From the NCBI GenBank assembly GCA_017501105.1, contig JAFVXO010000046.1, forward strand, positions 1-32,574: 32,574 nucleotides of DNA, in the 5' to 3' direction. Within the stretch, counting starts at the first letter, position 1. Every line of letters starts with the position of its first letter. This stretch comes from Clostridia bacterium. GTDB lineage: Bacteria > Bacillota > Clostridia > RGIG7378. The notes under the pieces are model-generated. The model saw only the letters and a program-made list of their open reading frames with translations, searched no databases and was not told the DNA's origin. Below are positions 1-32,574 of this stretch, piece by piece. Both the position numbers and the translations under genes were made by a program.

Positions 1-1
1 A

Positions 2-349
2 ATCTTTATCGATGAGAAAGGTCTACGATCTGGAAATATTGATATACCATGGAGCGATATATTTAAAATTGAACCTATTACATTTGAATACAAACGACTA
101 AATAATGGCTGGTATGGTATGAGAGAAGTAGAGATGCTTTGTATAACAAAAAAAGCGACAATTGATTGGAACAAAGATTTGACGGAGCAAGAGGTTGCTA
201 TTCAAATAAAATCTATGGCAAGGAAAATATTTGCCAGTAAAAATTGCACAGTAGCTGCTGTTGGTAATCTTCGAGGTACAACCAAGAAAGAAATAAGGAA
301 TATAATAATGGGATTAGACAAGAACCTGCATTTCACTAAAGTGGATTGA
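2..349 (+). CDS. 3' end of an unknown protein (partial)
   Basis: The reading frame is open from the first bases of the window to a TGA at 347-349, so this is the C-terminal 115 or so residues of a gene that begins upstream. An internal ATG at 119 is unlikely to be the true start because the frame continues upstream of it without a stop. The early part (…DIPWSDIFKIEP…) resembles the strand pattern of bacterial PH-like domains, in which a phrase such as 'IPW.dI..I' is common, but this is only a resemblance. The rest is charged and soluble, with no membrane segment. Codon use is more A/T-rich than in the rimP-infB operon that follows. Its stop codon lies inside the -35 element of the promoter for that operon. 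Function unknown. Confidence 0.6.
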   Translation: MFIDEKGLRSGNIDIPWSDIFKIEPITFEYKRLNNGWYGMREVEMLCITKKATIDWNKDLTEQEVAIQIKSMARKIFASKNCTVAAVGNLRGTTKKEIRNIIMGLDKNLHFTKVD

Positions 350-374
350 CAATCACAGTTTTCAATGTTAATAT
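346..374 (+). promoter_or_regulatory. Promoter of the rimP-nusA-infB operon
   Basis: TTGACA at 346-351, a 17-base spacer, then TAATAT at 369-374. A TG at 366-367 makes it an extended -10 (TGnTAATAT). This closely matches the housekeeping sigma-A consensus. Transcription would start near 381, giving a leader of about 65 bases before rimP. The -35 overlaps the stop codon of the upstream gene. Confidence 0.7.
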
Positions 375-397
375 ACGACTGTTGCTTATGATTTTAT

Positions 398-424
398 GAA
401 AGAGTGGTCCATGGCCACTCTTTC
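398..424 (+). terminator. Hairpin in the rimP leader (possible attenuator)
   Basis: A perfect 10-bp stem, GAAAGAGTGG at 398-407 pairing with CCACTCTTTC at 415-424, has a 7-base loop and is followed by a T-rich stretch (gtctttatt). It lies between the predicted transcription start and the rimP ribosome binding site at 438-442. The T tract is interrupted, so it could be a weak terminator/attenuator or an mRNA-stabilising hairpin. In Escherichia coli the nusA operon is controlled through its leader; whether this hairpin does the same is inference. Confidence 0.55.
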
Positions 425-446
425 GTCTTTATTATACGGAGGATAT

Positions 447-914
447 ATGGCGCTTGGCAGAGCTAAGATAGTTGAATCTATTACTGACGTGGTCCAAACT
501 GTGCTCCGGGATACCGATATTGAGTTGATTGCCGTAGAGACCGGTCGCGAGAACAATATGAGATACTATCGCATTGTTGTGGACAGGAGAGGCGGCATAG
601 ACATGAATACTATTGGCGATCTCAGTCACAACATCGACCAGGAATTGGACAGATTGGAAATGCCCGACGAACCCTATAATCTTGAGGTTTGTTCCCCGGG
701 ATTTGACCGTCCCCTGACCACTGATAATGATTACATCAGATACGAGGGGGAGGATGTGGAGGTCAAGCTTGTAAACGCTGTTAATAAGAAAAACAAGTAC
801 GAAGGCAAGTTGATTTCCAAGGTAGACGGCAAATTGACCATATCGGTGAAGGATACCGTTTTGGAATTTGATTTTGAAAATGTTAAACAGGTAAAGAGAA
901 CTGTTATTTTTTAG
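447..914 (+). CDS. rimP: Ribosome maturation factor RimP
   Basis: RimP assists late assembly of the 30S subunit in the cytoplasm. The 155-residue length fits the family (about 150). The N-terminal half carries the family pattern around 'GRENNMRYYRIVVDR' and 'GDLSHNIDQELD', followed by 'YNLEVCSPGFDRPLT', a characteristic RimP stretch, and then a small C-terminal SH3-like barrel. I chose ATG 447 because GGAGG at 438-442 precedes it by four bases; an in-frame ATG at 396 lies just 5' of the leader hairpin and has no ribosome binding site. It is the first gene of the rimP-nusA-ylxR-infB-rbfA operon, driven from the promoter at 346-374. Its stop is 11 bases from the nusA start. Confidence 0.95.
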   Translation: MALGRAKIVESITDVVQTVLRDTDIELIAVETGRENNMRYYRIVVDRRGGIDMNTIGDLSHNIDQELDRLEMPDEPYNLEVCSPGFDRPLTTDNDYIRYEGEDVEVKLVNAVNKKNKYEGKLISKVDGKLTISVKDTVLEFDFENVKQVKRTVIF

Positions 915-925
915 TGGAGGTTAAA

Positions 926-2041
926 ATGGGAAACGATTTACTTTATGCTATTGAGCAAATGGAAAGAGAAAAGGGACTGGATAAGCAGGTCCTGGTTGAG
1001 GCTATTGAGTCTGCTTTGACCACAGCATATAAGAAGTATTTTGATTCAGACGAGAATATTCGTGCTGTACTCGATTTGGAAACAGGCGAGATTGGTATTC
1101 TCGTTCGCAAGAAGACAATTATCGAGGCTGAGTCTGGCGTTGGACATATTACAGTTGATGACGAGAGATCCATTGACCACAATGAGGATATTGGCGAGGA
1201 GTCTGAGGTTATGGTTAAGGCACCTAGCCAGTTCCAGAGAATCGCAGCCCAGACAGCCAAGCAGATCTTGGTACAGAAGATTAAGGAGGCAGAGAGGGAT
1301 AATGTCTACAAGAACTTCCGCGACAAGAAGGATCAGCTTGTAACAGGTGTTGTTCACAAGATTGACCGCAACAACTGCATTATCGGTATCGGCAGAACAG
1401 AAGCTGTACTGCCTGCAGCTGAGCAGATGCCCGGAGAGAGATATTCTATTGGAGATCATCTTAAGTTCTATGTTGTAGATGTTAAGGATTCCTCCAGATC
1501 TGGCCCCCAGATTGTAGTTTCCAGAACACATCCCGGCCTCATCCGCAGATTGTTTGAGCTGGAGGTTCCCGAAATCAAGTCTGGTGTTGTTGAGTTGCTC
1601 AATATCGCCAGAGAGGCAGGTTTCCGCAGCAAGATTGCTGTAAATGCTACTCAGACAGGTATCGACCCCATCGGATCCTGTGTTGGACAGAGAGGCATCA
1701 GAGTCCAGAATATTGTCAGTGAACTTGGCAATGAGAAGGTAGACATTGTAGTATGGAGCGCTGACCCTGCAGAATTTATTTCCAACGCCTTGAGCCCTTC
1801 CAAGGTATCCAAGGTCGAGATTGATGTAGAGGAGAAGGCAGCCAGAGTTGTTGTGCCGGATTCTCAGCTTTCCCTTGCAATTGGCAAGGAGGGACAGAAT
1901 GCCAGACTTGCAGTTAAGCTTACAGGATGGAAGATCGACATCAAGAGCGACAGCCAGTATGCACAGGAAATGGCTGAGGAGCTCTTTGATAACACTGTTG
2001 AATATACAGACGAGGAGATTGTAGAAACAGATGAGCAGTAA
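926..2041 (+). CDS. nusA: Transcription termination/antitermination factor NusA
   Basis: NusA binds RNA polymerase and modulates pausing, termination and antitermination. The 371-residue length is the usual Gram-positive form without the C-terminal acidic repeats of proteobacteria. Domains in order: an N-terminal polymerase-binding domain (about 1-125), an S1 domain (about 133-200, 'GVVHKIDRNNCIIGIG'), KH1 (about 225-280, with 'GSCVGQRGIRVQNI') and KH2 (about 300-345, with 'AIGKEGQNARLA'). ATG 926 is preferred over the in-frame GTG 914 because TGGAGG at 915-920 sits five bases before it. The acidic tail overlaps the first codons of ylxR by 11 bases, which suggests translational coupling. NusA often feeds back on its own operon, and a leader hairpin is present at 398-424. 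Confidence 0.97.
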   Translation: MGNDLLYAIEQMEREKGLDKQVLVEAIESALTTAYKKYFDSDENIRAVLDLETGEIGILVRKKTIIEAESGVGHITVDDERSIDHNEDIGEESEVMVKAPSQFQRIAAQTAKQILVQKIKEAERDNVYKNFRDKKDQLVTGVVHKIDRNNCIIGIGRTEAVLPAAEQMPGERYSIGDHLKFYVVDVKDSSRSGPQIVVSRTHPGLIRRLFELEVPEIKSGVVELLNIAREAGFRSKIAVNATQTGIDPIGSCVGQRGIRVQNIVSELGNEKVDIVVWSADPAEFISNALSPSKVSKVEIDVEEKAARVVVPDSQLSLAIGKEGQNARLAVKLTGWKIDIKSDSQYAQEMAEELFDNTVEYTDEEIVETDEQ

Positions 2042-2297
2042 TCCCAAAAATGTCAGAATGTGTGTCGTCTGTAGAAGGATGCAGCCTAAGCAGGATTTGT
2101 TCAGAATCTGCAGGAACGACGACAATATGGCTTTTGTGGACTACTCATTTAAGGCCTGCGGACGAGGCGCATATGTATGTAAGGACATTGCCTGTGTCAA
2201 GGCCTTAGGAAACAGGAAGAAAGTTTCCAAGTCCCTAGGCGGTCCAATCCCTGAGAATTTGATTGACCAAATACTGGACAGTATAGGAAACAGTTAA
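2031..2297 (+). CDS. ylxR: YlxR-family nucleic-acid-binding protein (RnpM-like)
   Basis: This small 88-residue basic protein has the YlxR signature 'RMCVVCRRM' near residue 10 and 'GRGAYVC' in the middle. In Bacillus subtilis the family has been linked to RNase P modulation (name RnpM) and to transcription control; which role applies here cannot be read from the sequence. It starts inside the end of nusA (11-base overlap) and stops eight bases before infB. In many Firmicutes a second small gene, ylxQ (L7Ae-like), lies between ylxR and infB; there is no room for it here. Confidence 0.92.
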
Positions 2298-2305
2298 GGA
2301 GAAAT

Positions 2306-4996
2306 ATGGATTTTAGAGAGATTAAAATCAACGATTTATCGAAGGAACTCAATATTCCCAGCAAGACACTTATTGAAAAGTGCAATGAGATTGGTATTGA
2401 GGCCAAGAATTTTATGAAGGTTTTGTCTGTTGAGGAGGTTAAGAAGCTGCACTCCTATATTAGCATGGGAGTTGACAAGGCTGCAGATACCTCTGCTCAG
2501 TCCAAGGACAAGGCCCCCGCTTCCAAGCAGTCTGTAAAGCCTCAAACTAAACAGGCTGAAGGTGATGTGGATCAGTCCGGCAAGAGACATAGACCCTCAT
2601 CCCGCGGAGAATACACCCAGGTTACAACTCCACAGAAGAAGACTCGCGATGTAAAGCCCGGATCCGAGGTTCGCTCAGCAACACCTGCAGCAAAACCCCA
2701 GTATCAGCCCAAGGCCGATGGCCAGAGACCCTATGGCAATCGTGATGGTCAGGGTGGATTTAAGCCCAGAGAAGGTGGATTTAACCGCGACGGACAGAAG
2801 CCTTACGGCAATCGAGATGGCCAGAGGCCCTATGGCAATCGGGACGGACAGAAGCCCTACGGTTCCAAGCCTCAGTACGACAAGCCTCGCAATGACAACT
2901 ATTCCCCATTTGCAGACAAGGATTCCGATGACGATTACAAGGCCAAGGGCAAGTCACCTGCTAAGCCCAAGCCTAAGAAGCCCACAGACGCATTTATGCC
3001 TGCTAAGCCTAATGCAAGGCGCGATTCATCCAAGGATGCTTCCAAGTCCGGTTCCAAGGATCAGAATAAGGAGAGAGAGCGTTCCCGCAATATTAGCAAT
3101 GATTCGAGATTCGACAAGAATCGCATGTTGAACTATTCCGGCAGCGAGATTGAAGATCTGGATATGGACAACTTCTTCACCAGCGGCAGCAAGACTTACA
3201 AGTCTCCCAAGAAGGAAAAGTATATTCCTCCCAAGGCTGTTTTGACCAAGATTACTATTGGAGAGACAATTTCCGTTAAGGAGCTTGCCGAAGCACTGAA
3301 GAAGACCTCTGCAGATGTAATTAAGAAGCTCATGATGATGGGTTCAATGGTTAGCTTGAATCAGGAGATCGACTTTGATACTGCGTCCCTTATTGCAATG
3401 GAGTACGGCGTCAATGTAGAGAAGGCCCAGATTGTTACAGCAGAGGATATCCTGTTTAAGGATGAGGAGCCTGAGGACGACTCCGGCATGTTGCCTCGTC
3501 CACCTGTTGTCGTAGTTATGGGACACGTTGACCATGGTAAGACATCTCTGTTGGATGCAATCAGAAACACATCTGTTACAACAGGCGAGGCCGGTGGTAT
3601 TACACAGCACATCGGTGCATCTGTAGTACAGGTAAACGGCAGAACAGTTACATTCCTGGATACACCCGGTCACGAAGCGTTCACATCAATGCGTCTTCGC
3701 GGAGCTATGGTTACGGATATTGCTATTCTGGTAGTTGCTGCAGATGACGGCGTTATGCCTCAGACGGTTGAGGCCATTAACCATGCCAAGGCAGCCAATG
3801 TTTCTATTGTTGTTGCCATCAACAAGATTGACAAACCCAGCGCAGATCCTGAGAGGGTTAAGCGAGAGCTGGCTAACTACGGCGTAGTTTCCGAGGAGTG
3901 GGGCGGTGACGTCACCATGATTCCTGTTTCAGCCAAGACCGGCCAGGGTATTAACGACCTGTTGGAATTGATGCTGCTGACAGCAGATATGCAGGAGCTT
4001 AAGGCAGATCCCACAGCACAGGCTAAGGGTACTGTTATTGAGGCTCGTCTGGACAAAAACAAAGGTGCCGTTGCGACCATGCTGGTTCAGAGAGGTACTC
4101 TCAGGTCTGGAGATTCCATCGTTTCCGGTACAACCATGGGACGTATCCGTGTTATGACCGACGATAAGGGTAGACGCATCAAGGAAGCTGGTCCCTCTAC
4201 TCCTGTTGAGATTCTGGGACTCTCAGAGATTCCCGAGGCAGGCGAGCTGTTCTACGTAATCGACGACGAGAAGGTCGCCAGACAGCTGGTTGAGCGCCGC
4301 AAGCAGGAGAAGCAGCAGGAGCAGTACAAGAGGTCCATGCCTACAGTTTCTCTGGATGCCTTGTTTAATCAGATTCAGGCAGGAGAGATGAAGGAACTTA
4401 ACTTGATTGTTAAGGCCGACGTACAGGGTTCTGTTGAGGCCGTTAAGCAGTCTCTGGAAAAGATTTCCAACGACGAGGTTGCGGTTAAGGTTATTCATGG
4501 CGCCGTTGGTGCTGTCAACGAATCCGACGTCAACCTGGCTAAGCTTTCCAATGCTATTATCATCGGATTTAACGTCAGACCTGGATTAAATGTTGCCGAT
4601 TTTGCAAAGGATAATGGTGTTGACGTTAGACTTTACAGAGTTATTTACCAGGCCATCGACGACGTTGAGGCCGCTATGAAGGGTATGCTTGCTCCTACAT
4701 TCAAGGAGGTTGTTCTGGGTCACGCAGAGGTACGTCAGCTGTACAAGATTTCCGGCGTAGGTACTGTAGGCGGATGCATGGTCAGAGACGGCAAGATTCT
4801 GCGCAATTCCGAGGTCAGACTTGTACGCGACGGTATTGTTGTGTTTGAGGGCAAGATGGAGTCTCTGCGCAGATTCAAGGACGATGTCAAGGAAGTTGCC
4901 ACCGGCTACGAGTGCGGTATCCAGCTTGAGAAGTTTAACGATATTAAGGAAGGCGACGTAATCGAGGCCTTCACTATGGAAGAGGTTGCCAGATAA
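2306..4996 (+). CDS. infB: Translation initiation factor IF-2
   Basis: IF-2 is the GTPase that places fMet-tRNA on the 30S subunit and promotes subunit joining. Domains: IF2_N-like helix bundle (about 1-50), a long charged low-complexity linker (about 55-290), a second IF2_N domain (about 310-375), a GTPase domain with G1 'GHVDHGKTS' near 407, G3 'DTPGH' near 452 and G4 'NKID' at 506-509, then beta-barrel and C-terminal tRNA-binding domains ending near 896. The ATG follows the ribosome binding site AAGGAG. At 896 residues it is longer than the Bacillus subtilis protein (about 716) because of the linker, which holds a short Gly/Arg/Asp repeat (2717-2869). Its TAA shares one base with the rbfA start. 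Confidence 0.98.
2717..2869 (+). repeat. Repeat inside the IF-2 linker (DGQ[RK]PYGN units)
   Basis: Residues 138-188 of IF-2 contain four copies of a nine-residue unit close to DGQRPYGNR or DGQKPYGNR. One copy is separated from the others by a Gly/Phe-rich insert containing a fifth, partial unit (DGQGGF). At DNA level the units are 27 bases and similar but not identical, so this is an older in-frame tandem repeat. The composition resembles RGG-type disordered RNA-binding tails. Confidence 0.8.
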
Positions 4997-5364
4997 TGTC
5001 TGATAGAATTGTTAGAATTTCTGAGGAAATCAAGCGAGCCCTCTCTGTGATTTTGCAGGGTAGCATCAAGGACCCTCGCATGCCTATGTTTGTCACGGTA
5101 ATGCGAGTAGATGTAACTCGAGACCTTAAGTATGCCAAGGCATATATCAGCGTAATGGGTTCTGACGAGGACAAGAAGAACTGCCTCGCAGCCTTGAAGA
5201 GCGCCTCTGGTTTTATCCGCAGAGAGATTGGTAGACGAGTGATTATCCGTGCAATTCCTGAGTTGACCTTTGTGATCGATGATTCGGTGGATTACGGATT
5301 TAAGATTGACAAGATCTTGAACGAGATCAAGGAGAAGGACAATGGAGAGGAAATCCAAGACTGA
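4996..5364 (+). CDS. rbfA: Ribosome-binding factor A
   Basis: RbfA is a single KH-like domain protein that binds immature 30S subunits and helps 16S 5'-end maturation. The 122-residue length and the phrases 'RISEEIKRALSVIL', 'VTVMRVDVTRDLKYAKAYIS' and 'RVIIRAIPELTFVIDDSVDYG' fit the family from end to end. Its start overlaps the infB stop by one base (TAATG), so it is probably translated by re-initiating ribosomes. The last 23 bases overlap the start of nrnA. Order and spacing match the usual infB-rbfA-nrnA-truB arrangement of Firmicutes. Confidence 0.96.
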   Translation: MSDRIVRISEEIKRALSVILQGSIKDPRMPMFVTVMRVDVTRDLKYAKAYISVMGSDEDKKNCLAALKSASGFIRREIGRRVIIRAIPELTFVIDDSVDYGFKIDKILNEIKEKDNGEEIQD

Positions 5365-6334
5365 TTTGTTCACCATGATACAGGACAGATTGAGCACAGC
5401 AAGTAATATTGCTGTGCTTTGTCATGCGTATAGCGACGGAGATGCAATTGGCTCCGCCCTGGCCATATATTCGGCCATTAAGCGGGTTTATTCGCAAACG
5501 CTGCAATCTGTAACATGCATCATGGAAGAACCTGTGCCTGCAAAATACGACTTCCTGCCGGGTGCTGAGAATATGCTCCAGTGGCCTGAGGGCAAGGGAA
5601 GATACGACCTTGTGGTCACGGTGGATACAGCATCTGCGGAACTTCTGGGACACAGGGCGGAACTGCTTGAGGGAGCTTTTGTAATTTCCCTTGATCACCA
5701 CAGTTCACATACACCTTATTCGGATATCGATGTAAGAGAGGCTGATTACGGCGCCTGTGGAGAGTTAGTATACGAATTTATTTGCCACATCGCAGGAAAG
5801 CCCACCGCAGACGAGGCGCTATGTCTGTACACTGCCATCGCATCCGACACAGGTGGTCTTTCTCAGAAGAATGCAACGCCTAACTCCATGATGGTCTCAG
5901 CCATGCTGGCACAATACGAATCTGTAAAAGTAGATGAGGTTGCGTTCAGACTCTTCAAGGCCTCCACATATGCCAGAAATAAGGTTATGGGCTACTGCCT
6001 GTCCAATGAAGAGCGCTATGCTGACGGCAAGATATGCTTCTCTCATATAACCGGTGAGATTATGCAGGAAACCGGCTGTACTGACGCAGACACCGAGGGG
6101 ATTGTCAACGCATTGTTTGCAACTGAAGGTTGCGAGATTGCCATCTTGGCCAGAGAGACCACCGACGGCATTACAAAGTGCAGCCTGCGCAGTCATCATG
6201 CTAATGTTGCAGATGTTGCAGCTCATTTTGGCGGCGGCGGACACATTAACGCTGCAGGATGTCGTTTGGATACTGACCCAAAGACGGCAGCTGAAACCCT
6301 GGCACAATACATTTTGCAAAATGGACTCATTTAA
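5342..6334 (+). CDS. nrnA: DHH-family nanoRNase / pAp phosphatase NrnA
   Basis: NrnA degrades very short RNAs (and in many species pGpA and linear pApA) and dephosphorylates 3'-phosphoadenosine 5'-phosphate. The 330-residue protein has the metal-binding motif I 'SDGDAIGS' (Asp32 and Asp34, with His28 before it), Asp95 in 'VTVDTAS', the DHH triad at 118-120 and the DHHA1 substrate loop 'GGGGHINAAG' at 297-306. All expected catalytic residues are present. The start at 5342 follows a purine-rich stretch inside rbfA; a later in-frame ATG near 5375 is possible but less likely. It sits between rbfA and truB as in other Firmicutes, linking RNA turnover with ribosome biogenesis. PgpH, which makes pApA from c-di-AMP, is encoded at 13054. 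Confidence 0.94.
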   Translation: MERKSKTDLFTMIQDRLSTASNIAVLCHAYSDGDAIGSALAIYSAIKRVYSQTLQSVTCIMEEPVPAKYDFLPGAENMLQWPEGKGRYDLVVTVDTASAELLGHRAELLEGAFVISLDHHSSHTPYSDIDVREADYGACGELVYEFICHIAGKPTADEALCLYTAIASDTGGLSQKNATPNSMMVSAMLAQYESVKVDEVAFRLFKASTYARNKVMGYCLSNEERYADGKICFSHITGEIMQETGCTDADTEGIVNALFATEGCEIAILARETTDGITKCSLRSHHANVADVAAHFGGGGHINAAGCRLDTDPKTAAETLAQYILQNGLI

Positions 6335-7202
6335 CGGATATTTGTATATGCTTAAGCCTGCGGATATGACCTCCTTTGACTTGGTCAATTATGTTCGCAG
6401 ACGACTTTCCACCAAAAAGGTAGGACACACAGGCACCCTGGACCCTAACGCCATGGGTGTTATGGTGCTGTGCCTTGGAAGGGGAACCAAGGCAATTCCG
6501 TACTTTGAGTACGACAGCAAGTCCTACAGGGCTGAGCTGTTGCTGGGTCTTGAAACCGATACATATGACACCTATGGCAATGAGATTTTAAGGCAACCAT
6601 GTCATGCATCGGATCAGGAAATTGTCGAGGCAATAGAGTCCTTCTGCGGAGAAATTGACCAGGTTCCGCCCATGTATTCTGCAATTAAGGTGGATGGAGT
6701 GCGAATGTACGATGCTGCCAGACGAGGAGAGACATTGGATTTGCCATCCCGTAAGGTCACCATACACAGCATATCTGTAGATAGTATTATCAGGGAGGAC
6801 AGTTTAGTTCGCGTACTGTTTGACGTAGCTGTTTCCAAGGGGACGTATATCAGATCTCTCTGTCATGATATTGGACAAAAACTGGGATGCCCTGGCTGTA
6901 TGTCATATTTGTATCGCACTTCCTGTGGCAACGTTACTGTAGACAAATGCATTTCAATCAGAAACTTTGAGTCGGCACTGGAGTCGGGAACTGTTGGAGA
7001 CCTAGTGATGCCTACAGATTCCATATTCGAGGCTCTTCCGGAAATCAGACCTACAGACAGGCAACTCAGCAAATTGTTGAACGGTGTCAAGATTAAGGTT
7101 GATATTCAGGATGGACTATATCGGGTGTACGGCGATGGGTTTATAGGGCCGGGAAGAGTAGCAGATGGTATGCTGCGCATTGAAAAGAGGTTTGATACGT
7201 GA
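6321..7202 (+). CDS. truB: tRNA pseudouridine(55) synthase TruB
   Basis: TruB converts U55 in the T loop of tRNAs to pseudouridine. The 293-residue protein begins with the family start 'FNGYLYMLKPADMTS'. The catalytic aspartate is Asp41 in 'GHTGTLDPNAMG'. Further TruB motifs are 'SYRAELLLGLETDTYD', 'PPMYSAIKVDGVRMYD' and 'KGTYIRSLCHDIG'. A short PUA-like tail ends the protein. I chose ATG 6321 because homology begins there; the open frame extends further upstream only inside nrnA. No good Shine-Dalgarno is visible, and the 14-base overlap with nrnA suggests translational coupling. Its stop overlaps the ribF start as GTGA. Confidence 0.96.
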   Translation: MDSFNGYLYMLKPADMTSFDLVNYVRRRLSTKKVGHTGTLDPNAMGVMVLCLGRGTKAIPYFEYDSKSYRAELLLGLETDTYDTYGNEILRQPCHASDQEIVEAIESFCGEIDQVPPMYSAIKVDGVRMYDAARRGETLDLPSRKVTIHSISVDSIIREDSLVRVLFDVAVSKGTYIRSLCHDIGQKLGCPGCMSYLYRTSCGNVTVDKCISIRNFESALESGTVGDLVMPTDSIFEALPEIRPTDRQLSKLLNGVKIKVDIQDGLYRVYGDGFIGPGRVADGMLRIEKRFDT

Positions 7203-7735
7203 TTATCCTGCAGGACAATACAATACCGAATGTGGCCCGCTGTATATGTATCGGGTGCTTTGATGGTATTCACAAGGGTCATCGGGCTATAATCCGCGCC
7301 GCTTGTCAGTATGCCAACAATAAGGGTATTAAATCTTTGGTTTATACTTTTTCGCCATTTAAGGATGTCCAGGTTTTGCTAAACGATAGTGAGAAGATCA
7401 GGCGAATTGAGGAACTGGGAGTGGACGAATACTATTTACAGGAGTTTACTCCTGAGTTTGCATCCACCATGCCCGTGGATTTTGTCCGGAAACTTAAGGA
7501 TAAATTTGGCGTCAAATGTATAGTTGTCGGGCCTGATTTTACATTTGGAAAGGGTGGAACCGCTGGAGTGGCAGAGTTGGATTCCATATGCGCGCAGATG
7601 GATGTGGAATGCATAATTGTCCCCCTTGTAACGCAGAATGGTAGAAAGGTCAGCAGCACCGCCATCCGGGAGGCGCTGGATCAGGGAGATATTTCTCTTG
7701 CAGAGGAAATGCTGGGAGGAATATATGTCGGATAG
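7199..7735 (+). CDS. ribF: RibF-like FMN adenylyltransferase (FAD synthetase domain only)
   Basis: RibF normally has two domains: an N-terminal FMN adenylyltransferase and a C-terminal riboflavin kinase, about 310 residues in total. This protein has 178 residues and only the first domain. The nucleotidyltransferase motif 'GCFDGIHKGHR' lies at 19-29, 'GPDFTFGKGG' (the usual flavin-site loop) near 115, and 'KVSSTAIREAL' near 150. The chain ends at 'MLGGIYVG', where a full-length protein would enter the kinase domain after 'LLGRPY'. No kinase remnant is visible downstream in any frame, because queH starts there with an 11-base overlap. The start is GTG, overlapping the truB stop by four bases, with AAAAGAGG ahead. 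FMN synthesis would need a separate riboflavin kinase or flavin uptake; that is inference. Confidence 0.88.
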   Translation: MIILQDNTIPNVARCICIGCFDGIHKGHRAIIRAACQYANNKGIKSLVYTFSPFKDVQVLLNDSEKIRRIEELGVDEYYLQEFTPEFASTMPVDFVRKLKDKFGVKCIVVGPDFTFGKGGTAGVAELDSICAQMDVECIIVPLVTQNGRKVSSTAIREALDQGDISLAEEMLGGIYVG

Positions 7736-8279
7736 GTTACTATTACATGTGTGCTGTGGGCCTTGTTCCATGCATCCGCTGTCTGTTTTGGTTAATGAGT
7801 ATGGTGCTGACAACATTACGGGTCTGTTTTACAATCCCAATATTCACCCAAAAGAGGAGTTCTCAAAGCGCAGGGAAAACGCCCTGATTGCAGCAGATCA
7901 TTATGGCATTAATCTGGTTACATCTGACGACCTGATGCTGGATAAATGGCGTAAATATGGCCCTGTAGAGAACAAACTTCGTTGTATGATGTGCTACGAC
8001 CTTCGACTGGAGTATGCTGCAAAATATGCGGCATCAAATGGATATAATGCGTTTTCAACAACTCTGTTGGTAAGTCCCTGGCAGGACCATCAATACATTA
8101 TCGATAAATGCAATGCCCTGGCAGAAAAGTACGGCATTCGATTCCATTACGAGGACTATCGGACCGGCTATAGACAGGGGCAGGAAATGGCCAAGGCTAT
8201 AGATCTGTACAGACAAAAATTCTGCGGCTGCATGTGGAGTGCGCCTGCTGCCATAAGAGAGAGCATTATTTTGCCGTAG
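7725..8279 (+). CDS. queH: Epoxyqueuosine reductase QueH
   Basis: QueH (formerly DUF208) carries out the last step of queuosine synthesis in tRNA, reducing epoxyqueuosine; it is a non-homologous replacement for QueG. The 184-residue protein has the expected cysteines: Cys10, Cys11 and Cys14 in 'HVCCGPC', Cys87 and Cys90 in 'RCMMCYDLRL', and Cys167 and Cys169 in 'FCGCMWS'. 'FYNPNIHP' and 'TTLLVSPWQDH' are further family phrases. ATG 7725 is chosen because GGGAGGA at 7714-7720 precedes it and homology begins at 'LLLHVCCG'. The gene overlaps ribF by 11 bases and is the last gene of this stretch before a gap of 74 bases. No other queuosine genes are in the window. Confidence 0.93.
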   Translation: MSDRLLLHVCCGPCSMHPLSVLVNEYGADNITGLFYNPNIHPKEEFSKRRENALIAADHYGINLVTSDDLMLDKWRKYGPVENKLRCMMCYDLRLEYAAKYAASNGYNAFSTTLLVSPWQDHQYIIDKCNALAEKYGIRFHYEDYRTGYRQGQEMAKAIDLYRQKFCGCMWSAPAAIRESIILP

Positions 8280-8297
8280 TTATCAACTCAGTATAAA
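8271..8297 (+). promoter_or_regulatory. Weak promoter candidate ahead of the nucleotidyltransferase gene
   Basis: TTGCCG at 8271-8276 and TATAAA at 8292-8297 are separated by 15 bases, shorter than the optimum of 17. It is the best match I see in the 74-base gap after queH. Transcripts from here would still run through the hairpin at 8319-8353. Confidence 0.25.
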
Positions 8298-8318
8298 AAT
8301 GTCAAATGTACATAGAAT

Positions 8319-8353
8319 AGTAGTCCAACTAAACACAAAGGACTACTTTTTTT
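8319..8353 (+). terminator. Intrinsic-terminator-like hairpin touching the next start codon
   Basis: AGTAGTCC (8319-8326) pairs perfectly with GGACTACT (8340-8347) across a 13-base loop, followed by an unbroken run of T through 8353; the ATG of the next gene is 8354-8356. It reads as a Rho-independent terminator for the rimP-queH operon. The only purine-rich ribosome binding candidate for the next gene (AAAGGA, 8337-8342) is partly inside the 3' arm of the stem. The hairpin may therefore control that gene as well. Confidence 0.7.
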
Positions 8354-10699
8354 ATGAAGACAATTATCCTTGCAGGTGGGCAGGGCATGAGACTCAGACC
8401 TCTGACTTGCGACAGGCCTAAGCCAATGATGCGGATTTTGGACAAGCCTTTGCTGGAGTGGACTGTATTGGCTCTGGCAGAACAGGGCTTTGATGAGGTT
8501 ACAATTGCAGTAAGATATAAAGGAGATTCCATAGCTGAATATTTTGGCGATGGGTCATCTATGGGTATAAAAGTAAATATCTTTGACGAAGATTCAAATC
8601 TGGGCACTGCAGGCTGTGTTGCAGCTATTATGGACAAGTCCGACGATGACTGTCTTGTTCTCTGCGGTGATACTTTGACAGATATAAATTATCGACGTGT
8701 TGCTGAGTATATGAACACAAAATCAGCAGATTTAGTGATTGCAGTGACCAGAGCCCAGGACCCAACTCGGTTTGGATGCTGTACTCTTGACGAAAATAAT
8801 AAAATACTTGGATTTTCCGAGAAGCCCAGCTGGGGACTTGTGGAATCAAACATAGTTAATACAGGTATATACATGCTGTCAAATAAGGCGGTCAAGATGA
8901 TTCCACGAGACCAGTTTGTGGATTTCGGTATGAGCTATTTTCCAAAGGTTGTTGAAAAGGGGCTGTCCGTATATGGGTATCAATTCGAAAACTACTGGAT
9001 GGATATCGGGGAGCCGGCGGCATATATCAAGGGCTGCGCAGATGCAGCAGCTGGCAAGGTATATCTCAGCGGAAAGCATATGTCCGCCAGGCCCGGTCAG
9101 GGAGTCAATATTATTCAACCTGTGTTCATCGGACCTGATGTTACTTTTGGTCGGGGAATAGAGCTTGGGCCAAACGTATGCATATGCGGCAATGCGGAAA
9201 TTCAGGACGGATGTAAGATAAGAAATTCAGTAATCGACAGAGACGCAGCAATATTTGAGGGTACAACTGTTGATGGTGCGGCCATCTGCCAAAACGTTAA
9301 CATAGGCAAAAACTGTACAATTAACAAGGGCACAGTAATCGGCAGTAACTGCAATATAGGAGACGGATGCACACTGCGTGAGGGGATTAGCATATGGCCT
9401 TACCACAATGTGGAAAACGGCACAGTAGTGAGTGAAACAATATTCAGCGCAAAAGCAGTCTGTGATATTGACTGGAAATCAGGCGATATATTGGGCGATT
9501 ATTCCCCCATGACTCTTTCAGATATGGCAGTTCGAATTGGCCGCAGTTTAGGTGCGGTTGATGTGGATTTAACTAAGGAAAAGCCAATGGTTGCAGTTGG
9601 AACTGATGGCTCCGTATTGGCTGAGATGTTTGGGGAAGCTGTTTCAATTGGCCTACGCTCAACAGGAGTTAATGCAGTAAAGTTTTCCGATTCCATTATG
9701 CCTGCATTCAGATATTCAATGTCTGTTTTCCCTGCAAACATGGGGGTGTATTGCTATGCGTCCTCTGAGGACAGGGTCAGATTTGCCCTTCTTGGCCAGG
9801 ATGGAAAGCGAATGTCGCTGTGGAAAGTGCGTAAGGTGGACAGGGCATACAGACAAAATGAATTTTATGAAATTATCGTAGACCAGGCAGGCAAGGGAAA
9901 TTACTTTAAGGGTGCGGATTTCAAATATATGGATCAGCTAATGCACTCTATGTCGATTTCTGTTGGTTGTTCGATAATTGTATTTTGTAAGAACCCCAAC
10001 ATAGCAAGAAAGTGTGCCATGATTATAAAGGCATGTGGAATCAACAGCCTGCCAATTCAACTTGGTGAAGGGGAGGGAACACAGGCCGTCATAGAAAGAA
10101 TGCGATATCATCATGGTTCTGTTGGATTAGTGTTCAACGAAACCTGTGAGGATGTAACTATTGTGACTGAGAGTGGCAGAATAATCAGTCCTGACAGAGT
10201 CAGATTGCTGTACACAAAGGCCTTTTCTGATAAGTTGACAGGCCCCCTGCCAGTGTGTGAAAACAGCAGTCATATTTATGTGGGACTTACCTCTCTGGTA
10301 TACACATCCTGTGAACTTTGCGACCGAGAGGCCGCGTCGGGAGAGATGTTTGGCTATGACTGGATGTCAGACAGTTTGCTGTTGGCACTCAGATTGCTTA
10401 CGTTCATTAAGCAAGAGGGAATTTCTGCGGAAATATTGGACGATGATGTTGAAAAGACAGTCATCAAGGAAATTGAACACACCACCCAATCCAAGGCTAA
10501 TGCAATTAACAACATGAGGCTGTGGGGTGAGTTGGTGCCTGGCATAAAAGGCAGATTCCTAAGGCGCAGCGAGGGATGGATTCACATATGTGCCGACGAC
10601 TACAGGAATGTTATCAGAATTACGGCAGAAGCAATGAATGCAGAAACTGCGGAGGATATGATTACTGAGTGTATTGAGCATTTAGAGGGCAAAAAGTAA
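8354..10699 (+). CDS. Sugar-phosphate nucleotidyltransferase fused to degenerate phosphomannomutase-like domain
   Basis: The 781-residue protein has three parts. Residues 1-235 form a nucleotidyltransferase domain with the signature 'LAGGQGMRLRPLT' at the very start, 'RPKPM', and 'GDTLTDIN', typical of mannose-1-phosphate guanylyltransferase or glucose-1-phosphate thymidylyl/uridylyltransferase relatives. Residues 250-365 are hexapeptide repeats (left-handed beta helix). Residues 385-781 follow the layout of a phosphomannomutase/phosphoglucomutase, but its key loops are altered: 'CYASSED' (467-473) stands where the phosphoserine loop TASHNP should be, 'NETCEDV' (595-601) where the metal loop DGDADR should be, and 'CADDYRN' (746-752) where the phosphate loop RPSGTEP should be. 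I infer a non-catalytic, possibly regulatory domain. Enzymes fusing these families are known; the exact sugar nucleotide cannot be named. There is no clear free Shine-Dalgarno; see the hairpin at 8319-8353. Confidence 0.85.
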   Translation: MKTIILAGGQGMRLRPLTCDRPKPMMRILDKPLLEWTVLALAEQGFDEVTIAVRYKGDSIAEYFGDGSSMGIKVNIFDEDSNLGTAGCVAAIMDKSDDDCLVLCGDTLTDINYRRVAEYMNTKSADLVIAVTRAQDPTRFGCCTLDENNKILGFSEKPSWGLVESNIVNTGIYMLSNKAVKMIPRDQFVDFGMSYFPKVVEKGLSVYGYQFENYWMDIGEPAAYIKGCADAAAGKVYLSGKHMSARPGQGVNIIQPVFIGPDVTFGRGIELGPNVCICGNAEIQDGCKIRNSVIDRDAAIFEGTTVDGAAICQNVNIGKNCTINKGTVIGSNCNIGDGCTLREGISIWPYHNVENGTVVSETIFSAKAVCDIDWKSGDILGDYSPMTLSDMAVRIGRSLGAVDVDLTKEKPMVAVGTDGSVLAEMFGEAVSIGLRSTGVNAVKFSDSIMPAFRYSMSVFPANMGVYCYASSEDRVRFALLGQDGKRMSLWKVRKVDRAYRQNEFYEIIVDQAGKGNYFKGADFKYMDQLMHSMSISVGCSIIVFCKNPNIARKCAMIIKACGINSLPIQLGEGEGTQAVIERMRYHHGSVGLVFNETCEDVTIVTESGRIISPDRVRLLYTKAFSDKLTGPLPVCENSSHIYVGLTSLVYTSCELCDREAASGEMFGYDWMSDSLLLALRLLTFIKQEGISAEILDDDVEKTVIKEIEHTTQSKANAINNMRLWGELVPGIKGRFLRRSEGWIHICADDYRNVIRITAEAMNAETAEDMITECIEHLEGKK

Positions 10700-10748
10700 T
10701 TAATCCACTGCTGCCGAAATAGGATATACAAAAAAACGGCGGTGCCAT

Positions 10749-11012
10749 GTGTACAACTTATCTACAGTGATTTCAGGTCTACCTGTTGCGGAACTGTCAG
10801 TTTCTCCTCGCATTGCCGCCACAAAAAAAGCGGTAATGATATATGCTCATAGAGGTATCTGCAGATTTTCTGATTGTGAAATATGGGTCAACACGGCTCT
10901 GGGCCCCTTGGTTATCAAAGGGAAAACACTTAGACTATCAAAGATCGATAATGTACAAGTTTCAATAGTAGGAAATATTTATTCCATAGGCTTTCAGGAG
11001 TGTTATAAATGA
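10749..11012 (+). CDS. yqfC: Sporulation protein YqfC
   Basis: YqfC is a small protein of the sigma-E-controlled sporulation programme in Bacillus and Clostridia; its biochemical role is unknown. The 87-residue product shows the family pattern 'HRGICRFSDCEIWVNT..G.L.IKGK.L.L', ending in beta strands 'VQVSIVGNIYSIGF'. The start is GTG 10749; the ATG at 10747 is out of frame and hits a stop after seven codons, and an in-frame stop lies at 10701-10703, so no ATG is available upstream. GGCGGTG at 10738-10744 is a possible ribosome binding site. It overlaps yqfD by four bases (ATGA). The pair suggests a spore-forming ancestor, though many non-sporulating Clostridia keep it. Confidence 0.85.
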   Translation: MYNLSTVISGLPVAELSVSPRIAATKKAVMIYAHRGICRFSDCEIWVNTALGPLVIKGKTLRLSKIDNVQVSIVGNIYSIGFQECYK

Positions 11013-11989
11013 AAGAAGGTCTGTGGAATTTTATATGCGGTTATGCTAACATGAGCTTAAGTGGTCAACACACTGAGCGATTTATCCGAATCTGTTGTGC
11101 CAGGGGGATTTGCCTTCACAGTGTCAAGTGCAGAGAAGATGTGATTGAGTTCTGTGTGGATCACAGATATACATCTCAAATTGACGAGATTGCTGAAAAG
11201 TGCGGACTTGACATATTGGCCTGCAGAGTTCACGGAACCCCGGTATTGAGGAGAAGAGTTCTGTCCTCTCTGGGACTTCTTCTTGGAATGCTGATGGCGC
11301 TGGTTGTGTTTTTCTTTGGCACATCATTCATAACGGATGTGGTAATTGTCGGCAATGTGGATATCTCGCAGGCAGATTTGCTGGAATTTCTTGAGAGTCA
11401 AGGTATTACAGTAGGTACTGTGAAGTATGGCCTCAAGGATGAGCGGATTTCCAACGCGTTGGTGATCAGCGACCCTAGGGTAGCATGGGCAGAGTTCGAC
11501 GTATCAGGTACTGTGGCCACCCTTACAGTTTCTGAGGCTAACTATATTCACGGAAGACCTGACGATAGGGTGGCAGATGTGGTGGCCGCCAGAGATGGAT
11601 ATATTATTGGAATTACTTGTCTGTCCGGAGACGCTAAGGTTTCTGCTGGCGAGGCGGTATACGCAGGACAACTGTTGGTATCCCATTATGTTTCGGATAT
11701 GGAGCAGTCTATGGTGAATGCTAAGGCAGTTGTGGTTGCCATTGTCTGGGATACGTATTCTCAAACGGCTACTCCGGACACACCTGAGGAGGAAGTATGG
11801 GAAATGCTTCGAAGGAGAGTTCAGGTGGATATGGAAGGTATGAACTACAGTATTATCAGCAGTCAGGTCAACAAGGGTACAGATTTCAACGAATATACAA
11901 TTGTCGTTGAATCCACTACAAATATTGCTGAGACAAAATATATAGGAGATTCTTGTTCGTATGATGGAAATGGAGAGAACACAGATTGA
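11009..11989 (+). CDS. yqfD: Sporulation protein YqfD
   Basis: YqfD is a membrane-anchored protein made with YqfC during sporulation; its mechanism is not established. The 326-residue protein has an N-terminal cytoplasmic domain (about 1-80), one membrane segment (about 85-107, 'LGLLLGMLMALVVFFFG'), then an outer domain that opens with a POTRA/FtsQ-like stretch ('VVIVGNVDISQADLLEFLE') and contains 'ARDGYIIGITCLSGDAKVSA', which resembles the lipoyl-like segment of the family. It is shorter than the Bacillus subtilis protein (about 398), mainly at the C-terminal end. It starts within yqfC and its last 29 bases overlap phoH. Confidence 0.87.
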   Translation: MKEGLWNFICGYANMSLSGQHTERFIRICCARGICLHSVKCREDVIEFCVDHRYTSQIDEIAEKCGLDILACRVHGTPVLRRRVLSSLGLLLGMLMALVVFFFGTSFITDVVIVGNVDISQADLLEFLESQGITVGTVKYGLKDERISNALVISDPRVAWAEFDVSGTVATLTVSEANYIHGRPDDRVADVVAARDGYIIGITCLSGDAKVSAGEAVYAGQLLVSHYVSDMEQSMVNAKAVVVAIVWDTYSQTATPDTPEEEVWEMLRRRVQVDMEGMNYSIISSQVNKGTDFNEYTIVVESTTNIAETKYIGDSCSYDGNGENTD

Positions 11990-12926
11990 GGTTGAGTCTG
12001 CTCAGGTTATGGCTGACGTTTTTGGTACCCTGGATGGTAATGTCAAGTTAGTAGAGTCCGAGCTGGGTGTAAATATATTTCGTCGAGATGGGTATATAGT
12101 AATATCCGGAGATGAGGACAAGCGTTCCCTGGCGGAGACTATCCTCAGGAGGGCCATATCTGCCGCTAAATCAGGGTCATCGGTTACGCGTCAATCTATC
12201 TACTATCTGATGCAGGATGTGTTACAGAGGGATTTTGACGATGCTGCTGCGCCGTCCCAAGGGGACTATGTATGTATTACTGCCAGGGGGCGCAAGATTG
12301 AGCCCAAAACTGCTGGACAGAAGGCATATATTGAGGGTATTCGCAAAAATGACATAATGTTTGCCATTGGACCTGCCGGAACAGGTAAGACCTTTTTAGC
12401 TGTCGCCATGGCATGCGTTGCCCTGCGAAATAAGGAGGTCAGCAGGATTATTCTGACCAGACCCGCAGTTGAGGCCGGAGAAAAGCTTGGATTCTTGCCC
12501 GGAGATCTGCAGAGCAAGGTCGATCCCTATTTGAGACCACTCTACGACGCTCTGTATGAGATAATGGGACAAGAGGTTTTCCAGAGAAATATGGAAAAGG
12601 GCATTATCGAAATTGCTCCTCTGGCTTACATGAGAGGCCGTACTCTCGATGATTCATTTATCATTTTGGATGAGGCACAGAACACCACCACTGAACAGAT
12701 GAAGATGTTTTTAACACGTATGGGCTTTGGATCTAAGATGGTGGTTACCGGAGATGTTACTCAGATCGATCTTCCTGATGGCAAGAAATCGGGTCTTAAA
12801 TATGTTTCTCGTATTCTCAAGGATATTGATGGCATTGCATTTTCCACACTTTCAGAGAGGGATGTTGTTCGCCATGCTCTGGTCAAGAAAATTATTAAGG
12901 CCTTTGACAAATATTCCGATAAATAG
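11961..12926 (+). CDS. phoH: PhoH family ATPase
   Basis: PhoH-like proteins (YbeZ type) are cytoplasmic ATPases with a helicase-like P-loop, linked with the RNase YbeY in RNA metabolism. The 321-residue protein has an N-terminal KH-like region (about 1-90), Walker A 'GPAGTGKT' at 137-144 and Walker B 'FIILDEAQ' with Asp237 and Glu238. 'ILTRPAVEAGEKLGFLPGD' is the family hallmark. The start is uncertain among ATGs at 11961, 11964 and 11970; all are inside the end of yqfD, and AGGAG at 11943-11947 lies ahead. It is followed by pgpH and ybeY, the standard Firmicutes order. Confidence 0.95.
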   Translation: MMEMERTQIEVESAQVMADVFGTLDGNVKLVESELGVNIFRRDGYIVISGDEDKRSLAETILRRAISAAKSGSSVTRQSIYYLMQDVLQRDFDDAAAPSQGDYVCITARGRKIEPKTAGQKAYIEGIRKNDIMFAIGPAGTGKTFLAVAMACVALRNKEVSRIILTRPAVEAGEKLGFLPGDLQSKVDPYLRPLYDALYEIMGQEVFQRNMEKGIIEIAPLAYMRGRTLDDSFIILDEAQNTTTEQMKMFLTRMGFGSKMVVTGDVTQIDLPDGKKSGLKYVSRILKDIDGIAFSTLSERDVVRHALVKKIIKAFDKYSDK

Positions 12927-12954
12927 TCAAAAACAGTCTGCTGTAAGTTGACTA
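12924..12954 (+). terminator. Hairpin at the phoH stop codon
   Basis: TAGTCAA (12924-12930, beginning with the phoH stop) pairs with TTGACTA (12948-12954). An inner stem ACAG/CTGT (12933-12936 with 12941-12944) is capped by a TCTG loop. A short T-rich stretch (tatttt) follows. It may be a weak terminator for the yqfC-phoH transcript. Its 3' arm is also the -35 of the next promoter. Confidence 0.5.
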
Positions 12955-12977
12955 TATTTTGTCGGAAATGTTAAAAT
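12948..12977 (+). promoter_or_regulatory. Promoter of pgpH-ybeY-era-recO
   Basis: TTGACT (12948-12953), an 18-base spacer and TAAAAT (12972-12977), with TG at 12969-12970 giving an extended -10. It lies in the 127-base gap between phoH and pgpH, the largest gap in this part of the rightward block. The leader would be about 70 bases. Confidence 0.6.
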
Positions 12978-13053
12978 CAAAAAAGATAACACTGATTCAC
13001 TTGGTGCTACCTATTATGTATCAGATATTTGTTTTCTATGTTGAGGTGACGAG

Positions 13054-14484
13054 ATGAAGCTTAAGAGTCTTTTCAAGAAACATCACATTTTATACATCGC
13101 GTTTTTTGTTTTTGTAGCCACGATTTTGTCTGTTTCAACTACCTCTGCGGTTGTAGATTTGTTTAACATTTGGGGCAAGATGCTCTATGTTTTGTGTTCA
13201 ATTGTTATCGCCGCGATTGTAGCGTGTTTTATGGCATTTGGTGTAGAGGAGACCATGTCAAAACATCGGGGTAGCATCAAAAATTCCCTCCTTGTTATCC
13301 TTATTGAGATGGCGTTTACACTGCTCTCTTTCTTCGTATGCAAGGCAGATAACCTTGTGTTCCTGACACCTGCTATATTTGTCTGTGCGCTGTTGGCAAT
13401 TCTCTACGGGTACAAGATGGCTTATGTTGCTGCAGTATGCAATGTAATGATTGCATGCTATATGTCCTCAGCAGAAAATTTAGTATTTGCTCCTATTGTT
13501 CTTGCAATATGCCTTATGGTTTCCAGGATGATTACCTCCACCAACGAGCGCAGCACTCTGTCTATGATGGGTGTTGCAGGAGCAATCGTCTCCTTTGCAG
13601 TGTCAGCTTCAGTTCTGTTTGTGTTTTCCGATAACAGACTTGGTGACTGGGTTTCTGTTCTTACAACTTCCGGATATATGGCTATTAACTGCTTTGTCAG
13701 CGTTATGCTGATTGTCGGCATTCTGCCATTGTTTGAGAAGTTGTCCGGTGTTTTGACAGAGTTCAGAGCACAGGAACTTATGAATCAAAACACTCCTTTG
13801 ATGAAGAGACTCATTTCCGAGGCACCTGGTACATACCACCACAGCGTTATGGTCAGCAACTTGGCTGAGGCTGCTTCTGATGCTGTTGGTGCAAATACAT
13901 CTCTGGTCAGAGTTGCAGCCATGTATCATGACATTGGAAAACTCAAGCGCCCCCAGTATTTTGTTGAGAATCAGGGCGGAGTTAATCCCCATGATCAGCT
14001 TGATCCCTTTGAGAGCAGGGACATTCTGTTTTCTCATGTATCTGAGGGTATAGATATGGCCAGGAAGTACAAGCTTCCCATGGATGTTATTGAGATTATT
14101 AAGAGCCATCACGGTGATTCCACCACAACTTATTTCTATTACAAGGCGCTCCAGGATCAGTATAGGGGAGACAACATTACAGAAAATGACTTCAGATATG
14201 GTTTCCCCAGACCGGTTACAAAAGAGGCCGTTATCGTTATGCTTGCCGATTGTGTGGAGGCTGCAGTTCGCGCCATGACAGATAAGACAGCAGAGACATT
14301 GTCCAATCGTATTGACGATATTATTAATGGCAAGGTTAATGACAATCAGTTGTCCGAAGCAGATATTTCTATTAAGGAACTCAGCATTATTGGAAGAAAG
14401 TTCAAGGACGTGGTAGGCGGCTATTATCATCAACGTGCCGAGTATATTAAGCCTGCGGCTCAGTTATCAACTGCCAATGAATAA
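13054..14484 (+). CDS. pgpH: 7TM-HD phosphodiesterase, short PgpH/YqfF (c-di-AMP hydrolase family)
   Basis: PgpH proteins are membrane phosphodiesterases that cleave cyclic di-AMP through a cytoplasmic HD domain. This one has 476 residues, against about 710-720 in Bacillus and Listeria. Residues 10-230 carry roughly eight hydrophobic segments; the HD domain runs from about 255 to 440 with His262/His263 in 'TYHHSVM', the HD pair His292-Asp293 in 'MYHDIGKLKRP', and 'SHHGDSTTTYFYY'. The large extracellular HDED-type domain normally found between the first and second membrane segments is absent: segment one (about 13-35) is followed directly by segment two (about 40-63). Catalytic residues look intact. 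GAGGTG precedes the ATG. It overlaps ybeY by eight bases. Confidence 0.9.
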   Translation: MKLKSLFKKHHILYIAFFVFVATILSVSTTSAVVDLFNIWGKMLYVLCSIVIAAIVACFMAFGVEETMSKHRGSIKNSLLVILIEMAFTLLSFFVCKADNLVFLTPAIFVCALLAILYGYKMAYVAAVCNVMIACYMSSAENLVFAPIVLAICLMVSRMITSTNERSTLSMMGVAGAIVSFAVSASVLFVFSDNRLGDWVSVLTTSGYMAINCFVSVMLIVGILPLFEKLSGVLTEFRAQELMNQNTPLMKRLISEAPGTYHHSVMVSNLAEAASDAVGANTSLVRVAAMYHDIGKLKRPQYFVENQGGVNPHDQLDPFESRDILFSHVSEGIDMARKYKLPMDVIEIIKSHHGDSTTTYFYYKALQDQYRGDNITENDFRYGFPRPVTKEAVIVMLADCVEAAVRAMTDKTAETLSNRIDDIINGKVNDNQLSEADISIKELSIIGRKFKDVVGGYYHQRAEYIKPAAQLSTANE

Positions 14485-14947
14485 AATCTTTTTTTCTGCA
14501 GAAACGCCACTGCCTATCAAGCCGGACAGAAACATGCTCCGCAAAATCGCAAACCGTTGTTTCAGGAACGAAAACATATCAGTTCCATGTCAGGTTTCAG
14601 TTATCTTCTGCGACAATCAGTTTATTCAGGAAGTTAACAGGGAACAGAGGGGTATAGATTCCCCTACAGATGTGCTGTCTTTTCCCAACACAGATTCTAT
14701 TAATGGCCAGTTAGTCTATGACTCCTATGACATGGAGGATGGATATTTGTATTTAGGGGATATAATTATTTCTATAGAGCGTGCCATTGCTCAGGCTAAT
14801 GAGTACGGACATGGGGTAGATCGCGAGATTGGCTTCCTGTTCAGCCATGGCATATACCATATTATGGGTTATGACCACGTAGACGGCAGCAATATCATGT
14901 TTGAAAAACAAGAACAGGTCCTTATGGAATTGGGCCTCCGGAGGTAA
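14477..14947 (+). CDS. ybeY: Endoribonuclease YbeY / rRNA maturation factor
   Basis: YbeY is a metal-dependent RNase involved in 16S rRNA 3'-end processing and 70S quality control. The 156-residue protein has the zinc motif in the form 'HGIYHIMGYDH' near residues 128-138 (HGxxHxxGYDH), with all three histidines. 'REQRGIDSPTDVLSFP' is the other family hallmark. I chose ATG 14477 because the family begins shortly after it; the longer frame to 14435 lies inside pgpH. It overlaps pgpH by eight bases and ends three bases before era, which suggests coupling. Confidence 0.95.
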   Translation: MNKIFFSAETPLPIKPDRNMLRKIANRCFRNENISVPCQVSVIFCDNQFIQEVNREQRGIDSPTDVLSFPNTDSINGQLVYDSYDMEDGYLYLGDIIISIERAIAQANEYGHGVDREIGFLFSHGIYHIMGYDHVDGSNIMFEKQEQVLMELGLRR

Positions 14948-14950
14948 GAT

Positions 14951-15847
14951 TTGTTTAAGTGCGGTTATATTTCAATTATCGGTATTCCAAATGTGGGAAA
15001 GTCCACTTTGCTCAACAGACTTTGCGGCGAGAAGATTGCCATTGTCTCACCTAGGGCTCAGACTACCAGAAATGTTATTACCGGTGTTGTAACCACTCAG
15101 GATATGCAGGCTATTTTCTTAGATACGCCTGGTATTCACGCCCCTAAGACTCGTCTTGGTAAGTACATGAACAAGGTTGCAGATGGATCAATGGGCAATG
15201 CAGACTGTCTCTTGTTTGTAGTGGATGCTACCAGACCCCAGATCAGGGACACTGAGCTGGCTATTCTGGACAGGTTGTCCAAGGTACGCAAACCCATATG
15301 TCTTGTAATTAACAAGGTAGATGCTGTAGAGAAGGAGTCTCTGCTTAAGATAATTGGAGAATATAGCTCCAAAATGAAGTTCCATGAAATTATTCCCGTT
15401 TCTGCCAGGACCGGAGATGGCATTGAGTTGCTGTGCTCTATTATCGAAGATATGCTTCCCGAGGGACATATGCTTTTCCCCGAGGATTACCTGACAGACA
15501 TGCCCGAAAAGCAGTTGTGCGCCGAATATATCCGCGAGAGCATACTTAGATACTTGAGAGACGAGGTGCCCCATGGAGTTGGCGTTGTGGTGGACACATT
15601 TAAAGAGAGAGAAGACGGAGTAATTGAAATTGCAGCTACAATTATGTGCGAGAGGGATTCTCACAAGAGTATCCTGATTGGCAAGGGTGGCGAGATGCTC
15701 AAGAAGATTGGCACTAACTCCCGTACACAGATGGAGCGCCTGCTTTGTACCAAGGTATTCCTGCAGCTGTGGGTTAAGGTAAAGAGCGGATGGAAGGACA
15801 ACATGTCCGCGCTTAGAGACCTGGGATATACAGAGCGTAAGGATTAA
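14951..15847 (+). CDS. era: GTPase Era
   Basis: Era is an essential GTPase that binds the 3' end of 16S rRNA during 30S assembly. It has 298 residues, a typical length. GTPase motifs: G1 'GIPNVGKST' at 11-19, G2 region 'RAQTTRN', G3 'DTPG' and G4 'NKVD'. The C-terminal KH domain contains 'IGKGGEMLKKIGTNSR'. The start codon is TTG at 14951, supported by GGAGGT at 14940-14945 five bases upstream and by the family's N terminus ('GYISIIG'); there is no in-frame ATG before the G1 motif. Use of TTG may lower initiation. It lies between ybeY and recO as in many Firmicutes. Confidence 0.97.
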   Translation: MFKCGYISIIGIPNVGKSTLLNRLCGEKIAIVSPRAQTTRNVITGVVTTQDMQAIFLDTPGIHAPKTRLGKYMNKVADGSMGNADCLLFVVDATRPQIRDTELAILDRLSKVRKPICLVINKVDAVEKESLLKIIGEYSSKMKFHEIIPVSARTGDGIELLCSIIEDMLPEGHMLFPEDYLTDMPEKQLCAEYIRESILRYLRDEVPHGVGVVVDTFKEREDGVIEIAATIMCERDSHKSILIGKGGEMLKKIGTNSRTQMERLLCTKVFLQLWVKVKSGWKDNMSALRDLGYTERKD

Positions 15848-15848
15848 G

Positions 15849-16595
15849 ATGTCGTTTGTTAATACCAAGGCTATAGTTGTCAGGGCCTCGGATACCGGGG
15901 AGGGAGATAGGGTTATTACCCTGATTGCAAAGGGTATTGGTAAAATTAATGTCTATGCCGGTGGTGTACGCAAGACCAAGAACAAAAACTCTGCGGCCAC
16001 AGATATTTTCGCATATTCTGACTTTAATTTGTATGTTCAATCTGGCAAGTATAGATTGAATTCTGCTGAAATTATCGAGAGTTTTTATAATTTACGTAAC
16101 GATATTTTTGCAATTACATATGCATCCCACTGTGCCGAAATTATGATGGATATTGTACAGGAGGAGCAACCTGCTGACGATATGCTGCTGCTGTATCTCT
16201 GTGCCATGTATATGCTGTCTGAAGGTGCAGATCCTGAGCTGATTACTGCTTGTTTTGAACTCAAAGCTGCCTGTTTGTCCGGATTTACACCAAGACTTAG
16301 GAGCTGTGTCAAATGTGGAGCATTGTTTGATGAATCCAATTACTATTACTCTGTAGAGGATTTTGGCCTGGTTTGCAGGGAATGTGGTGGAGGAGAAGGC
16401 CGTACTTTTTCCATGGGAGAAGGGTGCCTGCGAGCAATGCAATATGTAGCAGCGTCGGAAATACGCAAAACATTCAAATTTACCCTGGATGACATTTCCA
16501 AGCTTCAATTTGTACACATTTGTCGCAAGATTATTGAAAAAGTCAACGAAAAAGAGTACCAGAAGTTAAACTATCTCAAAAAATTAAAGGAATAA
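15849..16595 (+). CDS. recO: DNA repair protein RecO
   Basis: RecO loads RecA onto SSB-coated single-stranded DNA in the RecFOR pathway. The 248-residue protein has an N-terminal OB fold (about 1-80, 'TKAIVVRASDTGEGDRVIT'), a helical domain, and a zinc finger with cysteines in 'CVKC' and 'CREC' (about 156-182). It starts one base after the era stop. Only two bases separate it from the next gene, so the unknown protein downstream is likely co-transcribed. Confidence 0.93.
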   Translation: MSFVNTKAIVVRASDTGEGDRVITLIAKGIGKINVYAGGVRKTKNKNSAATDIFAYSDFNLYVQSGKYRLNSAEIIESFYNLRNDIFAITYASHCAEIMMDIVQEEQPADDMLLLYLCAMYMLSEGADPELITACFELKAACLSGFTPRLRSCVKCGALFDESNYYYSVEDFGLVCRECGGGEGRTFSMGEGCLRAMQYVAASEIRKTFKFTLDDISKLQFVHICRKIIEKVNEKEYQKLNYLKKLKE

Positions 16596-16597
16596 TT

Positions 16598-17107
16598 ATG
16601 ATCGACAGCAAGAAAATCCAAGATTTTATAGATCTTAAAAGCAAAATAGATGCAGTAATAGGCAGTGATAGGTGCGATGATGTGTACAATTACCTGAAAG
16701 CCCTGTCTGATCTGGCTGAAACCATTGAGATCAAGTTCTCCGATGATGCTGAGGATGCTGCTGCGGTTTGGGGATATATCTCCGACGGCTATTTCAGCCT
16801 TGGTGCAACTGAATTAGCTATACATGCATCCGACAAACAGCTGGATGCGTTGATATATGCCTACAGGATTTGCAATGACGACAAGAAGGAATCCCTGTTG
16901 GATAGGATTTCCGACGCACTGTATAACATTATCGAATACAGAAACAGGATCAAGTATCGCCAGGATTATGAAAGTGGAGAAAAATTCTCAGACGATCCGT
17001 GTCAGGAATACATGGATAAGGTAAATGGCATTTTGCAGGACGCGCCAAATGTATATATTCATGCAACAAATAGGGCTAAGAATGCATTTAGTGCAGATCC
17101 ATTGTAA
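16598..17107 (+). CDS. Unknown 169-residue soluble protein downstream of recO
   Basis: I do not recognise this family. The product is acidic and appears almost entirely helical, with Asp/Glu/Lys/Ala-rich helices and no membrane segment, signal peptide or cysteine motif (it has three scattered cysteines). Residues about 50-130 have alternating Ala/Tyr/Leu patterns ('YISDGYFSLGATELAIHA') that could form TPR-like helix pairs, but I cannot show repeats with the proper spacing. AAGGAAT lies just ahead of the ATG, and the start is two bases after recO, so it is probably part of the era-recO transcript and the last gene of the rightward block. The codon pattern and position support a real gene. Confidence 0.75.
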   Translation: MIDSKKIQDFIDLKSKIDAVIGSDRCDDVYNYLKALSDLAETIEIKFSDDAEDAAAVWGYISDGYFSLGATELAIHASDKQLDALIYAYRICNDDKKESLLDRISDALYNIIEYRNRIKYRQDYESGEKFSDDPCQEYMDKVNGILQDAPNVYIHATNRAKNAFSADPL

Positions 17108-17168
17108 ATTTAGATCGCGATAGAATAACTATATTTATTCCAACAGAGAAGGCCGTAAAAAGAAATAT

Positions 17169-17202
17169 CCGATTATACAAAATAAAAATTTTGTATAATC
17201 GG
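17169..17202 (-). terminator. 14-bp perfect palindrome between convergent operons; terminator of ruvCA
   Basis: Bases 17169-17182 and 17189-17202 are perfectly complementary over 14 bp with a 6-base loop. On the leftward strand the stem is followed by a T-rich run (17168-17155, including TTTTT), as expected for an intrinsic terminator of the ruvC-ruvA end. On the rightward strand no T run follows. The arms contain TATAAT on both strands, but no -35 lies at proper distance. Confidence 0.55.
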
Positions 17203-17230
17203 AGAGACCTAAATCGGGCAAAAATCCAAC

Positions 17231-17265
17231 CTTTTACCTCTAACTTCTTACTTTTTACCTATTAC
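17231..17265. repeat. Five degenerate 7-base tandem repeats next to the ruvA stop
   Basis: Five consecutive heptamers CTTTTAC, CTCTAAC, TTCTTAC, TTTTTAC and CTATTAC run without gaps from 17231 to 17265 and end exactly at the ruvA stop codon (17266-17268). On the ruvA strand the unit is GTAANAR. A sixth, weaker unit may lie at 17224-17230. The seven-base period rules out a coding repeat. Confidence 0.7.
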
Positions 17266-17877
17266 CTAGAGCTTCGCCAGTGCTTTAAGCGCAGCTTTTA
17301 TCGTATCTTCAGTGGTCATTCCATCTGCATACACATCAGCAACGGCTTTCTTAGCAACCTGTGGTGTAAATCCTAACGCACAAAGTGCGAATGTACATTC
17401 ATCGGAAATATTTGTTGGTGTATGTACACCTGTTGAAAGATTTTCTGTAAGAATAACATTTTGTGTCTTGCATTCTTTTTTAATCTTATCTTTGAGCTCC
17501 AGGATAATTCTCTGTGCAAGCTTTGGTCCAACCCCACTAATCTTTGTTAATTCTTTATAATCATCATTTAATACAGATATTGCAAATGATGACGTGGATA
17601 TTCCTGACATAATCTGTAGTGCAACCTTAGGACCAACTCCTGATACAGAAATCAGCTGATCAAACATGGTTAATTCATCCTTAGATGCAAATCCATAGAG
17701 AGCAACTAAATCCTCCCGCACGTATGTTTCGGTATACAGCAGGACTTCATCGGTATTGTTTCCGCAGACCCCAATGGTGCTCAAAGAGGTATTTACCTCG
17801 TACCCAATGCCGTTTACGTCAACTACTACAGAATTTTGTCTGATCTCAAATACTTTTCCTCTTACAAAAGCTATCAT
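17266..17877 (-). CDS. ruvA: Holliday junction branch migration protein RuvA
   Basis: RuvA tetramers hold the Holliday junction and recruit the RuvB motor. The 203-residue length is normal. Residues 1-60 form the OB domain ('MIAFVRGKVFEIRQNSVVVD'), 65-145 the two helix-hairpin-helix motifs ('SVSGVGPKVALQIMSG' and 'KISGVGPKLAQRIILEL'), and the last 50 or so the RuvB-binding domain ('CALGFTPQVAKKAV'). An AGGTTATAGGG stretch precedes the ATG. It follows ruvC after 58 bases. RuvB, which normally follows ruvA, is not here: after the stop there are only repeats, a hairpin and a convergent gene. Confidence 0.96.
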   Translation of the reverse strand: MIAFVRGKVFEIRQNSVVVDVNGIGYEVNTSLSTIGVCGNNTDEVLLYTETYVREDLVALYGFASKDELTMFDQLISVSGVGPKVALQIMSGISTSSFAISVLNDDYKELTKISGVGPKLAQRIILELKDKIKKECKTQNVILTENLSTGVHTPTNISDECTFALCALGFTPQVAKKAVADVYADGMTTEDTIKAALKALAKL

Positions 17878-17935
17878 ATACCCTATAACCTCAAATACTT
17901 ATGTAATAATAAATGCAAAATTTTGTTTGGTTTTC

Positions 17936-18424
17936 CTATTTCAACATGCTTTCCATTACGTTGTTTTGACAGTGACAAATAGCAATTGCCAATGCGTCTG
18001 CTGCGTCGTCTGGCTTTGGAATTGACTCAAGGTTCAATATCTTGGTAACCATGTATTGTACCTGGCGTTTTTCCGCGCGCCCATAGCCTACAACAGCCTG
18101 TTTTACCTGCATTGGTGTGTATTCTCTGACTGGAATTCCACGCATTGCAGCTGCAAGCAGGACACATCCTCTGGCCTGTGCAACGTCTATTACTGTGGTC
18201 TGGTTGTGGCCGTAAAATAGCTTCTCAATAGACAAAACATTGGGCCTGTATTCGTCCAAAATCCCACAGATACGGCTATATATTGTAGGCAATCGGTCTG
18301 TAATAGGCGCATTAACTGAAGTTGTTATTGTGCCATATTCTACAGGCTTAAATTTACCGGAATCATACCATACAAGACCGTATCCGGTAATTCCATAGCC
18401 TGGATCAATCCCGAGAACTATCAT
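17936..18424 (-). CDS. ruvC: Crossover junction endodeoxyribonuclease RuvC
   Basis: RuvC resolves Holliday junctions. The 162-residue protein has the RNase-H-like acidic site: Asp in 'LGIDPGYGITGYG' at residue 7, Glu in 'LSIEKLFYGHN', and the Asp pair in 'PKPDDAADALA'. ATG 18424 is supported by GGAGC upstream and by homology; the longer frame reaching 18490 is inside murD. It overlaps the murD 3' end by 20 bases, so ruvC is probably translated by coupling to murD, an unusual partner. Confidence 0.96.
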   Translation of the reverse strand: MIVLGIDPGYGITGYGLVWYDSGKFKPVEYGTITTSVNAPITDRLPTIYSRICGILDEYRPNVLSIEKLFYGHNQTTVIDVAQARGCVLLAAAMRGIPVREYTPMQVKQAVVGYGRAEKRQVQYMVTKILNLESIPKPDDAADALAIAICHCQNNVMESMLK

Positions 18425-19838
18425 CACAAAGCTCCTCAACAATCTTTTTAAAATGCCTGCCACGTTCCATGAAATTCTTGAACATATCATAGGATGTAGA
18501 TGCCGGAGACAGAACTATATTGTCGCCGAATTCCGCACATTTGAATGCAAAGCTAACAGCGTCCTTGTAATTAACTGCAAAATATATTATGGGCATGTGC
18601 TTATCAGAATCATTGCCAATATAGTCATAGAGTGCCTTGGCAATTTGTTTGGCTGTAGCACCAACCAGAACAAGCACTTTAACTTTAGTAGACAAATACT
18701 CACCAAGAGAGTCAAAGGGTATCCCCTTCTCCTTGCCGCCTGCAATCAGAATTACGGGCATATCAAAGGATTTCAGTGCTGCGATTGTTCTCGAAGGGCT
18801 GGTTGCAATGGAATCGTTGTAGAATTTGATACCGTTCACATTTTTGACTAACTCCAGACGGTGCTCAACGCCGCCGAAGGTCCTGGCTACCTTAAGCATA
18901 ACCTCTACAGGAATTATATCCATCAATGCAGCGCAGGCGGCCATATAATTTTCTACATTGTGCATGCCCACAAGGTTGATATCGCTGCGGCTCATTATTT
19001 GGGTTTTGGAGCCCTTAGGGCTCATATATACCAGGTTGTCACCGTCCAAGTAAACGCCCTCCTGGAGGGGCTTTTTCGAGAAACAGCGCACATCAAGCTT
19101 GGCCTCTGTGTTCAGATAGTCTGCAATGCTGGAAGTAACGTCGTTGTCGCTGTTCAGTACCACCAATCCCTGGTCTCTGTTGGAATAGATGTTCTTCTTG
19201 GAATCGATATACTCCTGGTAGTCCTTGTGCATATCCAGGTGGTTGGGAGTAATATTTGTAATAACAGAAAGTTCGGTAGATACGCTGATGTTCAGCAATT
19301 GAAAACTGGACAGTTCAAGTACGATATAGTCATCGGGTGTCATTTCCCCAACTCTGTGCAGCAAGGGAAAACCTATGTTGCCACCAAGATAGCAGTTAAA
19401 TCCGGCGGCCTGCAGCATGGTGTATATCAGTGTCGTTGTGGTGGTCTTGCCATCGCTACCGGTAATGCCGATGGTATGAGACGGACACATGCAGAGGAAA
19501 ACCTCCATCTCGGAAGTGAGGATGGCACCCTCTGAAACGGCCCTGGATATCTCGGGCAAATCGGGTCTCATGCCGGGAGTGCGGAAAATGTAGGTAAAGC
19601 TGCCGTCCAGGTTTGATAGGTAGCTGTCTCCAAGATAAAATGCCTCCACGTATTGCTTGTTGTCGCGAATTCTATCGGACAACATGTCCTTGGTGGCCCT
19701 GTCAAATACGTAGACCAGTGCGCCGTAGTCGTGCAGGAATCTTACAAGCTCCAGGTTGTTGACGCCAAAGCCCATAACTGCAACCTTGCGTCCGCAAATC
19801 CTGTTTCTGAAATCCAGCAGTTTCATATTTTCATACAT
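18405..19838 (-). CDS. murD: UDP-N-acetylmuramoyl-L-alanine--D-glutamate ligase MurD
   Basis: MurD adds D-glutamate to UDP-MurNAc-L-Ala in peptidoglycan precursor synthesis. The 477-residue protein has the N-terminal Rossmann-like domain ('GRKVAVMGFGVNNLELVRFL'), the ATP loop 'GITGSDGKTTTTT', 'ELSSFQL' and 'TNITPNHLDMH' of the central Mur-ligase domain, and the C-terminal domain with 'NDSIATSPSRTIAAL' and 'AGGKEKG', which are MurD-type. ATG 19838 is chosen, with GAGGGTG upstream; a TTG two codons earlier is less likely. murD usually lies in the dcw cluster with mraY and murG; here it lies between polC and ruvC. Confidence 0.94.
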   Translation of the reverse strand: MYENMKLLDFRNRICGRKVAVMGFGVNNLELVRFLHDYGALVYVFDRATKDMLSDRIRDNKQYVEAFYLGDSYLSNLDGSFTYIFRTPGMRPDLPEISRAVSEGAILTSEMEVFLCMCPSHTIGITGSDGKTTTTTLIYTMLQAAGFNCYLGGNIGFPLLHRVGEMTPDDYIVLELSSFQLLNISVSTELSVITNITPNHLDMHKDYQEYIDSKKNIYSNRDQGLVVLNSDNDVTSSIADYLNTEAKLDVRCFSKKPLQEGVYLDGDNLVYMSPKGSKTQIMSRSDINLVGMHNVENYMAACAALMDIIPVEVMLKVARTFGGVEHRLELVKNVNGIKFYNDSIATSPSRTIAALKSFDMPVILIAGGKEKGIPFDSLGEYLSTKVKVLVLVGATAKQIAKALYDYIGNDSDKHMPIIYFAVNYKDAVSFAFKCAEFGDNIVLSPASTSYDMFKNFMERGRHFKKIVEELCDDSSRD

Positions 19839-19865
19839 AATCAAACACCCTCAAAAATAATTGAA

Positions 19866-22800
19866 TTAAAACAATCCCTCGTCAAACAGACTCATCTGTT
19901 GACTGTTGGGAAGGTCGCCCAGTGCGCCAATCTGATGCATTATATCTATTAACGTACTGCTGAGTTTTGATACTCTGAGGCCAACTTCCTCTACTGTAGA
20001 ATAAGGTCCGTTGGCTGTCCTGTCCTCTACAATTTCGTTGGCAACCTGTTCTCCCAATCCAGGCACTGCAACCAGAGGTGGCAGTATAGTCATGTTATCC
20101 TCCAAAACCAGGAAATTGGTGGCGTGAGACCTCATGATATCCGGCATGGTAAAACCAATACCCCTATGATACATTTCGTCTACAACTTCGTAAAGACCTA
20201 CGGACTTCTGGTCCTTTGGTGACGCCTTTTTGCCCTGGGCAATTATATCCTTCATATGGCGGAAATTCTTGTCCATGCCGTTGGCCATCCATTCCAAATC
20301 AAAATCTGTGCCGCTGACGGTGTAGTACGCTGCATAGAAGTGGGCGGGATATTTCAGCTTGAACCATCCGAGTCTCTGAGCGGCCATAGAATAGGCTACG
20401 GCGTGAGCCTTGGGGAACATGTATTTGATCTTTTTACACGAATCGATATACCAATCCGGAACTCCATGCTCTCGCATGAACTTTTCATTATCCGGGGCTA
20501 TTCCTCTACCCTTTCTTACTCCCTCCATTATGGTAAAAGACAATGCAGGAGGCAGTCCTTTAAGGATCAGGTATGTCATGATGTCGTCACGACAGGCGAT
20601 CAGCTCAGAAATAGTGCAGGTTCCATTGGTAATCAGGTCTTTGCCGTTGCCAAGCCAAACATCTGTGCCGTGGGACAATCCTGAAATCTGCAGCAGGTCA
20701 AAGAATGACTTAGGTTGACAATCCATTAGCATACCGCGGACGAACTTTGTGCCGCTCTCGGGAAGCCCCAATGTTCCGGTGGTGGACTCGATATCTCCCG
20801 GCTTAAGTCCCAGAGGTTCGACAGAAGTAAATAGTTTGATTACATCCTTGTCAAACATGGGAACCTCCTCCATGGGGACACCTGTATGTGTAGTCAAATA
20901 TCTCAGCATGGTAGGAGCAGTATGACCCAGAATATCCAGCTTCAGGATTGTATCGTGCAGGGAGCTGAAGGCAAAATGGGTAGTAATAATGTCGCTGTTA
21001 ACGTCGTCGGCAGGGTGCTGCAGAGGTGTGAAATCGTGTACATCATATTCTCTTGGTACAACAATAATGCCACCGGGATGCTGGCCTGTTGAACGCTTGG
21101 TGCCCATGCAACCAAGCTGTAGTCGGTGTACCTCGGCAGCGCTCATGGTGATGTCGTGATCCTCGTTATAGTGAGTTACATAGCCGAAGGCCGTCTTGTC
21201 TGCAACAGTAGATATGGTTCCGGCTCGGAAAACGTTTTCCTTGCTGAATAGAACTTCAATATACTTCATTGCCTTACTCTGGTATTCACCGGAGAAGTTC
21301 AAATCGATATCGGGAATTTTGACGTTATCCGTAAAGCCCAGGAATGTCTCAAAGGGTATGTTGTGACCATCCCGACGCATTTCAATTCCACAGTGGGGAC
21401 AGTTTTTTGAGGGCATATCGAAGCCAATGTGGTACTCTCCGTTGGTAAAAAACTCCGAGTGTTTACAATTTGGGCATACATAGTGGGGAGGCAATGCATT
21501 TACCTCGGTAATACCACTCATATTTGCAACAAATGAAGATCCAACCGAACCTCTGGAGTCTACCTTATGGCCGTTGCTCTGACTGTTATATACAAGCTTC
21601 TGGGCGATCATGTACATAACGGAATAGCCGTTATTGCAGATAGCGTCCAACTCTGTCTCAAGTCTGTCCTTAACCAGGTCAGGCAGAGGATCGCCGTATA
21701 CTTCGTGTGCCCGGGCTCGGCATATTTCTCTCAGTTCGTTTTCCGAGTTTTCCAGTTTGGGAGGATGCATTCCCTTGGGTATAGGCCTGATATTATCATC
21801 TATCATATCGGCAATCATATTGGGGTTTGTAATGACAACCTCTCTGGCGCGGTCTAGGCCCAGGTAGCTGAATTCCATCAGCATTTCCTCTGTGGTCTTG
21901 AAGTACAATTCTGCCTGTTTATCCGCATCTGTAAAGCCCTTGCCGTACATGATTATGCGGCGGAATACCTCATCGTTGGGATTGAGGAAGTGAACGTCCC
22001 CTGTTGCCACAACAGGCTTGCCCAAACGGTCGCCGATGGTAAGTATCTTGCGATTGAAGTTACGCAGATCTTCATCACCGGAGCACACGCCCTCGCGAAC
22101 CATAAAGCGATTGTTGTCTATGGGCTGAATCTCAAGATAATCGTAGAAACTGGCTATTTTATCCAGGTCTGAATCTGGTTTATTGGCAACCATTGCGCGG
22201 AAAAGTTCGCCTGCCTCACAGGCGGAGCCAACAATAAGTCCATCACGGTACATTTCCAGAAGTCTACGGGGTATTCTGGGCACACGGTGGAAGTAATTCA
22301 AGTTGGAGGCAGTAACCAGTCTATAGAGGTTTTTGAGGCCCACAGGGTTCTTTACCAATAGGATTACGTGATATGTCTGTACCTTTGTGTTAATAGGCAG
22401 GTTGTTCATCTTTGCTATGCCGGGGAGCTGAGAGTAGTTTTCGCTCTGCTCCAGTCGCTCCAGCAACTTAAACAAAATGCCTCCGCAGCAGACGCAGTCA
22501 TCCACAGCTCTATGGTGATTTTCAAGCTCAACCCCCAAATATTCAGCTACAGTATCCAGCTTGTAATTAGTTATACCACTGGTTATGAGTCGTCGAGCCA
22601 GTTCGCAGGTATCGATGTAGACAGGGTCATTCCAGGGCAAATGCAGCCTGTGGCAATTTTCCTCGATAAAACCTACATCAAAGGGAGCGTTATGGGCAAC
22701 TAAAATGGCGTTGTCCATAAATCTGACAAACTCAGGCAACACGGTTTCAATGGTTGGGGCATCTGCAACCATGCTGTCGGAAATGCCATGGATCTTATAG

Positions 22801-24242
22801 CTGGATTCAGGGATGCTGATTTCAGGATTTACAAAGGTTGAGAAACGATCTCTAACAGTGCCATCCGGAGCATATCTGACAGCGCCAATTTCGATAATAC
22901 GGTCTGTAGCCTTGTATAGACCTGTAGTTTCCAGGTCAAACACAACGTAGTCACGGTTTAAGTCATCCCCAAATTTGTAGTTGAACATGACAAGATGGGG
23001 CTCGTCAAACAAATAGCCCTCCATTCCGTAGAGTATCTTGAGCTTGAGTCCTTTTTTCTCCTTGAACTTAAAGGCATCGTCGTATGACTGCAGCACTCCG
23101 TGGTCTGTAATTGCAACGGCCCTATGTCCCCATCTCTCAGCAGTTTTGAGCAAATCCTGCACTGGTGTAATGCCGTCCATGGCACTCATGGCAGTGTGCA
23201 TATGGAGCTCGCAGCGCTTTTCAGTTGCGTTGTCCTCCCTCTCCTGCCAAGTGCCGAACTTAAGGGTCTGTCCCTGAATTACATCCTCCTTAAGGTAGTT
23301 GTCATAACGAGGTTCGCCCTGAATATATACGGCTTTGTCCACAGTGACCTGTTGCTGAACACTGTCAATCTTGTCCTCTTTGATAAAGAACTTGACCTTA
23401 ATGCTTGAGGTATAGTCGGTTACGTCAATAGTAAACAAATAGGCGCCGGTTTTGAGAGGTTTAACCTCGGTGCTGATAATCTTGCCAAATATTGCAACAG
23501 CATTTGTTCCGGTATTTACTCCAGAAATAGGTGTGATTTCCAGAGTAATATCTCTGCCAATGAAGGATGTAGCCTTCTTAGCTCCATCGTCTACGTTTAC
23601 TTTGGCTCTCGCTCTGTTGGACATAGTCTGAACCAGAATGTCGTCTTTGGGCTTTTTGCTGGCTTTTTTTGCCTCAGGAGCCTTGTAGTTAAGGTCCACA
23701 TTGCTGAGGTCAAGAGCTTTAAGATGCCCACTGTTGTCAGCTGGATTCTCCTCTGTCAGCAGGTTGGTAGATTCCTTGCCTGACTTGTCGATAAAGGAAA
23801 CGTTGCAATTAATGCCCAGCAGATCAAAAACTATATCGTGGATGATACGGTCATAATTCATGCTCTTGAGGAATGTGGCACAGTCACGACCCAATTTAAT
23901 ATATATTGAGTTTCCATCAACGGACCAGGAGCTGTTTTTCATAAATCCGTAGGAAGATCGGGCTCTTTCGGAAAAAACCTGCTTAATATGGTCAATATAA
24001 TCGGATAGTTGTACCTTGTTGTCTGTCTGGATTAGACTATATGTAACCTTAACCAGGCTAACGCCGTATGATTTAGCGAGAATGGCTTCGAGTTGGCGGA
24101 TATAGCTGTCGGTATATGTGGCAGTGCCTGAGACAGAAATCTCAACACAGTTGGTTTCCTTGATCAGTTTACAACAAGTAACCTTCTTGTCGCTGAAGAA
24201 GGTCTTGATCATACTGTTTTCAGTTGAGGTAATCTTGTTCAT
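19866..24242 (-). CDS. polC: DNA polymerase III PolC-type alpha subunit
   Basis: PolC is the main replicative polymerase of low-GC Gram-positives. The 1458-residue protein has an N-terminal domain (1-230), an OB fold (about 235-330), a PHP domain starting near 344 ('CELHMHTAMSAMDG'), an inserted DnaQ-type proofreading exonuclease (about 432-600, with Asp436 in 'FDLETTG' and 'NHHRAVDD' as the HxxxD part), the polymerase core with catalytic 'PDIDLNF' near 977-983, a zinc-binding Cys pair set ('CPNC', 'CPHCG') around 920-950, tandem helix-hairpin-helix, and the C-terminal clamp-binding motif 'QMSLF'. Its ATG overlaps the ispG stop by four bases. The rseP-ispG-polC linkage is common in Clostridia. 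Confidence 0.98.
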   Translation of the reverse strand: MNKITSTENSMIKTFFSDKKVTCCKLIKETNCVEISVSGTATYTDSYIRQLEAILAKSYGVSLVKVTYSLIQTDNKVQLSDYIDHIKQVFSERARSSYGFMKNSSWSVDGNSIYIKLGRDCATFLKSMNYDRIIHDIVFDLLGINCNVSFIDKSGKESTNLLTEENPADNSGHLKALDLSNVDLNYKAPEAKKASKKPKDDILVQTMSNRARAKVNVDDGAKKATSFIGRDITLEITPISGVNTGTNAVAIFGKIISTEVKPLKTGAYLFTIDVTDYTSSIKVKFFIKEDKIDSVQQQVTVDKAVYIQGEPRYDNYLKEDVIQGQTLKFGTWQEREDNATEKRCELHMHTAMSAMDGITPVQDLLKTAERWGHRAVAITDHGVLQSYDDAFKFKEKKGLKLKILYGMEGYLFDEPHLVMFNYKFGDDLNRDYVVFDLETTGLYKATDRIIEIGAVRYAPDGTVRDRFSTFVNPEISIPESSYKIHGISDSMVADAPTIETVLPEFVRFMDNAILVAHNAPFDVGFIEENCHRLHLPWNDPVYIDTCELARRLITSGITNYKLDTVAEYLGVELENHHRAVDDCVCCGGILFKLLERLEQSENYSQLPGIAKMNNLPINTKVQTYHVILLVKNPVGLKNLYRLVTASNLNYFHRVPRIPRRLLEMYRDGLIVGSACEAGELFRAMVANKPDSDLDKIASFYDYLEIQPIDNNRFMVREGVCSGDEDLRNFNRKILTIGDRLGKPVVATGDVHFLNPNDEVFRRIIMYGKGFTDADKQAELYFKTTEEMLMEFSYLGLDRAREVVITNPNMIADMIDDNIRPIPKGMHPPKLENSENELREICRARAHEVYGDPLPDLVKDRLETELDAICNNGYSVMYMIAQKLVYNSQSNGHKVDSRGSVGSSFVANMSGITEVNALPPHYVCPNCKHSEFFTNGEYHIGFDMPSKNCPHCGIEMRRDGHNIPFETFLGFTDNVKIPDIDLNFSGEYQSKAMKYIEVLFSKENVFRAGTISTVADKTAFGYVTHYNEDHDITMSAAEVHRLQLGCMGTKRSTGQHPGGIIVVPREYDVHDFTPLQHPADDVNSDIITTHFAFSSLHDTILKLDILGHTAPTMLRYLTTHTGVPMEEVPMFDKDVIKLFTSVEPLGLKPGDIESTTGTLGLPESGTKFVRGMLMDCQPKSFFDLLQISGLSHGTDVWLGNGKDLITNGTCTISELIACRDDIMTYLILKGLPPALSFTIMEGVRKGRGIAPDNEKFMREHGVPDWYIDSCKKIKYMFPKAHAVAYSMAAQRLGWFKLKYPAHFYAAYYTVSGTDFDLEWMANGMDKNFRHMKDIIAQGKKASPKDQKSVGLYEVVDEMYHRGIGFTMPDIMRSHATNFLVLEDNMTILPPLVAVPGLGEQVANEIVEDRTANGPYSTVEEVGLRVSKLSSTLIDIMHQIGALGDLPNSQQMSLFDEGLF

Positions 24243-25288
24243 ATTCTGTCTATCTCGTCAATTAGTTGGTCAACAGCCTGAGTTGCAGGTATTTTTCGGA
24301 TAATTTGCCCCTTAGATATCAGCAAAAATTCATCAATTCCTCCGGCAATTCCGATGTCTGCATCTCTTGCCTCGCCGGGACCGTTTACAGCACACCCCAT
24401 AATGGCAACCTTGATGTCCTTGGTGCATCCGACCAGTCTATTCTCTACCTGCTTGCATATGCCGATTAGGTCAACCTTGGTTCTGCCGCAAGTTGGACAG
24501 GCAACTATTGTGGGGCCAAATTTGCGCTCTCCAACAGCAGATAGTATGGCCTTGGCAATGGAAATCTCCTCCACAGGATCGCCGGTTACGGATACTCTGA
24601 TGGTGTCTCCGATGCCACGGGTCAGCAGACTACCAAGTGCAATAGATGATTTGACTGCAGACTGTACATATGTACCCGCCTCAGTAACGCCAAGATGCAG
24701 CGGATAGTTGGTGGATGCAGCGATGGTTTCATATGCTTTGATAGTCTTAACTACATCGGAACTCTTGATGGAAATTACAATATCCTTAAAGTTATACTTC
24801 TCCAGCAGGGAGACGTGATACAGCGCACTCTCTACAAGTGCCTCAGCAGTATTGCCCAGTTTTTCCAAAATGTGCTTTTCTATTGATCCGGAATTAACAC
24901 CTATACGAATAGGTATACCTCTGGCACCGGCGGCATCTGCTACGGCCCTGACTCTATCATCTGAACCTATGTTTCCAGGGTTAATGCGTACCTTGGATAC
25001 TCCGGCATCTATGGCTCCGAGGGCTAGCTTGTAATCAAAATGTATGTCGGCAACAATTGGAACAGGACTGTATGAGGTCAGCTCCCTCAAAGTGTCTAGG
25101 GAGAGCTGGTCGGGCACGGTAATGCGTATAATCTCGCACCCTGCTGCAACCAGAGCATCTATCTGTTGTCTGGATGACTCAAAATCATGGGGATCAGTAT
25201 TGAGCATGGACTGAATGGAGACGGTAGCGCCTCCTCCAATCAAAACATTGCCACATTTGACTTGTCTGGAAATGCGTCTGTCAGCCAT
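24239..25288 (-). CDS. ispG: 4-hydroxy-3-methylbut-2-enyl diphosphate synthase IspG
   Basis: IspG (GcpE) is the iron-sulfur enzyme of the penultimate step of the MEP isoprenoid pathway. The 349-residue protein has a TIM-barrel part ('VSIQSMLNTD', 'VPIVADIHFDYKLAL', 'KVRINPGNIG') and a C-terminal part with cluster cysteines in 'CPTCGRTKVD' and 'MGCAVNGPGEA'. I prefer ATG 25288, which overlaps the rseP stop by one base (TGATG) and begins where the family begins; an in-frame ATG at 25306 has no ribosome binding site. Dxr of the same pathway lies two genes upstream. Confidence 0.95.
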   Translation of the reverse strand: MADRRISRQVKCGNVLIGGGATVSIQSMLNTDPHDFESSRQQIDALVAAGCEIIRITVPDQLSLDTLRELTSYSPVPIVADIHFDYKLALGAIDAGVSKVRINPGNIGSDDRVRAVADAAGARGIPIRIGVNSGSIEKHILEKLGNTAEALVESALYHVSLLEKYNFKDIVISIKSSDVVKTIKAYETIAASTNYPLHLGVTEAGTYVQSAVKSSIALGSLLTRGIGDTIRVSVTGDPVEEISIAKAILSAVGERKFGPTIVACPTCGRTKVDLIGICKQVENRLVGCTKDIKVAIMGCAVNGPGEARDADIGIAGGIDEFLLISKGQIIRKIPATQAVDQLIDEIDRI

Positions 25289-26568
25289 CAGAAAATCAAC
25301 CCCCATATATCTTTAGCAGCAACAACGATCATGATTAATATTAAAACAATAAAGCCTATGGCTGAAATAATACCCTCTACCTTAACGGGAATTTCCTTAC
25401 GAGTTATTGCAGAATATCCGATAAACAGGAGCTTGCATCCATCAAGAGCAGGAATAGGCAACAGATTAGCAATGCCCAGATTAATGCTGATGAGTGATGC
25501 AATGATGGACAGGTTGATGATTTTGTCTCTGAATGATTCAACAGAGTCCACTACCTCGCTCATAGTGGCCACAATACCGATGGGGCCGGATACTTCGGTT
25601 ACGGAAACTGTGCCATTAATGAGCCATACAAAGGACAGATAAATGCTCCTTGTAGATGAAATTAAATAATCAATGGATGAGGGAATGCTGTTAAACAATG
25701 TTCTTGTTTCATAGACAAAGTAGTAAATGCCCATAGCAGTAGCCACGTCCTGAATTGCCGCATTAGGGGTCAACATAAGGTCGATATTCTCGCCGTTCCT
25801 GGTGACGGTTACAGTGATTTCCTGTCCCTTGCTGTCGGCCAGTGCCTCGTCCAAAGTGTATTGATCTCCAAGTACCAGACCGTTAACGGCATAGAGCCTA
25901 TCACCTGCCAGAATGCCAGCCTTATCTGCAGCTCCACCTTCAACTACGCTCTTGACGTCAAGGCTCTCCGGACCGCTGGCAGCGCCGATGGTAATGTTCA
26001 TCATATATCTGGTATAGTCAGGCGTTACGGTATAGGTAATCTTCTCACCGTCTCTGAGAATAGTCAGGTCAATAGTTTCAGGTGTTCTTCCATAGGTGAG
26101 AATGTCGATATCCGAGGCCATATATACTCTTTGGCCGTTGATTTCGTATATTTCGTCACCGGACTGAATACCCACTATATCTGCAGAGCTGTCTGGCTTA
26201 ATATAGTCGATCTTGTTTGTAACAAATGAGGTACTGCACATAATAATCGACATGACAACAAGAGCAAAAACTATATTAATCAGGGGACCGGCGGCAATAA
26301 TAATAGCTCTCTTCCACAGAGGAGCCTTGTTAAATGCCCTCTCGTTTTCAGAGTCTTCCTCCTCTCCCTCCATGGCACAGTAGCCACCAAGAGGCAGGCA
26401 GCGAATGGAATATTTAGTCTCCTTGCCTTGCCAGGAGACTATTTCAGGTCCAAAGAACAGCGAAAACTCATTGACCTGTACACCACATGCCTTGGCGGCA
26501 ATAAAGTGTCCCAGTTCGTGAATGATTATTAAAATTACAAGTGCCAAAATGGCCAAAAACAAACTCAT
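25288..26568 (-). CDS. rseP: RIP metalloprotease RseP/RasP (site-2 protease)
   Basis: This intramembrane zinc protease cuts anti-sigma factors and signal peptides. The 426-residue protein has the zinc motif HELGH at 17-21 in the first membrane helix, two PDZ domains in the outer loop (about 110-180 and 195-265, the second including 'AADKAGILAGDRLYAVNG'), and the third metal ligand in 'NLLPIPALDG' (Asp376), followed by the last membrane helix. Its start shares one base with the dxr stop. Position between dxr and ispG is conserved in Firmicutes. No anti-sigma substrate is encoded in the window. Confidence 0.96.
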   Translation of the reverse strand: MSLFLAILALVILIIIHELGHFIAAKACGVQVNEFSLFFGPEIVSWQGKETKYSIRCLPLGGYCAMEGEEEDSENERAFNKAPLWKRAIIIAAGPLINIVFALVVMSIIMCSTSFVTNKIDYIKPDSSADIVGIQSGDEIYEINGQRVYMASDIDILTYGRTPETIDLTILRDGEKITYTVTPDYTRYMMNITIGAASGPESLDVKSVVEGGAADKAGILAGDRLYAVNGLVLGDQYTLDEALADSKGQEITVTVTRNGENIDLMLTPNAAIQDVATAMGIYYFVYETRTLFNSIPSSIDYLISSTRSIYLSFVWLINGTVSVTEVSGPIGIVATMSEVVDSVESFRDKIINLSIIASLISINLGIANLLPIPALDGCKLLFIGYSAITRKEIPVKVEGIISAIGFIVLILIMIVVAAKDIWGLIF

Positions 26569-27725
26569 TAATTAAATTTCTCCTCAATATACCTTGATGA
26601 ATAGACTCTTGCATTCATGTCAGCCTCCTCAACCGTATCCAAGTCGACGACCTTTACAGAAGGTATATGCTCAAGTGTATTCTCTATAACCTCTGGGATT
26701 GCAACAAAGGGGATTCTCTTATTCAGCAGAGCAGATACTGCAATCTCATTCGCCGCGTTCATGATAGCACAGGATGTACCACCGACGGCGTAGCATTTGT
26801 AAGCAAGGTCAAGACATCTGAAAGTCTTAAGATCAGGCTGTTCAAAAGTTAGAGCAGCAGATGTCAAATCCGGAAAATCAGTTGCCGAGGGCATCCTGTC
26901 GGGATATGTCAGAGCAAGCTGAATTGGAATATGCATATCTGGTACTCCAAGCTGGGCCTTGATAGAACCGTCGTTAAACTTGACCATGGAGTGAACAATA
27001 CTTTGAGGATGAACCAAAACCTCAACAGAGCTAACATCCATATTAAACAGATGACCTGCTTCGATTACCTCAAAGCCCTTGTTCATCATAGAGGCAGAAT
27101 CTATGGTTATTTTGCTGCCCATGCTCCAGTTTGGATGTTTGAGGGCCTCTTCCAGTGAAACTGACTCTAATTGTTTACTGTTATATCCTCTGAACGGTCC
27201 ACCGGATGCAGTCAGCACCAGTTTAGATATGTCCTTATTATTTTCACCCATAAGGCATTGAAATATTGCAGAATGTTCGCTGTCTACAGGGATTATTTCC
27301 GACTTCATTCGGTTGGCTGCGTTCATAATCAGGTCACCAGCAGCAACCAGAGTCTCCTTATTGGCTAAACCAATGCGTTTGCCGGCCATTATGGCAGCAT
27401 ATGTGGGTCTGATTCCCGCTGCGCCTACGACGGCTGTAACGCAAATATCTGCGCTCCTGACGCGTGCAGACTCGATCATGCCTTCGTCTCCGGTAAGCAA
27501 GATGGTTTTGCATCCCTTTGGAAGCAGGGCCCTTAAGTCGTCTAGGTATGCTGAATCTCTGATGCATGCAAGTTCCGGTTCAAACTCGATAATCTGCTGT
27601 GCCAATAACTTGTAGTCCCTATTTGCGGTAAGGGCGCTGATACCTATACCCAATCTGCGTGCAGCATCAAGGGTTTGAGTTCCGATTGATCCTGTAGAAC
27701 CAAGTAATGAAATAGATTTGACCAT
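26568..27725 (-). CDS. dxr: 1-deoxy-D-xylulose 5-phosphate reductoisomerase
   Basis: Dxr makes 2-C-methyl-D-erythritol 4-phosphate, the committed MEP pathway step, using NADPH and a divalent metal. The 385-residue protein shows the nucleotide motif 'GSTGSIG' at 9-15, 'ANKETLV', the metal-binding 'VDSEHSA', the flexible-loop region 'SGGPFRG', and 'IDSASMMNKGFEVIEA'. Full length and all key motifs are present. It is five bases from cdsA and overlaps rseP by one base. Together with ispG it places two MEP enzymes beside uppS, which uses the pathway's product. Confidence 0.97.
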   Translation of the reverse strand: MVKSISLLGSTGSIGTQTLDAARRLGIGISALTANRDYKLLAQQIIEFEPELACIRDSAYLDDLRALLPKGCKTILLTGDEGMIESARVRSADICVTAVVGAAGIRPTYAAIMAGKRIGLANKETLVAAGDLIMNAANRMKSEIIPVDSEHSAIFQCLMGENNKDISKLVLTASGGPFRGYNSKQLESVSLEEALKHPNWSMGSKITIDSASMMNKGFEVIEAGHLFNMDVSSVEVLVHPQSIVHSMVKFNDGSIKAQLGVPDMHIPIQLALTYPDRMPSATDFPDLTSAALTFEQPDLKTFRCLDLAYKCYAVGGTSCAIMNAANEIAVSALLNKRIPFVAIPEVIENTLEHIPSVKVVDLDTVEEADMNARVYSSRYIEEKFN

Positions 27726-27730
27726 ATGAT

Positions 27731-28564
27731 TTACCTGTTGAAGAATATGGTGAAAATATATACCAGGGGGGCAATAAAGATAATGCTGTCAAACCTGTCT
27801 ATAAAACCACCATGACCGGGCAAAATGTTGCCAAAGTCCTTGATCTTGACGTTTCTTTTAATACTTGAAGCAAACCAATCGCCAAATTGAGATACGAGAC
27901 TGAGAACCAAACCCAAGATCGAATATACCCACCAATCAAAGGTGTCGAATCTTGAAGAAACGGCCAGTCCATAAATTGTCATCAATAATGTGGCACCAAA
28001 TAATCCTCCGAAAAATCCCTCCCAGGTTTTCTTGGGGCTCAGCTCCGGCATCATTTTGTTTTTGCCAAAAAATACGCCGATAAAATATGCAAAAATATCG
28101 GTTCCCCAGGCAATTATAAGCAATATCCAAATCAGAAGTTTGCCATTAGCGCCAAAGTACAATGGCAAAATCATAAACATAGGTACGCAAATATACAGTA
28201 CAGCAAATATTGTCTGGGCTGCATCCTGGAAGTTGTATTCTGACGATTTGACAACACATATGCCGTACAAAATATAGAGCAAAGATATGCTTAAAAGCAA
28301 AATTGCACCGAGAATAATATCGGAGTTTGCAACGTAAAAGTCGTGGAAATAGCTATAGATGGCATAGACCGGGAACATTAAGGTTGCAGCATATCCAACA
28401 AACTTGATTGGATGTTTGCCGCCCACTTCGATGGCATGGTAGTACTCGTACATAGCTAGAGCCGTAGCCGCCCACAAGACAAAGATAAACAATCGACCAC
28501 CCCAAAACAAGATAGCCAATAATGCCAAAAATCCCAAAAGAGCTGTGATAATTCTGGTCTTCAT
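27731..28564 (-). CDS. cdsA: Phosphatidate cytidylyltransferase CdsA
   Basis: CdsA makes CDP-diacylglycerol, the precursor of anionic phospholipids. The 277-residue protein is very hydrophobic with about seven or eight membrane segments and has the CTP-transferase signature near the C terminus: 'SIKRNVKIKDFGN' followed by 'LPGHGGFIDRFDS'. The start ATG 28564 overlaps the uppS stop (TGATG), with GGAGGTG upstream; a TTG one codon earlier is less likely. Confidence 0.95.
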   Translation of the reverse strand: MKTRIITALLGFLALLAILFWGGRLFIFVLWAATALAMYEYYHAIEVGGKHPIKFVGYAATLMFPVYAIYSYFHDFYVANSDIILGAILLLSISLLYILYGICVVKSSEYNFQDAAQTIFAVLYICVPMFMILPLYFGANGKLLIWILLIIAWGTDIFAYFIGVFFGKNKMMPELSPKKTWEGFFGGLFGATLLMTIYGLAVSSRFDTFDWWVYSILGLVLSLVSQFGDWFASSIKRNVKIKDFGNILPGHGGFIDRFDSIIFIAPLVYIFTIFFNR

Positions 28565-29271
28565 CAAACACCTCCAAATCTACGATGCCTGTTGTTAAAC
28601 TCGGATATGGCCTTGTCAAAGTCGGATTCTGTAAAATCAGGCCACAGAACATCTGTAAAATACAACTCCGAATATGCACTCTCCCATAACAGGAAGTTGC
28701 TGGTGCGAAGTTCACCGCTGGTTCGCAGTATCATATCAGGGTCAGGTAAATCAGGGTTAAACATATGCTGAGATATGGTCTCCTCTGTTATGTCCTGAGG
28801 TCTGATGTCACCTGCGGCGACCTGCATAGCAATATCTCTCATCGCATGGACAAGCTCATCACGGCCTCCATAATTCAGGGCAATATTGCATACCATCCCT
28901 GTGTTCTTGGAAGTGTATCCAACAAGACTATCAATTTTTTTGAGAAATGAGTCAGATAGTTCGTCCCGCCGTCCGGAAAAAGTGAGTCTGATGCCTAACT
29001 CGTCCAGTTCATCCCTTGATGAAACAAGATAGTTTCCCAGCAAAGTCATGAGTCCATTGACCTCCTCATCGTCCCTGCGCCAGTTCTCGGTAGAAAAAGC
29101 ATAAAAAGACAGGTATTTAACTGAAATGCCTGCCGCGTATTTCACTATGCGCCTAAAAACCTCGGCACCTACTTTGTGTCCGTAGGTGCGAGGCATGCCT
29201 TTAGATTTGGCCCAACGACCATTGCCGTCGGGGATAATAGCTATATGCTGTGGTACGAATCTTTCGCTCAT
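28564..29271 (-). CDS. uppS: Undecaprenyl diphosphate synthase UppS
   Basis: UppS is the cis-prenyltransferase that makes the C55 lipid carrier used for peptidoglycan and wall polymers. The 235-residue protein has the catalytic Asp15 in 'IIPDGNGRWA', 'YLSFYAFSTENW', 'NIALNYGGRDEL', and 'RTSGELRTSNFLLWE' near the C terminus. Length is typical (about 240). The ATG overlaps the stop of the small upstream ORF by four bases. Confidence 0.97.
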   Translation of the reverse strand: MSERFVPQHIAIIPDGNGRWAKSKGMPRTYGHKVGAEVFRRIVKYAAGISVKYLSFYAFSTENWRRDDEEVNGLMTLLGNYLVSSRDELDELGIRLTFSGRRDELSDSFLKKIDSLVGYTSKNTGMVCNIALNYGGRDELVHAMRDIAMQVAAGDIRPQDITEETISQHMFNPDLPDPDMILRTSGELRTSNFLLWESAYSELYFTDVLWPDFTESDFDKAISEFNNRHRRFGGV

Positions 29272-29480
29272 TTTAGTTGAGAAACGCAGATAACATACAA
29301 GTCGTCACGGACCTCTACATAGGCTACGCGACAACTGTCATCCGGTACAAAGTCCTTAAGTTTCGGAGAGGTTTCCGCTTCTACAGTATATGGTTGACCC
29401 AGATCAGATAATATTTGCCTCACCTGGCCCAATCTATACCCGGAATAGGTGCAGTCTCTCTTACAATTCCATGATCTCAT
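29268..29480 (-). CDS. Small unknown protein between frr and uppS
   Basis: A 70-codon frame runs from ATG 29480, inside the end of frr, to a stop that overlaps the uppS start by four bases (ATGA). The product includes 'GYRLGQVRQILSDLGQ', which resembles the helix of PASTA-type modules, and ends in alternating hydrophobic residues ('RVAYVEVRDDLYVICV') that would form beta strands. I do not recognise a named family with confidence; small genes at this position occur in other Clostridia, as far as I recall. The start is uncertain: a TTG at 29432 is possible. The much longer open frame to 29642 is mostly a shadow of frr. Confidence 0.55.
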   Translation of the reverse strand: MRSWNCKRDCTYSGYRLGQVRQILSDLGQPYTVEAETSPKLKDFVPDDSCRVAYVEVRDDLYVICVSQLK

Positions 29481-30018
29481 TGATCTTTGCGTTAACAATA
29501 GCCTCTGTCTGCTCGATATACTTGTCCAGAGTCTTCTGTATATCTTTCTCAGCAACCTTGAGATCGTCCTCGGTAATTTCGCTCTTCTTCTCCATCTTCT
29601 TGAGCTCGTCAATCTGGTCGCGACGTACATTTCTGAGAGCAACCTTAATTTCCTCCGACTCCTTGCGAACCTCCTTGGTAAGCTCCTTACGGCGATCCTC
29701 TGTCAGCGGGGGAAATACCAGTCTGATGCACTTGCCGTCGTTGGTAGGATTAATACCTATATCGGACTTCTGTATAGCCTTTGCAATATCGTTAACCAGT
29801 CTGGCCTCCCAGGGCTGAATGAGAATAACTCTAGCTTCGGGTACAGAAACACTGGCAACTGTAGCAATAGGAGCAGGTGATCCATAGTAGTCAATATTAA
29901 CGTTCTTGAGAACATCGGGGTTGGCTCTGCCGGCACGAATTGTAGAAAGATGGTCCTTGAAGTTGTTGATAATCTTGTCCATCTTGGCAGTCATTGCTTT
30001 ATATTCTTCTCTTGCCAT
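29461..30018 (-). CDS. frr: Ribosome recycling factor
   Basis: RRF, with EF-G, splits post-termination ribosomes. The 185-residue length is exact for the family. Family phrases: 'HLSTIRAGRANPDVL', 'NVNIDYYGSPAPI', 'DIGINPTNDGKCIRLVFPPL' and 'EDRRKELTKEVRK'. A strong ribosome binding site (GGAGG) lies seven bases before the ATG. It follows pyrH after 98 bases containing a hairpin (30039-30066). Confidence 0.98.
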   Translation of the reverse strand: MAREEYKAMTAKMDKIINNFKDHLSTIRAGRANPDVLKNVNIDYYGSPAPIATVASVSVPEARVILIQPWEARLVNDIAKAIQKSDIGINPTNDGKCIRLVFPPLTEDRRKELTKEVRKESEEIKVALRNVRRDQIDELKKMEKKSEITEDDLKVAEKDIQKTLDKYIEQTEAIVNAKINEIMEL

Positions 30019-30038
30019 AATTACCTCCGTAAATAAAC

Positions 30039-30066
30039 AAAGTGATATAGATTACTATACCACTTT
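30039..30066 (-). terminator. Hairpin between pyrH and frr
   Basis: On the leftward strand AAAGTGGTATAG (30066-30055) pairs with CTATATCACTTT (30050-30039), a 12-bp stem with one G-U pair and a four-base loop. It is followed by a broken T stretch (tgtttattt) and then the frr ribosome binding site. It is A/U-rich and the T tract is interrupted, so it is probably a partial attenuator or an RNA processing/stability element. Confidence 0.45.
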
Positions 30067-30116
30067 TGTAATGTCATTTCTATATTAGAATTGTAGCAAT
30101 GTGCTGTCGGTTGACT

Positions 30117-30812
30117 CTATTTGATAATCAGGCCGCTGATTTTTCCGGATACCAAATCTGACATATTTGATGCCTCGTTTGCAGGGAAAAATACGATAGG
30201 CATATTGTTTTGTTTGCAAAGTGAAGCAGCTGGAATGTCCATAATCTGAAGATTCATTGAAATTATATCGTCCAGTGTGGGATTCTCAATAATCTTTGCG
30301 TTGGGATTCTTTTTGGGATCGCTGTCGTAAACTGCATCAATAGCTTTACCCATAAGGATTGCCTCTGCACCAATCTCTATGGCTCTGAGAGCAGCTCCGG
30401 TATCTGTAGAGAAGTAAGGGTGTCCTGTGCCGCAGGAGAAGATAACGATATGCTTGTCAGCAAGCTTCTTGCGTGCAGTTCTTGTATCAAATGTATCTGC
30501 TACTTCGTGTAAATCAAGTGCAGACATAACATCGCACTCATGACCCAGGGACTTAATAGTGTCGCCAAGTGCCAAAGCATTCATAGCGGTACCCAACATG
30601 CCGATATAGTCGGTAGTGACTCTGTCCTCTATCTTGCAATCGCGGCCACGCCAGAAGTTTCCACCGCCAATTACAACGCCAAGTTCGACGCCCATGTCAG
30701 AAATCTTGCACAGCTGCTCAGCAACAACATGGATTGCAGCTGTATCAAGGCCATAACCCTTGGATCCGGCAAGAGCCTCTCCACTTACCTTAATTAAAAT
30801 ACGCTTGTACAT
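30117..30812 (-). CDS. pyrH: Uridylate kinase (UMP kinase)
   Basis: PyrH phosphorylates UMP to UDP and belongs to the amino-acid-kinase fold. The 231-residue protein has 'ILIKVSGEALAG' at the N terminus, 'GVVIGGGNFWRG', 'DYIGMLGTAMNALAL', and 'GTGHPYFSTDTGAALRA', all diagnostic. ATG 30812 is chosen over the in-frame GTG 30818, which is part of the ribosome binding site AGAGGTG. The site directly follows the U-tract of the terminator after tsf, so translation of pyrH requires read-through or a start site within the terminator. Confidence 0.97.
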   Translation of the reverse strand: MYKRILIKVSGEALAGSKGYGLDTAAIHVVAEQLCKISDMGVELGVVIGGGNFWRGRDCKIEDRVTTDYIGMLGTAMNALALGDTIKSLGHECDVMSALDLHEVADTFDTRTARKKLADKHIVIFSCGTGHPYFSTDTGAALRAIEIGAEAILMGKAIDAVYDSDPKKNPNAKIIENPTLDDIISMNLQIMDIPAASLCKQNNMPIVFFPANEASNMSDLVSGKISGLIIK

Positions 30813-30822
30813 ATTCACCTCT

Positions 30823-30851
30823 AAAAAAAGGGGGACAACAATGTGTCCCCC
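30823..30851 (-). terminator. Strong intrinsic terminator between tsf and pyrH
   Basis: GGGGGACA (30851-30844 on the leftward strand) pairs with TGTCCCCC (30837-30830) across a 6-base loop, followed by seven T (30829-30823). This is a textbook Rho-independent terminator, 15 bases after the tsf stop. It should set rpsB-tsf expression above that of pyrH-frr and the genes beyond. Confidence 0.9.
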
Positions 30852-30865
30852 CTATTTGGTACGGA

Positions 30866-31513
30866 TTATTTAATCTGGTTCATAACCTCTTCAACGAAGT
30901 TGTCGACCTTCTTCTCAAGGCCCTCGCCTCTCTCGTATCTTACGAAGCGACGAACAGAGATGTTCTCACCAATCTTCTGGATCAGCTGAGTAAGCTTATC
31001 CTGAACGGTGAGGTTCTCATCCTTGATGAAACTCTGCTCCATGAGAACAGCATCCTCATAGAACTTCTTGAGTCTACCCTCGATAATCTTGTCAAGGAAG
31101 TTGGGGTTCTTGCCCTCGTTGATAGCCTGCTGACGAACGATGTCCTTCTCATGCTCAACAACTGCAGCAGGAACATCCTCTCTCTTAACATACTCAGGTC
31201 TGTTAGCTGCGATCTGCATAGCAAGATCCTTAGCAAACTCCTTGAACTCGGGGTTCTGAGCTGCGAAGTCTGTCTCACAGTTAACCTCGATCATAACGCC
31301 GATACGGCCGCCGCCGTGAACGTAGCACTCAACAATACCCTCAGAAGCGATTCTGCCAGCCTTCTTAGCAGCCTTGGCAACGCCTGTCTCTCTGAGATAA
31401 TCAATAGCCTTCTCAATATCACCATCGGTGTGAACAAGAGCCTTCTTGCACTCCATCATACCAACGCCGGTTCTCTCTCTAAGGTCCTTAACTAAACTTG
31501 CTGTAATTTCCAT
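30866..31513 (-). CDS. tsf: Elongation factor Ts (short form)
   Basis: EF-Ts exchanges GDP for GTP on EF-Tu. The 215-residue protein has the N-terminal UBA-like domain ('VKDLRERTGVGMMECKKAL'), the EF-Tu-contacting 'CETDFAAQNPEF', a single core subdomain, and the C-terminal 'ISVRRFVRYERGEG'. At 215 residues it is much shorter than the Escherichia coli or Bacillus protein (about 283-293) and close to the single-core Thermus type (196). No frameshift is seen. GGAG lies before the ATG, 31 bases from rpsB. Confidence 0.97.
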   Translation of the reverse strand: MEITASLVKDLRERTGVGMMECKKALVHTDGDIEKAIDYLRETGVAKAAKKAGRIASEGIVECYVHGGGRIGVMIEVNCETDFAAQNPEFKEFAKDLAMQIAANRPEYVKREDVPAAVVEHEKDIVRQQAINEGKNPNFLDKIIEGRLKKFYEDAVLMEQSFIKDENLTVQDKLTQLIQKIGENISVRRFVRYERGEGLEKKVDNFVEEVMNQIK

Positions 31514-31544
31514 AGTCTTATCTCCTCGTATAATATTGGGGTTA

Positions 31545-32309
31545 TTAGTTGTTCTCAGCTACTGTCTCGGTTGCTTCCTCAACAACCTCTGCATCAGCAG
31601 TCTCCTCTACGGGAGCTGCAAAGGACTCGCCCTGCTTGCCCTCAAGAACAGCATCAGCCATTCTTGCTGTAATAAGCTTAACAGCTCTGATAGCATCGTC
31701 GTTGCCGGGGATTACATAGTCGATCTCATCGGGATCGCAGTTTGTATCAACAATACCAACAATCGGAATTCCGAGCTTGCGGGCTTCAAGAACTGCATTG
31801 TGCTCCTTGCGGGAGTCAACAACGAACATGGCGCCGGGAAGGTTCTTCATCTCCTTGATACCGCCCAGGTTCTTCTCCAGGTTCTCCTTCTCCTTCATGA
31901 GCTTAACAACTTCCTTCTTAGGGAGAGCGTTAATCTCGCCAGACTCGATCATCTTATCGATGTTCTTGAGATAGTCAATTCTTGCCTTGATTGTCTTAAA
32001 GTTTGTGAGCATACCACCCAGCCATCTGTTGCTGACGTAGTACATGCCGCATCTCTCAGCCTCTTCCTTAATGGACTCCTGAGCCTGCTTCTTAGTGCCT
32101 ACAAAAATGATGTCCTTGCCGTTTGCGGAAATCTCTCTGATGAAGTTATAAGCCTCATCGCACTTCTTTACTGTCTTCTGCAGGTCGATGATATAAATAC
32201 CATTTCTCTCTGTGAAGATGTACTCACTCATCTTGGGGTTCCATCTTCTGGTGTGGTGGCCGAAGTGAACGCCGGCCTCTAACAGCTGCTTCATTGAAAT
32301 AACTGCCAT
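31545..32309 (-). CDS. rpsB: 30S ribosomal protein S2
   Basis: S2 binds the 30S body late in assembly. Family phrases: '[20 protein letters not shown]', '[10 protein letters not shown]', '[10 protein letters not shown]' and '[15 protein letters not shown]'. The 254-residue length is typical, with an acidic Ala/Glu/Thr-rich tail after about residue 228. GGAGG sits nine bases before the ATG, separated by a T-rich spacer. It heads the rpsB-tsf transcript, which has a good promoter (32424-32453) and a structured leader. Confidence 0.98.
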
Positions 32310-32417
32310 AAAAAAATACCTCCATAAATTTTGTTAATCCTCCCTGCCTTTCGTCCCAACACCTCGACGGATATATCCGCAACAGAAGCGTCGGTCAAAA
32401 CAGGTGCGTTTTACCGA
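32310..32417 (-). promoter_or_regulatory. Structured rpsB leader (candidate ribosomal-protein leader)
   Basis: The roughly 108-base leader can form two competing structures. One hairpin pairs the two ends of 32392-32416 (CGGT plus AAAAC with GTTTT plus ACCG, one bulge). A second pairs CGACG (32365-32369) with CGTCG (32389-32393) and shares bases with the first; CGGATATATCCG (32368-32379) is a third, self-complementary alternative. Ribosomal-protein leaders often bind the encoded protein; whether this one binds S2 is inference. Confidence 0.45.
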
Positions 32418-32423
32418 TTGATG

Positions 32424-32453
32424 ATTATAGCATATACAATATTTGGAATGCAA
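32424..32453 (-). promoter_or_regulatory. Promoter of rpsB-tsf
   Basis: On the leftward strand TTGCAT (32453-32448) is followed after 18 bases by TATAAT (32429-32424), preceded by TGC, an extended -10. The perfect -10 and the TG extension suggest a strong housekeeping promoter. It lies downstream of the tRNA terminator. Confidence 0.75.
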
Positions 32454-32469
32454 TAGCTAATTATAATGG

Positions 32470-32494
32470 AAAAGGCCCGGAAAATCCGGACCTT
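32470..32494 (-). terminator. Terminator after tRNA-Val
   Basis: On the leftward strand AAGGTCCGGA (32494-32485) pairs with TCCGGGCCTT (32481-32472), one G-U pair, a three-base loop, followed by a short T tract (TTTT in total). The stem is G/C-rich. It starts at the last base of the tRNA CCA end. Confidence 0.7.
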
Positions 32495-32569
32495 GGTGGT
32501 CGTAACAGAGCTCGAATCTGTGACCTCCACGATGTCAACGTGGCGCTCTACCTGCTGAGCTATACGGCC
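32494..32569 (-). tRNA. tRNA-Val (anticodon GAC)
   Basis: A 76-base cloverleaf reads leftward: acceptor GGCCGTA with TACGACC, D stem GCTC/GAGC, anticodon stem CCACG/CGTGG around loop TTGACAT (anticodon GAC at 32536-32534), variable AGGTC, T stem ACAGA/TCTGT with loop TTCGAGC, discriminator A and an encoded CCA. All stems pair except acceptor position 3 (C) with 70 (A). Anticodon GAC reads the valine codons GUC and GUU. Confidence 0.92.
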
Positions 32570-32574
32570 ATGAA

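Follow-up and report, generated by a model that had tools for sequence, protein, structure and literature searches.

What does a phosphohexomutase-like domain contribute when it has lost its catalytic loops and yet shares a chain with an intact sugar nucleotidyltransferase (NTase)? This question is raised by a single gene on a contig of a Clostridia bacterium (JAFVXO010000046.1, assembly GCA_017501105.1), the 32,574 nucleotides of which are referred to here as the window. A sequence-only reading had described the gene as a complete NTase fused to a mutase part that had become a sensor or scaffold, in an odd genomic place. The open reading frame is open through all 781 codons, and its domains, loops and leader elements are listed in Table 1.

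Table 1. Coordinates of the fusion gene, its encoded domains and loops, and its leader elements in the window
Feature	Coordinates	Strand	Basis
Fusion gene: NTP_transferase, left-handed beta-helix and pseudo-alpha-phosphohexomutase, 781 aa	8354..10699	+	ORF read, Pfam, model
NTase domain, residues 2-230, catalytic motifs intact	8357..9043	+	Pfam NTP_transferase, E 7.7e-48
Left-handed beta-helix (hexapeptide repeats), residues about 254-355	9113..9418	+	Pfam; lower model confidence
Pseudo-mutase domain, residues 373-781, four-domain alpha-phosphohexomutase fold	9470..10696	+	Model, TM, hhalign
CYASSED (467-473), aligned with the phosphoserine loop; S470 in the catalytic Ser column, no His	9752..9772	+	Alignment, column counts
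NETCEDV (595-601), aligned with the metal loop DGDxDR; E599, at the third Asp position, is the one acidic residue of the trio	10136..10156	+	Alignment, column counts
Region about residues 660-673, sugar-binding loop GExSGH deleted	10331..10372	+	Alignment, column counts
CADDYRN (746-752), aligned with the phosphate loop RxSGTEP; same sequence in the sister species	10589..10609	+	Alignment, column counts
8-bp hairpin and T7 tract ending at the start codon	8319..8353	+	Folding, comparison with sister species
TATAAA, possible -10 element, conserved in sister species	8292..8297	+	Consensus resemblance only

The two halves of the fusion protein

All motif residues of the NTase half (GGxGxRLxPLT..PKP, D106, E156-K157, N169-T170 and D217) are present in the window protein, as had been read from the sequence, and these motifs, with EKP and NTG, place it in PF00483. 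Those residues of the catalytic motifs that at least 93% of the fused family conserve are likewise kept (G8, G9, G11, R13, P22-K23-P24, G84-T85-A86-G87, G105-D106, E156-K157-P158, N169-T170-G171, W215, D217 and G219). In the NCBIfam profile NF052502 for mannose-1-phosphate guanylyltransferase, the window protein scores 232.6 bits and other fusion proteins 230-283 bits, against a curated cut-off of 440, and a name specifying mannose-1-phosphate as the substrate is therefore not established. The closest solved sequence relatives of the fusion NTase are the CugP-type UDP-glucose and the GDP-mannose pyrophosphorylases. The motifs suggest that this half most likely makes an NDP-hexose, for which it would combine hexose-1-phosphate with an NTP, and glucose or mannose is most likely the sugar used.

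The beta-helix and the linker are of low confidence in the predicted structure. Pfam recognises PGM_PMM_I at residues 390-472 (E 1.1e-6), and the structure predicted for the whole C-terminal domain from a 68-sequence alignment has a mean pLDDT of 91.7 and forms a complete four-domain fold, matching the Thermococcus and Pyrococcus PGM/PMM (9du5/1wqa) at a TM of 0.86. Further structural matches include, by their PDB titles, a GlmM-CdaA complex and a Glc-1-P-bound herring PGM5. When the C-terminal family profile (68 domains) was aligned with the GlmM-like mutase of the same genome using hhalign, the alignment extended over 426 columns, nearly the full length (E 6.7e-24, probability 99.6%), and paired ASSE with TASHNP, NETCED with DGDADR and CADDYRN with RFSGTEP, in agreement with the loop positions that the sequence-only reading had assigned to CYASSED, NETCEDV and CADDYRN. 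Canonical mutase loops such as TASHNP or DGDADR elsewhere in the chain were ruled out by hhalign and a motif scan.

Column counts put S470 in the catalytic Ser column, so that the nucleophile residue is formally present, while S471 occupies the position of the phosphoserine-loop His and the Asn-Pro is also gone (Y-A-S-S-E versus T-x-S-H-N-P). The metal-binding Asp trio is replaced by N595, T597 and E599, the phosphate-loop Arg by C746, with the Ser and Thr of that loop also missing, and the sugar loop GExSGH, which the earlier reading had left out, is deleted. The asserted loss of the catalytic loops thus stands for the His, the Asp trio and the phosphate Arg, and has to be qualified for the Ser. 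In the predicted structure the fold is complete without a catalytic site: the four domains of a catalytic alpha-D-phosphohexomutase are there, and its phosphoserine, metal, sugar and phosphate loops are not. Phosphate transfer is unlikely on the residues present and mutase activity is probably absent from this domain, which most likely descends from an archaeal/GlmM-type phosphohexomutase. Intact NTase motifs next to a mutase fold devoid of catalytic loops indicate that its role is probably non-catalytic.

Distribution, loop loss and constraint across the fused family

A search of 60 relatives recovered full-length fusions in about one third of the sampled class-level genomes. A first scan of the GTDB genome collection with the window protein as single query returned no match; with the family alignment, 80 named loci were kept. 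These loci belong to Clostridia, Bacilli (Fictibacillus, Halalkalibacter and Alicyclobacillus), Actinomycetota, Cyanobacteria, Chloroflexi, Armatimonadota, Geobacterales, a Desulfovibrio bin, Bacteroidetes/Ignavibacteria, Campylobacterota, Spirochaetes and candidate phyla. The window protein belongs to this NTase - beta-helix - pseudo-mutase family by domain order, full-length alignment, degenerate loops and its placement in the C-terminal tree, where it and its counterpart in the sister species fall inside a clade made up mainly of Clostridia (98% SH-aLRT) and share a long stem of 2.7 changes per column; the tree of the NTase half alone leaves the position of the pair unresolved. It is a new, divergent member of a widespread architecture that appears to be uncharacterised in the literature searched, and no paper describing the dead mutase of the fused family was found in the open literature.

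An intact phosphoserine, metal or phosphate loop occurs in none of 87 aligned fusion C-terminal domains from about ten phyla. Loop loss that is recent or peculiar to the window protein was thereby ruled out, and since the same loop positions are degenerate across the whole family, the loss is not a matter of chance. The nucleophile column holds Ser in 31 of the 87 (window included) and the His is found at its column in three, the window not among them. The Asp trio is retained nowhere; six members have acidic residues at all three of its positions, and in 71 the third of these is Glu. The phosphate-loop Arg is kept in three domains, with Leu in its place in 52, followed by Pro (80/87) and Asp (64/87). 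A domain that still carries out phosphohexomutase or related phosphoryl transfer, as part of a bifunctional mutase-pyrophosphorylase, could draw on the Ser and on the acidic residues at the metal loop, and leaves a remote chance of residual chemistry through the Ser and the third-position Glu. This reading is very improbable, however, given the scarcity of the His, the lack of an Asp trio or an R-S-T phosphate loop in any member, the deleted sugar loop and the two mutases with canonical phosphoserine loops that are encoded elsewhere in the genome.

In the sugar-loop region many Actinomycetota, Chloroflexi and Cyanobacteria carry AGxxxGGFIFP, the loop is absent in Clostridia, and vestiges persist as GEQSGG in a deltaproteobacterial protein (L087) and as GEERGG in another member (L085). 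Taken together, these forms resemble successive stages in the decay of the sugar loop across the family, and scores against the TIGR03990 mutase profile run in the same direction, with 279 bits for L087, 230 for a cyanobacterium, 205 for a clostridial member and 59 for the window protein. The mutase domains of L087 and L085 are dead apart from these vestiges, which suggest that the loss took place in steps.

These data bear on a metabolite-sensing role, in which a sugar phosphate, bisphosphate or NDP-sugar bound in the old cleft would allosterically gate the NTase. The charged positions R453, K714 and E599 are conserved family-wide, herring PGM5 has been solved with Glc-1-P bound, and some phyla retain the sugar-loop vestige. 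The phosphate-loop Arg has, however, given way to Cys in the genus and to Leu in the majority of family members, and the window protein and its Clostridia relatives have a deletion in place of the sugar loop. With both missing, the ancestral pocket is less likely to bind sugar phosphates in this lineage than in other family members, and sensing is rather doubtful as the role of the domain. Of the earlier proposal that the domain has turned sensor or scaffold, the probable non-catalytic nature is retained, while sugar-phosphate gating through the ancestral site is weakened by the loss of the Arg, the Thr and the sugar loop.

The NTases of the two genus members are 58% identical and their pseudo-mutases 43%. 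Loops 1-3 are at 31-42% identity, at or below background, while domain IV reaches 56% and the segment around CADDYRN is identical at 13 of 15 positions, which is suggestive of constraint on this phosphate-loop stretch between the two species, although as the highest value in the domain it is not significant (shuffle p 0.08). Conservation of the altered loops among homologues is thus seen for CADDYRN in the sister species, with the degeneracy itself a property of all 87 proteins rather than of the window protein alone. A decaying relic, tolerated rather than used in this lineage, would be consistent with the long stem branch, the divergence of loops 1-3 even between two species and the weak Pfam recognition of the domain. 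Such decay is nevertheless improbable, in view of the full-length reading frame intact in both species, the identity maintained over the domain and above all in domain IV and the phosphate-loop segment, the confident fold prediction and the presence of the domain in every lineage aligned.

Genomic neighbourhood and leader of the fusion gene

The sister species, the only one available, has the same gene order truB-ribF-queH-fusion-yqfC-yqfD-phoH, which does not recur at any of 13 other loci of the class. The unusual genomic place pointed out from the sequence is a genus-level arrangement, and glucan-synthesis neighbours are frequent in other lineages. A GT4/GT5 glycosyltransferase is encoded near the fusion gene in at least 25 of 90 loci, in at least 20 of these on the same strand within 200 bp, and other recurring neighbours are GH57 glucan enzymes (at least 7), GalT (at least 6) and GH94 (at least 4), all counts being lower bounds due to short flanks and some contigs ending early. 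The gene upstream of the fusion in Fictibacillus (L067:3203-5998) codes for a 932-aa protein that joins a GH57 branching enzyme with a GT4 glycosyltransferase. The window's genome encodes a GlgC-like NTase and a starch-synthase-type GT5; GH57 is absent from it, as is the DUF4912 partner gene, which is rare in relatives. Phosphomannose isomerase (PF01238) had no match in this genome, in a search whose control matched just 2 of 14 genomes.

Spo0A is encoded in the window's genome. A sporulation function for the fusion gene was rejected, as the yqfC/yqfD neighbourhood is common only to the sister species and SpoIIP neighbours occur at just three other loci. The RibF homologue (7199-7735) comprises only the FAD synthetase domain (178 aa), the riboflavin kinase domain not being found, and its sister-species homologue matches it over the same 176 residues. 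The TruB reading frame (6054-7202) begins at a GTG inside nrnA and its TIGR00431 match starts at residue 94, so that the true truB start is probably further downstream.

The fusion gene is preceded by a leader hairpin, AGTAGTCC-13 nt-GGACTACT, the T7 tract of which runs into the ATG, and an SD-like AAAGGA (8337-8342) overlaps the hairpin. In the sister species the stem has the same sequence and the loop a different one, both genomes of the genus contain the pattern a single time, at the fusion gene, and the leaders fold more strongly than shuffled sequences (z -5.3 and -3.9); no Rfam family matches the leader. With two sequences for comparison, the hairpin may terminate the operon upstream, or may act on the fusion gene itself as an attenuator or as a leader that hides the ribosome site, and the combination of the conserved TATAAA with a terminator-like hairpin (8292-8353) makes an attenuator possible.

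Possible role of the pseudo-mutase and comparison with known systems

The reading that we favour, with a little more belief than doubt, is that the window protein is a member of a pan-bacterial group of NTase - beta-helix - pseudo-mutase fusions, in which the pseudo-mutase plays a structural or regulatory rather than a catalytic part in an NDP-hexose synthase. Having kept the four-domain fold and lost the phosphoryl-transfer site, the C-terminal domain may shape the assembly or activity of the NTase, or dock a partner enzyme such as the neighbouring glycosyltransferase of other lineages. Retention of the domain in all lineages aligned, despite the lost chemistry, argues for such a role, and the occurrence of the dead fusion in many phyla suggests an old, probably regulatory or structural part rather than a quirk of one genome. 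More tentatively, the pseudo-mutases may form an ancient, pan-bacterial class that occurs solely as in-chain regulators or scaffolds of NDP-sugar synthases tied to glucan synthesis, with a phosphate loop rebuilt to LPDxExP and, in this genus, again to CADDYRN, and with expression gated by the leader hairpin through termination or ribosome-site hiding. The names given to the fused proteins tend to be those of GDP-mannose enzymes, and some imply a phosphomannomutase activity as well. Going by the alignment, none of the 87 members should be credited with this second activity, and in several lineages the neighbouring genes suggest glucans built from glucose.

The pseudo-mutase has the same four-domain fold as the archaeal PGM/PMM and GlmM (TM 0.86 and 0.79, respectively), the active-site loops of which are absent in the window protein and the whole fused family. 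The window protein shares its domain order and full-length alignment with the putative cd05805-type (MPG1_transferase) fusions at some 80 loci in many phyla, and differs from them in its divergence (26-28% identity outside the genus), in being about ten residues short before the beta-helix and in its queH-yqfC context. The subfamily cd05805 was among those left out as 'specific for other sugars' in a previous study (PMC9426568), and Streptomyces SVEN_3972, a putative member of the fused family, showed no response to five effectors tested (PMC5247666).

The best solved match of the family NTase half is the cyanobacterial UDP-glucose pyrophosphorylase CugP (8x7s, tlr0611; E 1e-101), the solved 401-aa chain of which, however, corresponds to the NTase half only, without a mutase-like domain. 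CugP was annotated as a GDP-mannose enzyme and makes UDP-glucose (PMC7401256). Synechocystis Sll1558 was considered as a fusion and rejected, as it is CugP (PMC7401256) and its Thermosynechococcus relative tlr0611 is a single enzyme. The GDP-mannose pyrophosphorylases GMPPB/GMPPA and plant VTC1/KJC combine, like the window protein, an NTase with a left-handed beta-helix, and GMPPA, an inactive NTase paralogue, allosterically inhibits GMPPB (PMC11228364). The dead partner in that pair is a second NTase, whereas in the window protein it is a mutase in the same chain; should the dead mutase indeed control the enzyme, bacteria would possess an equivalent of GMPPA control that makes use of another fold.
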